DNA from: Mitsuokella jalaludinii DSM 13811
GTDB taxonomy: Bacteria > Bacillota > Negativicutes > Selenomonadales > Selenomonadaceae
DNA length: 55,618 bases
Direction of reading: 5' to 3'
Assembly (NCBI RefSeq): GCF_000702905.1
Contig: NZ_JNKR01000016.1
Location: 1-55,618 of the forward strand
Positions 1 to 55,618 of this stretch are shown in pieces (position 1 is the first letter of the stretch; the number at the start of each line of letters is the position of its first letter). The notes below the pieces were generated by a model, which did no database searches, had not been told where the DNA came from, and saw only the letters and a list, made by a program, of their open reading frames with translations. The position numbers and the translations under genes were made by a program.

Positions 1-45
1 TACGAATTTTGTGTGGTAACTTAATTGTACTAGCGGCAATAGACT

Positions 46-201
46 ATGTCTATTTTTTATGAAATTGAATTTGCGAAATATATTTTACCTTATCTATACA
101 TGTCATCCGGGGGACAGACAATTACTGGATATAATTTTTTTAAAGAAGAGTCTGGATTACCTGGAACTAGCGGGGAGAAAAAGGTGTCGTTAATTAAATA
201 A
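46..201 (+). CDS. doubtful 51-codon AT-rich ORF
   Basis: An open frame from ATG at 46 to TAA at 199-201 encodes 51 residues. I do not recognise it. Its base composition is far more AT-rich than any gene in the window and no Shine-Dalgarno sequence precedes the ATG. It could be the tail of a decayed or transferred gene lying to the left, or chance. Stops lie in the same frame just upstream (22-24, 31-33, 40-42), so it is not the intact end of a gene entering from the left edge. Confidence 0.2.
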   Translation: MSIFYEIEFAKYILPYLYMSSGGQTITGYNFFKEESGLPGTSGEKKVSLIK

Positions 202-255
202 TCAGGCATTGTTTTTCTGTGCGGAATTTTTAAAATCCTTTTTAATAAGGATGCA

Positions 256-296
256 AAAAGGCACCTCCTGGGTTACCGTCCTTGGAGGTGCCTTTT
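256..296 (+). terminator. bidirectional hairpin terminator
   Basis: A perfect 13-bp stem (AAAAGGCACCTCC at 256-268, GGAGGTGCCTTTT at 284-296) is followed by a T-rich tail. Nothing well supported ends just upstream, so its gene may lie outside the window or be lost. Confidence 0.8.
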
Positions 297-353
297 CTTT
301 TGGCGATAATGGCGTTATCTTGCATATCCACGCCTTCAATCTCATTCTATCAC

Positions 354-394
354 AAATTGTCAAGAAAACAAGTACTTCTTGACAATTTGTCAAG
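354..394. repeat. operator-like TTGTCAAG repeats
   Basis: Three copies of the word TTGTCAAG(AA) lie in 41 bp. AAATTGTCAAGAA (354-366) is the exact inverse of TTCTTGACAATTT (376-388), and CTTGACAA (378-385) with TTGTCAAG (387-394) forms a second, overlapping palindrome. The arrangement resembles a binding site for a dimeric repressor. No promoter or regulator could be tied to it. Confidence 0.45.
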
Positions 395-418
395 AAACAA
401 TTTCTTTCGCGCAATACA

Positions 419-449
419 AAAGCGGGAACAACCGAACGTTCCCGCTTTT
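419..449 (+). terminator. hairpin terminator
   Basis: An 11-bp perfect stem (419-429 with 438-448) with an 8-nt loop and a short T tail. From 202 to 658 no gene is visible; the stretch holds this hairpin, the one at 256-296, the TTGTCAAG repeats and an ACCTAC/GTAGGT inverted pair at 471-497. Confidence 0.6.
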
Positions 450-658
450 GCCGCCTCTATACCTTCTGCCACCTACCACATACTAGATGTAGTAGGTCTC
501 CCATGACTATATTACAACAAATGGGGGCGCTTTTCAATAGGGGAGAGAGATTTTTTGAGAGGAGGAAGAGGGAATAGGGGCTTTGTGGCGAATCTTTCTT
601 AGTATAGCAAGGTGCTGCGGGCTGGGCCTGCGGCTTTTGTCGGAAAGGAAGCGATGGC

Positions 659-1657
659 ATGTACTTCTACTGTGAAGACTGCAAAAAAGAATACCCATTG
701 AACACACATTCGTACAAATGTGACTGCGGCGGCATGTTCCGCCTGCACAAGGACGCCAATGAGGCGGTGGCGAAGCATACGATTTCGCTCGGGGAGTTCG
801 TGACGCCTCTTTTGCCGCTGCAGGTCGGCAAGCTCGACTTCCTGCTCAAGATGGAGCACCTGCTGCCGACGGGGTCGTTCAAGGACCGCGGGGCGTGCAG
901 CATGGTCAATGCGCTGCACGAGCTCGGCATCAAGAAGATTGCGCTGGACTCGTCGGGCAATGCGGGCGCGGCAATCGCGGCGTATGCGGCGGCTGCGGGC
1001 ATGGAGTGTACGGTCTACGTGCCGGATGACATCTCGCAGGAGCAGGTGAAGCAGATTGAGTCGTACGGCGCGAAGATCGTGAAGGTGGCCAATGGACGCA
1101 TGCGGGCGTGCGCGGCAGTCAAGCAGAATCTCGGTGATGCCTACTATGCGTCGCATGTCTACAACCCGCTGTTCTTCGAGGGCATCAAGTCGATGGCGCA
1201 TGAGCTCTACGAGCAGCTCGGCCACCATGTGCCGGACTACATCTTCATGCCGGTCGGCAATGGCACGATGCTCCTTGGGCTGTTCCTCGGCTTCATGGAG
1301 ATCGGGCGGCTGCCGCACTTCGTCGCGGTGCAGTCGTCGAAGTGCGCGCCGCTCTACGAGGCGTACCACGAGGTACCGGCTGAGCCGAAGCGCGCGACGA
1401 TCGCGGAGGCCATCCGCATCACGCAGCCGAAGCGTCTCAAGGACATGGTACGGGCGATCAAGGCGTCGGGCGGCGATGTCGTCAAGGTGCTGGACAAGGA
1501 CATCCTCAAGGCGCAGAAGTACCTGAGCCACCACGGTGTCTACGTCGAGATGACTTCGGCGGCGGCGCTGGCGGGCGCGGAGCAGTTCTTCGCGGACGGC
1601 AAGCCGGACAACTACAAGGTCGTCATCCCGCTGACGGGCAATGGGCTGAAGCGCTGA
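659..1657 (+). CDS. threonine synthase-like PLP enzyme
   Basis: 332 residues of a fold-type II pyridoxal-phosphate enzyme. The N-terminus carries a CxxC...CxC zinc-ribbon-like pair (C5, C8, C21, C23), as in bacterial threonine synthases. The PLP-binding lysine is K75 in GSFKDRGA, followed by SSGNAGAA, the phosphate-contacting loop, and PVGNGTM near residue 200. This best fits threonine synthase (O-phosphohomoserine to threonine), but related cysteate synthases and diaminopropionate lyases share these motifs, so the substrate is inferred. AAAGGA precedes the ATG. The protein is a little shorter than typical ThrC. It stands 35 bp ahead of the Ppx-like gene and may be cotranscribed with it. Confidence 0.75.
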   Translation: MYFYCEDCKKEYPLNTHSYKCDCGGMFRLHKDANEAVAKHTISLGEFVTPLLPLQVGKLDFLLKMEHLLPTGSFKDRGACSMVNALHELGIKKIALDSSGNAGAAIAAYAAAAGMECTVYVPDDISQEQVKQIESYGAKIVKVANGRMRACAAVKQNLGDAYYASHVYNPLFFEGIKSMAHELYEQLGHHVPDYIFMPVGNGTMLLGLFLGFMEIGRLPHFVAVQSSKCAPLYEAYHEVPAEPKRATIAEAIRITQPKRLKDMVRAIKASGGDVVKVLDKDILKAQKYLSHHGVYVEMTSAAALAGAEQFFADGKPDNYKVVIPLTGNGLKR

Positions 1658-1692
1658 GCCCGTGACCGCGGTCGATGAGATTGGAGAGAATC

Positions 1693-2601
1693 ATGTTATA
1701 TGGAATGATTGATATTGGCTCGAATACGGTCCGCATGGCGATTTACCGCATCGAGGGCACGCATGTCGAGATGCTCATGAAGAAGAAGCACACGGTCGGG
1801 CTGGCGGCGTACCTCAAGGAGGGCGTTATGCAGAAGCAGGGCATCGACAAGGCGGTGGAGATCCTCAAGGAGTTCCGGGCCTTCCTGCTCGCATTTGGCA
1901 TCACGCATGTCGTGGCGTTCACGACGGCGGCGCTGCGCAATGCGAAGAACAGCGCGGCGGCCGTCGGTGAGATCGAGCGGCGCACGGGCCTTCCGATACG
2001 CGTGATCTCCGGGGACGAGGAGGCGACGTACGACTTCATCGGTGCGACGCATGACCTCAGCGAGGACGCGGGCCTGCTCATCGACATAGGCGGCGCGAGC
2101 ACGGAGATCGTCTCGTACAGCTCGGGCAAGATCGAGCAGAAGATCAGCCTGCCGATCGGCTCTCTGGCCTTCCGAACGAAGTATGTGCACGGCATGCTGC
2201 CGACACATGCGGAGTGCGAGGCGATGCGCGAGGAGGCGGAGGCGACGATCGGGTCGGCCACAGCTTTCTCGGATGTGCGCGAGGCGTCGATCGCGGGCAT
2301 CGGCGGCACATTCAAGGGGGCGGCGGCGCTCTACAATGCGCTCTACGCGATGCCCGTCGAGAATGTGAAGATGGAGACGCGCCGCCTCTCAGAGATCATC
2401 GCGCGCTTCTCGGGTGACCACGGCATCAACGAGGATATGACGGCGATGCTGATGAAGACGGTGCCGGACCGCATCCACACGGTCATCCCGGGGCTCATCA
2501 TCGCGGAGGTCCTCGCCGAGCGCTTCCACAGCAAGGAGATCACCTACAGCGATTCTGGCGTGCGCGAGGGCTATATCTATTCGGAGGTCCTCAAGCAGTG
2601 A
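1693..2601 (+). CDS. exopolyphosphatase / pppGpp phosphatase family protein
   Basis: 302 residues of the ASKHA-fold Ppx/GppA family, which removes phosphate from polyphosphate or converts pppGpp to ppGpp. Seen: the phosphate-1 motif GMIDIGSNTVRM at the N-terminus, ISGDEEATYDF, and the phosphate-2 motif LLIDIGGASTEI. It is the short form without the C-terminal HD-like domain of E. coli Ppx. I chose the ATG at 1693, since GGAGAG lies 4 bases upstream and the conserved motif starts four residues in; an ATG at 1675 lacks such a site. Which of the two substrates it uses cannot be told from sequence. Confidence 0.85.
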   Translation: MLYGMIDIGSNTVRMAIYRIEGTHVEMLMKKKHTVGLAAYLKEGVMQKQGIDKAVEILKEFRAFLLAFGITHVVAFTTAALRNAKNSAAAVGEIERRTGLPIRVISGDEEATYDFIGATHDLSEDAGLLIDIGGASTEIVSYSSGKIEQKISLPIGSLAFRTKYVHGMLPTHAECEAMREEAEATIGSATAFSDVREASIAGIGGTFKGAAALYNALYAMPVENVKMETRRLSEIIARFSGDHGINEDMTAMLMKTVPDRIHTVIPGLIIAEVLAERFHSKEITYSDSGVREGYIYSEVLKQ

Positions 2602-2606
2602 CGGGA

Positions 2607-2650
2607 AGTCCGTCAGCCCTTATAGTATGGGGGCTGATGGACTTTTTTTT
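2607..2650 (+). terminator. rho-independent terminator after ppx-like gene
   Basis: Stem AGTCCGTCAGCCC (2607-2619) pairs with GGGCTGATGGACT (2631-2643), with one G-T pair, followed by eight T residues. Confidence 0.9.
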
Positions 2651-2666
2651 GCAGAAATGGTATAAT
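2638..2666 (+). promoter_or_regulatory. gyrA promoter
   Basis: Extended -10 TGGTATAAT with TATAAT at 2661-2666 and a weak -35 TGGACT at 2638-2643, spaced 17 bp. The -35 sits inside the right arm of the preceding terminator, so the two signals overlap. Confidence 0.6.
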
Positions 2667-2727
2667 AAAATGCTAAATGATTTTGCTAGAAACACTGTTT
2701 TTTGTTTTAAGATTTTGAGGTGAGATT

Positions 2728-5154
2728 GTGGATTTTGGTCAGGGAAAGATCGTGCCGGTCAACCTGGAACACGAGATGAAGAACTCATACATCGACTATG
2801 CGATGAGTGTCATCGTTGCGCGTGCTCTGCCGGATGTCCGGGACGGCTTGAAACCAGTACACCGCCGCATCCTTTACGCGATGCAGGAGGCGGGCATGGG
2901 CTCGAACAAGCCCTACAAGAAATCGGCCCGTATCGTCGGTGAAGTCCTCGGTAAATATCATCCGCACGGTGATTCGTCGGTCTACGATGCGATCGTGCGC
3001 ATGGCGCAGGATTTCTCCATGCGCTACATGCTCGCGGACGGCCACGGCAACTTCGGCTCGGTCGACGGCGACCCGGCGGCTGCCATGCGTTACACCGAGG
3101 TCCGCATGTCGAAGATCGCGGAGCTCATGCTGCAGGATATCGACAAGGAGACGGTCGATTTTGCGCCGAACTACGATGAGTCGCTGAAGGAGCCGACGGT
3201 GCTGCCGGCAAAGTTCCCGCAGCTGCTCGTCAACGGCACGTCGGGTATCGCGGTCGGCATGGCGACGAACATCCCGCCGCACAACATGTGCGAGGTCATC
3301 GACGGCACGCTGATGCTCATTGACCACCCGGATGCGACGATCGACGACCTCATGAAGGTCATCAAGGGACCGGATTTCCCGACGGCTGGTCTCGTGCTCG
3401 GCCAGGACGGCATCCGCCAGGCGTACACGACGGGCCGCGGCGTCATCAAGATGCGCGCGAATGCCCGCATCGAGACGCTGTCGAACGGCAAGCCGCGCAT
3501 CATCGTCACGGAGCTGCCGTACCAGGTCAACAAGGCGCGCCTCGTCGAGAAGATCGCGCAGCTCGTGCGCGACAAGCAGATTGAGGGCATCACGGCGCTT
3601 AACGATGAGTCGGACCGCGGCGGCATGCGTATCGTCATCGACCTGCGCCGCGACGCGAATGCGAATGTCATCCTCAACCAGCTCTACAAGCACACGCAGC
3701 TGCAGGACAGCTTCGGCGTCATCATGCTGGCGCTCGTCGACGGCAAGCCGAAGATCCTCAACCTCAAGGAAGTGCTGCACTACTACATCGCGCATCAGGA
3801 AGATGTCATCACGCGGCGCACGCGCTACGACCTCAAGAAGGCTGAGGCGCGCGCTCACATCTTGGAAGGCCTGACGATCGCGCTCGACCATCTCGATGCG
3901 GTCATCACGACGATCCGCGAGAGCCGCACGGCTGATATCGCGCGCGCTGCCCTCATCGCGGGCTTCAAGCTCTCGGAGAAACAGGCTCAGGCCATCCTGG
4001 ACCTGCGCCTGCAGCGCCTGACGGGCCTCGAGCGCGAGAAGATCGAGGAGGAGTATCAGGAAGTCTTGAAGGCCATCGAGGACTACAAGGCCATCCTCGC
4101 GGATGAGAGCCGCATCCTCGGCATCATCAAGGACGAGCTCAAGGCAGTCAAGGCGAAGTTCGGCGATGCGCGCCGCACGCGCCTGACGGTCGACACGAGC
4201 GAGATTGACGTCGAGGACCTCATCGCGGAGGAAGACGTCGTCATCACGCTGACGCACAACAACTACATCAAGCGCATGGCACTCGATACTTATCGCCGCC
4301 AGAACCGTGGCGGCAAGGGCGTCAAGGGCATGCCGACGAAGGAGAAGGATTTCGTCGAGAACCTCCTGATCACGACGACGCACCACACGATCCTGTTCTT
4401 CACGAACCGCGGCCGCGTCTACCATCTCAAGGCGTACGAGATCGCAGAGGCGAGCCGCACGGCGAAGGGCACGGCCATCATCAACCTGCTGCAGCTCGAG
4501 AAGGACGAGAAGATCACGGCGGTCATCCAGGTCAAGGGCTTCAATCCGGACGCCTACCTCTTCATGGCCACGAAGAAGGGCATCGTCAAGAAGACGAGCC
4601 TCGTCGAGTTCAAGAACCTGCACAAGGGCGGCCTCAACGCCATCAACCTCGATGACGATGACGAGCTCATCGGCGTCAAGTTCACGGACGGCGAGCGCGA
4701 CATGATCCTCGGCACGAAGTGGGGCATGGCCATCGTCTTCGGCGAGGACGATGTGCGCTCGATGGGCCGCGCGGCCCGCGGTGTCAAGGGCATCAGCCTC
4801 AACGACGGTGATGAGGTCATCGGCATGGACACGCTCTCGCCGAACGCAGAGGTTTTGACGGTCACGGCCGAGGGCTACGGCAAGCGCACGGAGACGAGCG
4901 AGTACCGCGCCCAGAACCGCGGCGGCAAGGGGCTCATCAACCTCAAGGTCACGGAGAAGACGGGCGATGTCATCGGACTGCGCGTCGTCCACCCAGACCA
5001 GGAGCTCATGCTCATCACGACGGAGGGCATCGTTATCCGCACGAACATCTCCGACATCTCCGTCATCAGCCGCAACACCCAGGGCGTCAAGCTCATGTCG
5101 ACCGGCGAGAACGACATCGTCGCCTCGATGGCCGTCATGGACCAGAAGAACTGA
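2728..5154 (+). CDS. gyrA: DNA gyrase subunit A
   Basis: 808 residues. GyrA cuts and rejoins DNA in the A2B2 gyrase that introduces negative supercoils. The catalytic tyrosine is Y122 in AAAMRYTE. The quinolone-resistance region reads [13 protein letters not shown], with serine at 83 and aspartate at 87 (E. coli numbering coincides), the quinolone-sensitive pattern. In the C-terminal beta-pinwheel, QNRGGKG occurs twice; one is the GyrA-box equivalent (canonical QRRGGKG), which separates it from ParC. The GTG start has GAGGTGAG four bases upstream. gyrB is not adjacent, unlike many Firmicutes. The gene has its own promoter and terminator. Confidence 0.95.
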
Positions 5155-5196
5155 GTGCGGCTCTGGATTCTCAGTAAGTGAATCAAGTATAGAGAA

Positions 5197-5240
5197 GGCT
5201 ATCCCTTCGAGTAAGATTACTCGGGGGATAGCTTTTTTTT
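5197..5240 (+). terminator. gyrA terminator
   Basis: GCTATCCC/GGGGATAGC stem with an inner CGAGTA/TACTCG stem, followed by eight T residues. Confidence 0.9.
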
Positions 5241-5267
5241 CTGTACGCCTGTAATCGGTACTATATT

Positions 5268-5322
5268 CAGACAAATGAAATGACAGTGACAAGAAAAATA
5301 AATACGATAAAGTGATTGACAA
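5268..5322. repeat. duplicated promoter-upstream segment, copy 1
   Basis: These 55 bp differ at only two positions from 12351-12405. Both copies end in the -35 box of a sugar-uptake promoter. The genes downstream are visibly more diverged than this non-coding segment. Confidence 0.85.
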
Positions 5323-5344
5323 GAATAGGGAAGATGGATATAAT
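5316..5344 (+). promoter_or_regulatory. promoter of the GH32/MFS/porin operon
   Basis: Consensus sigma-A promoter: TTGACA at 5316-5321, 17-bp spacer, TATAAT at 5339-5344. The predicted start site falls at the first LacI-type operator, which fits simple repression. The 318-bp gap between gyrA and the GH32 gene holds only this control region and the gyrA terminator. Confidence 0.9.
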
Positions 5345-5350
5345 AAAGAC

Positions 5351-5366
5351 ATCGAAGCGGTTCGAT
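5351..5366. promoter_or_regulatory. LacI-family operator O1
   Basis: ATCGAAGCGGTTCGAT, a palindrome with ATCGAA/TTCGAT arms, sits at the predicted transcription start. The same 16-mer recurs at 5414-5429 and 12434-12449. Its left part can also pair in RNA with CGCTTCGAT at 5390-5398, which is followed by five T residues. Confidence 0.8.
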
Positions 5367-5413
5367 ATCCGGTGAAGCCGGAAGAAACGCGCTTCGATTT
5401 TTCAGGCAAGGTT

Positions 5414-5429
5414 ATCGAAGCGGTTCGAT
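5414..5429. promoter_or_regulatory. LacI-family operator O2
   Basis: Exact copy of O1, 63 bp downstream. That is six helical turns, so two repressor dimers would face the same side of the DNA, which would suit looping. Confidence 0.8.
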
Positions 5430-5472
5430 ACATGAGATACACGAGACATACGAGATATATGAGGTGAATGTG

Positions 5473-6954
5473 ATGTCAAACGAACAGAAACAACTCACGC
5501 CGGATGAATTCATCGCAGCCAATGAGTCCAAGGTCAACAAGCGCTGGTACCCGCGCTTCCACATTGCGCCGCGTGTCGGCTGGTGCAATGACCCGAACGG
5601 CTTTGCCTATGCGGGTGGCAAGTACCATCTATTCTATCAGTACTATCCCTATGAGCCGAAGTGGGGGCCGATGCACTGGGCACATGTGACGAGCAAGGAT
5701 CTCGTGCACTGGCAGCGTCAGCCAGTCGCGCTCTTTCCGGATCATCCCTACGATGCAGATGGCTGCTTCACGGGCAGCGGCATCGAGAAGGATGGCAAGC
5801 TCTACCTCCTCTACACGGGTCACGTTGACCTCCTGAAGAAGCCGGGCCAGCCGGACCGCATCGAGACGCAGGCTCTCGCAGTCAGCACGGATGGCATCCA
5901 CTTCGAGAAGTCGGAGAAGAATCCGGTCATCACGCTGCCGGAGGGTGTCTCGACGGGTGAGGATCACCACTTCCGCGATCCGAAGGTCTGGCAGCACAAC
6001 GGCCGCTACTACGCAGTCGTCGGCGCGCAGACGGCCGACGAGGTGGGCCAGGTGCTCGTCTTTGAGTCGGAAGACCTTGAGGACTGGCAGTTCAAGCATG
6101 TCATGGCCAAGGCGCACGGCAATCAGGGCTTCATGTGGGAGTGCCCGAATTTCGCGGAGTTCGACGGCCACGAGGCGCTGATTCTCTCGCCGCAGGGCGT
6201 CAAGCCGGAAGGCAAGCGCTACCTCAACCTGCATCAGTCTGTCTCGATGCTCGGCAAGATGGACTACGAGTCGGGCATCTTCTACCACGATGCGTTCCAC
6301 ATCCTCGACCACGGCTTCGATTTCTACGCGCCGCAGGTCACGCAGACGCCGGACGGCCGCTGCCTGATGATTGGCTGGCTCGCGATGTGGGAGAGCGCAA
6401 TGCCGGAGCAGGCAGACGGCTGGTCGTGCCAGATGACGGTGCCGCGCGAGCTGCACTACCGCAAGGACAGGCTCGTGACGCCGCCCGCCAAGGAGCTCAC
6501 GGCGCTGCGCAAGGCGGCCCACACGGCTCCGGAGCTCGTCATGACGGACGAGACGCCGCTGACGGACTGGTCGTACGAGACGGGCGAGTTCTGTGCAGAC
6601 TTCGACCTCACGGAAGCCGAGGGCCTGGCCGTCCACTTCACGGCGGGCTTTGACGATACCGTCTCGCTGATGGTCGAGAAGCAGAGCGGCGCTGTGACGC
6701 TCGTGCGCAAGTCGGCCGCGACGGGCCGTAAGGAAGAGCGCTACGCGCAGCTGCCGGCAGGCGAACGGCATCTCTCGCTGCGCGTCTACGAGGACCGCTC
6801 CTCGCTGGAGTTCTTCATCAATGACGGCGACATCGTCATGAGCACGCGCTTCTATCCGAAGACGGCGGAGCGCGTTATCGTGCTCGAGCCGCAGGAAGGC
6901 ACGGTGCGCATGACAGAAGGCGTCTTCTACGAGCTCGACGATATCTTCGCCTGA
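5473..6954 (+). CDS. cytoplasmic beta-fructofuranosidase / sucrose-6-phosphate hydrolase (GH32)
   Basis: 493 residues, no signal peptide. GH32 enzymes hydrolyse sucrose, sucrose-6-phosphate or fructo-oligosaccharides. The three catalytic blocks are present: WCNDPNG with nucleophile D40 (the usual Met before Asn is Cys here), FRDP with D169 as transition-state stabiliser, and ECP with E223 as acid/base. The C-terminal half is the beta-sandwich (for example SLRVYEDRSSLEFFIND). I chose the ATG at 5473, with GAGGTGA five bases upstream, over the GTG at 5464 inside that site. It is the first gene of the operon. Because a symporter rather than a PTS follows, free sucrose or oligofructose is the more likely substrate (inference). 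Confidence 0.9.
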   Translation: MSNEQKQLTPDEFIAANESKVNKRWYPRFHIAPRVGWCNDPNGFAYAGGKYHLFYQYYPYEPKWGPMHWAHVTSKDLVHWQRQPVALFPDHPYDADGCFTGSGIEKDGKLYLLYTGHVDLLKKPGQPDRIETQALAVSTDGIHFEKSEKNPVITLPEGVSTGEDHHFRDPKVWQHNGRYYAVVGAQTADEVGQVLVFESEDLEDWQFKHVMAKAHGNQGFMWECPNFAEFDGHEALILSPQGVKPEGKRYLNLHQSVSMLGKMDYESGIFYHDAFHILDHGFDFYAPQVTQTPDGRCLMIGWLAMWESAMPEQADGWSCQMTVPRELHYRKDRLVTPPAKELTALRKAAHTAPELVMTDETPLTDWSYETGEFCADFDLTEAEGLAVHFTAGFDDTVSLMVEKQSGAVTLVRKSAATGRKEERYAQLPAGERHLSLRVYEDRSSLEFFINDGDIVMSTRFYPKTAERVIVLEPQEGTVRMTEGVFYELDDIFA

Positions 6955-6995
6955 GCGCTGAGTATGGACCTTATTTTGGGGAAGGGGAATCAATC

Positions 6996-8267
6996 ATGGG
7001 GAATCTACTGAAGGCATTCTCGAATCCGTTCTACAGGACGAGTTCGCTTGAGATCCTGCTGTTCTTCGCGGGCTGGGGCATCTGGTGGTCGTTCTTCCAG
7101 ATCTGGCTGACGACGAAGCAGGGCTTCACGGGGGCGCAGGTCGGCACGATCTACACGTTCGGCTCGGCCGTGGCGCTTGTCCTGATGTTTGTTTACGGCT
7201 CTGTGCAGGATAAGCTCGGTGTGAAGAAGAATCTGCTAATCTTCATGGTCAGCTGTCAGGTGCTATTGGCACCGTTCTTCACTTGGGTCTATGTGCCGAT
7301 GCTCGAAAGCAACTTCTACGTCGGCGCGATGGTCGGCGCGGTCTACCTCTCGGTGGCCTATCTCGCCGCCTGCCCGGTCTTCGAGGCCGTGACGGAGAGG
7401 CTCAGCCGCCGCTACCGCTTCGAGTATGGACAGGCGCGCGCCTGGGGCTCTCTCGGCTATGCAATCTCGGCCCTGACGGCTGGCTTCCTGTTCACCATCA
7501 ATCCGTACCTGGTCTTTTGGACGGGCTCAGCTGTGTCGGCAGTGCTGCTGGCCATCTTGGTCTTCCTGAAGCCGGAGAACTCTGAGGCAAATGTCCAGCA
7601 GTATGAGAACCGCGAGGAGCGCAATAAGGATGCGAAGTCTCCATCGCTCAAGGAGATCATCAGCGTCTTCGGCATCCTCGACCTCTGGAAGATCATCATT
7701 TTCGTCATCCTCAGCTGGACCTTCTACACGGTCTTCGACCAGCAGATGTTCCCTGAGTTCTTCACGCGCTTCTTCGCGACGCCGGAGGAAGGCCAGCAGG
7801 CCTACGGTGTCCTGAACTCGGTGCAGGTCTTCCTCGAGTTCATCATGATGAGCCTCGTGCCGATTCTCATGCGCAAGATTGGCGTGCGCCGCGCGCTGCT
7901 CCTCGGCTGCCTGATCATGGTCTGCCGCATCAGCGGTTGCGGCATCGCCTCCACGCCGCTCGGCATCGCCCTCATCAAGCTGCTGCATGCACCGGAAACG
8001 GCGCTCTTTGTTCTCGCAATCTTCCGTTATTTCACACTTCACTTCGATACGCGCGTATCCGCCACGCTCTACATGGTCGGCTTCCAGATCGCGGCGTCCG
8101 TGGGCGGCATCATCTTCTCGGTGCCGCTCGGCAGCCTGCGCGACAGCATCGGCTACCAGCACACGTTCCTGCTCATCGCGGGCATCGTCCTCTGCGCTAC
8201 GGTCTACGCGTTCCTCATCCTGAAAAAGGATGACCAGGACGTAGAAGGTCAGCCGCTCGAGAACTGA
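6996..8267 (+). CDS. MFS oligosaccharide:H+ symporter (LacY/CscB-like), copy 1
   Basis: 423 residues with twelve predicted membrane helices. The pattern resembles the oligosaccharide:H+ symporter group of the major facilitator superfamily: N-terminal LLFFAGWGIWWSFFQIW, QDKLGVKK in the first cytoplasmic loop, and YGQARAWGSLGYA near helix 5. Set between two GH32 genes it most likely imports sucrose or short fructans. Shine-Dalgarno GGGGAAGGGG precedes the ATG, 41 bp after the GH32 stop. A second copy, closely similar along its whole length, lies at 12546-13811. Confidence 0.85.
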   Translation: MGNLLKAFSNPFYRTSSLEILLFFAGWGIWWSFFQIWLTTKQGFTGAQVGTIYTFGSAVALVLMFVYGSVQDKLGVKKNLLIFMVSCQVLLAPFFTWVYVPMLESNFYVGAMVGAVYLSVAYLAACPVFEAVTERLSRRYRFEYGQARAWGSLGYAISALTAGFLFTINPYLVFWTGSAVSAVLLAILVFLKPENSEANVQQYENREERNKDAKSPSLKEIISVFGILDLWKIIIFVILSWTFYTVFDQQMFPEFFTRFFATPEEGQQAYGVLNSVQVFLEFIMMSLVPILMRKIGVRRALLLGCLIMVCRISGCGIASTPLGIALIKLLHAPETALFVLAIFRYFTLHFDTRVSATLYMVGFQIAASVGGIIFSVPLGSLRDSIGYQHTFLLIAGIVLCATVYAFLILKKDDQDVEGQPLEN

Positions 8268-8306
8268 TTCATGAAGATAGTTGAGATGATACTTGGAGGG
8301 AGAATC

Positions 8307-9656
8307 ATGAAAAAGAGATTACTGGCTTGTGGTCTGGTTCCTGCTCTGGTGCTCGGAACCTTTGGTACGGTCGGCGCACAGCCTGCCGCTGATGCTGCAG
8401 TGCAGCTCAAGCAGGGCGGTGCACCAGCTGTCCAGGCAGAGACCGCAGAGGAGCCTGTGACGCAGGAGTCTTTGAAGGAGCTGCGCAGCCAGCTGGAGGA
8501 GCAGCTCTACGAGGCGCAGGAGCTCCAGAAACGCCTCAACGCGCAGCTCGACAGCCTCAATAAGCGCGTGAGCAAGGTCGAGAAGAAGACGGATCAGCCG
8601 GCCGTCGACATCCACGGCTATGGCCGCTTCCGCTGGGATAAGCAGCACTTCGAGGATTTCAAGGGAATCGATATGAAGTCGGTCTGGATGAACCTCTTTG
8701 TCAACCACCGCATCAACGACAAGTGGTCGCTGCACAGCGAGCATGAGTTCGAGAACAATCTCTCGAACAACCACGGTGCCTATGAGGGCGATGGCGGTTA
8801 CGATAAGGATGGCGGCAAAAAGTATTCCCGTCCGGTCCTGCAGCTCTACGCACAGGGCCATGTCGGCGAGGTCGATGTCAAGGTCGGCCGCTTCTACCTG
8901 CAGTCGCCGTACAAGTTTACGTTCGACGAGAAGGTGGATGGCTGGCAGGCAAGCTACGGCGTGCCGACGCATTGGGGCCGCAAGGCGATGTTCACGCTGA
9001 ACTCGGGCAATACGTACAGCAAGATCCTCTACGGCGATCGCGACAATAAGCTTGACCCATGGGGGGAAGGCGGCAGCACGAACTTCCGCGTTCTGTCCCT
9101 GATCAGTGAGATCCCGGTGGCCAAGAACACGAATATCACGTCTCACTACGGCAAGATGACGCGCCGTGACGACCATATGAGCCGGAAGACGCTCTCCGTG
9201 GGCTTCGACACGAAGCTCAACCGCGACCTGAAGCTCAGCGCAGCCATGGCGAAGTCGGATTCGGACACGCTCAACAAGTCGCACTTCATCCAGCTGCAGT
9301 ACAAAGAGGCGCGGCCAGATGTGCCGGGCTCGTTCGACATCTACGTCAAGAAGTACCTGCAGCGTGGCCACAGCGGCATGACGAACTGGTTCAACGACGA
9401 TATCATCGACCCGACGAATGGTGATTACAACAAAGAGCTCACGGAGAGAAATCCAGGCCGCTCGGTATGGGATCATCGTGCCGGCGAGTTCAACGGCCTC
9501 CGCATCGGTGCGGACTTCGTGCCGGTGCGCAATACGAAGCTCCTGCTCCATTACACCTACGGCAAGCTGGGCCTCTTTGACCCGGGCCTGGGCACGCTCA
9601 CGGGCAAGAAGGACGACTACAGCTTCTTCCGCGCGCAGTGGGAAGTATACTTCTGA
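8307..9656 (+). CDS. outer-membrane porin, sugar-cluster specific
   Basis: 449 residues. Sec signal peptide (MKKRLLACGLVPALVLG..., cut near residue 24-29), then a Gln/Glu/Leu-rich coiled coil around residues 52-90, then a beta-barrel-like region of alternating hydrophobic strands ending in VYF. A terminal Phe is the usual outer-membrane insertion signal. In place of the S-layer-homology domain of many Negativicutes porins, only the short coiled coil is seen. GGAGGGAG precedes the ATG at 8307; the in-frame ATG at 8271 lacks one and would spoil the signal peptide. The neighbours imply passage of fructo-oligosaccharides. It is direct evidence of a diderm cell. Confidence 0.8.
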   Translation: MKKRLLACGLVPALVLGTFGTVGAQPAADAAVQLKQGGAPAVQAETAEEPVTQESLKELRSQLEEQLYEAQELQKRLNAQLDSLNKRVSKVEKKTDQPAVDIHGYGRFRWDKQHFEDFKGIDMKSVWMNLFVNHRINDKWSLHSEHEFENNLSNNHGAYEGDGGYDKDGGKKYSRPVLQLYAQGHVGEVDVKVGRFYLQSPYKFTFDEKVDGWQASYGVPTHWGRKAMFTLNSGNTYSKILYGDRDNKLDPWGEGGSTNFRVLSLISEIPVAKNTNITSHYGKMTRRDDHMSRKTLSVGFDTKLNRDLKLSAAMAKSDSDTLNKSHFIQLQYKEARPDVPGSFDIYVKKYLQRGHSGMTNWFNDDIIDPTNGDYNKELTERNPGRSVWDHRAGEFNGLRIGADFVPVRNTKLLLHYTYGKLGLFDPGLGTLTGKKDDYSFFRAQWEVYF

Positions 9657-9687
9657 GCCGCATGAACGAGATGAAAGGATGGCATGA

Positions 9688-11163
9688 ATGATGAAAAAAC
9701 AGATTATGGCGGCCTTGCTGGCGGCTTCCAGCCTTTGCCTCACGAATTCTCCAGTGCTGGCTTATCCGTCTATTTTCCCGGACTCCGGCTACAGCTGGGT
9801 GGGCGATACGATGCCCTTTTTCGATGGAGAAGAGTTCCGCATCTTCTATCTGGAGGACCTGCGTGACGGTGATACGGGGTTCCACCCCTGGAGCCTTCTG
9901 ACGACGAAGGATTTCACCGACTATCAGCACGACAGCAAGGTCATTCCCTATGACACCAGCAATGAATTCGCCAAGGACTCCGCGCTCGGCACGGGCTCGG
10001 TGGTCAAGGGCAAGGATGGGCTATACCATGCGTTCTACACGGGTTTCAACTGGCGCAGCATGCCGAAGGAGACGATCATGCACGCGATCAGCCGCGACCT
10101 CGTGAGCTGGCAGAAGGTCCCCGAGGATTCGTTCCACGGCAGCAAGCCGTATATCTACGACGATACGTTCCGTGATCCGAATGTGTTCTACAATGAGGAT
10201 TACGGCGAGTACTGGATGCTGATCACGACGCGCAGCAAGAAGGCGCGCGGCGTCATCGCCCTCTACACATCGAAGGATCTCAAGCATTGGGAAGACCAAG
10301 GCATCTTCTTCGAGAACGATATGGGCAGTGACGCGAATATGGAATGTCCGACGCTGCTGAAGTACGGCGATTACTGGTACCTGACGTTCTCGGATCAGTG
10401 GCCGTCGCGCGTCGTGCACTACCGCATGGCGAAGGACTCCAAGGGCCCGTTTGTCAAGCCGGAGCGCGATTACTTCGATGCCAGCGGCTTCTATGCGGGC
10501 AAGATGGTCGAGGACAAGGACAACCTCTACCTGGTGGGCTGGACGCCGACCAAGGCCGGAGGTAAGGATAAGAACCCGACGGATTGGGCGGGCAATCTCG
10601 TCGCGCATCAGCTCAAGCAGCGCGAGGACGGCACGCTCTATCCGGTGCCAGTCGAGAAGATGACCGAGCGCATGCAGAAACCGGTGGAGATGGCGCCAAT
10701 CACCGAGCGCGGTACTGTGAATGGTGCTGGTGAGTCGTACCATTTTGACGGCACGGGTTATGCCGATGTCGTGATGCCGAAGATGGAGGGCATCCGCAAG
10801 ATCACGGGCCATTTCAAGGTGGCGAAGCAGCAGGGGCAGTTCGGCCTCATGTTCAATGTGGGCCCGAACCAGACCGGCTCCCTGAATCTCGTCTTTGACC
10901 CGGCGAAGCAGCAGGTCGCTTTCTACAACACCGATACCTCTCGTGTCCATGCGGCCAAGCCTGAGCTGGCGGTGCCGGTCAGCCTCCAGCCGGATGAGAG
11001 CTATGACTTCACGCTGCTCATCGATGGCACGGTCGCCGTGCTCTACATCAATGACCAGATGGCACTGAGCACGCGCATGTACGACCTGCCGGAACATCAG
11101 TGGGGCATCTTCTCCGCTGGTAGCGAGGTCACGCTGACGGGATTGCAGACGAGTACACTTTGA
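9688..11163 (+). CDS. secreted GH32-type fructan hydrolase
   Basis: 491 residues with a Sec signal peptide (cut probably after A25, PVLA/YPS). Five-bladed beta-propeller plus C-terminal beta-sandwich of clan GH-J. FRDPN (D163) and MECP (E219) match the second and third catalytic blocks of GH32. The first block is not NDPNG but VGDTMPFF, with D40 at the nucleophile position. This variant is shared by a poorly characterised GH32-like group, so substrate (levan, inulin, sucrose) is uncertain. It is last in the operon, 31 bp after the porin. Likely periplasmic or surface-located and feeding the MFS symporters. Confidence 0.8.
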   Translation: MMKKQIMAALLAASSLCLTNSPVLAYPSIFPDSGYSWVGDTMPFFDGEEFRIFYLEDLRDGDTGFHPWSLLTTKDFTDYQHDSKVIPYDTSNEFAKDSALGTGSVVKGKDGLYHAFYTGFNWRSMPKETIMHAISRDLVSWQKVPEDSFHGSKPYIYDDTFRDPNVFYNEDYGEYWMLITTRSKKARGVIALYTSKDLKHWEDQGIFFENDMGSDANMECPTLLKYGDYWYLTFSDQWPSRVVHYRMAKDSKGPFVKPERDYFDASGFYAGKMVEDKDNLYLVGWTPTKAGGKDKNPTDWAGNLVAHQLKQREDGTLYPVPVEKMTERMQKPVEMAPITERGTVNGAGESYHFDGTGYADVVMPKMEGIRKITGHFKVAKQQGQFGLMFNVGPNQTGSLNLVFDPAKQQVAFYNTDTSRVHAAKPELAVPVSLQPDESYDFTLLIDGTVAVLYINDQMALSTRMYDLPEHQWGIFSAGSEVTLTGLQTSTL

Positions 11164-11245
11164 GCCTGTCTCAGTTTCCCCCTGAGATAGAAGCTCTGAC
11201 AATCCAAGAATTCCAAGAACTCCAAGAATGACATTTCCCAAAACG

Positions 11246-11286
11246 AAAGGCGGTCCGTTGACTCGAACGAGTCACGGACCGCCTTT
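11246..11286. terminator. bidirectional terminator between converging GH32 and lacI-type genes
   Basis: AAAGGCGGTCCG...CGGACCGCCTTT outer stem with a TGACTC/GAGTCA inner stem and a GAAC loop. T-rich on both strands, placed between the ends of convergent genes. Confidence 0.9.
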
Positions 11287-11290
11287 TGCA

Positions 11291-12265
11291 TCAGCAGGTT
11301 TCTCCCTCCTGGAAGGTCATGGGGAGCGGCGTCAGCGAGGGCAGATCTTCGCTGCGGATGCGGCGCACGATGGCTTCGGCGGCGCGTCGGCCGAGGGCGG
11401 GGATGGGCTGGACGACGGCTGTCATCGTCTGCGGCCCGAGTCGCGTCAGGTAGGTGCCGTCGTAGGCGACGATCGAGAGGTCAGCGGGGCAGCGGCGTCC
11501 GCGGCGGCTGGCTTCGCGCAGCGCGCAGATGGCGCCGAGGTCAGCGCCGGAGATGGCATCGACATCGGGATAGCGCTCGAAGATCTCACGGGCGGCTGCG
11601 GCAAAGTCCTTGGGTTGCAGGGCGTTGGCCGGGACGACGATGCTGTCGAGCTGCACGCCAGCTGCTTCGATACAGCTGGCGAAGATGTCCTCGTGCTCGT
11701 GGGCCGTCGTGTGGACGGTCTGTGCGCCCGTGATCTGCACGACGTGATGCGGATTGCGCCGCAGCAATGCGTTGGCAGCGAGCTGGCCGCCCTGATGATG
11801 GTCGGCGCGGATGATGGGAATCTCGTCGCAGAGGTAGCGGTCGAAGGCGATGACGGGCAGGTCGATGTGGCGGTAGTTCTCGATGTGCAGGGCGTGCGCG
11901 CCGATGATCAGGCCGTCCATCGTGTGGCGGCGCAGCATCTCGAGGAAGGCGAGCTCGGCGTTCTTCTTCTCGCCTGTCGAGCAGATCATCGTCTTGTAGC
12001 CGTAATCGTAGAGGGCAATCTCAATCTCGTGCAAGAGGGCCGCGAAGAAGGGATGGGCGACATCGGGGATGATGACGCCGATGAGGTTCGTACGGTTGAG
12101 CGAGAGGTTGCGCCCAACCTCGCTCGGGACGTAGTGGAGCTCCTTGACAGCGGCCTCGACTTTGGCCCGCGTGGCGGCTGATACGTATCCCTTATTGTTG
12201 AGCACGAGGGAAACCGTGCTGGTGCTGACGCCAGCGAGCTTGGCGACATCTTTGATTCTTGCCAT
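11291..12265 (-). CDS. LacI-family regulator of the fructan/sucrose cluster
   Basis: 324 residues: N-terminal helix-turn-helix and hinge (ARIKDVAKLAGVSTSTVSLV, then LVLNNKGYVS), followed by a periplasmic-binding-protein-like sensor domain from about residue 60. I chose the ATG whose codon is complement 12263-12265; AAAGGA lies just upstream and the family always starts at this motif. The longer frame adds 20 unrelated residues. It is transcribed away from the second MFS gene, 280 bp apart. Given its position and the ATCGAAnCGGTTCGAT sites at both sugar promoters, it is very probably their repressor (inference). Confidence 0.9.
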   Translation of the reverse strand: MARIKDVAKLAGVSTSTVSLVLNNKGYVSAATRAKVEAAVKELHYVPSEVGRNLSLNRTNLIGVIIPDVAHPFFAALLHEIEIALYDYGYKTMICSTGEKKNAELAFLEMLRRHTMDGLIIGAHALHIENYRHIDLPVIAFDRYLCDEIPIIRADHHQGGQLAANALLRRNPHHVVQITGAQTVHTTAHEHEDIFASCIEAAGVQLDSIVVPANALQPKDFAAAAREIFERYPDVDAISGADLGAICALREASRRGRRCPADLSIVAYDGTYLTRLGPQTMTAVVQPIPALGRRAAEAIVRRIRSEDLPSLTPLPMTFQEGETC

Positions 12266-12350
12266 AGAGTGGGTCCTTTCTGTTCTTCTTGTGTTCAGTC
12301 TACCACAATCCCAGCCGCATTGCACATCCCTGAAATCATTGATGATTTTT

Positions 12351-12405
12351 CAGATAAATGAAATGACAGTGACAAGAAAAATAAATACGATAAAATGATT
12401 GACAA
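12351..12405. repeat. duplicated promoter-upstream segment, copy 2
   Basis: 53 of 55 bp identical to 5268-5322, including the -35 box. It lies upstream of the second MFS gene. Confidence 0.85.
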
Positions 12406-12427
12406 AACGATGCAAGGTGGATATAAT
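12399..12427 (+). promoter_or_regulatory. promoter of second MFS symporter gene
   Basis: TTGACA at 12399-12404, 17-bp spacer, TATAAT at 12422-12427, matching the layout of the promoter at 5316-5344. Confidence 0.9.
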
Positions 12428-12433
12428 AAAAGT

Positions 12434-12449
12434 ATCGAAGCGGTTCGAT
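12434..12449. promoter_or_regulatory. LacI-family operator at second MFS promoter (O1)
   Basis: ATCGAAGCGGTTCGAT, identical to the two operators at 5351 and 5414, again at the start site. CGCTTCGAT at 12469-12477 plus four T residues could pair with its left half in RNA. Confidence 0.8.
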
Positions 12450-12492
12450 GAAATAAAATCGAAAGAAACGCTTCGATTTTCCAGATATGATT

Positions 12493-12508
12493 ATCGAATC
12501 GGTTCGAT
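12493..12508. promoter_or_regulatory. LacI-family operator at second MFS promoter (O2)
   Basis: ATCGAATCGGTTCGAT, one base from the other three sites, 59 bp after O1. Confidence 0.75.
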
Positions 12509-12545
12509 AAACGAGATATTCCATGGGGGAAAGGGGAAACATATC

Positions 12546-13811
12546 ATGGGGAATCTTTTGAAGGCTTTTTCGAATCCATTTTACAGGACAAGCTCGCTTG
12601 AGATCCTGCTGTTCTTCGTTGGCTGGGGCATCTGGTGGTCCTTCTTCCAGATTTGGCTGACGACGAAACAGGGCTTCACAGGCGCCCAGGTCGGCACGAT
12701 TTATTCCTTCGGATCTGCCGTGACGCTTGTCTTGATGTTTGTCTACGGTTCCTTGCAGGATAAGCTCGGCATGAAGAAAACACTGCTGAAGTTCATCGTC
12801 GTCTGCCAGATTTTCGTCGGCCCGTTCTTCACCTGGGTCTATGTGCCGATGCTCGCAGCGAATTTCTACGTCGGCGCGGTGATCGGTGCCATTTACCTCT
12901 CCATCGCATTCCTCGCGGCCTGCCCGGTCTTCGAGGCGGTGACGGAGCGCCTGAGCCGCCGCTACTCATTTGAGTACGGCCAGGCGAGAGCCTGGGGTTC
13001 GTTCGGCTATGCCGTTGCGGCGCTCTGCGCGGGCTTCCTCTTCACGATGAATCCGTACTTGATCTTCTGGACGGGTTCTGTTGTCGCTGCTGTCCAGCTC
13101 GTTGTCCTGGCTGCGCTGTCGCCGGAGAAGAACGCAGCGCTCACGTCCCAGTATGAAGTCCAGTCGGAAACCCTCAAGGAGAGCAAGACGCCGTCCTTCG
13201 GCGAGATCATCGGTGTGTTCAAGCTCATCGATGTCTGGAAGATGATCGTCTTCGTTATCATGAGCTGGACGTTCTACACGGTCTTCGACCAGCAGATGTT
13301 CCCGGAGTTCTTCACGCGCTTCTTCTCGACGCCGGAAGCAGGCCAGCAGGCATACGGCGTGCTCAACTCCATCGAAGTCTTCCTCGAGTTCCTCATGATG
13401 GGCCTCGTGCCGATCCTCATGCGCAAGATCGGCGTGCGCAAGGCCATCCTGCTCGGCTGCGCCATCATGATCGTCCGCATCGGCGGCTGCGGCCTCGTCA
13501 CGAATCCTCTGGGTGTCGCCATCATCAAGCTGCTGCACGCACCGGAGACGGCCCTCTTCATCCTCGCTGTTTTCCGCTACTTCACGCTTCACTTCGATAC
13601 GCGTATTTCGACGACGCTCTACATGGTCGGTTTCCAGATTGCCGCACAGGTCGGCCAGATCATCTTCTCGACGCCGCTCGGCGCCCTGCATGACAACATC
13701 GGCTACCAGAGCACGTTCCTCGTGATTTCCGGCATCGTCTGCGTGGCCAGCATTTACGCCTTTATCGTCCTCAAGAAGGATAATGAGAGTGTTGAAGGTC
13801 AGCCGCTTTAA
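12546..13811 (+). CDS. MFS oligosaccharide:H+ symporter, copy 2
   Basis: 421 residues, a close paralogue of the symporter at 6996-8267. It shares the same N-terminal start MGNLLKAFSNPFYR, the GQARAWGS motif and the EGQPL ending. Differences concentrate in the central cytoplasmic loop. The ATG at 12546 aligns with copy 1 and has GGGGAAAGGGG upstream; the longer frame from 12399 runs through the operators and is not coding. It stands alone with its own promoter and operators, so the cell can express a second carrier under the same regulator. The two may differ in chain-length or sugar preference (inference). Confidence 0.85.
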   Translation: MGNLLKAFSNPFYRTSSLEILLFFVGWGIWWSFFQIWLTTKQGFTGAQVGTIYSFGSAVTLVLMFVYGSLQDKLGMKKTLLKFIVVCQIFVGPFFTWVYVPMLAANFYVGAVIGAIYLSIAFLAACPVFEAVTERLSRRYSFEYGQARAWGSFGYAVAALCAGFLFTMNPYLIFWTGSVVAAVQLVVLAALSPEKNAALTSQYEVQSETLKESKTPSFGEIIGVFKLIDVWKMIVFVIMSWTFYTVFDQQMFPEFFTRFFSTPEAGQQAYGVLNSIEVFLEFLMMGLVPILMRKIGVRKAILLGCAIMIVRIGGCGLVTNPLGVAIIKLLHAPETALFILAVFRYFTLHFDTRISTTLYMVGFQIAAQVGQIIFSTPLGALHDNIGYQSTFLVISGIVCVASIYAFIVLKKDNESVEGQPL

Positions 13812-13820
13812 AAGGATTTT

Positions 13821-13878
13821 TTAGATAGCACAACAGCCTCTGTTTTTTATTTGAAACAGAGGCTGTTGTGCTATCTAA
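13821..13878. terminator. long bidirectional terminator
   Basis: A 25-bp perfect stem (13821-13845 with 13854-13878) and an 8-nt loop, between the converging second MFS gene and the YczE-like gene. Confidence 0.9.
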
Positions 13879-13886
13879 TTTCTTGT

Positions 13887-14534
13887 TTAGTGCAGGGAAA
13901 GGTAGATGCGGCCGTGGGCGTCGACGCGGCTCAGGTGGCGCAGGAAGAAGCGGGCGAAGATACCGGTCAGCAGGGCGGACATCAGCGTGCCTTCGCGGAT
14001 GCCTTCGATGGTGCCGAGGCTGGCCAGGGAGACGATGGCGGCAATGATGACGAGGCTGACGTCGTTGCCGACTTTGACCTTGCCAAAGTCGATGTGGAAC
14101 TGATGCGCGAACGTGTAGACAGCGCCTTCGCCGGCGAGCATGAGCACGTCGGCGATGCCCTGCCCTGCGACACCGAGCGCGACGAGCGCCGTGCCGAGCA
14201 GGCAGAGCAGCAGCTTGAGCGCATAGGCATCCGGCACGATGGTGAAGAGATTCATGAAGAAGTCGATGCAGAAGCCGAAGAGGATGGTCACGGGGATCTG
14301 CAGCCAGAAGACAGCCGGGAAGTCGCGCCGCAGCATCAAGAGCTCAAAGACGACGAAGACCATGTTGACAGCAAACGTCGTCTGGCCGAAGGTGAACGGC
14401 GAGATCAGGCTCAGGACATACGGCAGGCTCGAGATCGGCGACGTGCCCAAGAGGCTCTTGACCACGAGAGCAATGCCAGCCGACTGAATCATGACCGCTA
14501 GGATCAGTAATAGATAGCGTTTTGGCGTAGACAA
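13887..14534 (-). CDS. YczE/YitT-like integral membrane protein
   Basis: 215 residues, about five to six hydrophobic helices, no cytoplasmic domain. The opening SAGIALVVKSLLGTSPISSLPYVLS and the Gly/Ala-rich helices fit the YczE/YyaS/YitT membrane family (DUF6198-like). No function is established for this group. It lies 27 bp downstream of the nitroreductase gene on the same strand and is probably cotranscribed with it. Confidence 0.65.
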   Translation of the reverse strand: MSTPKRYLLLILAVMIQSAGIALVVKSLLGTSPISSLPYVLSLISPFTFGQTTFAVNMVFVVFELLMLRRDFPAVFWLQIPVTILFGFCIDFFMNLFTIVPDAYALKLLLCLLGTALVALGVAGQGIADVLMLAGEGAVYTFAHQFHIDFGKVKVGNDVSLVIIAAIVSLASLGTIEGIREGTLMSALLTGIFARFFLRHLSRVDAHGRIYLSLH

Positions 14535-14561
14535 ATAAATCCTTCTTTCGTGAAGATGTAT

Positions 14562-15056
14562 TCACTCGACCCAGTGGATTTTCTTGGCGTCGTAGCGGTC
14601 GACCTGGGGCTTTTTGCCGACGGGGTAGCCGAAGGGCAGCAGGGCGAAGGCGTACTGGTTGTCGGGCAGGTTGAGGATCTTGCCGACTTTCTCGATGCGG
14701 TCCGGGACGGGGGAGACAGCCATCATGACGCCGCCGAGGCCGAGCTCTTCGAGTTCGAGCCAGAGGTTCTCGGTGGCAATCGCACAGTCGATGTCGGTGA
14801 TCGTCGGGAAGATGACATCCGTGCGGGCGGCGATGACGAGCACGACAGGGGCTTTGGCAGCGGCGACGGCATAAGGGCTGGTCCTGGAGAGCTCTTCAAT
14901 CGTCTCGCGCTTTGTCACGACGTAGAACTCCCAGGGCTGCTGATTGCCCGCTGACGGCGCGACAAAGCCCGCCTGCAGCACTTTCTCGATTTTCTCTTTC
15001 TCCACGGGCCTGTCCTCGAATTTGCGGACGCTCGTGCGGGTGAAGATGGCGTTCAT
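14562..15056 (-). CDS. nitroreductase-family flavoprotein
   Basis: 164 residues, a short FMN-dependent nitroreductase. Seen: RTSVRKFEDRPV at the N-terminus (FMN phosphate contact), PSAGNQQPWEFYVV, and GLGGVMMAVSP near residue 105, all typical of the fold. These enzymes use NAD(P)H to reduce nitro compounds, quinones or flavins; the native substrate is unknown. It is divergent from the HxlR-type regulator at 15103, a common pairing in which the regulator controls the reductase. AAAGGAT precedes the ATG. Confidence 0.85.
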   Translation of the reverse strand: MNAIFTRTSVRKFEDRPVEKEKIEKVLQAGFVAPSAGNQQPWEFYVVTKRETIEELSRTSPYAVAAAKAPVVLVIAARTDVIFPTITDIDCAIATENLWLELEELGLGGVMMAVSPVPDRIEKVGKILNLPDNQYAFALLPFGYPVGKKPQVDRYDAKKIHWVE

Positions 15057-15102
15057 GGAATCATCCTTTCTCTTTTGTCTTTGTCTATGTTCATTATAGC
15101 AG

Positions 15103-15486
15103 ATGCATATCTATCCTCAATACTATCCTTTTAGATACTATCATACAATAAAGTGCATTCTTCACAAAAAGATTCTTTGCGGCTACAATGAATACATCAG
15201 CGGCAAATACAAATGCATCATCCTCTGGCATCTGATGCAGCGGACGCACCGCTATGGTGAACTGCACCGCCTGATTCCGCAGGCGACGCCGAAGATGCTG
15301 ACACAGCAGCTCCGCGAACTCGAGGCAGACGGCGTCATCCACCGCGAGGTCTATCCCGTCGTGCCGCCGCGCACAGAGTACAGTCTGACCGAGTTCGGCC
15401 GGAGTCTGTCTCCTATCATCGAGGCAATGTGCGACTGGGGCAAGGAGAATATGAAGCAGAGAATACTGTCCGGGGCTGAGGAATGA
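15103..15486 (+). CDS. HxlR-type winged-helix regulator
   Basis: The core from about residue 30 ([50 protein letters not shown]) is a typical HxlR winged helix that senses oxidants or electrophiles. The start is doubtful. The first 25 residues are AT-rich, unlike the family, and no Shine-Dalgarno is seen, yet the next in-frame ATG comes too late. The usual N-terminal Cys-Pro motif is replaced by LCGYNEY. TACTATC words repeat at 15121 and 15138, inside this doubtful N-terminus, and may be its operator. The upstream control region may thus be inside the called frame, with a rare start codon used. Confidence 0.7.
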
Positions 15487-15707
15487 CGGTCCTCTCGGAC
15501 GCCGAGGAATGGCCGGGGGAAGTCGCGAAAGGCACGGAGATGCCGTTCCATGTCGAACAAGCCCTGCAGATCGCGGGCGGCAAGATGCGCGTCGATGGCA
15601 TGTACGGCAGCCATATCGTACATGACCGCGAACTTATCACGGGCCAGAATCCCGCGTCAGACCTCGAGTTGGCCAAAGAGCTCGACAAGAGTCTGCAAGC
15701 TGAGTGA
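15483..15707 (+). pseudogene. C-terminal remnant of a DJ-1/PfpI-family protein
   Basis: 74 residues matching only the end of a class I glutamine-amidotransferase-like (DJ-1/PfpI, Hsp31-type) protein: EMPFHVEQAL, then GSHIVHDRELITGQNPASDLELAKEL, where family members have the conserved LITGQNPAS turn. The nucleophile-elbow Cys and two thirds of the fold are missing. The ATG overlaps the regulator's stop (ATGA), so the remnant sits exactly where a cotranscribed target gene would be. An internal deletion that fused the regulator end to the enzyme end would explain it. It may still be translated as a short peptide. Confidence 0.6.
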
Positions 15708-15732
15708 CGAATGTTCTGTATAATTCTTCCCG

Positions 15733-15764
15733 AAGAGCCGAACACCTTTTGATGTTCGGCTCTT
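15733..15764 (+). terminator. terminator after the DJ-1 remnant
   Basis: AAGAGCCGAACA (15733-15744) pairs perfectly with TGTTCGGCTCTT (15753-15764). Confidence 0.8.
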
Positions 15765-15847
15765 GATGTATTCTATTCTTTCGGCTCATGTTTTGTTTGT
15801 GTGCCTGGTGGCCAACTGCTCTGAACCTGTGTAAGAGGCCTCGATGC

Positions 15848-15875
15848 TTGACTTATCAGCGGGGTGTACTATAAT
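15848..15875 (+). promoter_or_regulatory. strong promoter of unknown target
   Basis: TTGACT at 15848-15853, 16-bp spacer, TATAAT at 15870-15875. No gene follows closely on this strand. A weak AAAAGC/GCTTTT hairpin with a T-rich tail at about 15887-15915 could end a very short RNA, or the transcript could run on through the antitoxin RNA. Confidence 0.55.
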
Positions 15876-15913
15876 AAAGGCATAAAAAAAGCTAGACCTG
15901 TTGATGCTTTTAT

Positions 15914-15942
15914 TTGCTTCACCTTGCAATATGTGCTATACT
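15914..15942 (+). promoter_or_regulatory. promoter of antitoxin RNA
   Basis: TTGCTT at 15914-15919, 17-bp spacer, extended -10 TGCTATACT with TATACT at 15937-15942. Predicted start near 15949, one base before the repeat shared with the toxin gene. Confidence 0.6.
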
Positions 15943-15948
15943 AAGAGT

Positions 15949-16016
15949 AATCGAAAAAGTATCTATCGTAAGATAGGTCAAAAGGCTTCCAGTTTGCACA
16001 CCTGGGAGCCTTTTTC
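15949..16016 (+). ncRNA. predicted antitoxin RNA (par RNA II-like)
   Basis: About 68 nt. It starts with a 28-nt repeat (15950-15977) that matches the complement of the toxin gene's ribosome-site and start-codon region (16153-16179). The first 14 nt match perfectly, and the final AGATAGG also matches. A CTATC-GTAA-GATAG hairpin (15963-15976) lies inside. It ends in a GGCTTCCAG/CTGGGAGCC terminator with five T residues. Transcribed toward the toxin gene, it could pair with the toxin mRNA over codons 2-6 and the spacer before the GTG and so block translation. Known precedent: RNA II of the pAD1 par locus. Confidence 0.6.
15981..16016 (+). terminator. terminator of antitoxin RNA
   Basis: AAAGGCTTCCAG pairs with CTGGGAGCCTTT (one G-T pair) around a short loop, followed by T residues. 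Confidence 0.75.
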
Positions 16017-16021
16017 ATACT

Positions 16022-16062
16022 AAGAAAGGTCAGCTGCTCCCGAATGAAGGGATTGGCTGACC
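16022..16062 (-). terminator. terminator of toxin mRNA
   Basis: On the minus strand GGTCAGC (16056-16062) pairs with GCTGACC (16028-16034), with an inner CCC/GGG pairing, and TTTCTT follows. Its end lies only a few bases from the end of the converging antitoxin RNA. Confidence 0.7.
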
Positions 16063-16085
16063 AACAGGCTAAGAACGTGTTGCCG

Positions 16086-16169
16086 CTACCGTTCTAACCA
16101 TTTCTGGACGCAGTACCAAATTGCACACGATACTACTCCAGCAAGAACGGACATCGAAAAAGTATCCAC
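16086..16169 (-). CDS. small hydrophobic toxin-like peptide (type I TA)
   Basis: 27 residues from a GTG (complement 16167-16169): MDTFSMSVLAGVVSC, then AIWYCVQKWLER. A short charged start, one hydrophobic membrane segment and a basic/acidic WLER end are the layout of Fst/Ldr-type and holin-like membrane toxins. GGAAGGGGG lies 10 bases before the GTG. In the 5' leader GCCCC (16202-16206 region, minus strand) can pair with GGGGGC of the ribosome site, a usual way of holding type I toxin mRNA silent. An ATG five codons in is an alternative start. The combination with the adjacent antisense repeat is stronger evidence than the peptide itself. Confidence 0.6.
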   Translation of the reverse strand: MDTFSMSVLAGVVSCAIWYCVQKWLER

Positions 16170-16218
16170 AGTAGATAGGCCCCCTTCCTGCTGCCAGTAT
16201 AGGGGCGGCAACGTATCT

Positions 16219-16247
16219 AGTATAGCATAGTTCGTGTTCTCTGTAAG
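16219..16247 (-). promoter_or_regulatory. promoter of toxin mRNA
   Basis: On the minus strand: CTTACA (16242-16247), 17-bp spacer, extended -10 TGCTATACT with TATACT at 16219-16224. Its extended -10 is identical to that of the antitoxin promoter. Confidence 0.6.
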
Positions 16248-16271
16248 GATGTTTCTTTATACAAAATAAGG

Positions 16272-16317
16272 AAGAGGCTGTGACAAAATGGTTTTACATT
16301 TTGCCACAGCCTCTTTT
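16272..16317 (-). terminator. malic enzyme terminator
   Basis: AAGAGGCTGTG-CAAAATG pairs with CATTTTG-CACAGCCTCTT around GTTTTA; a single mismatch. T-rich on both sides. Confidence 0.85.
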
Positions 16318-16344
16318 TGCGTATATATCTGCGTGTAGTAAGGC

Positions 16345-17592
16345 TCAGGCCTCGCTGGCGTGCTCGGCGGCGAGGAGCTGGCGGGTGTGCTCGGCTACTT
16401 CATCCGGCGTGATGTCGGTGATGCGGGCGACGCCGGTCTTGATGGCGGCGTCTGCTACGGCTGCGGCGACGTGCGGTGCGACGCGCGGGTCGAACGGGCT
16501 CGTGATGACGTGCTGCTCATCGAGCTCGCTCTCGTCGATGAGGTCGGCGATGGCCTTGGCGGCAGCCATCTTCATCTCTTCGTTGATCTTTTTCGCGCGG
16601 ACGTCGAGAGCGCCGCGGAAGATGCCTGGGAAGGCCAGCAGGTTGTTGACCTGATTCGGGTAGTCGCTGCGGCCCGTGCAGACGATGCGGGCACCGGCAG
16701 CGTAGGCCTCATCCGGCATGATTTCCGGCGTCGGGTTGGCCATGCCCATGACGATCGGGTCCTTCTTCATGGAGCGGACCATGTCCTGGGTGACTGCACC
16801 GGCTACGGAGACACCGATGAAGACGTCGGCGTCCTTGATGACGTCTTTGAGCTGGCCTGCCTCATGCTGCGGGTTCGTGATCTTGGCGATGGCGTCCTTG
16901 TACGGGTTCATGTCTTCCTTGCGGCCTTCGTAGATGGCGCCCATGCGGTCGCAGAGGATGATGTTGCGGCCGCCCATGCTGTAAATGAGGTGCGTGATGG
17001 CCTGGCCAGCGGCACCGGCGCCATTGAGGACGAATTTCGACTCCTCGAACTTGCGTCCCGTGAGCTTGAAGGCGTTGATGAGGGCCGAGACGACGACGAT
17101 GGCCGTGCCGTGCTGGTCGTCGTGGAAGACCGGGATATCGAGTTTCTGCAGGCGCTTCTCGATGTCAAAGCACTGCGGTGCCTTGATGTCCTCGAGGTTG
17201 ATGCCGCCGAATGTCGGCGCCATGAGCTCGACGGCGCGGACAATCTCATCGACGTCCTGCGTGTCGAGGCAGATGGGGACGGAGTCGACGCCCGCGAAGC
17301 CCTTGAAGAGGATGGACTTGCCTTCCATGACCGGCAGGCCGGCGCCAGCGCCGATGTTGCCGAGGCCGAGTACAGCGCTGCCGTTCGTCACGACGGCGAC
17401 CGTGTTGCCCTTGTTGGTGTAGTCATAGATCTTGTTGTAGTCCTTCTGAATCTCCAAGCACGGCGCAGCGACGCCCGGCGAGTAGGCCAGCGTCAGGTCC
17501 TTCGCCTTCTGGAGGGGGACCTTGCTGTGCATCTCGATCTTGCCGTGGTGTTCTCTATGCAGGGCCAATGCCTGGTCGTTCAATTTGCTCAT
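16345..17592 (-). CDS. NAD(P)-dependent malic enzyme
   Basis: 415 residues. Oxidative decarboxylation of malate to pyruvate and CO2, or the reverse, in the cytoplasm. Seen: SPGVAAPCLEIQ and TNGSAVLGLGNIGA in the N-terminal malic domain, FHDDQHGTAIV (metal-binding acidic residues), then the Rossmann NAD site LNGAGAAGQA near residue 200 and GMANPTPEI. The short form ends without the phosphotransacetylase-like domain of MaeB. In Selenomonas-type propionate/succinate metabolism it links pyruvate with C4 acids (inference). AAAGGAAG precedes the ATG. It stands alone between its own promoter and terminator. Confidence 0.92.
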   Translation of the reverse strand: MSKLNDQALALHREHHGKIEMHSKVPLQKAKDLTLAYSPGVAAPCLEIQKDYNKIYDYTNKGNTVAVVTNGSAVLGLGNIGAGAGLPVMEGKSILFKGFAGVDSVPICLDTQDVDEIVRAVELMAPTFGGINLEDIKAPQCFDIEKRLQKLDIPVFHDDQHGTAIVVVSALINAFKLTGRKFEESKFVLNGAGAAGQAITHLIYSMGGRNIILCDRMGAIYEGRKEDMNPYKDAIAKITNPQHEAGQLKDVIKDADVFIGVSVAGAVTQDMVRSMKKDPIVMGMANPTPEIMPDEAYAAGARIVCTGRSDYPNQVNNLLAFPGIFRGALDVRAKKINEEMKMAAAKAIADLIDESELDEQHVITSPFDPRVAPHVAAAVADAAIKTGVARITDITPDEVAEHTRQLLAAEHASEA

Positions 17593-17766
17593 GGGGAAGA
17601 CTTCCTTTCTCGCTTCTTGTATTTTCGCCTCTGTCCGGCTCTGGTGGGAATCAAGGCCGGATGGCGCCTTGATGGGATATGAGTTTGTTATGATGGTGAT
17701 GAATGTTACACTTTTTTGAAACTTTATCCGTAAGTGTTACAAAGGTTGTAAAACGTGTTGCATACT

Positions 17767-17795
17767 ATTATATTGTTGTTGAAATAAAAATACAA
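17767..17795 (-). promoter_or_regulatory. malic enzyme promoter
   Basis: On the minus strand: TTGTAT (17790-17795), 17 bp, TATAAT (17767-17772). Between it and the gene TGTTACA occurs twice (17703-17709 and about 17738-17744), possibly a binding site. The rest of 17593-17913 shows only the LCP gene terminator. Confidence 0.65.
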
Positions 17796-17839
17796 ATATG
17801 ATTTATTAATGGGAAAATAAATTGACATAATAAAACGAG

Positions 17840-17893
17840 CCCTTTCGACAGTTTATGGCGGTATCCTCCATGAATTGTCGGGAAAGGCTCGTA
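17840..17893 (-). terminator. LCP gene terminator
   Basis: ACGAGCC...TTTCGACAG pairs with TTGTCGGGAAA...GGCTCGT across a larger loop; the minus strand continues T-rich. Confidence 0.7.
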
Positions 17894-17913
17894 TTCGTTT
17901 CAGTAAAGTGATG

Positions 17914-19191
17914 TCACTGCGTCTTGGCGGTGTTGCTGCTGCGCGTCGGGGCGGCTGGTGCCGTCTCTGCCGGAGCGGCTGTCGTGTGCGCGCTGCCCGC
18001 GTGGGAACTGCTCGTGGAGTGCTCGCTCGCACCCTCGGAGCTCGAGCGGCTTGTGCTGCGCGAAGTCGAGCTCTGAGAGCTGTTGCTCGAGGAAGAACTC
18101 TTGCTCGAACTCTTGGCACTGCTCGTGTTTGAACTGCTCTTCGCCTTTGTCGTGGATGGCGAAGAGGTCGCACCAGCCGGGATAGAGCTCTCGTACTCAT
18201 GCTGGGCGCGGTCGAGCTGTGCTTTCTCGCTGGCGTTCAGCGTGATGCCAAGCGTCTCGGCGAGCGTCGTGCGCAACTTGTGCAGGTCCGGTATCCAATA
18301 GCTGACGCCGTCGATGTAGAGCGGCTTGCCCGGTACCATCTCCGTCTTGAGGCCATTCTTCTGGGCTTCCTTGAGCGTGCCGGCGAACTCGAGCAGCTGG
18401 CGGAAGGAGAGGTCGGTCTTGACGGAGGACATGACCTCGCTGATGACGTTTGGCAGTTTCGGGATGATGGCCGGGGATGTGATTTTGTCCATGCAGGCCT
18501 TCATGAATTTCTGCTGGCGCTTGATGCGGCCGATGTCGCCCTCCTCGTCGCGGTAGCGCACGTAGGTGACGGCCGTCTTGCCGTCCATGTGCTGCATGCC
18601 CGGCTGGAGGTCGATGATCAGGCCGCCGTCGTCATCCCAGGGGTCTTCGTAGTACATGCGCTTCTCGACATCGATGTCGATGCCGCCGATGGCGTCAATG
18701 ATCTTCTGGAACGCCTGGATGTTGATGACGACGTAGTGATCCATGTTGACGCCGAGGAAGTCCTCGACGGTGCGCTGTGTGAGCTTCTCGCCCGCTTCTG
18801 GGCCGCCCTTGGCGCTGCCGTAGGCGTAGGCTGCATTGATCTTATCCCAGCCGTGGCCCTTGATCTTGACGCGTGTATCGCGCGGGATGGACATCAGAGC
18901 AGCATGGTCTTTCTTCGGGTCGAGCGTCGCGACCATCAAGGTATCGCTGCGGCCGACATCGTCGTCGCGCTCATCGACACCCATGATCATGATCGTCGTC
19001 TTGTCCTTGGCCGTCAGCAGGCCGTCCTCTACGACATCATCGGATGATTTGTCGAGCAGGCTGTTCGAGGCGAAGAGTGCGCCCATGGCGGCGGCCGCGA
19101 TAAAGGCGATAATCAGGAGTCCCCAGAGGAGCCCTCGGTGCCGGCGGCGTGAACGGCGCGGCTGGCGAGGCGGGATTGGATTCGTTTGCAA
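17914..19191 (-). CDS. LytR-CpsA-Psr (LCP) family cell-wall protein with Ser-rich tail
   Basis: 425 residues. LCP enzymes move undecaprenyl-linked polymers onto peptidoglycan. Seen: a short basic cytoplasmic start, one membrane helix (about 20-42), then the LCP domain with GVDERDDDVGRSDTLM (R81, D83), SIPRDTRVKI (R104) and DKINAAYAYG. The last 80 or so residues are almost only Ser, Thr, Ala and Lys, a low-complexity extracytoplasmic linker not needed for catalysis. It uses a TTG start with AAGG eight bases upstream; no better start lies between it and the helix. In a diderm the acceptor polymer is unclear. Monocistronic. Confidence 0.88.
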   Translation of the reverse strand: MQTNPIPPRQPRRSRRRHRGLLWGLLIIAFIAAAAMGALFASNSLLDKSSDDVVEDGLLTAKDKTTIMIMGVDERDDDVGRSDTLMVATLDPKKDHAALMSIPRDTRVKIKGHGWDKINAAYAYGSAKGGPEAGEKLTQRTVEDFLGVNMDHYVVINIQAFQKIIDAIGGIDIDVEKRMYYEDPWDDDGGLIIDLQPGMQHMDGKTAVTYVRYRDEEGDIGRIKRQQKFMKACMDKITSPAIIPKLPNVISEVMSSVKTDLSFRQLLEFAGTLKEAQKNGLKTEMVPGKPLYIDGVSYWIPDLHKLRTTLAETLGITLNASEKAQLDRAQHEYESSIPAGATSSPSTTKAKSSSNTSSAKSSSKSSSSSNSSQSSTSRSTSRSSSEGASEHSTSSSHAGSAHTTAAPAETAPAAPTRSSNTAKTQ

Positions 19192-19392
19192 GATGATACC
19201 TTCTTTTTCACAAAATCAAATATAAATCCCTGCTATTCCAGCAGGGGATATTCATAGTTACATTATAAGGAAAGCGCGCACGATGTGCAATTACTTTATC
19301 GATATCCACCGTATATCGTAGCGGCTATGCCTGAAAAAAGGATGGATAGATGGTAGAATGGGGGAAGACGCATAGAGAAAGGATGAAACATC

Positions 19393-19854
19393 ATGGCAGC
19401 AGAGATTGAACGAAAATTCCTCGTCAAGGAGGGCTGGCGGCCGCAGGCAAACGGCGTGTGCATCGCGCAGGGGTACCTGTCCACCGTGCCGGAGCGCACG
19501 GTGCGCGTGCGCATCAAGGGCGAGAAGGGCTATCTGACGGTCAAGGGGCGCAATGCGGGCATACGGCGCGCGGAGTACGAGTACGAGATACCCTTAGCCG
19601 ACGCGGAGGCGATGCTCGCGCTCTGCGAGCAGCCGCTCATCGAGAAGCGGCGCTATCTTGTACCATATGAGGGCTATACTTGGGAGGTCGACGTCTTTGC
19701 CGGCGCGAATGAAGGGCTCGTCGTAGCGGAGATCGAGCTGCCTGCAGAGGATGCCGCATTCATTAAGCCCGACTGGGTCGGGGCGGAAGTCTCGGGCGAT
19801 GCGCGCTACTACAACGCGAGCCTGATTCGCCATCCGTATCGGGACTGGAAGTGA
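19393..19854 (+). CDS. CYTH-domain triphosphatase
   Basis: 153 residues, one complete CYTH domain (triphosphate tunnel). The diagnostic ExExK motif is E4-I-E-R-K8. Further tunnel residues appear in VRVRIKG, GYLTVKGRN, YEYEIP, EKRRY and WEVDVF. Members hydrolyse inorganic triphosphate, thiamine triphosphate or, more rarely, form cAMP; the short stand-alone bacterial form is most often an inorganic triphosphatase. AGAAAGGATG precedes the ATG. It is divergent from the LCP gene. Confidence 0.85.
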   Translation: MAAEIERKFLVKEGWRPQANGVCIAQGYLSTVPERTVRVRIKGEKGYLTVKGRNAGIRRAEYEYEIPLADAEAMLALCEQPLIEKRRYLVPYEGYTWEVDVFAGANEGLVVAEIELPAEDAAFIKPDWVGAEVSGDARYYNASLIRHPYRDWK

Positions 19855-19863
19855 ACGGCAGGC

Positions 19864-20137
19864 TGTGCATAAAGTCTGCTCAGCCACTTTGAGATATCCA
19901 CAGGCCGGCGTGCGAAAATGGGTCATAGAAACCCCAAGATATAGGAATAATGGCAGCATTCATGCGTATATATTGGGTTATCCACGAATTTATCCACAAT
20001 ATCCACAGATTTTGTGAATAAGTGACGGGGATTTTAGCCACAGTATGCACAGGCACCTGTATATATTATTGTAAGAAAATGAGAGACTTCTCTCCTGTTA
20101 CCATGTTATCCACACCTGTGGATTTCTTTGTGGATAA
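19864..20137. other. cluster of DnaA boxes
   Basis: Perfect TTATCCACA at 19990-19998 and 20106-20114, and inverted at 20129-20137. One-mismatch copies: ATATCCACA at 19894-19902 and 19999-20007, TTATCCACG at 19978-19986, TTATTCACA inverted at 20013-20021, TTATGCACA inverted at 19864-19872. A further AAATCCACA is inverted at 20117-20125. ATGTTATCCACA/TGTGGATAACAT (20103-20140) is a perfect inverted repeat. AT-rich stretches lie at 19965-19974 and 20059-20080. Nine boxes in 274 bp can hardly be chance. It is either a replication origin or a DnaA-titrating/reactivating locus. Apart from these and the fruA terminator, 19855-20212 is empty. Confidence 0.75.
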
Positions 20138-20154
20138 CATGAAGTGTCATAAAA

Positions 20155-20193
20155 AAGAGCGCTGAACCGCGATATACGCGGTTCAGCGCTCTT
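20155..20193 (-). terminator. fruA terminator
   Basis: AAGAGCGCTGAACCGCG pairs perfectly with CGCGGTTCAGCGCTCTT; six T residues follow on the minus strand. Confidence 0.92.
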
Positions 20194-20212
20194 AGTATTT
20201 TGTGCAATGAGA

Positions 20213-22138
20213 TTACTTGTCTTCGCCGTCCTTGAGCGGTTTCTTGAGGATGGAGAGGATCAGGCAGCCGACGACGGCGCCGACGAGGATAGAGACAAGG
20301 TACATCAGCGGGTTGCCGATGGTCGGGACGACGAAGATGCCGCCGTGCGGTGCGCGCAGCGTGCAGTCGAAGGCCATCGTCAGGGCACCCGTGACGGCGG
20401 AGCCGACGACGCAGGCCGGGATGACGCGCAGCGGGTCAGCTGCGGCGAACGGGATGGCACCCTCGGTGATGAAGGAGAGGCCCATGACGTAGTTCGTGAC
20501 GCCGGCCTTGCGCTCGCTCTCGGTGAAGCGGTTCTTGAAGAACGTCGTGCAGAGGGCGATTGCGAGCGGCGGAACCATGCCGCCTGCCATGACGGCAGCC
20601 ATGACGTGGAACTCACCGGAGGCCAGGAGACCCGTGCCCGTGACGTAAGCAGCCTTGTTGATCGGGCCGCCCATGTCGACGGCCATCATGCCGGCGACGA
20701 TCATGCCCATGAAGATGCGGGCCGAGGGATCCATGTTCTTCAGCGTGTCGACCATCCAGCCGTTGATGGCAGAGACTGGCGGCGCGATGATGAAGAGGCT
20801 GATGAAGCCCATGATCAGGATGCCGAAGAACGGATAGATGAGCATCGGCTTGATGCCTTCGAGGGATTCCGGCAGGCACTTCGATGCCTTCTTGAGGAAG
20901 TTGACGATGTAGCCGCCGAGGAAGCCGGCGATCAGTGCGCCGAGGAAGCCGGAGCCCGTCGTACCGGCGAGTGCGCCGCCGACGAAGCCGACCGCAAGGC
21001 CCGGACGGTCTGCAATCGACATGGAGATGAAACCGGCGAGGACCGGCAGCATGAAGCCGAAGGAGGCTCCGCCGATATCCTTGAAGAATTTTGCGAGCGG
21101 CGTGTTGGAGCCGAAGTTCTTCGGGTCGATGGAGTAATCATCGAACAGGAAGGCGAGGGCGATGAGGATACCGCCGCCGACGACGAACGGCAGCATGTGG
21201 GAGACGCCGTTCATCAGGTGCTTGTAGATCTGGCGGCCGAGGCTCTCGCCCTGGACGTCAGCAGCGCTCTCTTCCGTGTCGCTGCCCGATGCATGGTAGA
21301 CCGGCGCATCGCCCTTGAGGGCGCGGTCGATGAGTTCATCGGCCTTGTTGATGCCGTCGGCGACCTTCGTGATGACGACTTTCTTGCCGTTGAAGCGGGC
21401 CATGGCGACGTTCTTGTCGGCGGCGACGATGATGCCGTCCGCTGCGGCGATCTCTTCGTCCGTCAGGATGTTCTTGGCACCGCCGGAGCCGTTCGTCTCG
21501 ACCTTGATGGAGATGCCGCGTTTCTTGGCGTGCTGTTCGAGGCTCTCGGCTGCCATGAAGGTGTGGGCGATGCCCGTCGGGCAGGCCGTGACGGCGAGGA
21601 CCTGGATGTGGTCGCTGGCCGGTTTTTCCTCGGCGGCTGCACTGTCGCCTTCTGCGGCCTCAGCCTTCGGCGCTTCGAACTTGCCATCTTCCTTGAGGTC
21701 GATGAGGTGCAGGAACTCCTCTTTCGTCTTGGCGGCGATCAGGGCTTCCTTGAAGTCAGGGTCCATGATCATCATGGCGAGCTGCTGCAGGATCTGGATG
21801 TGTGCATCGTTGGCGGAATCCGGAGCGGCGATCATGAAGAACAGGCGGGCCGGGTTGCCGTCCATGGACTCAAAGTCCATGCCTTCAGGCACCGTCATAG
21901 CGGCGAGGCCTGCTTCCTTGACGCCAGTGCTCTTGGCGTGCGGCGTTGCGATGCCGTCGCCGAGGCCCGTCGTGCCGGAAGCTTCGCGGGCGAAGACATC
22001 CTTGAGGTACTGTTCCTTGTCGGAAAGATTGCCAGAGGCTGCCATGAGGTCAGCGAGCTGACGGATTGCCGACTGTTTGTCAGCAGGCTTTTGGCCAAGC
22101 GCGATGCTCTCGCTCTTGAGCAAGTCAGTAATACGCAT
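20213..22138 (-). CDS. fruA: PTS fructose transporter EIIABC
   Basis: 641 residues. It imports fructose and phosphorylates it to fructose-1-phosphate. Domain order EIIA-EIIB-EIIC: EIIA about 1-150 with phosphorylated H67 in ATPHAKS; a linker rich in Ala and Glu; EIIB about 177-275 with C186 in VTACPTGIAHTF; EIIC about 305-635 with eight to nine membrane helices and the GAIPFAAADP motif. It is the last gene of the fruR-fruK-fruA operon, 33 bp after fruK. The product is the substrate of the neighbouring 1-phosphofructokinase. Confidence 0.95.
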   Translation of the reverse strand: MRITDLLKSESIALGQKPADKQSAIRQLADLMAASGNLSDKEQYLKDVFAREASGTTGLGDGIATPHAKSTGVKEAGLAAMTVPEGMDFESMDGNPARLFFMIAAPDSANDAHIQILQQLAMMIMDPDFKEALIAAKTKEEFLHLIDLKEDGKFEAPKAEAAEGDSAAAEEKPASDHIQVLAVTACPTGIAHTFMAAESLEQHAKKRGISIKVETNGSGGAKNILTDEEIAAADGIIVAADKNVAMARFNGKKVVITKVADGINKADELIDRALKGDAPVYHASGSDTEESAADVQGESLGRQIYKHLMNGVSHMLPFVVGGGILIALAFLFDDYSIDPKNFGSNTPLAKFFKDIGGASFGFMLPVLAGFISMSIADRPGLAVGFVGGALAGTTGSGFLGALIAGFLGGYIVNFLKKASKCLPESLEGIKPMLIYPFFGILIMGFISLFIIAPPVSAINGWMVDTLKNMDPSARIFMGMIVAGMMAVDMGGPINKAAYVTGTGLLASGEFHVMAAVMAGGMVPPLAIALCTTFFKNRFTESERKAGVTNYVMGLSFITEGAIPFAAADPLRVIPACVVGSAVTGALTMAFDCTLRAPHGGIFVVPTIGNPLMYLVSILVGAVVGCLILSILKKPLKDGEDK

Positions 22139-22171
22139 AGTTTCCTCTCCTTACACTGTATGTAGAATGAA

Positions 22172-23080
22172 TCAGATGATTGTCTTTAAGAGTGCTTCGA
22201 CTTCCGGACGCGTGGCGAGGTTCTCGCTGAATGCGGAAGCGGAGCCCGTGGCAACACCCATGTGGAAGGCCGTCTCGAAGTCGCCCTGCGACTCGATGTA
22301 ACCCGTGATGAAGCCTGCGACCATCGAGTCACCGGCGCCGACGGAGTTGATGAGCTTGCCCTTCGGAGCAGGGCTCTTGTAGTGCTTGCCGTCTGCCGTC
22401 AGCAGGATGGCGCCGTCGCCGGCCATCGAGATCAGGACGTTCTGTGCGCCCTTCTCCTGGAGCTTCTTGGCGTAGGTGATGATCTCCTCGTCCGTCGTGA
22501 GCTTAACGCCGAACATGTCGCCGAGTTCATGGTTGTTCGGCTTGATGAGGAACGGATGGTACTTGAGGACGTTGAGCAGGAGCTTCTTCTCGGCATCGAC
22601 GATGATGCGGATGCCGCGGCCCTCGAGGCGGGCCATGATCTTCTCGTAGATGTCGTCCGGCAGCGTCTTCGGGATGGAGCCGGCGAGCACGAGCGTGTCG
22701 CCCTTGCTGAGCTTGTCGAGCTTCTCGAAGAGCTCTTCGCGCTTGGCCTCGCTGATGTCCGGGCCCTGGCCGTTGATCTCCGTCTCTTTATCGGCCTTGA
22801 CCTTGACGTTGATGCGGGTGAAGCCCTCCGGCAGCTGGACGAAGTCGTGCTTGACGCCGAAGCCGTCGAGCTGGCGCTTGATCTCTTCGCCCGTGAAGCC
22901 GGCCGTGAAGCCGAGAGCCGTGCTCTCATGGCCGAGGTTGCCGAGGACGATGGAGACGTTGATGCCCTTGCCGCCGCCGAGGACCTGCTCGTAGTTCACG
23001 CGGTTGATTTCGCCGGCCGTGAAGGAATCGAGGCGGACGATGTAGTCGAGCGAGGGGTTGAAAGTTACGGTGTAGATCAT
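22172..23080 (-). CDS. fruK: 1-phosphofructokinase
   Basis: 302 residues of the PfkB ribokinase fold. Converts fructose-1-phosphate to fructose-1,6-bisphosphate with ATP. Seen: N-terminal TVTFNPSLDYIV, the Gly-rich GGGKGINVS at 35-43, and the catalytic GAGDS at 248-252 (D251 the base). KPNNHE near 180 is typical of FruK. It begins 7 bp after fruR and is followed by fruA, so function and context agree. Confidence 0.95.
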   Translation of the reverse strand: MIYTVTFNPSLDYIVRLDSFTAGEINRVNYEQVLGGGKGINVSIVLGNLGHESTALGFTAGFTGEEIKRQLDGFGVKHDFVQLPEGFTRINVKVKADKETEINGQGPDISEAKREELFEKLDKLSKGDTLVLAGSIPKTLPDDIYEKIMARLEGRGIRIIVDAEKKLLLNVLKYHPFLIKPNNHELGDMFGVKLTTDEEIITYAKKLQEKGAQNVLISMAGDGAILLTADGKHYKSPAPKGKLINSVGAGDSMVAGFITGYIESQGDFETAFHMGVATGSASAFSENLATRPEVEALLKTII

Positions 23081-23087
23081 TCTTCTC

Positions 23088-23834
23088 TTACTCTCCTTCC
23101 AGGATTGTCGTGCAATCCCGATACTTCTTGTCTCTTAGATGTCCGGTGATGATGGTCGCACTCGAGATGTTGGCGAAGGTGATCGGCGAGATCTTGTTGA
23201 ATTTCGACTGATCGGCCAGCACGTAGGCGTGCTCACAGCGCGAGAGGGCTTCGCTCTTGACGAGGCCTTCGCTCGAGTCCGGCGTGGAGAAGCCGGACTT
23301 GATGCTGATGCCATTGGCACCGAAGAATCCTTTGGTGAAATTGTAGAGCTCCAGGTTATGCAGGGCTTCCGTGCCGATGACGGCCTCGGTGACAGCCTTG
23401 AGGCGGCCACCGAGCCGGAAGACCTTGAAGCCCTTGAGGGACAGTCGCGAGGCATGGGGCAGCCCGTTTGTCACGTAGACGGCCTGGCGTTCCTGCAGGA
23501 AGTCCACCATGTGCAGGGTTGTGGAGCCGGCGTCGATGTAGACGAAGTCCTTGCGGGTCACAAGGCTGGCCGCCCGTCGCGCGATGGCGATCTTCTCTTC
23601 GGTGCAGCGGCTGCTCTTGGTCGGCATGTCTTCTTCCATCGCGGTGTAGTTGCTGTCGATGGAGGTCGCGCCGCCGTAGACCTTGTAGAGCATGCCGCGC
23701 TTGTGGAGCGCGGTCAGGTCGCGCCGGATGGTGGATTCCGATGTGCAGAGCGCCCGGGTGAGCTCGGGGACTGTCACAGCCTGTTTCTCTTTGAGGATGC
23801 GCAGGATGGTCGCATATCGTTCTTCCGTAAGCAT
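23088..23834 (-). CDS. fruR: DeoR-family repressor of the fructose operon
   Basis: 248 residues. N-terminal DeoR winged helix (LTEERYATILRILKEK, then STIRRDLTALHKRGML) and a C-terminal sugar-phosphate sensor with DAGSTT and the VLADQSKF end motif. I chose the ATG at complement 23832-23834, nine bases after AAAGG; a GTG three codons earlier overlaps that site. Known FruR proteins of this layout are released by fructose-1-phosphate. As first gene of the operon it probably represses itself along with fruK and fruA. Confidence 0.9.
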   Translation of the reverse strand: MLTEERYATILRILKEKQAVTVPELTRALCTSESTIRRDLTALHKRGMLYKVYGGATSIDSNYTAMEEDMPTKSSRCTEEKIAIARRAASLVTRKDFVYIDAGSTTLHMVDFLQERQAVYVTNGLPHASRLSLKGFKVFRLGGRLKAVTEAVIGTEALHNLELYNFTKGFFGANGISIKSGFSTPDSSEGLVKSEALSRCEHAYVLADQSKFNKISPITFANISSATIITGHLRDKKYRDCTTILEGE

Positions 23835-23859
23835 GGCTTTCACCCTTTCTGTATTTTCA

Positions 23860-23890
23860 TAATATCATCAAAGTCAATCAAAGTCAATCA
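23860..23890 (-). promoter_or_regulatory. fru operon promoter with FruR direct repeats
   Basis: On the minus strand: TTGACT (23883-23888), exactly 17 bp, TATTAT (23860-23865). The spacer and -35 are covered by a perfect tandem 10-bp repeat (AAAGTCAATC at 23871-23880 and 23881-23890 on the plus strand). Direct repeats are usual for DeoR-family operators. Binding here would block the polymerase. Confidence 0.75.
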
Positions 23891-24082
23891 TAACCAGCAA
23901 ACAATATGAAAGAATACGAAGAAAGGCGTGCGAAGGCTAGGCGGCTTTCACGAATGAGCAATACGAAAAGATTTTTGTAACAGATGGAAGCTTTTTCACG
24001 ATAATTTCATGGATGAGCGTATACTTTTTCGCTATAATAAAGTTATATAGGAAGAAAACCAATTGGAAAGTAGGAGAATTGT

Positions 24083-24994
24083 ATGAGTGATATCCACAGC
24101 CTGCCCGGCGTGACGGAGGCGAAGGCAAAATCTGTCATCCGCCAGCACCGCAAGGCTTCGTTCTATGTCAAGAAGTACCTGATGATCTTTGTCGGTGCGC
24201 TGATCGCGGCAATCGGCCTCGAGCTTTTCCTGATCCCGAACAATGTCATCGACGGCGGCGTCGTCGGTATCTCGATCATGATGTCATCGATCACGGGATT
24301 GTCGCTCGGCGTGTTCCTCGTGCTCTTGAACATCCCGTTCCTCTATCTCGGGTACAAGCAGATCGGCAAGAACTTCGCGATTGCGACGACGATTGCCATC
24401 TGCATCCTGTCGGTCTGGTCGGCGGTATTTGCGCCGCTGCCGAAGGTCACGGATGACCCGTTCCTCGCAGCGATCTTCGGCGGCATCATCGACGGTCTCG
24501 GCGTCGGCCTGATCATCCGCGCGGGCGGCTCGCTCGACGGCACGGAGATCGTCGCCATCATCATGGACCGCAAGTCGGTCTTCTCGGTCGGCGAGGTCGT
24601 CATGTTCATCAACCTCTTCATCCTGTCGAGTGCGGGCCTTCTCTACGGCTGGGACAAGGCGATGTACTCGCTCGTCGCCTACTTCGTCATCTCGAAGATG
24701 ATCGACGTCGTCATCAAGGGCCTCGACGAGTCGTACGCCGTCATGATCGTCACGAATGAGCACGATGAGATCACGTCGGCCCTCAACGACCGCCTGGGCC
24801 GCGGCGTCACGCTGCTGCACGGTCAGGGCGGCTACACCGGCGAGCCGAAGGAAGTTCTCTACTGCGTCGTCACGCGCCTTGAGGTCGACAAGCTCAAGGA
24901 AATCGTGCTCGAAAAAGACGAGAATGCCTTCGTCACCATAAACGCCGTCCACGACATCGTCGGCGGGCGCTTCAAGAAGAAGGCAATCCACTGA
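24083..24994 (+). CDS. YitT-family membrane protein with DUF2179 domain
   Basis: 303 residues: a polar start, five to six membrane helices (about 30-195; GLELFLIPNNVIDGGVVGISIM is the family signature region), and a cytoplasmic DUF2179 domain at the end (RLGRGVTLLHGQGGYTG, then VDKLKEIVLEKDENAFVTI). Function of the family is unknown. AGGAG precedes the ATG; TATAAT lies at 24033-24038. It is monocistronic. Confidence 0.8.
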   Translation: MSDIHSLPGVTEAKAKSVIRQHRKASFYVKKYLMIFVGALIAAIGLELFLIPNNVIDGGVVGISIMMSSITGLSLGVFLVLLNIPFLYLGYKQIGKNFAIATTIAICILSVWSAVFAPLPKVTDDPFLAAIFGGIIDGLGVGLIIRAGGSLDGTEIVAIIMDRKSVFSVGEVVMFINLFILSSAGLLYGWDKAMYSLVAYFVISKMIDVVIKGLDESYAVMIVTNEHDEITSALNDRLGRGVTLLHGQGGYTGEPKEVLYCVVTRLEVDKLKEIVLEKDENAFVTINAVHDIVGGRFKKKAIH

Positions 24995-25029
24995 GATTGA
25001 TGGGATCAGGGGTTCTGGCAAAGGGAGAC

Positions 25030-25228
25030 GGCTTGTGGCCGAGGCACTGCCGACGCTGCGCTCGGCGATGGCCTAAAAATTTTTTTAGGCATTTAATCAA
25101 GCCTTGCCGGGAATCTAAACGCGCTTCGCTTGGACGACGATTCACGGCAAGGACAGCTTGTAGCCTGAAAAAATTTTCTTAACGGCCATCGCCAAAGCTC
25201 CGCTTACGTCAGCGCCTCGGCCACAGCC
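25030..25228 (+). repeat. structured intergenic element, family I, copy A
   Basis: A 199-bp imperfect palindrome with nested stems: GGCTTGTGGCCGAGGC (25030-25045) with GCCTCGGCCACAGCC (25214-25228); GGCGATGGCC (25064-25073) with GGCCATCGCC (25184-25193); ATTTTTTTAGGC (25079-25090) with GCCTGAAAAAAT (25163-25174); CCTTGCCG (25102-25109) with CGGCAAGG (25145-25152); GAATC with GATTC. The apical loop 25116-25138 contains ACGCGCTTCGCTTGGACG, which recurs in copies B and C though their stems differ. Confidence 0.8.
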
Positions 25229-25417
25229 TTTGGCTTCGTTTCTCTTGGACATTTTCTTGACGGCCATTGCCAAAGCTTCGCTTACGTCAGCGCACCGGCC
25301 ACGGCCTTTGGCTTCGGTGCTCTCGGACATTTTCTTGACGGCCATCGCAAATGCTCCATTTACGGCAGTGGCCTCGCTCGGGTCTTGGGCCCCGTTGCTC
25401 TCGAACATTCCTTTTGA
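25184..25417. repeat. three tandem 78-bp units
   Basis: Units at 25184-25261, 25262-25339 and 25340-25417, each starting GGCCAT(C/T)GC. The first doubles as the right arm of copy A. On the minus strand they lie in one open frame of 93 codons (25142-25423) with AGGTGA before its ATG, giving a 26-residue repeat around A(L/F)AMAVKK. Whether this is a protein or only a tandem duplication of the repeat arm cannot be decided here; changes between units 1 and 2 are mostly amino-acid changing, which argues against conserved protein. Confidence 0.7.
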
Positions 25418-25561
25418 GCGCATCTATTGAATCACCTACCATGGCCGAGGGAATATTTCTGTCTAGTAAGGCAAGGTGAAACTTCATCCTGTCTTGGGTG
25501 GGGCAAGTAACAATCCAAGGGCCGCCCCCGAGGCAGGCACTTGTGGCGTGGCATGTCGGGA

Positions 25562-25740
25562 GGGGCGGGGACAGGAGCGGAGTGTTCGCAGCTGGCGTCA
25601 AGAAAGATTTTTCAGCCCACACCACTTCCCTTGAAAAGAACAATCGTTCAAGCGCAGCGCGTTTTCGTTCCTTTTCAAGGCTATATTAAAGGCTGAAAAA
25701 TCTTTTAGCCAGCTGCGCTACGGAGCGTTGGCCCTGCCCC
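25562..25740 (-). repeat. structured intergenic element, family I, copy B (inverted)
   Basis: 179 bp: GGGGCGGGG (25562-25570) with CCCTGCCCC (25732-25740, one G-T pair); GCAGCTGGC (25588-25596) with GCCAGCTGC (25708-25716); AAAGATTTTTCAGCC (25603-25617) with its exact complement (25691-25705); CCTTGAAAAG (25629-25638) with CTTTTCAAGG (25671-25680). The apical loop at 25644-25664, read on the minus strand, matches the copy A loop at 19 of 21 positions. The rest of 24995-25843 shows no gene apart from the doubtful frame over the tandem units. Confidence 0.8.
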
Positions 25741-25843
25741 TGCCGGCCGCACTAGCCCCGCCTCCACCCCTCGATGTCAACCCTACCCATCCCATCCATC
25801 CCCAAACGTAACTCCATCGCCAAAAACTAAAGGAGGTATTCCC

Positions 25844-26491
25844 ATGCGAAACATCATCACTCGCTCGTGCATCGCCATGCTGCTCTTGCTCATCCTCGCG
25901 GTCCCGGCTCTGGCGGCGGAAAGACAGCCGCAGCGCATTGCGCAGTTCCCGCTTGTCATCGAGAGCTGGCAGCAGCCGGACGCTTCGGTGCAGGACCAGC
26001 TGGAGAGGAAGATTGACCGCGCTTTGCACGTACCGCTCAATGCGACGCTCAAGGCCGTCACCTACATCCCCGAGAAGGACTGCCTCACCGCCTGGGACGA
26101 GGTGGAGGGGGATATGACGGGCAAGGTCCGCATCAAGGACATGGCAAAGCCTATTGCCGAGAAGCTCCAGGCTGACCTCGTCGTCATCCCTGTTGTCGCG
26201 GCGTATGAGCAGTATACGACGATGAGCTGGTACTGGGACCGCGGCATGATCCTGCACAGCCGTGCAGAGGTCCAGCTCATCGTCTACGATCGCGCGCAGG
26301 ACAAGCTCGTCCACAAGAAGGCCTCTGACTTCTTCGATGACGAGTACTCATCTTCGGGTACGGCTTCGTACCTCGCGCTGAATTGCATGGACCGCGTCAT
26401 CCGCGACGCTGACCTGCACGGTTTCCTCTGGCCGCTGGACAGGGGTTCAGCCGCTGCGGACAGCGCGAAAAAAACGGCGGCCAAGTCCTGA
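25844..26491 (+). CDS. secreted protein of unknown function
   Basis: 215 residues. Clear Sec signal peptide (MRNIITRSCIAMLLLLILAV, cut near AALA/AER). The mature part has the look of Negativicutes periplasmic proteins that bind as small alpha/beta domains, with LQADLVVIPVVAAYEQYTTMSWYWDRG in the middle and a Lys/Ala-rich end; no motif I recognise. A strong AAAGGAGG lies seven bases before the ATG. Monocistronic; it follows directly on the structured repeat region. Confidence 0.65.
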   Translation: MRNIITRSCIAMLLLLILAVPALAAERQPQRIAQFPLVIESWQQPDASVQDQLERKIDRALHVPLNATLKAVTYIPEKDCLTAWDEVEGDMTGKVRIKDMAKPIAEKLQADLVVIPVVAAYEQYTTMSWYWDRGMILHSRAEVQLIVYDRAQDKLVHKKASDFFDDEYSSSGTASYLALNCMDRVIRDADLHGFLWPLDRGSAAADSAKKTAAKS

Positions 26492-26509
26492 TTTTTTCGC
26501 GATCTTAGC

Positions 26510-26538
26510 TTGACAAGTTACATGGTTACAACTATAAT
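26510..26538 (+). promoter_or_regulatory. metY-like gene promoter
   Basis: TTGACA at 26510-26515, 17-bp spacer, TATAAT at 26533-26538. Directly after it GTAAACATA (26539-26547) and TATGTTTAC (26557-26565) form a 9-bp inverted repeat over the start site, a likely operator. Confidence 0.85.
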
Positions 26539-26599
26539 GTAAACATATTAATCAAGTATGTTTACGAGCAACAAGCTTTTTTGAAAGGGGCCGGTTTTC

Positions 26600-27895
26600 A
26601 TGAGTGAAGAGAGAAAGTATCATTTTGAGACGCTGCAGCTGCACGTTGGCCAGGAGCAGGCTGATCCTGCTACGGATGCGCGCGCTGTGCCGATTTACCA
26701 GACGACGTCGTTCGTCTTCCACAATGCACAGCATGCAGCGGATCGCTTCGCACTCAAGGATGCCGGCAACGTCTACGGCCGCCTGACGAACCCGACGGAG
26801 GATGTATTCTCCAAGCGCATCGCGGCACTCGAGGGCGGCGTCGCAGCTGTCTCCGTCGCTTCTGGCGCTGCGGCTGTCACGTATGCACTCGAGGCACTCG
26901 TACACCACGGCCAGCACATCGTCGCGGCTACGACGATCTACGGCGGCACCTACAACCTCTTTGAGCACACCTTCCCGAACTACGGCATCGAGACGACGTT
27001 CGTCGACCCGACGAAAGGCGTCGAGGTCTTCGAGGAGGCTATCAAGGAGAACACGCGCGTTGTCTACATCGAGTCCATCGGCAATCCGAATGCCAACCTC
27101 ATCGACATCCAGGCTGTCGCTGACATCGCGCACAAGCACAACATCCCGCTCGTCGTCGACAGCACGTTCGCGACGCCGTATCAGCTGCGCCCGTTCGAGT
27201 ATGGCGCGGACATCGTCGTCCACTCGGCTACGAAGTTCATCGGCGGCCACGGCACGACGCTCGGCGGCGTCATCGTCGACGGCGGCAAGTTCGACTGGAT
27301 TGCCTCGGGCAAGTTCCCGCAGTTCGTCGAGCCGAACCCGAGCTACCATGGCATCAGCTTTGCCAAAGATGTCGGCGCGGCAGCTTTTGCGACGTACATC
27401 CGCACGCTGATCCTGCGCGATGAGGGCGCTACGCTCTCACCGTTCAATGCCTTCCTGCTGCTGCAGGGTACGGAGACGCTGTCGCTGCGCGTTGAGCGTC
27501 ACGTTGAGAACGCGCTCAAGGTCGTCGACTACCTTGCCAAGAACCCGCATGTCGCGAAAGTCAATCATCCGGCTCTCCCGGATCATCCGGATCATGAGCT
27601 CTACAAGAAGTACTTCCCGAATGGCGGCATCTCGATTTTCACGTTCGAGATCAAGGGCGGCGCTGAGGCGGCCAAGAAGTTCATCGACCACCTGCAGGTA
27701 TTCAGCCTGCTGGCCAATGTCGCGGACGTCAAGTCGCTCGTCATCCATCCGGCTTCGACGACGCACTCCCAGATGAACGAGCAGGAGCTCGCTGCGTCCG
27801 GCATCACGCCGTCGACGATTCGCCTGTCCATCGGCACGGAGCACATCGATGATATCATTTACGATCTCGACCAGGCCTTCAAGGTTCTGGACTGA
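26600..27895 (+). CDS. O-acetylhomoserine sulfhydrylase
   Basis: 431 residues of the Cys/Met-metabolism PLP family (fold type I). It makes homocysteine from O-acetylhomoserine and sulfide (or methionine from methanethiol). PLP lysine K212 in [19 protein letters not shown] near 58-66 holds the neighbouring subunit's Tyr/Arg phosphate contacts; STHSQ-like [11 protein letters not shown] near the end. Length and the [12 protein letters not shown] insertion distinguish the MetY group from the 380-400 residue cystathionine enzymes. AAAGGGG precedes the ATG. It has its own promoter, putative operator and terminator. Confidence 0.92.
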
Positions 27896-27923
27896 CCGTT
27901 TGATATACTTTTCTCTACCCAAT

Positions 27924-27959
27924 GGGGCTGCGGAGCTTCTCCGCAGCTCCTCTTTTTTT
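27924..27959 (+). terminator. terminator after O-acetylhomoserine sulfhydrylase
   Basis: GGGCTGCGGAG pairs with CTCCGCAGCTCC (one wobble), followed by a run of T residues. Confidence 0.9.
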
Positions 27960-28039
27960 GACAAAATCTCTCCTTCGTGCCATCATAGGGGATGACGGTA
28001 CGCATCAATGGGGATGCGACTGTACAAAGGAGGAAAACA

Positions 28040-28306
28040 ATGAATAACTACGAGAAGTACCGGCAGGTACGAAAAGAGGCGGCGGGGACGGCCCTGCTGC
28101 TGCTGATTCTCATCGGGGCGTGGGTCGCCGCCGGCTTTGGTCTAGCGGGGATTCCGGTGGAGTTCTTCCACCTGCCTCTCTGGGTCTGGACCGCGACCAT
28201 CGGCATCTGGCTCTTTGCCATCATCGGCGTCAAGATCTTAACGGCGACCGTATTTGTGGACATGAGCCTTGACGATTCGGAAGAGGAGGTCCGCCATGAC
28301 AAGTGA
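28040..28306 (+). CDS. yhdT: YhdT-family small membrane protein
   Basis: 88 residues, two membrane helices (about 17-38 and 45-70) joined by a short loop, then an acidic end. YhdT proteins (DUF997) are nearly always encoded just before PanF and are thought to help it. I chose the ATG at 28040 with AAAGGAGG upstream. Its last 11 bases overlap the panF start, implying coupled translation. Confidence 0.85.
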   Translation: MNNYEKYRQVRKEAAGTALLLLILIGAWVAAGFGLAGIPVEFFHLPLWVWTATIGIWLFAIIGVKILTATVFVDMSLDDSEEEVRHDK

Positions 28307-29849
28307 GGGAAATCTTTCCGCCCTGCTGCCGCTGCTCGTTTTTATGGGCTTCATGGTGGCAATCGGCTTCTGGGTGCGCCGGCAGAATGCCGGCAAGAAC
28401 TTCGTGCAGACGTATTTCATCGGCAATCACGACCTCGGCGGCTTTGTGCTCGCGATGACGACGGTGGCGACGTACAGTTCCGTCAGCTCGTTCGTCGGCG
28501 GGCCGGGCATGGCCTGGCAGATCGGTTTCGGCTGGGTCTACATGGCGGTCGTGCAGGTCACGGCCATCTTCCTTGTGCTCGGCATCTTCGGCAAGCGCGT
28601 GGCCATGCTCTCGCGCCGCTTCGACGCGGTCACGGTCGTCGACATCATCCGCGAGCGCTTCCAGTCGGACGGACTGGCGACGCTCGCGGCCTTCATCATC
28701 GTGCTGTTCTTCTGCGGCACGATGACGGCGCAGTTCGTCGGCGGCGCGAAGCTCTTCGCGACGGTCACGGGATACAGCTATGAGATGGGCCTCTTGCTCT
28801 TCGGACTCGTCGTCGTGCTCTACACGAGCATCGGCGGCTTCCGTGCCGTGGCCATCACGGATACGTGCTGTGCCATCATGATGATGATCGGCATTGCGCT
28901 CCTGCTCTACTACGTCCTCGAGGCGGGCGGCGGCTACGCGGCCATCATGGCGAATATCCATGCCAACCACCCGGAGATGCTCGAGCCGCTCTCGGGCGGC
29001 CACATGCCAGTGGGGCTCTACTTGACGCAGTGGATCCTCGTCGGCATCTGCACGATCGCCCTGCCGCAGTCGGTCGTGCGCGGCATCAGCTACAAGGACA
29101 CGAAGAGTCTGCACAAGGCCATGCTCATCGGCACGGTCGTTGTCGGCTTCATGAACATCGGCATCAACTTCACGGGCATCCTCGCGCACGGCGTGCTGAC
29201 AGGACCGCTTGCGAGCTACGGCGGCGTCGACTACATCATCCCGAAGACGATTGTCACGGCGCTGCCGCCGGCACTCGTCGGCCTCGCCATCATCGGGCCC
29301 CTTGCGGCATCAATCTCGACGATCTCAGGCCTTTTGATCGTCGCGTCGTCGGCTATCGTCAAGGATGTCTACCTGCACCATGCCGAGAAGCATGGCCGCA
29401 CGGTCACCGGCCGCCAGCTGCGCCGCCTCTCGACCGTGGCGACGGCCGTCATCGGCGTCATCGTCTTCTGCATTGCCATGACGCCGCCGAGCCTCATCTG
29501 GCTCATCAACATGTTCGCCTTCGGCGGCCTTGAGACGGCGTTCTTCTGGACGCTTCTCCTGGGCCTCTTCTGGCGGCGGGCCAACAAGCTCGGCGCCATT
29601 CTCTCCATGGGCGGCGGCACGATTGCCTACTGCCTGACGCAGGGCCTCGGCTTCAAGTTCATGGGGCTTCACCAGATCACCATCGGCATCACCGTCTCGC
29701 TCGCCTTCTTCCTGCTCGGCGCCTACCTCGGCAAGCCGCAGGAGGAGAGAGTGCTCAGGGTCTTTTTCCCCGAGAGCCATAAGCCCAATCCGGAGGATTT
29801 GGTCACGGCAAAAGAACCTTGTCCTCTCGGGGGGGACAAAAATACTTGA
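28296..29849 (+). CDS. panF: sodium/pantothenate symporter
   Basis: 517 residues, thirteen predicted membrane helices, of the sodium:solute symporter (SSS) family. Seen: YFIGNHDLGGFVLAMTTVATYSS, the helix 1-2 region common in PanF, SFVGGPGMAW, and the Na+ site region AASISTISGLL. It imports pantothenate, the coenzyme A precursor. The ATG at 28296 has GAGGAGG upstream and overlaps yhdT; the longer frame from 28269 is not used. Assignment rests on the yhdT partner and motifs; proline symporters are the nearest alternative. Confidence 0.88.
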   Translation: MTSEGNLSALLPLLVFMGFMVAIGFWVRRQNAGKNFVQTYFIGNHDLGGFVLAMTTVATYSSVSSFVGGPGMAWQIGFGWVYMAVVQVTAIFLVLGIFGKRVAMLSRRFDAVTVVDIIRERFQSDGLATLAAFIIVLFFCGTMTAQFVGGAKLFATVTGYSYEMGLLLFGLVVVLYTSIGGFRAVAITDTCCAIMMMIGIALLLYYVLEAGGGYAAIMANIHANHPEMLEPLSGGHMPVGLYLTQWILVGICTIALPQSVVRGISYKDTKSLHKAMLIGTVVVGFMNIGINFTGILAHGVLTGPLASYGGVDYIIPKTIVTALPPALVGLAIIGPLAASISTISGLLIVASSAIVKDVYLHHAEKHGRTVTGRQLRRLSTVATAVIGVIVFCIAMTPPSLIWLINMFAFGGLETAFFWTLLLGLFWRRANKLGAILSMGGGTIAYCLTQGLGFKFMGLHQITIGITVSLAFFLLGAYLGKPQEERVLRVFFPESHKPNPEDLVTAKEPCPLGGDKNT

Positions 29850-30007
29850 AGGAGTGACAGGATTTCGCGGGGATGGTGGAGAATACTATATAGAATCCGT
29901 TATGGAAAAATGTTTGGAAAGAATAATCTGTATCCATGAGATGCAGGCCGCAGTTATGTGAGGGCGTTCTGGCTGACTCCGTACTGACAGGCAGGAAGGA
30001 TCTTTGG

Positions 30008-32122
30008 ATGAAGCTGTTTTACTCACTGAAACGAAAAGTTTTGGCGGTGTGCTTGGCTGGCATGATCCTGATGGCTCTCTGTGTGGGAGGCATCAGCCTC
30101 TGGACCATCTCCCACCTGACTTACGACTATGAAATTCAGAATATGAACCACCTCGTCGACACGACGGCGACAATCATCGACGATGAGCTCCTGCGTTCCG
30201 AGAATATCGTCAATTATACGGCCAATGCCATCTCACGGAAGGTCGACGATCCTGCGCAGCTGCGCGACCTCTCCTTCCGGCAGCATCTGGCACGGTCGGT
30301 CGACCACGACTTCCAGGATGCCAGTACGAATCTCCACATCATCTGCTCGTACTATCTCTACTATCCATCCGAGAATATCTCGGCGCTCTGGAAGGCTTCC
30401 AATGGCCGCGACTCGACATTCTACGATGTCCTGGCCAAGCAGCAAGAGGAAATTGGTCACACGGCTCCGCGCCATGTGCTCGCCTTTGCCTATCTGATGG
30501 ATTAGGGCGGGGCCGCTTGGACGCAGCCGTACTATTCTCCTTACTTGAATCGCTACATCATCTCGTACCTCCGCCCCATCTACAAGGACGGCGTCATGGT
30601 CGCGATTGTCGGCATCGACATAGACTTCCAGGCCTTCATCGACAGGCTCTACGCCAACCCGCCGAAGGGCGAGCACGGCATGATCATGCTGTGCGATGCC
30701 ACGGGCTCGATGGAGTATTCGCCGGAGGCACCTCTTGGCACTCCTGTGGCGGAGAAGGGCATCCGGCTCGTCGATCCGCCCGAAACGGTTGCCGAAGCGG
30801 GACGGACGGATGATGAGATGCTGCGGTACAGCTGGGATGGCCAGGAGAGCATTGCGGGCATCAGGGCCCTGCGCAATCGCATGAACATCATCGACCTGCG
30901 CCAGAAGCCGCAGATCTACAGTCGCACGCACCGGGCCATGATGCAGATGGGCATGGGCCTCATCGCTGTCTGCATCATGGCTTCGCTGCTGCCGATTTAC
31001 ATGATCAACCGCCTGTCAGAGCGCTTGCAGCGCGTCATCGAAGCGGCGAAGGAAGTCGGCGAGGGCAACTACGATATCAAGCTGTACGACACGCAGCTCG
31101 ATGACATCGGTGAACTCAGCCGCAATTTCCAGGCGATGGTCGGGAAGGTGGCGGCCTCGCAGGGCAATCTCACTTACATGTCGCAGCACGATGTGCTGAC
31201 GGGCCTGCTCAACCGCATGGGCCTCGACAAGGAGATTGCAGACTGGCTTAGGGAGCATCCTGCCTCGCATGGCGCGCTCGTCAGCCTCGATCTCGACGGC
31301 TTCAAGTTCATCAATGACCTGCACGGACACATGGCTGGCGACGAGGCTCTGCGCACTTTGGCGCGGGATCTTGTCGAGAACTTCGGCCACGAGCAGATCA
31401 TCGGCCGCAATGGCGGCGATGAGTTCGTCGTCTTCATGAAGGACGCGGAGCCAGAGGTGGCACAGGCCGCCGTCAAGGCGTTCTCCAACAAGAAGAAGTC
31501 CTTCACGTATGACGGTGAGACGCATTCGTTTTCTGTCTCTATCGGCTACACGTTCTACCGCGGCGATGGCATGCCGCTCTCGCGCCTCTTCCACGAGTCG
31601 GACACGGCGCTCTACGCCGTCAAGCTGCGCGGCCGCAACCATTATCGCGCCTATGAGCCCTCGATGGAGAGCCTGAACCGCACGTCGCTCGGCTTCAACC
31701 TCGAGACAATCACCAAGAACCTGCCGACGGCCCTGCTCGTCTCGGAGGCGAAGCCGGACGGCAAGATCCTCTTCGTCAACAAGACGATGGTCGAGATGCT
31801 CGAATGCCGCAATATCCGCGAGTTCATGGAGTTCACGCAGGAGTACGCGCCGAATGTCGTCTGCCCCTGTGACCGGGAGCGCATGACGAAAATGGTCTGG
31901 GAGCAGACCGTCCGCGAGCCGGACCGCCCGCACTGCATGACGTATTGCGTCCACACGGTGAAGGGGCGCGACAAGCAGGTCTTCGCCATCTGGCGCCAGG
32001 CCGACAATGTCAACTACGGCAAGGTCTTCTACGCGACGCTGATCGATGGGCATTTCATGTATGAGGAACTGGCAAGCTCCGATGGCTCCGCCGAGGGGTG
32101 TACGCCTAACCGTGATAGCTGA
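30008..32122 (+). pseudogene. diguanylate cyclase (Cache-HAMP-GGDEF-PAS) interrupted by an in-frame TAG
   Basis: One frame of 704 codons plus stop, broken only by TAG at 30503-30505 (codon 166). Order: membrane helix (about 10-32), extracytoplasmic Cache domain split by the stop, second helix (about 315-335), HAMP, GGDEF domain with intact GGDEF at 469-473 and no RxxD inhibitory site before it, then a PAS-like domain (about 555-690), an unusual position after GGDEF. Just past the TAG the text GGAAWTQPYYSPYLN continues the Cache fold. GAAGGATC precedes the ATG at 30008. A TTG at 30545 could restart translation but would lose the first helix. It is a nonsense mutation, read-through or sequence error. 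Confidence 0.8.
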
Positions 32123-32132
32123 ACTTGCATAT

Positions 32133-32174
32133 AAAAAGCCTCTGGCTCCTCGTTGAGGAAGCCAGAGGCTTTTT
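32133..32174 (+). terminator. terminator between converging GGDEF and azlD genes
   Basis: AAAAAGCCTCTGGC pairs with GCCAGAGGCTTTTT with an inner TCCTC/GAGGA stem; works on both strands. Confidence 0.9.
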
Positions 32175-32189
32175 GGCATGTGGAGATGG

Positions 32190-32501
32190 TCAGGCGACGA
32201 GCACGAGCTCTGTGAGGAAGACGACGAGGCAGCAGGCCGAGGCGACCTTGAAGAGGCTCGCGCCGTACCAGGCGAGGCCGATGCCGAAAACGAGGGCCAG
32301 CGCGCCGCTCACGGGCGTCTGCGTGGCTTCGGTGATGGCAGGGAAGGTCATGACGGCCAGCGTCACGTAGGGCACGTAAAAGAGGAAGGAGCGCAGGAAG
32401 CCGTTCTTGATCTGGCCGCGGATGAGCGTCAGCGGCACGATGCGGATTGCGAGCGTCACGGCACTCATCAAGAGCAGATAGATGTAGATGTCATGCTGCA
32501 T
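32190..32501 (-). CDS. azlD: AzlD branched-chain amino acid exporter subunit
   Basis: 103 residues, four membrane helices, of the AzlD family. With AzlC it forms an exporter of branched-chain amino acids. LAIRIVPLTLIRG and FYVPYVTLAVMTFPA are typical. I chose the ATG at complement 32499-32501: AGGAAGGAG lies nine bases upstream, whereas it abuts the ATG at 32510. The gene overlaps the end of azlC by 11 bases. Confidence 0.88.
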   Translation of the reverse strand: MQHDIYIYLLLMSAVTLAIRIVPLTLIRGQIKNGFLRSFLFYVPYVTLAVMTFPAITEATQTPVSGALALVFGIGLAWYGASLFKVASACCLVVFLTELVLVA

Positions 32502-33297
32502 GGCGGTCATCTCCTTCCTGGGAGCCGTCTTGTCCCTGTGGTTCGCGGATGGGGAAGAGTGCGGCGCCGATGCCCGCGATCAGGACAGTCAGGATGATCG
32601 TGCGCGTGCCGGAGGAACATGAGGCAATCCCCGGAAGGATGGAGGCGAGGTAACTGAGCGCGAAGCTCGCGAGCACGAGGCCGCCGACGATGTGGTTCTT
32701 CTTGGCCGGCGGGATGATGACCCAGAGGAACATGCCGTAGAGCGCGACGGAGAGGGCGCTGACGACGGCAGGCGGCAGGATGTTGCCTGCGACGACGCCG
32801 AGCGACGTGCCGACGGCCCAGCCCGGCAGTGCGAGCGCCATGGCCCCGTAGTTGTAGTAGGGGTTCAGCGGGCCCTTGCGCGCGATCGTGATACCGAAGA
32901 TCTCGTCGGTCACGTCGAAACCGACGAAGATGCGATGCCAGATCGAGGTGCCCGGCTGGAACTTCTGCGAGAGGGCGCAGCTCATGAGCATGTAGCGCGC
33001 GTTGGCGACGAGCGTGATGAGGACGATCTCGAGGTAGGGCGCGTCCGCCTCGATGACCGTGAAGCCCGCGTACTCGCCGGCCGAGGCATTGTTGAAGAAG
33101 CTCGCGAGGAAGCCCTGCAGCGGGTCGAGCCCTGCATTGCGGGCGGCGATGCCGAGCGTGAACGAGACGACGAAGTAGCCGAGCGCGATCGGCATGCCGT
33201 CGTGGACGCCCTCGAGGAAGACCTCGCGCCTGGTCTTCGCGAGCGCTGATTCAAATGATTCCGTCATGTCCGTAGAGAAAACCCCTTTCTGTCGCAT
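32491..33297 (-). CDS. azlC: AzlC branched-chain amino acid exporter subunit
   Basis: 268 residues, six to eight membrane helices. EGVHDGMPIALGYFVVSFTLG and the SAGEYAGFTVIE, NARYMLMSCALSQ blocks are AzlC signatures. Forms the export pair with azlD. The ATG at 33297 has AGGA eight bases upstream; a second ATG ten codons in has a poorly spaced site. A polar, Asp/His-rich tail (GSQEGDDRHAA) coincides with the overlap that carries azlD's ribosome site. Confidence 0.88.
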   Translation of the reverse strand: MRQKGVFSTDMTESFESALAKTRREVFLEGVHDGMPIALGYFVVSFTLGIAARNAGLDPLQGFLASFFNNASAGEYAGFTVIEADAPYLEIVLITLVANARYMLMSCALSQKFQPGTSIWHRIFVGFDVTDEIFGITIARKGPLNPYYNYGAMALALPGWAVGTSLGVVAGNILPPAVVSALSVALYGMFLWVIIPPAKKNHIVGGLVLASFALSYLASILPGIASCSSGTRTIILTVLIAGIGAALFPIREPQGQDGSQEGDDRHAA

Positions 33298-33367
33298 TTT
33301 CTCGATTCCTGCGTGGTGTTCTTATTATTTTATGACGGAACGGCGCCGCTGTAAAGGCATGCGCGCG

Positions 33368-33407
33368 AAAAAGCCGCCGCTCCAGTTAAGAGGAGTGGCG
33401 GCTTTTT
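33368..33407 (-). terminator. terminator of the alanine symporter gene
   Basis: AAAAAGCCGCC-CTC pairs with GAG-GGCGGCTTTTT; a T run follows on the minus strand. Confidence 0.88.
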
Positions 33408-33420
33408 GGTGACGCGTGTT

Positions 33421-34788
33421 TTATTTATCCGAAGAAGGCTGTGCGGCCTTTTTGTGGCGGTTCATGTACTTGTTCGTCTCAGCGACGATGACGCCGGAGA
33501 GGGCAATCAATGCGATGAGGTTCGGGATGGCCATGAGGCCGTTGACGATATCGGCGAGGATCCAGATGGCCTCGAGTTTGAGGAAGGCACCGGATGCGAT
33601 CAGCGCTATGAAGATCAGGCGGTACGGCAGGACGCCCTTGTTGCCGAAGAGGTAGATGCAGGCGCGCTCGCCGTAGTAGTTCCAGCCGAGGATCGTCGTG
33701 AAGGCGAAGAGAACGAGGGCAATCGTCAGGAGCTGGCTGCCGAAGAAGCCGTACGCGCTGGCGAAGGCAGCGCTCGTCATCGCCGCGCCGGCGGCATCGC
33801 CCTGCCAGACACCCGTTATGACGAGGGCGAGGCCCGTCATGGAGCAGATAATGATCGTGTCGATGAAGGTACCCGTCATCGAGATCAGGCCCTGTTCAGC
33901 CGGCCACTTCGTCTTGGCGGCAGCGGCGGCAATCGGCGCCGAGCCGAGGCCGGACTCATTGGAGAAGACGCCGCGCGCGACGCCGTTCTGCATGGCCATC
34001 ATGACGGTCGAGCCGGCGAAGCCGCCGGCAGCGGCGGCGCCCGTGAAGGCATCGTTGATGATCATGGCGATGGCAGCCGGGACCTGATCGAGGTTGAGGA
34101 TGATGAGGCCAAGGCTGATGGCGACGTACGTCAGGGCCATGAACGGCACGATGCCGGAGGCGACCTTGGCGATGCTCTGCAGGCCGCCGAGCGTGATGGC
34201 GGCGATGAAGACGGTCAGGATGACGTCTGTCGCGATCTTCGGGAAGCCGAAGGAGATCTGCATGCTGTCGACGATGGCGTTGACCTGCGGGAAGGTGCCG
34301 ATGCCGAAGTAGGCGACGCCGATGCAGGCGAGCGCGAAGAACGTCGCGAGCGGCTTCCACTTCTCGCCCATGCCGTTGCGGATGTAGAACATCGGGCCGC
34401 CGGCAATCTCGCCTTTCTCGTCGATGGAGCGGAACTTGACGGCCAGGAGGCCTTCCGAGTATTTCGTGGCCATGCCGAAGAAGGCAGCGACCCACATCCA
34501 GAAGATGGCGCCAGGGCCGCCGACCTTGACAGCCGTGGCGACGCCGACGATGTTGCCCGTGCCGACCGTGGCGGCGAGGGCGACGCAGAGCGCCTTGAAG
34601 CTTGAGACATCACCGCGGCCGTTGTTCTGGGCCTTGAAGATCAGCCTGAGCGCCTTCGGCAGGCGGAAGACCTGCAGGAGCTTCAGGCGGATGGTCAGAT
34701 AGATGCCCGTGCCGACGAGCAGCGTGATGAGCGGCGGACCCCACATGAAGGAGTCGATGGCATTGAGTATGGGGATGAATGATTCCAT
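33421..34788 (-). CDS. alanine/glycine:cation symporter (AGCS)
   Basis: 455 residues, about eleven membrane helices. The family signature ATVGTGNIVGVATAV (residues 73-87) and GPGAIFWMWVAAFFGMATKYSE follow at once, with FSNESGLGSAPIAAAAA in the middle and LGWNYYGERACIYLFG later, all characteristic of AGCS (sodium:alanine/glycine symporters such as AgcS/AlsT). It carries amino acids inward with Na+. Monocistronic, with its own terminator. The 306 bp between it and eno hold the divergent promoters and nothing else seen. Confidence 0.92.
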   Translation of the reverse strand: MESFIPILNAIDSFMWGPPLITLLVGTGIYLTIRLKLLQVFRLPKALRLIFKAQNNGRGDVSSFKALCVALAATVGTGNIVGVATAVKVGGPGAIFWMWVAAFFGMATKYSEGLLAVKFRSIDEKGEIAGGPMFYIRNGMGEKWKPLATFFALACIGVAYFGIGTFPQVNAIVDSMQISFGFPKIATDVILTVFIAAITLGGLQSIAKVASGIVPFMALTYVAISLGLIILNLDQVPAAIAMIINDAFTGAAAAGGFAGSTVMMAMQNGVARGVFSNESGLGSAPIAAAAAKTKWPAEQGLISMTGTFIDTIIICSMTGLALVITGVWQGDAAGAAMTSAAFASAYGFFGSQLLTIALVLFAFTTILGWNYYGERACIYLFGNKGVLPYRLIFIALIASGAFLKLEAIWILADIVNGLMAIPNLIALIALSGVIVAETNKYMNRHKKAAQPSSDK

Positions 34789-35026
34789 AATAGCCTCCTA
34801 GTCGTTTTGTGTCCTCGATATGTGTACAGTTGTATGTAACAGACTCTATAATACCATAGAAAAGGACATTTGTCTCGTATTTTCGAGAAAAAATATATAG
34901 AACGAGGAAAAAATTTCAATAAAGTGCATACCGCATAATTTTTCTTAGCGTTCTGTCGCATTTGTGACAGAACACAGCGATGCTCGTTCCTTATAATAAA
35001 GGCGAAGAAAAAAGTGACGGTCACTA

Positions 35027-36396
<1,370 letters not shown>

Positions 36397-36410
36397 GGTG
36401 TAGTACTACT

Positions 36411-36611
36411 CGCACGAAGGGGCAGGGGGGACAGCGCTGCGCGGCGGCAATCTGCTAAATCGATTTTTTCCCTTTCAATGCATCCTGACAAAAGAGCGAA
36501 ACGCGCTTCGCTTGGACGATGCTCTTTTGCCAGGGTCTTGGTGGGGAAAAAATCGATTCTTCACGCAGATTGCCAAACGCTTCGCTTATGTCCACCCTGC
36601 CCCTTCGTGCG
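36411..36611 (+). repeat. structured intergenic element, family I, copy C
   Basis: 201 bp: CGCACGAAGGGGCAGGG (36411-36427) pairs perfectly with 36595-36611; GGCAATCTGC (36446-36455) with GCAGATTGCC (36565-36574); AATCGATTTTTTCCC (36458-36472) with 36544-36558; CCTG with CAGG; CAAAAGAGC (36489-36497) with GCTCTTTTG (36521-36529). The apical loop holds the same 21-mer as copy A (36499-36519 against 25117-25137, identical), while the stems are unrelated in sequence. Confidence 0.82.
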
Positions 36612-36701
36612 GAAGCTGCTATATCCAATCTTCGCGATGGCAAGTCACTGGAATGGCGGTTCGCAGGCAGTATCGTCTTGCGGCGCTGCTCTGGCGTTTG
36701 A

Positions 36702-36880
36702 GCGCAGGGAGGTATTTCGCCTGCAAGAGCGGAGCGATTTGCCCGAAGGGCTGTGCCCTGACCAAAAGCAGCTTAGCATGCGATGTCGGAACGCCGTGGC
36801 AGGCGGCGAGGCGGCCTCTATGGGAGGCCTGTCATAGGGCACATTCAGCGGAGCGATGAAGCCGAAATACCTCCCTGCGC
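36702..36880 (+). repeat. structured intergenic element, family II, copy D
   Basis: 179 bp framed by an 18-bp perfect inverted repeat (GCGCAGGGAGGTATTTCG at 36702-36719, complement at 36863-36880). Inner stem TGTGCCCT/AGGGCACA. Shares with copy E the blocks GTATTTCGCCTGCA, GAGCG.AG.GA, CGATGTC, AGGCGGCGA and GGAGCGA.GAAGCCGAAATAC. With copy C it fills the gap 36397-36963, where no gene is seen. Confidence 0.8.
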
Positions 36881-36894
36881 GCTCATTTTTGCGA

Positions 36895-36942
36895 AAAAGC
36901 GGTAAGCCGCAAGTTCATAGATACTTGCAGCTTACCGCTTTT
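36895..36942 (-). terminator. terminator of MutS-like gene
   Basis: AAAAGCGGTAAGC pairs with GCTTACCGCTTTT, with an inner CAAGT/ACTTG stem; T run on the minus strand. Confidence 0.85.
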
Positions 36943-36963
36943 GTGATGCGATTCTCCTGTGTT

Positions 36964-38733
36964 TCAGGAGAGTATGCCGGCCATCTTGAGCAGGTAGCGG
37001 GCGTTGGTGGTGTGGCAGCGGCCGGGGCGGATCTTGAAGTCGAAGTGGATCTTGTCATCCTGGTACGACTCTTCGAAGTGGAAGTTCTCGATGGGCAGGC
37101 CATTTGGCGACTGGAGGTCGCAGAGCTCGAAGTCGTGGGTGGTGACGAGGGTGATGCACCAGTCGCGCGTGAGGCGCTTGATGGCTTCGGCGGCTCCTGT
37201 GATGCGGTCGGCGGAGTTCGTGCCCTTGAAGATCTCGTCGATGCATAGCAAGAGCGGCCGCTCTTCCTGGCTGGCCTCGACCATCTGGCGGATGCGCAGG
37301 ATTTCGGCGTAGAAGGTCGAGATGCCGCGCGAGAGGTCGTCGCTGACGTGGATGGAGGTGTAGACCGCCATCGGCGTCAAGGCAAAGGCTTTGGCGCAGA
37401 CGGGGGCGCCGGCGTAGGCGAGGATAGCGGAGGTGGCAAGCGTGCGCATGTACGTCGTCTTGCCGCTCATGTTCGAGCCCGTGATGATGCAGGTGCCGGC
37501 CTGGAAGGCGGCGTCGTTCGGCACGGCCTTTGCTTCTTCAATTAGCAGCGGTGTCACGGCATGTGCATCGAGGTCCGGGTTGCCGGCGTGCAGTTTGGGC
37601 CAGCAGAAGGTTTCGCGCGTGAGCGCGGGCGTGGCGAGGGAGAGCAGGGCTTCGACTTCGGCCCAGGATGCGAGGTGGCGGCGCAACTGGCGGCCGTACT
37701 GTTCCTTCCAGGCGAAGGCGCGCGCCGTGCAGTGGAGATCATAGAGGCAGGCGGCGTTGGCCACGAGAAAGAAGAAGATGTTGCGCCGCATGGCGGCGAG
37801 GTCGGCGAGCCCCGCAAGGTGGTGCAGTCCCTCTGAGGCGCGCTGCTCGCGCATGTTCTTCTGGATGGTGAGCAGCAGCGGACTCTTGTAGTCTGCCGCT
37901 TCCATCTTGGCGAGCAGCTGCTCGTAGACGCTGAGTTCCTGCGGCAGTGCCATGAGCGGGGCGAGCAAGGCTTGGCTGCGGCGCAGCAGCAGGAAGGTGA
38001 GCAGCAGCTGCAGCGAGAAGAGCAGGCCCGGCACGGTGATGTCCAGCTGGCCTGCGAGGGAGAGCGCGAGCGCGATGAAGGAGAGGCCCGGCAGCAGGTA
38101 GGAGAGCAGGCGCAGGGCTGTGCTCTTCCTGACGTTATCCTGCTCGAGCATCGTGCAGAAATCCGAGAGGTCGGTGCCGAGCGGCAGCAGGTGGCTGCGG
38201 GCCTCGAGGACCAGGAGCTCCTGTGGAGACTCGCTGAGCTCGCGGACGGCTTGCTGGCGCAGCAGGATTGCGTCGGTGGACTCGGGGAAGGGGGAGAGCC
38301 AGCTGGCGAGCTTTTGGCGGCCGGCTTTTGTCCGCGCAGACGTGAGATACTGATAGAGAGAGGCGCGGCCTAGGATGGGCAGGTCGGCTTCCAGTGGGCG
38401 GTCTTCACGCATGAGGTCGTGGCCGTCGTCTGCGAAGCCGCGCCACTTGCCCGACTTTCGGTCGAGGAAGGACTGCACGCAGCCGAGATGGCTCTCCGTC
38501 AAGAGCTTTTCGAAGGAGGCCTGCTGGTGGCGGCGGACGAGCAGCAGGAAGGCGGCGAGCAGCAGGACGCCGAGGAGTGTGCCGAGGCGGTGCCCGTCAA
38601 AGCCCGCGGCAAAGGCGAAGATCATGGCGAGGAAGGAAGCGCTGCGCAGCAGCACGAGGCGCTGCAGGCGCTGCTTCTGCTGCCCGATGGCCTGCAGGTC
38701 GCGCTGCTGCAGTTCGTGGAAATCAATCATCAT
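36964..38733 (-). CDS. membrane-anchored MutS-family ATPase
   Basis: 589 residues. Two hydrophobic helices near 30-65 and two more near 215-255, then a MutS lever/clamp-like helical part and a C-terminal MutS ABC-type ATPase: Walker A GSNMSGKTT (about 419-427), signature-like DDLSRGISTFYAE, Walker B LLLCIDEIFKGTN (about 495), and the His switch TTHD. The mismatch-reading N-terminal domains of true MutS are absent. Such membrane MutS-like proteins are common in Firmicutes and Bacteroidetes, with no known role; mismatch repair should not be assumed. AGGTGA precedes the ATG. It is divergent from the small coiled-coil gene at 38880. Confidence 0.8.
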   Translation of the reverse strand: MMIDFHELQQRDLQAIGQQKQRLQRLVLLRSASFLAMIFAFAAGFDGHRLGTLLGVLLLAAFLLLVRRHQQASFEKLLTESHLGCVQSFLDRKSGKWRGFADDGHDLMREDRPLEADLPILGRASLYQYLTSARTKAGRQKLASWLSPFPESTDAILLRQQAVRELSESPQELLVLEARSHLLPLGTDLSDFCTMLEQDNVRKSTALRLLSYLLPGLSFIALALSLAGQLDITVPGLLFSLQLLLTFLLLRRSQALLAPLMALPQELSVYEQLLAKMEAADYKSPLLLTIQKNMREQRASEGLHHLAGLADLAAMRRNIFFFLVANAACLYDLHCTARAFAWKEQYGRQLRRHLASWAEVEALLSLATPALTRETFCWPKLHAGNPDLDAHAVTPLLIEEAKAVPNDAAFQAGTCIITGSNMSGKTTYMRTLATSAILAYAGAPVCAKAFALTPMAVYTSIHVSDDLSRGISTFYAEILRIRQMVEASQEERPLLLCIDEIFKGTNSADRITGAAEAIKRLTRDWCITLVTTHDFELCDLQSPNGLPIENFHFEESYQDDKIHFDFKIRPGRCHTTNARYLLKMAGILS

Positions 38734-38814
38734 ATCACCTCATGTTCTGGATTCTTTGTACATTGACTCCAGTATACCATGATTTGCTGGGGAAAATCTG
38801 ACCGGCCTTCTCGA

Positions 38815-38843
38815 TTGTCGGCGCCTTTATTTTCCTGTATAAT
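38815..38843 (+). promoter_or_regulatory. promoter of small coiled-coil protein gene
   Basis: TTGTCG (38815-38820), 17 bp, TATAAT (38838-38843). The divergent MutS-like gene has an extended -10 TGGTATACT on the other strand around 38772-38780. Confidence 0.65.
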
Positions 38844-38879
38844 AGGGAACAAGAGCAAATCACGAAAGGAAGTCATACT

Positions 38880-39053
38880 ATGGCAGAGAATGAAGCCGTC
38901 CGGCGCCTGCAGGCCAGCATCGACCTGCTCAAGGAGCGCATGCGCATCGACTCGAATGACCTCGAGTACGAGTCGCACCTGCGCCAGAAGCGCCAGCTGC
39001 AGCGCATCCTGGACCGCCTGCTGGCAAAAGAAGCGGCGGAAAAGAAGCTCTGA
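38880..39053 (+). CDS. small helical protein of unknown function
   Basis: 57 residues, highly charged, predicted to be one long coiled coil broken once (RRLQASIDLLKERMRI, then HLRQKRQLQRILDRLL). Not recognised. AAAGGAAG seven bases before the ATG, GC-rich third positions and the good promoter upstream support it as a real gene. Confidence 0.7.
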   Translation: MAENEAVRRLQASIDLLKERMRIDSNDLEYESHLRQKRQLQRILDRLLAKEAAEKKL

Positions 39054-39159
39054 CGTCTTGCCGCGTCTCGTGGGATTTCCATTTTTTCAGGAAGTATTCA
39101 GCATGGTTCGATAAAATGTAAACATCAAAAAGTCAAAGATAAAAGAGAGGATGACATAT

Positions 39160-39438
39160 ATGTCAAAGCGCATGACGATGGATGAGGTACTCAAGGAATA
39201 CGGCGTCCCGCAGATCAAGCTCGATATCCACGCGACGCGCAGTGAGCTCTTGAAGCTCCGCGAGAAGCTCATGGCCATCCGCGACCTGTCGGGCGGCAAG
39301 GAGCAGGGCTACCTCGATATCGACTGCAAGCTCTACATCGATGTCGACGACATCGACCGCTATCTGTCGGGCGAGCTCGACACGATCGGCGAGATCTACG
39401 CCTTCCCGGAGGACATCAAGTCGTACCGGGAAGAGTGA
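39160..39438 (+). CDS. small acidic protein of unknown function
   Basis: 92 residues, no membrane segment: SKRMTMDEVLKEYGVPQIKL, a Leu/Arg-rich helix, then an acidic stretch with DIDCKLYIDVDDIDRYLSGE. Not recognised. GAGAGG lies nine bases before the ATG at 39160; the in-frame ATG at 39151 is too close to it. It stands between two other small genes of the same direction and codon use. Confidence 0.65.
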   Translation: MSKRMTMDEVLKEYGVPQIKLDIHATRSELLKLREKLMAIRDLSGGKEQGYLDIDCKLYIDVDDIDRYLSGELDTIGEIYAFPEDIKSYREE

Positions 39439-39489
39439 TGGATACAGAAGACATTTTGTATTTTTGTTTGATATAAAGGAGAATCGTTG

Positions 39490-40161
39490 ATGAATATCAA
39501 GAAGACACTGTCAGCTCTCATGGTCGGTGCCATGGTTCTTTCCGCTGCACCGGTCCTGCCCGCTTCTGCGTCCTTCGTGAGCACGGCCTATGCGGCCAAG
39601 GGCGGCGCGAAGATGAGCATCCCGAAATCGGCTCCGGCGCCGAAGGCTCCGGCCGCTGGCGCGACGAATAATGCTAATACGAGCAAGTCAGTCTCGGGCA
39701 ATGGCTCTTCGTATGCGCCGTCCAAGGACGCCAAGAGCCTCGACAAGAATGCGCCGGCCGCGAATGCGAAGTCGAATGCGGCCGCCGCTAACGCGAACAC
39801 GCAGAGCTCGAGCCGCCTCGGCAGCATCATGCGCGGCATCGGCATCTTTGCGGGCGGCATGCTGCTCGGCTCGATGCTCTCGCACCTCTTCGGCATGGGC
39901 AGCGGCATGTTCGCCGACATCCTGGGCCTCTTGATGAACGGCCTGCTGATCGTCGTCGCCATCATGGCCGTGCGCTGGCTCTGGAACAAGTTCCGCGGCA
40001 ATAAGACGAGCGCTAGCAGCCCGCGCGATCACCGCCAGGACCTTGAGATGCGCCAGCAGCCGATGGACAGCCAGCAGATGCGCACGCCAATCCAAGATAT
40101 CAAGCCGCGCGGCAACGACTACGAGCCGAAGTCCACGGCTGACCGCTACCGCAATCGCTGA
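39490..40161 (+). CDS. secreted or inner-membrane protein, Tim44-like N-terminal organisation
   Basis: 223 residues: a signal peptide (NIKKTLSALMVGAMVLSAAP), a long Ala/Ser/Asn/Lys-rich low-complexity stretch (about 38-105), then two hydrophobic helices with Gly and Met (GIGIFAGGMLLGSMLSHLFG, and LLMNGLLIVVAIMAVRWLW), and a polar Gln/Arg tail. The Gly-rich double helix resembles bacterial Tim44-domain proteins, but the Tim44 domain itself is missing. Function unknown. AAGGAG precedes the ATG at 39490. Confidence 0.6.
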   Translation: MNIKKTLSALMVGAMVLSAAPVLPASASFVSTAYAAKGGAKMSIPKSAPAPKAPAAGATNNANTSKSVSGNGSSYAPSKDAKSLDKNAPAANAKSNAAAANANTQSSSRLGSIMRGIGIFAGGMLLGSMLSHLFGMGSGMFADILGLLMNGLLIVVAIMAVRWLWNKFRGNKTSASSPRDHRQDLEMRQQPMDSQQMRTPIQDIKPRGNDYEPKSTADRYRNR

Positions 40162-40196
40162 TATATCGTTCCTACGCATAGAAAGAAGTGTATCTC

Positions 40197-40853
40197 ATGC
40201 CCAAAACATCCACACTTGCGAAGGTCGATGACCTCATCGCACGTTATCCTGCCCTCTCCGTTTGCCGCGATGACCTCATCGAGGCCGTCAAGGCCATCTG
40301 CGAGAGCTATGCAGCCGGCCACAAGCTCATCGCCTGCGGCAACGGCGGCAGCGCTTCAGACGCCGAGCACATCGTCGGCGAACTCATGAAGGGCTTCCTG
40401 CTGCCGCGCAAGCTCGATGACGATATGGAAGCGAAGATGCGTGCCGTCTGCCCGGAGGAGGCGGATTACTTCATGGAGAACCTGCAGGGCGCGCTGCCGG
40501 CTCTCTCGATGGTCAACCAGGTCGCGCTCAACACGGCCTTTGCCAACGACCAGGCACCGGACCTCTCCTTTGCCCAGCAGCTCCTGGGCATGGGCGACGC
40601 GGGCGATGTCCTGCTCGCCATCTCGACGTCGGGCAACTCGACGAACGTCATCTACGCCCTGCAGATGGCCAAGGTCAAGGGCGTCCGCACGATCGCGCTG
40701 ACGGGCAAATCGGGCGGCAAGATCAAGAGCCGCGGCCTCGCGGACATCACGATCTGTGTGCCGGACGATGAGACGTTCCGCATCCAGGAACTCCACCTGC
40801 CGGTTTACCACATGCTCTGCATCGCCGCAGAGAACGAATTCTTCGGCGACTGA
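40197..40853 (+). CDS. gmhA: phosphoheptose isomerase
   Basis: 218 residues, one SIS domain. Converts sedoheptulose-7-phosphate to D-glycero-D-manno-heptose-7-phosphate, first step to the LPS inner-core heptose. ACGNGGSASDAEHIVGEL is the GmhA signature; STSGNSTNV and the catalytic His/Glu region FRIQELHLPVYHMLC follow. The insertion MENLQGALPALSMVNQVALN is also seen in GmhA-type enzymes. I chose the ATG at 40197 over a GTG at 40188. The other heptose genes are not in the window. It supports an LPS-containing outer membrane. Confidence 0.88.
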   Translation: MPKTSTLAKVDDLIARYPALSVCRDDLIEAVKAICESYAAGHKLIACGNGGSASDAEHIVGELMKGFLLPRKLDDDMEAKMRAVCPEEADYFMENLQGALPALSMVNQVALNTAFANDQAPDLSFAQQLLGMGDAGDVLLAISTSGNSTNVIYALQMAKVKGVRTIALTGKSGGKIKSRGLADITICVPDDETFRIQELHLPVYHMLCIAAENEFFGD

Positions 40854-40865
40854 CAAGCGCCATGC

Positions 40866-40902
40866 GCCCTGTTTCCCGCTATTCGGGGAGCAGGGCTTTT
40901 TT
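40866..40902 (+). terminator. gmhA terminator
   Basis: GCCCTG-TTCCC pairs with CGGGGA-CAGGGC (small bulges), followed by six T residues. Confidence 0.8.
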
Positions 40903-40956
40903 GCGTGACCGGCTCAGCCATGTGGTGCTATGATAGAGGGAAAAGGGGGAATCTAC

Positions 40957-41706
40957 ATGCTGACCGCTTATCTCGTGGGCTTCGAGGCTCATCTGGCACC
41001 AGCCTTTGTCATCTTCTTCTCGGCCGTCCTGCAGTCTATCACAGGCTTTGGCCTCGTCATCGTGGCGGCTCCACTGCTGATGATCTTCTACGATCCGAAG
41101 CTCACCGTGCCGATCATGCTGCTCCTGGCCTGCTGTGCCAATTTCTGCCAGGGCCTCTTTGCGCTGCGCACGGCGAATCTCAGGCTTGTCTTCTGGCTCT
41201 ACCTCGGCGTGCTCTGCGGCCAGCCGCTCGGCTTCTGGGCCTTCGACCACGCCTCGAGCGCGATGCTCAAGGTCTTCATCAGCGCCATCGTGCTCTTCTC
41301 GCTCGGCACGATGCAGGCCTTTCACCTGCGCATCCGCGAGCGCCCGCGCAACTCGTGGATCACGGGCATCTTCTCGGGTTTCACATCCATCACGGCCGGC
41401 ATGGGCGGTCCGCCGTTTCTCATTTACCTGGCCCACAGCAGGATGACCGTCGAAGTCATGCGGGCGACCTGCTTCGTATTCTTCTTCCTCTGCAATGTGA
41501 CTTCCCTGACGAGCTATGAGCTCGGCGGCTTGCCGATTGCGCCGGCCCTCGGCGAGTGCATCTATCTGCTGCCGGCGCTCGTGCTGGGCATCCTCATCGG
41601 CCACGCCATCTTCGCCTACGTGCCCAAGGCGCTCATCCGCCGGCTGATCTTTGTCCTGCTCTACATCACCTGCCTCTACACGATCCTCTCGGTACTTGTA
41701 CATTGA
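40957..41706 (+). CDS. TauE/SafE-family permease
   Basis: 249 residues, seven to eight membrane helices, two homologous halves: QSITGFGLVIVAAPLLMIF in the first and GFTSITAGMGGPPFLIYLA in the second, the paired signature of the TauE/SafE (DUF81) family. Members export sulfite, sulfoacetate or related anions; the substrate here is unknown. I chose the ATG at 40957 with AAAAGGGGG upstream. Monocistronic. Confidence 0.85.
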   Translation: MLTAYLVGFEAHLAPAFVIFFSAVLQSITGFGLVIVAAPLLMIFYDPKLTVPIMLLLACCANFCQGLFALRTANLRLVFWLYLGVLCGQPLGFWAFDHASSAMLKVFISAIVLFSLGTMQAFHLRIRERPRNSWITGIFSGFTSITAGMGGPPFLIYLAHSRMTVEVMRATCFVFFFLCNVTSLTSYELGGLPIAPALGECIYLLPALVLGILIGHAIFAYVPKALIRRLIFVLLYITCLYTILSVLVH

Positions 41707-41733
41707 ATACATTCCTGTCATCAGAAAATTTGA

Positions 41734-41818
41734 TTTACATTGTCAAATATTATGATATAATAGACTTTGTGTTTGTACGCCCTAGACGTACAAACATAAT
41801 TTACCGGACACGTTCCGG
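41734..41818 (+). promoter_or_regulatory. OPT transporter promoter and operator-like palindromes
   Basis: TTTACA (41734-41739), 16 bp, extended -10 TGATATAAT with TATAAT at 41756-41761. Just downstream GTTTGTACG (41771-41779) and CGTACAAAC (41787-41795) form a perfect 9-bp inverted repeat, and CCGGA/TCCGG follows at 41804-41818. The first covers the start site and is a likely repressor site. Confidence 0.7.
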
Positions 41819-41834
41819 ATAAGGAGCTATTTAC

Positions 41835-43865
41835 ATGAAACAGGAAGAAAATGAGTTCATGCGGCACGAATTGCGGCTGCCGGAGCTCACGGTCCGCGGC
41901 ATGCTGCTCGGTGCTCTCTTGACGGTCATCTTCACGGCATCGAACGTCTACCTCGGACTCAAGGTCGGACTGACCTTTTCGTCGGCCATCCCGGCAGCTG
42001 TCATCTCGATGGCTGTGCTCAAGATGGCCAAGAACTCGAACATCCTCGAGAACAACATGGTGCAGACGCAGGCATCGGCCGCTGGCACGCTGTCTGCCAT
42101 CATCTTCATCATTCCGGGCATGCTGATGATCGGCTACTGGCAGGGCTTCGAGTTCTGGCAGACATTGCTTGTCTCGGCCTGCGGCGGCTGTCTCGGCGTG
42201 CTCTTCACGATCCCGCTGCGCCGCGCGATGGTCGTGCACAGCGACCTCGCCTACCCGGAGGGCGTCGCAGCGGCTGAGATCCTCAAGGTCGGCAGCCACG
42301 AAAAGTCGGCCAAGGAGTCGAAGGGCGGTTCGGGCATCAAGGAGATCGGCGCGGGCGGCGTGCTCGCCGGTGTCATCGCCTTCTGCACGAATGCCCTGCA
42401 GGTGCTCGGCTCGGAGCTCTCGCTCTGGATACCGGTCGGCCGCGGCATGACGCAGCTGCCGCTCGGTTACTCAACGGCACTCGTCGGCGCTGGCTACCTC
42501 ATCGGCATTGCGGCGGGCCTCTCGATGCTCGTCGGCATCCTTATTGCCTGGGCCGGCTTTGTGCCGTACTACACGATCACAGGGGCGCTTCCGGACGGCA
42601 TGACGATGCAGAAGTTTGCGGGCACGGTCTACCAGGAGCGCGTCCGCCTCATCGGTGCCGGCGCCATGGGCGTCGCGGCCGTCTGGACGCTCATCATGCT
42701 CGCGAAGCCGGTCGTCGACGGTGTCAAGGAGTCGCTGGCTGCCATGCATGCGCCGGACTCGGATAAGGGCAAGCATCGCATGGACATCGATATGAGCGTC
42801 CAGAGCATCGCAATGGTCTTCAGTGTGACGGTCATGGGGCTCCTGGGCATCTTCTATGCATTTGTCAGCCCGGAGGGCCTGCCGGTTTCGGAGAACCTGA
42901 CGTTCACACTCGTCGGCGTCGGCGTTGCCATCCTCATGGGCTTCTTCGTGGCCGCTGCCTGCGCCTACATGGCCGGCCTCGTCGGCACGAGCTCGAGCCC
43001 GATCTCGGGCATCGGCATCCTCGCCATCATCGTGGCCTCGCTCGTCATGTACGCGCTCTGCTCGTCCTTCGGCATCTTCTCCATGCCGGGTGGTGAGAAG
43101 TTCGCGACGGCTACGGCCATCTTCACGACATCCATCATCATGGCGATTGCCTGCATCTCGAACGACAACATGCAGGACCTCAAGACAGGCTATCTCGTCG
43201 GCGCTACGCCGTGGCGCCAGCAGGTCGCCCTGCTGCTCGGCTGTGTCGTCGGCGCGCTCGTCATCGCGCCGGTCCTCAATCTGCTCTACGAGGCGTACGG
43301 CTTCCCGGGCGCCCTGCCGCGTCCTGACATGGACCCGTCGCAGGCACTCGCCGCTCCGCAGGCAGCCCTGATGACGACAATCGCACAGGGCATCTTCTCG
43401 AGTACGCTGGCTTGGGAGTACATCTACATGGGCCTCGGCCTCGGCGTCATCCTCGTTGTCGTCGACCAGCTGCTCAAGCGCACGACGCGCAACCTCTGCC
43501 TGCCGCCGCTCGCCGTCGGCATGGGCATCTACCTGCCGCCTTCCGTGCAGACCCCGCTCGTCGTCGGTGCCGTTCTCGGCTACCTGCTGCGCAAGCACAT
43601 GAAGGAGAAGCACGGTGAGGAAGAGGCAAAGGCTGGATTCCGCCGCGGCACCTTGTTCGCCTCGGGCCTCATCGTCGGCGAGTCCATCGTCGGTGTCGTG
43701 CTCGCCGGTGTCATCGTCGCGTCTGTCACGAACGGCGGCTCGGAAGCGCCGCTGGCCATCGTCGGCAAGGACTTCGCCGGCACGGCCGAATACCTCGGTT
43801 TGGCCGTCTTCGCTGCGTCGCTCGCAATCTTCTCCAAGATCGTGCTCGGCAGCAAGAAGGGCTGA
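41835..43865 (+). CDS. OPT-family oligopeptide transporter
   Basis: 676 residues with about fourteen to sixteen membrane helices. TVRGMLLGALLTVIFTASNVYLGLKVG at the N-terminus, NNMVQTQASAAGTLSAIIF and YPEGVAAAEILK are hallmarks of the prokaryotic OPT family (proton-driven peptide or metal-chelate uptake). KVGSHEKS begins a cytoplasmic loop. AAGGAG lies before the ATG. Monocistronic with its own promoter and terminator. Confidence 0.9.
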   Translation: MKQEENEFMRHELRLPELTVRGMLLGALLTVIFTASNVYLGLKVGLTFSSAIPAAVISMAVLKMAKNSNILENNMVQTQASAAGTLSAIIFIIPGMLMIGYWQGFEFWQTLLVSACGGCLGVLFTIPLRRAMVVHSDLAYPEGVAAAEILKVGSHEKSAKESKGGSGIKEIGAGGVLAGVIAFCTNALQVLGSELSLWIPVGRGMTQLPLGYSTALVGAGYLIGIAAGLSMLVGILIAWAGFVPYYTITGALPDGMTMQKFAGTVYQERVRLIGAGAMGVAAVWTLIMLAKPVVDGVKESLAAMHAPDSDKGKHRMDIDMSVQSIAMVFSVTVMGLLGIFYAFVSPEGLPVSENLTFTLVGVGVAILMGFFVAAACAYMAGLVGTSSSPISGIGILAIIVASLVMYALCSSFGIFSMPGGEKFATATAIFTTSIIMAIACISNDNMQDLKTGYLVGATPWRQQVALLLGCVVGALVIAPVLNLLYEAYGFPGALPRPDMDPSQALAAPQAALMTTIAQGIFSSTLAWEYIYMGLGLGVILVVVDQLLKRTTRNLCLPPLAVGMGIYLPPSVQTPLVVGAVLGYLLRKHMKEKHGEEEAKAGFRRGTLFASGLIVGESIVGVVLAGVIVASVTNGGSEAPLAIVGKDFAGTAEYLGLAVFAASLAIFSKIVLGSKKG

Positions 43866-43881
43866 TTGGCTCTCAAGCATG

Positions 43882-43918
43882 AAAAAGAGGCCATCACCAT
43901 GGGTGATGGCCTCTTTTT
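43882..43918 (+). terminator. OPT gene terminator
   Basis: AAAAAGAGGCCATCACC pairs perfectly with GGTGATGGCCTCTTTTT around ATG. Confidence 0.93.
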
Positions 43919-44030
43919 GCTGTCGGTCTTTCTCCTTTTGCAAGCAGGATTTTGTGGAGTGGCTATGGAATAGAGAGAAGTAGCAATAACATGAAAACAG
44001 CAAGAATGAATCTTGCAGGGGGGTAATCAT

Positions 44031-45539
44031 ATGCCGATATCCGAAAAGAATCTGCTCAAGCTCGCCAATGGCAGCGATGTGCGCGGTGTTTCTATAGAGG
44101 GCGTGGCCGACGAGCCGGTGACGCTCAATGCCGAGGCCGCCAACCGCATCACGAGCGGTTTCCTCGATTTCCTCGCACAGAAGACGGGCAAGAGGGTCAA
44201 GGACCTGCGCGTTGCGGTCGGTCACGACTCACGCCTTTCTGCGCCGATGCTCAAGGAAGCGGTGCTCGAGGCGCTGACGTATGCGGGCGTCGTGACGGTC
44301 GACTGCGGCCTCGCGTCGACGCCGTCGATGTTCATGTCCATCGTCTTCCCCGAGACGAAGATGGACGGCTCCATCATGATCACGGCCAGCCACCTGCCTT
44401 ACAACCGCAACGGCCTCAAGTTCTTCACGAAGGACGGCGGCGTCGAGCATGAGGACATCATCGCCATCCTCGAGGCGGCAGCGCGCAATCCAGAGGTCAA
44501 GGGCGACCTTTCTAAGGCCCAGAAGTACAACCTCATCGATCGCTACTGCCACCACCTGCGCAAGAAGATCCGCGCGGCGCTCAACATGGGCGACACGCCG
44601 CTCAAGGGAATGCATGTCGTCGTCGATGCCGGCAACGGCGCGGGCGGCTTCTTCGCGACGCAGGTGCTCGGCCGTCTCGGTGCTGACACGTCGGGCAGCG
44701 TCTTCCTCGAGCCGGATGGCCACTTCCCGAACCACATCCCGAACCCGGAGAACAAGCAGGCCATGGCCGCCATCCGCAAGGCCGTGCTCGACAGCCATGC
44801 CGACCTCGGCCTGATCTTCGACACGGATGTCGACCGCATGAGCGCCGTCCTCAAGAACGGCAAGGAGATCAGCCGCAATGCCCTGATTGCCATGATGGCC
44901 GCCATCCTCGCACCGGACTATCCGGGCAGCACGATCGTCACGGACTCTGTCACGAGCGACGAGCTCACCGAATTCCTGCAGGGCGAGCTCGGCCTGCGCC
45001 ATCTGCGCTTCAAGCGCGGCTACAAGAACGTCATCGACGAGTGCATCCGCCTTAACAAGGAAGGCACCGTCTCGCCGCTGGCCATCGAGACGAGCGGCCA
45101 CGGCGCCCTCTCCGAGAACTACTACCTCGATGACGGCGCCTACCTGGCCGTCAAGCTCCTGATTGCCGTCGCCAAGGCCAAGGCACAGGGACGCCATCTC
45201 GCAGACCTCGTCAAGAAGCTCGGCGAGCCCGTCGAGAGCCGCGAGTACCGCATGAAGATCATGGGGGAGGACGACTTCCGCAGCTACGGTGAGAACGTGC
45301 TCAAAGTCTTCGAGCAGCGCGCCGCCGAGGCCGGCATCCGCGCGGCCAAGCCGTCGTACGAAGGCGTGCGCCTCGTCTTCCCGGACGGCTGGGCCCTGCT
45401 GCGCATGAGCCTGCACGACCCGCAGATGCCGCTCAACATCGAGAGCCGCAAGAAGGGCGGCGTCGCCGAGATCGCCGCAAAAGTCCAGGAATTCCTCCAG
45501 GGCTTCACGAGCCTCGACATGAGCGTCTTCAAGGACTGA
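44031..45539 (+). CDS. phosphomannomutase / phosphoglucomutase
   Basis: 502 residues of the alpha-D-phosphohexomutase superfamily. Interconverts hexose-1- and hexose-6-phosphates for surface polysaccharides. Phosphoserine S120 in ITASHLPYN, metal loop IFDTDVDRM (family DGDGDR), sugar loop ETSGHGALSENY, phosphate loop near the end (RLVFPDGWALLRMS). Whether mannose or glucose is preferred cannot be told. I chose the ATG at 44031 with GGGGGT upstream rather than 44013. Confidence 0.88.
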   Translation: MPISEKNLLKLANGSDVRGVSIEGVADEPVTLNAEAANRITSGFLDFLAQKTGKRVKDLRVAVGHDSRLSAPMLKEAVLEALTYAGVVTVDCGLASTPSMFMSIVFPETKMDGSIMITASHLPYNRNGLKFFTKDGGVEHEDIIAILEAAARNPEVKGDLSKAQKYNLIDRYCHHLRKKIRAALNMGDTPLKGMHVVVDAGNGAGGFFATQVLGRLGADTSGSVFLEPDGHFPNHIPNPENKQAMAAIRKAVLDSHADLGLIFDTDVDRMSAVLKNGKEISRNALIAMMAAILAPDYPGSTIVTDSVTSDELTEFLQGELGLRHLRFKRGYKNVIDECIRLNKEGTVSPLAIETSGHGALSENYYLDDGAYLAVKLLIAVAKAKAQGRHLADLVKKLGEPVESREYRMKIMGEDDFRSYGENVLKVFEQRAAEAGIRAAKPSYEGVRLVFPDGWALLRMSLHDPQMPLNIESRKKGGVAEIAAKVQEFLQGFTSLDMSVFKD

Positions 45540-45557
45540 CAAACTCATAATAAGCAT

Positions 45558-45597
45558 AAAAAAGCTGCTGCACCCGATGGTGCAGCAGCTTTTTTTC
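45558..45597 (+). terminator. phosphohexomutase gene terminator
   Basis: AAAAAGCTGCTGCACC pairs with GGTGCAGCAGCTTTTT around CGAT; seven T residues. Confidence 0.93.
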
Positions 45598-45712
45598 ATG
45601 TGAAGTTGTGGGGCGTGTGGGACGTTGTTAGGGCAATGTTAGAAAGTTTTGCAAGGGGGCGAGGGTGCCGAGAACCTGTCCTAGGTACGTCTCGTTCCCG
45701 AAGCGTATCTGA

Positions 45713-45897
45713 GGGAGGGGGCATGTATTTCGCCTGCAGGAGCGAAGTGACCGCCCGCAGGGCTGCGCCCCACTCCGTCAGTCTCTTAATAAGCCGATGT
45801 CAAAGCGCCGCGGTAGGCGGCGAAACAGCTTGGCATTGGCATCCTGTCATGGGGCGCATTCAACGGAGCGACGAAGCCGAAATACATGCCCCCTCCC
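45713..45897 (+). repeat. structured intergenic element, family II, copy E
   Basis: 185 bp framed by a 20-bp perfect inverted repeat (45713-45732 with 45878-45897). Inner stem TGCGCCCC/GGGGCGCA takes the place of TGTGCCCT/AGGGCACA in copy D, and ATGTATTTCG/CGAAATACAT replaces GGTATTTCG/CGAAATACC: both arms changed together. The rest of 45540-45962 shows no gene. Confidence 0.82.
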
Positions 45898-45962
45898 CTT
45901 GAACGATGTAAACCCACACCCTTCTTCGTTGCGCTTCCCCTTAAATAACTCCTGACTTCAAA

Positions 45963-46313
45963 TTACTTCAGCAGCAAATCCTGATGGTCGAGCACGAATT
46001 TGCCGTTGGTGCAGGCCGGGCAGAAGCAGGTGTCGCCGCCGGCAGCCTTGACTTCCTGGCCCTTCTTTAGCAGGGCGGCTGCCTGCTCCTCGCCGAAGAG
46101 CTCTTTTGCCTTGTCAGAGGCGAAGAACGGCAGGACGTCGTCGATGCCCTCGACGCATTCCTTCAGGGCGGCGATGAGCTTCTCTGCCTTTTCCTTCTCG
46201 TCTGCCTTGCCGACAGAAGCGAGGTATTCCTTGGCGACTTCCTTGAGACCTGCGTAGGCGCTCGGCGCGTCGATGACGCCCTGTACATGCTGCAATACTT
46301 CTTCCTTCGTCAT
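45963..46313 (-). CDS. small helical protein with C-terminal CxCxxC motif
   Basis: 116 residues. Helical, Lys/Glu/Ala-rich body (TKEEVLQHVQGVIDAPSAYA...) and an end with DTCFCPACTNGKFVLDHQDL, where CFCPAC could bind a metal or be redox active. Not recognised. I chose the ATG at complement 46311-46313 with AAGGAT upstream; the longer frame adds 15 residues with no site. It ends facing the phosphohexomutase gene across repeat E. Confidence 0.7.
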   Translation of the reverse strand: MTKEEVLQHVQGVIDAPSAYAGLKEVAKEYLASVGKADEKEKAEKLIAALKECVEGIDDVLPFFASDKAKELFGEEQAAALLKKGQEVKAAGGDTCFCPACTNGKFVLDHQDLLLK

Positions 46314-46461
46314 GATGATCATCCTTTCTGAATGGTAAATGCTAAAAGGTTCTGTCAAATCCTTACTGAGTCAAGCATAGCACGTGCTAATTGTAAAGTC
46401 AATAGTTACATATAATGCAGGGCACAAAAAAAGCAGACATATGCCTGCTCGATATTCTACT

Positions 46462-46537
46462 TGGTGGAGACGAAGGGGATTGAACCCTCGACCTCTCGGA
46501 TGCGAACCGAACGCTCTCCCAGCTGAGCTACGTCCCC
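46462..46537 (-). tRNA. tRNA-Ala (anticodon CGC)
   Basis: 76 nt with encoded CCA. Acceptor stem GGGGACG/CGTCTCC contains the G3-U70 wobble that marks tRNA-Ala. D arm GCTC...GAGC, anticodon stem TTCGG/CCGAG with loop TTCGCAT (CGC, reads GCG), T arm GAGGG-TTCAATC-CCCTT. A CGC-reading Ala tRNA suits the GC-rich codon use of the window. Confidence 0.93.
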
Positions 46538-46945
46538 AAGACGTATTTCAGTATAGCGCGTTTTATTCCATATTTCAAGTTTTTTTATGATGATTCGAAA
46601 TATATATCACATCGATTCTGAAAAGGAATGGTAAAGGCGGAAGAATCAAGAATAAACAGCAGGAAATCTGCCTTTTTACAGCGAACAAAAACGTAGTCGA
46701 CCCAGTAATTATACGTTGGATAACCTTTATTTATTTCTTTATTTATTCAATCTATTGTATTCCAATCATCAATAAAATTTATAATGAATTGATAGGAGAA
46801 TAGATATAGATATTTTACTCTATTCAGCGTATAATGAAATGAGAAGCCACAATAACGCGTCTGCCTTCTGCCTGTAACGGAAACGAGCCGCCGTTGCCAA
46901 AGGAGTCGCACACGATCCGCAAGGATTACATGAGGAGGTAACAAA
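46538..46945 (+). promoter_or_regulatory. long AT-rich region upstream of the hydrogenase genes
   Basis: 408 bp without a gene. Near its right end TATAAT at 46830-46835 lies 110 bases before the first hydrogenase gene, without a recognisable -35. The long leader and AT-richness suggest regulated expression, but no FNR-like palindrome, riboswitch or clear operator was found. Confidence 0.4.
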
Positions 46946-48043
46946 GTGGACAAACGGGAGAGTATGTGGGATGTATATCTCAGAAAAGGCATGAGCCGCC
47001 GCAGCTTTGTCAAGGGCTGCGTTGCACTGACGTCTCTGATGGGCCTGAGCACGGACAAGCTCGAGAAGGTCGTCGAGGCTGCCGAGAAGAAGCCGCTTCC
47101 AGTCGTCATCTGGATCCACGGACACGAATGCACGGGCTGCGATGAGTCCTTCATCCGTTCCGGTTCTCCGTACGCTTCGGATGTCATCCTGAGCCAGGTC
47201 GCACTCGAATACGATCATCTGCTTTCCGCTGCCAGCGGCGAGCCGTTCGAGGCCCATCTCGAGGAAACCATCCAGAAGTACAAGGGCCAGTACATCCTGG
47301 CCGTCGAAGGCGCTGCCTGCACGAAGGACAACGGCGTCTACTGCATGAGCGGCGGTCATCCGTTCACGCATACGCTGCAGCGCGCTGCTGAGAATGCCGC
47401 AGCTGTCATCGCTTACGGCACCTGCGCTGTTTCGGGCGGCATCCAGGCCGCCAACCCGAACCCAACGGGTTCTTCGGGCATCACAAACTTCACGGGCAAG
47501 ACGCCGGTCGTCAATGTGCCGGGCTGCCCGCCAATCCCGGAAGTCATGACGGGTGTCATCATGCACGTCGCTCTCTTCGGCACGGTACCGCCGCTCGATG
47601 GCGAGGGTCGTCCGAAGCAGTTCTACGGCAACCGCATCCATGATACGTGCTACCGCCGTCCGTTCTTCGATGCCGGCATGTTCGCTGAGAGCTACGACGA
47701 TGAAGGCTCGAAGGCCGGCTGGTGCCTCTACAAGCTCGGCTGCCGCGGCCCGGAGACGTACAACTCCTGCGGCAACATGCGCTGGTTCCAGGGCATGAGC
47801 TATCCGATCCAGTCCGGTGCACCGTGCATCGGCTGCTCGAATGCGCATTTCTGGGATGAGGGCAAGATGAGCGAGCGCCTGCCGAAGTTCGGCCAGCCGA
47901 TCGGCGACGTCGATAAGATTGGCGCAGCCATCGCCGGCGTCACGGCTGTCGGTGTCGCAGCACACGGCGCAGCCAGCGTCATCCAGAAGAAGAAACGCGA
48001 TGCAGCTAAGGAAGAAGAGAACGGGGAGCAGGTGAATAAATGA
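46946..48043 (+). CDS. hyaA: [NiFe]-hydrogenase small subunit
   Basis: 365 residues. Carries the iron-sulfur clusters that pass electrons from the NiFe site. Twin-arginine signal RRSFVKG at 18-24 means export of the folded dimer by Tat. Proximal cluster Cys C62 and C65 in HECTGCDES, then EGAACTKDNG and YGTCAVSGGI, VPGCPP; medial/distal Cys in HDTCYRR, KLGCRGPETYNSCGN, APCIGCSNAHFWDEG. C-terminal hydrophobic helix (about 325-348) anchors it in the membrane. This is the group 1 membrane-bound, respiratory type. GTG start with AGGAGG six bases upstream. TGA overlaps the ATG of the large subunit. Confidence 0.94.
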   Translation: MDKRESMWDVYLRKGMSRRSFVKGCVALTSLMGLSTDKLEKVVEAAEKKPLPVVIWIHGHECTGCDESFIRSGSPYASDVILSQVALEYDHLLSAASGEPFEAHLEETIQKYKGQYILAVEGAACTKDNGVYCMSGGHPFTHTLQRAAENAAAVIAYGTCAVSGGIQAANPNPTGSSGITNFTGKTPVVNVPGCPPIPEVMTGVIMHVALFGTVPPLDGEGRPKQFYGNRIHDTCYRRPFFDAGMFAESYDDEGSKAGWCLYKLGCRGPETYNSCGNMRWFQGMSYPIQSGAPCIGCSNAHFWDEGKMSERLPKFGQPIGDVDKIGAAIAGVTAVGVAAHGAASVIQKKKRDAAKEEENGEQVNK

Positions 48044-49953
48044 AACACGTAGTAGTAGATCCAATCACAAGAATTGAAGGCCATCTGCGCGTTGAGGTGC
48101 AGGTCGATGAAGGTTCGGGCAAGGTAACGGATGCGCTTTCGTCTGGTACGGCATGGCGCGGCCTCGAGCTCGTCATGAAGGACCGCGACCCGCGCGACGC
48201 ATGGGCATACATCCAGCGCATCTGCGGCGTCTGCACGAGTGCGCACGCCCTGGGCTCCCTGCGCGCTGTCGAGGATGCGCTCGGCATCAAGATCCCGAAG
48301 AACGCCAACTACATCCGCAACATCATGGCTGCGACGCTGACGGTACAGGACCACATCGTCCACTTCTACCACCTGCATGCACTCGACTGGGTCAGCCCGG
48401 TCGAGGCGCTCGCCGCTGACCCTGTCGCGACGGCCAACCTGCAGGTCGCAGCGCTCAACGCCTACAAGCTGCCGTTCAGCGCACCGGGCACCTCGGTGAC
48501 GGAAGCATACGACCATGCGTTCCCAGCTGCTACGCCGCAGTACTTCGCTGAGATCAAGAACAAGGTCCAGGCCATCGTCGAGAGCGGCCAGCTCGGCATC
48601 TTCTCGGCCAACTGGTGGGATCATCCGGATTACAAGCTGCTGCCGCCTGAGGTTCATCTCATGGCGATTGCACATTACCTCGAGATGCTCGACAAGCACC
48701 GCGATCTCGTCACGCCGCAGGTCATCTTCGGCGGCAAGAACCCGCATCCGCATTACTGCGTCGGCGGCATGCCGTGCTCCATCTCGCTGGAAGATGGCAA
48801 CGCGCCGGTCAACACGGCCCGCCTCGGCATCGTCGACCGCGCCATCAACCTCGGCCGCACGCTCGTCAACAACTTCTACATCCCCGACGTCCTCGCCATC
48901 GGCGCTGCCTATGTCAAGGCTGGCCGCGTAGACGGCGGCGGACTCGCCAAGGAGCGCGTGCTCGGCTACGGTTCCTACCCGATTGAGCCGTTCTCCGGCA
49001 CGGCAAACGGCGACTTCTTCAAGAACCTGCTGATCCGCACGAACGGCGTTGTCGAGGACTTCGGCAAGGGCATCGATGCAGCGAAGGTCTATGAGATCGA
49101 CGCAGAAGATCTCACGCAGCCGGAAGTCTTCACGGAAGGCGTTGAGCATTCGTGGTACGAGTACCCGGCAGACGGTGAGCACGACCGCAACCCGTGGGAC
49201 GGCGTGACGGCACCGAAGTTCACGGCACCGAAGGAAGGCACGCCGACGGACTGGAAGGCACTCAACGAGCAGGGCAAGTACTCCTGGCTCAAGACGCCGA
49301 AATGGCGCGGCAAGCTCTGCGAGGTCGGTCCTCTGGCCCGCTACATCATCATCTACACGAAGGCCAAGAAGGGCATGCTCGGCGAGCCGACCTGGGCTGA
49401 GAAGATGATGCTCGATCAGATCGACGCCGTATCGAAGGTCCTCGGCCTCGCACCGGAGGTCTGGCTCCCGACGATGGTCGGCCGCACGGCTGCCCGCGGT
49501 CTCGACTGCCAGCTCAATGCAGAGATCAACAAGTTCTTCTTCGACAAGCTCATCGCCAACATCAAGTCGGGCGACACGAAGACGGCCAACATGGAGAAGT
49601 GGGATCCGTCGACGTGGCCGAAGACGGCTAAGGGCGTCGGCCTCTACGAGGCTCCGCGCGGTGCGCTCTCGCATTACATCGTCATCAAGGACGGCAAGAC
49701 GGACAACTATCAGGCTGTCGTCCCGACGACCTGGAATGCATGCCCGCGCGACGACGAAGCTGGCCACGGCGCTTACGAGAAGGCCATGATGGACACGCAG
49801 GTCAAGATCGCAGACAAGCCGCTTGAGATCGTCAAGGTTGTCCGCTCCTTTGACCCGTGCATGGCCTGCGCTACACACATGTTCAATGCGAAGGGCGAGA
49901 AGATCAATGTCATCACGACGGACCCGTACTCTGGCACGCGCGTTGAGAAGTGA
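48040..49953 (+). CDS. hyaB: [NiFe]-hydrogenase large subunit
   Basis: 637 residues. Holds the Ni-Fe(CN)2CO centre that splits H2. L1 motif RICGVC (C62, C65) and L2 motif DPCMACATH (C607, C610). The 24 residues after H613 are the tail that the maturation protease removes once nickel is in. N-terminal VVDPITRIEGHLRVEV is the family signature. Start overlaps the small subunit by ATGA. The L2 Cys are ordinary cysteines, so it is not a selenocysteine enzyme. Confidence 0.95.
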   Translation: MKHVVVDPITRIEGHLRVEVQVDEGSGKVTDALSSGTAWRGLELVMKDRDPRDAWAYIQRICGVCTSAHALGSLRAVEDALGIKIPKNANYIRNIMAATLTVQDHIVHFYHLHALDWVSPVEALAADPVATANLQVAALNAYKLPFSAPGTSVTEAYDHAFPAATPQYFAEIKNKVQAIVESGQLGIFSANWWDHPDYKLLPPEVHLMAIAHYLEMLDKHRDLVTPQVIFGGKNPHPHYCVGGMPCSISLEDGNAPVNTARLGIVDRAINLGRTLVNNFYIPDVLAIGAAYVKAGRVDGGGLAKERVLGYGSYPIEPFSGTANGDFFKNLLIRTNGVVEDFGKGIDAAKVYEIDAEDLTQPEVFTEGVEHSWYEYPADGEHDRNPWDGVTAPKFTAPKEGTPTDWKALNEQGKYSWLKTPKWRGKLCEVGPLARYIIIYTKAKKGMLGEPTWAEKMMLDQIDAVSKVLGLAPEVWLPTMVGRTAARGLDCQLNAEINKFFFDKLIANIKSGDTKTANMEKWDPSTWPKTAKGVGLYEAPRGALSHYIVIKDGKTDNYQAVVPTTWNACPRDDEAGHGAYEKAMMDTQVKIADKPLEIVKVVRSFDPCMACATHMFNAKGEKINVITTDPYSGTRVEK

Positions 49954-49988
49954 GCCGGGGTCCTGGTGGAAAGGAAAGGAATAGTAGA

Positions 49989-50702
49989 ATGAAAGAAGAA
50001 AAACGGAAAGTCTACTACCTGTTCAGTCCGTTTCTGCGGATCTTCCATTGGATCATGGTGCTGTCGATTGTCACGCTGTTCATCACCGGCCTTCTGATCA
50101 CGAAGCCGGTGACTGTGATGGGCATTGAGCCGACGTACACATCCATGTCCATGGACTGGGTAAGGAATATACACTTCATCGCGGCCTTTACGTTCTGCGC
50201 AGCGTTCATCCTGCGCATCTACGGCTACATCCGCTATCCGGGTGACCGTCTCTTCCCGCGCGTCTGGAAGGGCCACTTCTACCGCGATACGATTGACGTC
50301 GCCCTGCACTACATGCTGCTGAAGCCGGGCCACGACCCGTACCTGCGCAACCCGCTGGCACGCACGTCGTACGTCGGCCTCTACGTGATGGTTCTCATCG
50401 AGATCCTCACGGGCTTTGCCATGTACTACATGACGGAGCCAAACAACATCGGCGGCATGCTCTTTGGCTGGGTCAATGTCGTGCTCGGTGGCGAGATGGT
50501 CACGCACTGGGTGCACCACATCGTTGCCTGGCTCATCATCGTCTTCGCCATCGGCCATGTCTATATGGTCCTGCGCGCAGACCTCATGGAAGCAGAGGGC
50601 GAGGCATCCTCGATGTTCTCCGGCGTGAAGTTCCTCGAGCACGTACCGCTCGATGCCCCGGAGATCAATGAAGAGGGCCCGAAGTCCAAGAAGAAGGATT
50701 GA
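49989..50702 (+). CDS. hyaC: hydrogenase cytochrome b subunit
   Basis: 237 residues, four membrane helices. Takes electrons from the small subunit into the quinone pool. His residues for two b hemes lie in FSPFLRIFHWIMVL, VRNIHFIAAF, and MVTHWVHHIVAWLIIVFAIGHVY, as in HyaC/HupC. Polar, Lys-rich end. I chose the ATG at 49989 with AAAGGAA upstream. Implies uptake-type H2 oxidation feeding an anaerobic chain, for example to fumarate (inference). Confidence 0.92.
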   Translation: MKEEKRKVYYLFSPFLRIFHWIMVLSIVTLFITGLLITKPVTVMGIEPTYTSMSMDWVRNIHFIAAFTFCAAFILRIYGYIRYPGDRLFPRVWKGHFYRDTIDVALHYMLLKPGHDPYLRNPLARTSYVGLYVMVLIEILTGFAMYYMTEPNNIGGMLFGWVNVVLGGEMVTHWVHHIVAWLIIVFAIGHVYMVLRADLMEAEGEASSMFSGVKFLEHVPLDAPEINEEGPKSKKKD

Positions 50703-50720
50703 CAAAGGAGTACTGTAGCA

Positions 50721-50963
50721 ATGTGTAAAGAATGTGGCTGCGGCGAGACGAACGGCAATACGCGTCTCCAGTTCACAGTCAAAGGCTATACAGAAGAGAG
50801 TGCGAAGGAAGTAGAGAAGGCGCTGCTCGGCCTGCCGGGCGTGCTCTTCGTCCACATCCATGCGCACGACGGTGAGACGACGGTGGATTACAGTCCCGCA
50901 AAGACGAAGCTCATGGACATCCTCGGTGTCCTGCAGGCACGTAATCTCGAAGCCGCGTTATAA
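50721..50963 (+). CDS. small Cys-rich HMA-like protein in the hydrogenase operon
   Basis: 80 residues: MCKECGCGETNG, then a ferredoxin-like beta-alpha-beta fold resembling heavy-metal-associated domains (LQFTVKGYTEESAKEVEKAL, PGVLFVHIHAHDGETTVDY, KLMDILGVLQARNLEA) but without their CxxC loop. The MCxxCGCG start is like the N-terminal nickel-binding tail of many HypB proteins, which the HypB here lacks. It may therefore supply that function in trans (inference). AAAGGAG precedes the ATG; 18 bp after cytochrome b. Confidence 0.7.
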   Translation: MCKECGCGETNGNTRLQFTVKGYTEESAKEVEKALLGLPGVLFVHIHAHDGETTVDYSPAKTKLMDILGVLQARNLEAAL

Positions 50964-50982
50964 TCGACCGGTGATTTGATGG

Positions 50983-51028
50983 AACGCCTTCCCGGCTGTC
51001 AGGTAAGATGGCGGGGAAGGCGTTTTTT
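50983..51028 (+). terminator. hairpin between structural and hyp genes
   Basis: AACGCCTTCCC pairs with GGGGAAGGCGTT (one wobble allowed), followed by six T residues. It probably lowers transcription of the hyp genes relative to the structural ones; no promoter was seen after it. Confidence 0.8.
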
Positions 51029-51042
51029 GATGGAGGAGTATC

Positions 51043-51384
51043 ATGCATGAAATGGCGATTGCCGAGGGCGTGCTCGACATTGCTCTCGACTACGCAAAGC
51101 AGAACGATGCGAAGTGCATCCGCGAGATCGGCCTCTTGATTGGGGATATGTCGGGCGTCGTCGTCGACTCCCTGACGTTCTCGTTCGATATGATTGCGAA
51201 GGGGACGCTCGCGGAGGGGGCCGAGATCAAGGTCAAGCACGTGCCGCTCGTCGGCCGCTGCACGAAGTGCGGGAAGGACTTCCGCATCGAGCACTACGAT
51301 TTCTGGTGCCCAGAGTGCAAGGACGGCGTCCTCAAGATCGTATCGGGACGCGAGATGCAGGTAGAATATCTGGAGGTGGATTGA
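51043..51384 (+). CDS. hypA: hydrogenase nickel insertion protein HypA
   Basis: 113 residues. Delivers nickel with HypB. N-terminal MHEM (nickel bound through H2) and zinc motif C73-x2-C76...C89-x2-C92. Stop is followed at once by the hypB ATG. GGAGG lies before its own ATG. Confidence 0.95.
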   Translation: MHEMAIAEGVLDIALDYAKQNDAKCIREIGLLIGDMSGVVVDSLTFSFDMIAKGTLAEGAEIKVKHVPLVGRCTKCGKDFRIEHYDFWCPECKDGVLKIVSGREMQVEYLEVD

Positions 51385-52053
51385 ATGGCTGAGATCCAGG
51401 TCATGAAGAATATCTTAGGTGAGAATGACCGCGTGGCGGCTGAGAACCAGGCGCTGTTTGCGGAGAAGAATGTGTACGTCATCAACCTCATGGGCTCGCC
51501 GGGCGCCGGCAAGACGTCCGTGCTCGAGAAGACGATGGAGAAGCTCAAGGACAAGCTCAAGATGGCTGTCATCGAGGGCGACCTCTTCACGAGCAAGGAT
51601 GCGGACCGCATCGAGAAGCACGGCGTGCCGGTCATCCAGATCAACACGGCTGGAGGCTGCCACCTCGACGCGCCGATGGTCCAGAAGGTCGCGCAGAAGC
51701 TCGACCTCGATGACCTCGACCTGCTCGTCGTCGAGAACGTCGGCAATCTCGTCTGCCCGGCAGAGTTCGCCGTCGGCGAGGATGACAAGGGTGTCGTGCT
51801 CTCCATTACGGAGGGCGACGACAAGCCGATGAAGTACCCGCTGATCTTCAAGGAGTCGGCCATTGCGCTGCTCAACAAGGCAGACCTCTTGCCTTACTGC
51901 AACTTCGACATGGCGGCGGCCAAGGAGGACATCACGACGCTCCATCCGGGCATGGATGTCATCGAGGTCTCGTGCACGAAGGACCAGGGGCTTGATGCGT
52001 GGTGTGATTGGTTGCTCGGCCGCGTCGCGGCGAAGCAGAAGAAGGGGAAATGA
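51385..52053 (+). CDS. hypB: hydrogenase maturation GTPase HypB
   Basis: 222 residues. SIMIBI-class GTPase that releases nickel to the large subunit. Walker A GSPGAGKTS (37-45), EGDLFTSKDADRI, NTAGGCHLDA (with the conserved metal-binding Cys and His), VENVGNLVCP and NKADLL (guanine recognition). It lacks both the N-terminal CxxCGC tail and the His-rich stretch of many homologues. Confidence 0.95.
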   Translation: MAEIQVMKNILGENDRVAAENQALFAEKNVYVINLMGSPGAGKTSVLEKTMEKLKDKLKMAVIEGDLFTSKDADRIEKHGVPVIQINTAGGCHLDAPMVQKVAQKLDLDDLDLLVVENVGNLVCPAEFAVGEDDKGVVLSITEGDDKPMKYPLIFKESAIALLNKADLLPYCNFDMAAAKEDITTLHPGMDVIEVSCTKDQGLDAWCDWLLGRVAAKQKKGK

Positions 52054-52054
52054 C

Positions 52055-52657
52055 ATGGCAGATGTATTTGGCAATGACAGCGCGGTGGACCCGCGCATGG
52101 ACGATGTGCTCCATCCGGCTGAGGTCACGATCCTCGGCGTCGGCAATGTCATCCTGCGCGACGAGGGCTTCGGCGTGCGCGTCGCAGAATACCTCGATGC
52201 GCACTACGACTTCCCCGAGTCGGTGCAGGTCATCGACGGCGGCACGCTCGGCATCGAGCTCACGCAGTACGTGACGGGCACGAAGAAGCTGCTCGTCATC
52301 GACTCCATAAACGGCGGGCAGGCGCCCGGCACGCGCTTCCACTTCCACAACGACGATATCATGGCGCACTTCCAGGACAAGCTCAGCGCGCATGAGGTCG
52401 GCATCCAGGACGTCCTCGCGCTCCTGACGGTCACGGGCCGCAAGATCCCGGAGGTCGTCGTGCTCGGCGCACAGCCGTACGACCTCGAGGCGGGCGTGGA
52501 GCTCAGCCCTGAGATGAAAAAACTCCTGCCGCTCATCGCGCAGGAGGCCATCGATGTGCTCAAGGAATGGGGCATTGCGGTGAAAGAGAAAGAAGCGGGC
52601 CGCTCGCTCGACTACGGTGTCGTCGCCGAGGAATGTGTCCGCGAAGAGATGAAATGA
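52055..52657 (+). CDS. hydrogenase maturation protease
   Basis: 200 residues of the HyaD/HybD family. Removes the C-terminal tail of the large subunit. ILGVGNVILRDEGFGVRV at 29-46 holds the first nickel-sensing acidic residue; the Asp in LLVIDSINGG and His in LSAHEVGIQDVL are the others. I chose the ATG at 52055 after GAAGGGGAA; the frame extends further upstream inside hypB but without a site. HyaD-type name is likely but HybD cannot be excluded. Confidence 0.93.
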   Translation: MADVFGNDSAVDPRMDDVLHPAEVTILGVGNVILRDEGFGVRVAEYLDAHYDFPESVQVIDGGTLGIELTQYVTGTKKLLVIDSINGGQAPGTRFHFHNDDIMAHFQDKLSAHEVGIQDVLALLTVTGRKIPEVVVLGAQPYDLEAGVELSPEMKKLLPLIAQEAIDVLKEWGIAVKEKEAGRSLDYGVVAEECVREEMK

Positions 52658-52672
52658 GATGGAGGTAACGAT

Positions 52673-52936
52673 ATGTGTTTGGCAGTTCCTGCTAAGGTGA
52701 AGGAGATCCATGACGCAGTGGGCAAGGTGGATATCTCGGGCGTGACGCGCGATATCAGCCTGATGCTGCTGCCGGAGACGCAGGTCGGCGACTATGTGCT
52801 CGTGCATGCCGGCTTTGCCATACAGAAGGTCACGGAAGAAGAAGTCGCCGAGACGAACGCACTGCTCGCCGAGATGAACGGCGCGCCGCGCACGGTCACC
52901 GGCATCGCAGAAGAAGCAGGTGGCACGGAGATATGA
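52673..52936 (+). CDS. hypC: hydrogenase assembly chaperone HypC
   Basis: 87 residues. Starts MCLAVPAKV, with Cys2 that carries the Fe(CN)2CO unit together with HypD after removal of Met. OB-fold length as usual. GGAGGT lies before the ATG. The stop overlaps hypD by four bases. Confidence 0.95.
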   Translation: MCLAVPAKVKEIHDAVGKVDISGVTRDISLMLLPETQVGDYVLVHAGFAIQKVTEEEVAETNALLAEMNGAPRTVTGIAEEAGGTEI

Positions 52937-54045
52937 CAGCTATGACAAAAGAAGAAGAGCGCGAGCTCGCCAAGCGCCTCGTCGCAGAGATTGGCCGCAT
53001 GGCTGAGGGCGCAGATCACAAGCTGCGCTTCATGGAAGTCTGCGGCACGCACACGGTAGCGATCTTCCGCGCGGGCCTGCGCCAGATGCTCCCTGAGAAT
53101 GTCGAGCTCGTCTCGGGCCCTGGCTGCCCCGTCTGCGTGACGCCGGACGACTACATGGACAAGGCCATCGCCTACGCCAAGCGCTCGGATACCATCATCA
53201 CGACGTTCGGCGACATGCTCAAGGTGCCGGGCTCGAAGTCGAGCCTCATGGAGGCCAAGGCAGAGGGAGCGGACATCCGCATCGTCTACTCGCCGCTCGA
53301 CAGCATCCAGGTGGCGAAGGACAATCCCGAAAAGAAAGTCATCTTCCTCGCCGTCGGCTTCGAGACGACGGCGCCGACGGCTGCTGCGACGGTGCTGGCT
53401 GCCAAGCAGCAGGGCATCGTCAACCTCTACATGCTGTCAGCCCAGAAGCTCGTGCCGCCGGCACTGCGTGCACTGCTCGATGACCCCGATGTCCGCGTCG
53501 ACGGCTTCATCCTGCCGGGTCACGTTTCCGTCATCACGGGCACGGAGGTCTTCCAGTTCCTCACCGAGGAATATCACATGCCGGGCGTTGTCACGGGCTT
53601 CGAGCCGCTGCAGATCCTGCGCTCGCTCTACCGCCTGATGAAGCAGGTGACGGAGGGCGCGGCGCGCATCGAGAACGAGTACGGCAGTGTCGTGCACGCG
53701 GGTGGCAGCCCCGCCGCCAAGCACGCGACGGACCTCGTCTACGAGCCGGCTGACGCGGCCTGGCGCGGCATTGGCGCCATCCCGCTGTCAGGACTGCGCA
53801 TGCGCGAGGCCTTCAAAGATTACGACATCGAGCGGCTGCTGCCGCTCGACGTGCCGATGGGCAAGAACAAGCCGGGCTGCCGCTGCGGCGAGGTGCTGCG
53901 CGGCATCGTGACGCCGAAGGAATGCCCGCTCTTCGGCAAGGCATGCGTGCCGACGCACGCCATCGGTCCCTGCATGGTATCGGTCGAGGGTGTCTGCGCT
54001 GCTTGGTATAAATACGGTCAGGGGAGATTTTCATATGGCAGATGA
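52933..54045 (+). CDS. hypD: hydrogenase formation protein HypD
   Basis: 370 residues. Scaffold on which Fe receives CN and CO. Seen: FMEVCGTHT, SGPGCPVCVTP, TFGDMLKVPGS, GFETTAPT, GFILPGHVSVI, and the [4Fe-4S] cysteines near the end (GCRCGEVLRG, PKECPLFGKAC, IGPCMVS). Overlaps hypC at its start and hypE by 11 bases at its end. Confidence 0.95.
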   Translation: MTAMTKEEERELAKRLVAEIGRMAEGADHKLRFMEVCGTHTVAIFRAGLRQMLPENVELVSGPGCPVCVTPDDYMDKAIAYAKRSDTIITTFGDMLKVPGSKSSLMEAKAEGADIRIVYSPLDSIQVAKDNPEKKVIFLAVGFETTAPTAAATVLAAKQQGIVNLYMLSAQKLVPPALRALLDDPDVRVDGFILPGHVSVITGTEVFQFLTEEYHMPGVVTGFEPLQILRSLYRLMKQVTEGAARIENEYGSVVHAGGSPAAKHATDLVYEPADAAWRGIGAIPLSGLRMREAFKDYDIERLLPLDVPMGKNKPGCRCGEVLRGIVTPKECPLFGKACVPTHAIGPCMVSVEGVCAAWYKYGQGRFSYGR

Positions 54046-55042
54046 ACGCATTACGATGGCGCACGGCGCCGGTGGCAAATTGAGTCAGGAGCTCATGCAG
54101 GAGGTCATCCTGCCGGAGTTCTCAAACCCGTACCTCAACGAACTGCACGATGGCGCGACCGTGGCGATGAGCGGCAAGGTCGCCTTCACGACGGATTCTT
54201 ACGTCGTGCAGCCGCTGTTCTTCAACGGCGGCAATATCGGCAAGCTGGCCATCTGCGGCACGGTCAACGACCTCTCGATGACGGGCGCTGTACCGCGCTA
54301 CATCTCGGTCGGCATGATCCTCGAGGAGGGCTTCCTCATCGAGGACCTGCGCAGGATAGCGCACACGATGCGCGAGATGGCCGAGGAGGCCGGCGTCGCG
54401 ATTGTCACGGGTGACACGAAGGTCGTCGAGCGCGGCAAGGCCGACGGCATCTTCATCAACACGGCCGGCATCGGCGACATCATCCCGGGCACTTCCATCT
54501 CGCCGCATCACGTGAAGCCCGGCATGAAGGTCCTACTCTCCGGCTTCATCGGCGACCACGCGGCGACAGTGCTCGCCGGCCGTCACGGCCTCGAACTGCC
54601 GGATACCATCAAGACGGACTGCGCGCCCTTGAATTCGCTGACGCGCGCCATGCTCGAAGCCGCGCCGGACATCGCCGTGCTGCGCGATCCGACACGCGGC
54701 GGCGTGGCGGCCGTGCTCAACGAGATCGCTGAGGCCTCGCACTGCGGCGTCCTCATCGACGAGGACGCGCTGCCCATCCGCGAGGAGGTCCGCGGTGTCT
54801 GCGACATCCTGGGCTTTGATCCGCTCTACCTCGCCAACGAGGGCAAATGCATCGCCTTCGTGCCGGCGGAGGAGGCCGATGAGGTCCTCGCCGTCATGCG
54901 CGAGAACCCCTATGGCAAGGATGCCTGCCTCATCGGCGAGGTCACGGCCGAGGCGCCGGGCCAGGTCGGCCTGCGCACGGCCATCGGCGGTATCCGCATC
55001 GTCGACATGCCGCTCGGCAACCTCGTGCCGCGCATCTGCTGA
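54035..55042 (+). CDS. hypE: hydrogenase maturation protein HypE
   Basis: 335 residues of the PurM/ThiL-like fold. Dehydrates the carbamoyl group on its own C-terminal Cys to cyanide. The end PRIC is exactly the required motif. MAHGAGGKLSQELM near the start and GDTKVVERGKADGIFINTAGIG are typical. I chose the ATG at 54035 with AGGGGAG upstream. hypF, which makes the carbamoyl donor and is needed for function, is not in this window. Confidence 0.95.
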   Translation: MADERITMAHGAGGKLSQELMQEVILPEFSNPYLNELHDGATVAMSGKVAFTTDSYVVQPLFFNGGNIGKLAICGTVNDLSMTGAVPRYISVGMILEEGFLIEDLRRIAHTMREMAEEAGVAIVTGDTKVVERGKADGIFINTAGIGDIIPGTSISPHHVKPGMKVLLSGFIGDHAATVLAGRHGLELPDTIKTDCAPLNSLTRAMLEAAPDIAVLRDPTRGGVAAVLNEIAEASHCGVLIDEDALPIREEVRGVCDILGFDPLYLANEGKCIAFVPAEEADEVLAVMRENPYGKDACLIGEVTAEAPGQVGLRTAIGGIRIVDMPLGNLVPRIC

Positions 55043-55057
55043 CGCAATCCAGAGTGC

Positions 55058-55086
55058 TTGACGATGCAGGCGGATTTTCCTATAAT
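55058..55086 (+). promoter_or_regulatory. promoter of last gene
   Basis: TTGACG (55058-55063), 17 bp, TATAAT (55081-55086). Shows that the last gene is not part of the hyp transcript. Confidence 0.85.
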
Positions 55087-55153
55087 AAGAAAGATAGTGA
55101 ATCCTGCTTGCAAGAGTTCTCCATGATGGGGATGAAGAAAGGACGATGAAGGG

Positions 55154-55567
55154 ATGGGAATCCGCAAGATCGGTTGTCTGCTGGCTGTCTGCCTGATGGT
55201 GTTCATGAGCCGCGCCTACGCCGAGAACATGCAGTTTGTCGATGCGAATGGCTCGACGGGGTATTACGTCGACACGGATTCGATCTCCTCGGATCAGGTC
55301 GTAGAGAACGACGTGCAGAAGACGCTCTGGACGGCGCGCGTCGCCGTCATACGGGCCGACCTCAACCGCCGCTACATCTACCTGATGCAGTTCGACCCCG
55401 CGAAGAGGACATATCAGATCTTCGCCTCGGAGGTGCAGCGCTACGACACGAAGGACGTCCTCCAGTCGAGCGACCAGGCAGAGCCAGCAAGGCCCTACCT
55501 CGTGACCTCCCCGATGAATGAGATCGTGCAGTTCGTCATGACAGCGAATGCTTCAGGCAGTGAATGA
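55154..55567 (+). CDS. secreted protein of unknown function
   Basis: 137 residues with a Sec signal peptide (IRKIGCLLAVCLMVFMSRAYA, cut before ENMQ). The mature part starts MQFVDANGSTGYYVDTDSIS and continues with beta-strand-like repeats; small exported proteins with the FVDANGxTGYYVD pattern are common in Negativicutes, with no role known. GAAGG precedes the ATG. Own promoter and terminator. Confidence 0.75.
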   Translation: MGIRKIGCLLAVCLMVFMSRAYAENMQFVDANGSTGYYVDTDSISSDQVVENDVQKTLWTARVAVIRADLNRRYIYLMQFDPAKRTYQIFASEVQRYDTKDVLQSSDQAEPARPYLVTSPMNEIVQFVMTANASGSE

Positions 55568-55579
55568 CAAGGAAATAAA

Positions 55580-55611
55580 AAGAGCTTGCCCCTCAGGGGG
55601 CAGGCTCTTTC
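55580..55611 (+). terminator. terminator of last gene
   Basis: AAAGAGCTTGCCCC pairs with GGGGCAGGCTCTTT (one G-T pair). Confidence 0.88.
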
Positions 55612-55618
55612 TGCAAAA

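Follow-up and report, generated by a model that had tools for sequence, protein, structure and literature searches.

Two intergenic copies of a repeat, each of about 180 bp and bounded by an inverted repeat, lie in the window considered here, a stretch of 55,618 nucleotides from Mitsuokella jalaludinii DSM 13811. The letters of their stems differ, and the stems nevertheless pair. The question is whether the two copies are members of a family whose structure is maintained by selection, or dead transposon ends whose arms would decay independently of each other.

Two copies of a structured module

The first-pass annotation had placed two copies of a repeat, denoted family II, at 36702-36880 and 45713-45897, and both are found in the sequence at these positions. 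As it had described, the outer stems consist of different letters and are perfect in both copies (18/18 pairs in copy 1, 20/20 pairs in copy 2), and the inner stem changes from TGTGCCCT/AGGGCACA in copy 1 to TGCGCCCC/GGGGCGCA in copy 2. The small hairpin Pa (GCCC-N3-GGGC) is a feature beyond this earlier description. The parts of both copies and two neighbouring features are:

36411-36613, no strand: family I palindromic element located 5' of copy 1, arms 36411-36427 and 36597-36613
36698-36884, + strand: family II module, copy 1, entire covariance-model match (172 bits)
36702-36719, + strand: copy 1, outer stem P1, 5' arm GCGCAGGGAGGTATTTCG, partner 36863-36880
36741-36751, + strand: copy 1, small hairpin Pa, GCCC-GAA-GGGC
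36752-36759, + strand: copy 1, inner stem P2, 5' arm TGTGCCCT, partner 36836-36843
36792-36808, + strand: copy 1, apical hairpin P3, CGCCGT-GGCAG-GCGGCG
36836-36843, + strand: copy 1, inner stem P2, 3' arm AGGGCACA
36863-36880, + strand: copy 1, outer stem P1, 3' arm CGAAATACCTCCCTGCGC, with ATTTTTG shortly 3'
45558-45595, no strand: upstream of copy 2, terminator-like hairpin that belongs to the flanking gene
45711-45899, + strand: family II module, copy 2, entire covariance-model match (195 bits, the top score of the genome)
45713-45732, + strand: copy 2, outer stem P1, 5' arm, partner 45878-45897
45753-45763, + strand: copy 2, small hairpin Pa, GCCC-GCA-GGGC
45764-45771, + strand: copy 2, inner stem P2, 5' arm TGCGCCCC, partner 45851-45858
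45806-45822, + strand: copy 2, apical hairpin P3, CGCCGC-GGTAG-GCGGCG
45851-45858, + strand: copy 2, inner stem P2, 3' arm GGGGCGCA
45878-45897, + strand: copy 2, outer stem P1, 3' arm

The family I element lies approximately 85-90 bp 5' of copy 1, as had been noted, and together they form a composite that is found in M. multacida too.

Architecture and covariation

The module comprises about 188 nt and is of near-constant length: 74-76 nt separate the TTTCGCC end of the outer stem from the apical hairpin, and 78-80 nt separate the apical hairpin from the other end of the outer stem. The 5' half consists of P1 (about 18-20 bp, with a G-rich 5' arm), a conserved 5' core that includes Pa, the 8-bp stem P2 and a variable loop; the 3' half begins with CGATGT and P3 and continues through another variable loop, P2' and a conserved 3' core to P1'. 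Three cores are conserved, namely CCTGCAGGAGCG..AGYGA..GCCCGNAGGG, CGATGT...CGCCGCGGCAGGCGGCG and CATTYARCGGAGCGACGAAGCCG. The sequence of the outer stem (about 20 bp) varies freely between copies.

A test for covariation had been suggested together with the two copies. In an alignment of 21 copies, 95.6% of the paired cells hold a pair (79.2% after shuffling), 24 pairs are changed on both sides (14.8 after shuffling) and the covariation score is 0.456 (0.140 after shuffling); on all five measures the proposed structure lies above all 500 shuffles (0/500). Shifting the structure by 1-3 columns lets pairing drop to 42-48% of cells. Pa is near-invariant within Mitsuokella, and its support is drawn, by eye, from other genera. 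A larger set of 62 copies consists of 22 copies from M. jalaludinii (G000), 2 from genome G001 and 38 from M. multacida (G002); it retains 61 of 75 model rows (at least 100 bits) plus one tandem copy, and leaves out two duplicates (L096) and two incomplete rows (L065:1312, L071:1501). For the pair counts, P1 was scored in 59 of the 62 copies and P2 in 51. In this set a Y-R pair within an internal loop covaries (TA 26, CG 24, other 12), the surrounding loop being otherwise unpaired and non-complementary. That these elements are copies far beyond chance, bounded by inverted repeats with real compensatory changes, is strongly supported.

Distribution of the family

A covariance model (R1) built from 21 M. 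jalaludinii copies identifies 24 full-length and 3 partial family II places in the M. jalaludinii genome (E <= 3.4e-5), with both window copies among the 24; of the 29 rows returned, two repeat counted places on the opposite strand. A sequence similarity search of the same genome gives 24 matches, some of them partial. The model has 40 matches in M. multacida (G002; DSM 20544) and 3 in G001. The search across Selenomonadaceae, likewise suggested by the first-pass annotation, finds modules in 30 of 189 genomes, spread over five genera (E <= 1e-4, strict filters); a separate search adds the genus g14 (E 3.9e-7), and 0 of 23 genomes from other families (G037-G059) have a match. The modules of genomes G017, G022, G015 and G028 have the architecture, and little of the sequence, in common with those of Mitsuokella. 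The exact core pattern is found in 22 stretches among named genomes (20 in M. multacida, one in MAG SUG1706 and one in Selenomonas montiformis) and in 0 stretches among viral contigs; among plasmid records copy 2 is unmatched. Compared against Rfam at the gathering threshold, the window matches tRNA alone, and no Rfam match overlapping a module is listed in 4 loci at E <= 1 or in 10 loci at E <= 0.5.

Composites and mobility

The modules sit in non-autonomous, MITE-like composites that consist either of a pair of modules or of a family I element plus a module. In the pairs, the 5' sides face a central spacer: among full matches, opposite-strand neighbours less than 500 bp apart are in (-)(+) order, 5' sides inward, in 13 of 13 cases. 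Two weak partial matches outside these 13 (G000 C13:52143 and G002 C4:149550) are also (-)(+). Many modules are nevertheless single, and at some Mitsuokella composites solitary module 3' ends constitute the outer inverted repeats.

Families I and II had been regarded as possible variants of one system; their arrangement supports this, their sequence does not. In the M. jalaludinii genome 5 of 12 family I places are located 25-157 bp 5' of a family II module in the same orientation, and at two sites composites of both families are inverted as blocks between species. Altogether, block inversion of composites is seen at 3 sites between G000 and G002, with flanks that are colinear and 85-93% identical. 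Tandem growth is also found, with one copy at L069 (G000) and three at the syntenic L077 (G002); the L062/L094 array is not counted as such, L062 being located at a contig end.

The composites of a related genus, g16 (G017, G177, G179), end in AAATTGCAGTTTGYC. In G017, the terminal inverted repeats (TIRs) AAATTGCAGTTTG...CAAACTGCAATTT are found at both ends of the unit in 14 loci, with a unit length of 605-613 bp in 8 of these and of 350-889 bp in the rest; the paired modules sit inside these TIR-bounded units, whose inverted repeats are about 13 bp long. Spacings of 607-608 bp between TIR ends recur at 8 places in G177, and spacings of 604-611 bp at 5 places in G179. The G017 unit examined is without a long reading frame, the longest stretch between stops being 85 codons, and no target duplication is recognised by eye in the G017 flanks. 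For an autonomous relative with identical ends, facing TIR pairs 1-5 kb apart were sought, and allowing one mismatch none occur in G177 or G179; G179 has one TIR pair approximately 8.0 kb apart (2821428, 2829408). Many G017 TIRs are located at contig ends. The suggested association with a protein family was sought for the Y1 transposases (PF01797), and none emerged. PF01797 is found in 11 of the 17 genomes searched. An identity of the modules with Y1/RAYT-type REP elements was rejected, as PF01797 is absent from three module-carrying genomes (G015, G022 and G028).

Change in place between two species

Copies at corresponding sites of M. jalaludinii and M. multacida allow the change of individual modules to be followed. 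M. multacida has a counterpart of each window copy, within a surrounding stretch that is 88-91% identical. At the 45.7-kb site the outer stem has two compensated pairs and one pair of the inner stem is lost; the outer stem of the 36.7-kb site has one broken pair and one turned into G-T. The G001 region matching this stretch has no module match, and its counterpart of the 45.7-kb site is a short gene-terminator-gene spacing.

Fifteen sites provide 17 syntenic module pairs for comparison. Differences amount to 63 of 1350 positions (4.7%) in the conserved cores and to 305 of 813 (37.5%) in the variable loops, hence the cores are approximately 8-fold better conserved than the loops of the same copies, and they are less diverged in 17 of 17 pairs; since the compared copies are related and not independent trials, such counts overstate significance. 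P1 differs at 88 of 748 positions and P2 at 25 of 272. The near flanks differ at 892 of 2521 positions, a figure that is inflated because the flanks of inverted composites are not true counterparts; the loop figure is unaffected. For 12 of the 17 pairs the syntenic copy is also the closest in core sequence, with 28/939 differences in cores and 200/589 in loops (summed by hand), and with 10 double changes, 10 G-T and 1 A-C (counted by hand). A different M. multacida copy is closer in the other 5 of 17; these sites may have been overwritten or replaced, one of the five (L067) being a case of slipped anchors.

Independent stem decay, which the first-pass annotation had named as the mark of dead transposon ends, was sought in 18 pairs (P1 scored in 17, P2 in 14). 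In place, 26 double changes from one Watson-Crick pair to another are counted, alongside uncompensated changes of which 15 are single and 4 double. Of the 26 double changes in P1 and P2, 15 are classified by hand as transversion-type, unreachable via one G-T step. Copies are also lost, as G000 retains the right part or the outer arms alone at 2 of 3 aligned sites where only G002 has a module. Because the unpaired cores are conserved and pairing is kept at fixed sites, the copies are not decaying ends.

Template switching is a reported source of multibase compensatory changes in stems (PMC8794818), as well as of arm homogenisation and spacer inversion (PMC8604942). It is conceivable that the modules are dead MITEs without function whose stems are kept paired by such homogenisation of their arms, and the transversion-type changes, the inversions and the deleted remnants are all in line with this. 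Homogenisation, however, would not shield unpaired letters from change, whereas unpaired cores are 4-5% diverged and loops 34-41%, and it yields neither the bias of G-T over A-C described below (16:1) nor the covariation of the Y-R pair; we regard this explanation as very improbable. Template switching may still account for part of the covariation in P1, given the share of transversion-type double changes. It leaves the cores, the wobble bias and the Y-R pair unexplained. As the latter is located in a non-complementary loop, homogenisation of arms cannot readily create it.

Strand and molecule

Mismatch types indicate which strand folds. In the 62-copy set, G-T exceeds A-C in P1, P2, P3 and the Y-R pair (64 versus 21), and single-sided changes to or from a Watson-Crick pair comprise 16 G-T and 1 A-C in the 18 syntenic pairs. 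The variable loops of these copies show no matching bias in their substitutions (C/T 80, A/G 96), therefore the bias is not mutational. Selection on a duplex predicts equal numbers of G-T and A-C, since each is the other on the opposite strand. The bias thus assigns the fold to the model strand, which is the + strand of the window for both copies. Going by these counts, the window + strand seems to be under selection as a folded single strand, and this single strand is probably RNA.

The model strand also folds better in 21 of 22 modules of G017 and in 11 of 12 modules of G022 (22 of 23 and 12 of 15 matches were used, respectively). The whole-module folding energy in Mitsuokella does not prefer the model strand (31/62), with 264 G-U pairs on the model strand and 311 on the opposite strand; the strand assignment for Mitsuokella is thus read from the wobble counts of the conserved helices exclusively. 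No conserved promoter is found upstream of the modules, and none of the three stretches scanned has a consensus promoter on the model strand. In the G017 spacer a promoter had been suspected by eye, and the scan gave it no support. An upstream GTANCT motif is present in some copies only.

REP sequences and integron attC sites act as hairpin substrates in the form of single-stranded DNA. The modules might likewise be folded single-stranded DNA, substrates of recombination or transposition that are selected as hairpins for recognition by an HUH- or integrase-like enzyme. A strand-specific tolerance of G-T suits single-stranded DNA equally to RNA, the inverted module pairs are similar to REP pairs, and tandem growth (L069/L077) as well as block inversions are rearrangements at the level of DNA. 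The presence of Y1_Tnp, though, does not track the modules (none in G015, G022 and G028), the G017 composites with their ordinary terminal inverted repeats are closer to a DDE-type MITE, and long-term constraint in place is unexpected for a mere transposition substrate. We therefore consider this alternative rather unlikely, if worth serious attention.

Genomic setting

For 60 copies with both neighbouring genes called, the neighbours are convergent in 29 cases, codirectional in 29 and divergent in 2; at convergent sites the module 3' end is the one closer to a gene in 27 of 29, with distances that are approximate, as gene context derives from a simple gene finder. Of the 62 copies, 23 have a terminator-like hairpin on the facing strand no more than 130 nt from the 3' end, against 2.4 expected from shuffling, and 9 have one there on the model strand. 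On the module 5' side there are 8 terminator-like hairpins on the model strand and 10 on the opposite strand (1.6 expected). In G017, an intrinsic-terminator look-alike precedes 10 of 18 left ends, as judged by eye. We read this proximity as insertion beside terminators. A further candidate, in which the outer stem is a host terminator with the element inserted in its loop, was rejected: most of the copies inspected are without a T run after the stem, and compensated stem changes in place speak against such an origin as well.

Gyrase or IHF act on REP/BIME sites as duplex, and the modules could similarly be a double-stranded or cruciform site for a chromosomal protein with no function as a single strand. 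In favour of such a site are the long palindromes and a location that is intergenic, seldom between divergent genes and frequently near terminators. A duplex is strandless, however, so that the bias of G-T over A-C is not accounted for, and an outer stem of about 20 bp that varies freely argues against sequence-specific duplex binding there. We hold a duplex site to be a poor candidate, with only a slim chance of being correct.

Relation to known systems

Surveys of structured RNAs list multi-copy mobile or repeat sequence candidates (MRSC), whose structure is possibly relevant as DNA (PMC11109978). One of these, MRSC-65-2, is like the modules in being structured, present in dozens of copies per genome and without a fixed gene orientation, and its authors leave the choice between RNA and DNA undecided, as is the case here (PMC11109978). 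The Rfam comparison, in which the copies tested are without a match, gave no link between the two. In distinction to these candidates, the modules are constrained in place, form paired composites and, in one genus, have terminal inverted repeats. REP/REPIN elements with TnpA-REP (RAYT) are also multi-copy intergenic palindromes with inverted pairs and a structured unit (PMC8266576), and the modules share the inverted pairing. REP units, however, mostly comprise 20-50 nt (PMC12306157), whereas the modules comprise about 188 nt with large conserved internal loops; a short unit led by a GTAG/GGAG tetranucleotide is not what is found in modules of fixed length. REPs are furthermore accompanied by a Y1-type transposase (PMC8266576), a domain that three module-carrying genomes lack.

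With MITEs, the modules share the short G017 units, the terminal inverted repeats and the lack of a long reading frame in the unit examined; they differ in that the composites have no recognised target duplication or matching transposase, and in an interior that consists of two covarying modules. HEARO/omega RNA and the IS110 bridge RNA are structured noncoding RNAs of mobile elements and of similar size. The modules differ from them, as the copies tested have no overlapping Rfam match and the one composite considered has no long reading frame. Integron attC sites and CRISPR-like arrays were considered too and set aside on their general features. Literature listings (titles and the beginnings of abstracts, in the longer lists 10 to 15 of 132 to 275 papers) gave no description of these elements, and PMC11109978 and PMC12306157 have no mention of Mitsuokella or Selenomonas. 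We class the elements as structured intergenic repeats derived from a mobile element, for which the evidence of copy maintenance is unusually direct.

Interpretation

The reading we prefer, at about an even chance, is that structured modules of about 188 nt were spread in MITE-like composites and are now held at intergenic sites by selection on the fold of one strand, each copy appearing to do a job. Given that the fold and the unpaired cores of one strand are selected at fixed sites, a folded RNA bound by protein is the simplest interpretation. The original spread would have used a transposase supplied in trans, and the selected form would be an RNA from the model strand (window +). A putative protein would bind the three conserved cores, held together by the long outer stem, whose sequence is free to vary. 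Template switching between the outer-stem arms probably speeds up the paired changes, with selection retaining the outcome.

A more far-reaching version sees a structured noncoding RNA that was carried as transposon cargo across Selenomonadaceae and then domesticated, with tens of copies per genome functional in place. The modules would then be a bacterial counterpart of SINE-derived RNAs, with one fold that diverges rapidly and has a separate version in each genus. We consider this version, taken as a whole, possible but doubtful.

We note that multi-copy structured repeats of bacteria are commonly regarded as selfish debris. With syntenic copies in two species, selection becomes measurable copy by copy: within one copy, cores and pairing are kept and loops drift. 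Should the selected molecule be RNA, the modules would represent a multi-copy RNA family not yet described, with a partner specific to it; should it be DNA, they would represent a strand-specific hairpin site used in several genera. The modules also provide a natural system in which template switching can be separated from selection in the evolution of stems, because one molecule combines a long, switchable stem with a lone covarying pair beyond the reach of switching.

Variation of the elements within and between genomes

The palindromic family I element and the arrays of the family II module (a structured intergenic element of ~188 nt) considered here are the following:

window 36411-36613, family I palindrome
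L077 7617-8251, M. multacida, head-to-tail array of family II modules, 3 copies
L094 8647-9207, M. multacida, head-to-tail array of family II modules, 3 copies

The family I palindrome occurs at 12 places in the genome of M. jalaludinii. Compared with its M. multacida counterpart, the window copy has a nearly identical core, and its outer arms change together. The site in M. jalaludinii syntenic to the L077 array holds one module copy; the site syntenic to the L094 array lies at a contig end. Within the latter array, the outer stem (P1) is missing its matching 3' arm in two of the three copies.

In G017, a genome from a related genus, a near-perfect palindrome, CAAGAACATCGATGTACTTG, is found in the spacer of the paired unit (L206 1490-2097) and of other such units, and constitutes the best conserved stretch among nine aligned spacers.

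Other repeats in the window

Positions 6984-7925 and 12534-13475, 5.55 kb apart and inside long reading frames, are duplicated with 80-82% identity, and are probably paralogous genes. A hairpin with a perfect 25-bp stem and an 8-nt loop, TTAGATAGCACAACAGCCTCTGTTT, is located at 13821-13878. At 25173-25406, a 78-bp repeat occurs three times in tandem, the second and third units being 88% and 72% alike to the first, respectively.

Inversion of composites between species

At three syntenic pairs of loci (L058/L081, L060/L094 and L064/L083), composites, consisting of two family II modules or of family I plus one module, lie in place in opposite orientation between the two species, with colinear flanks of 85-93% identity. 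Small inversions recur at the same kind of element.
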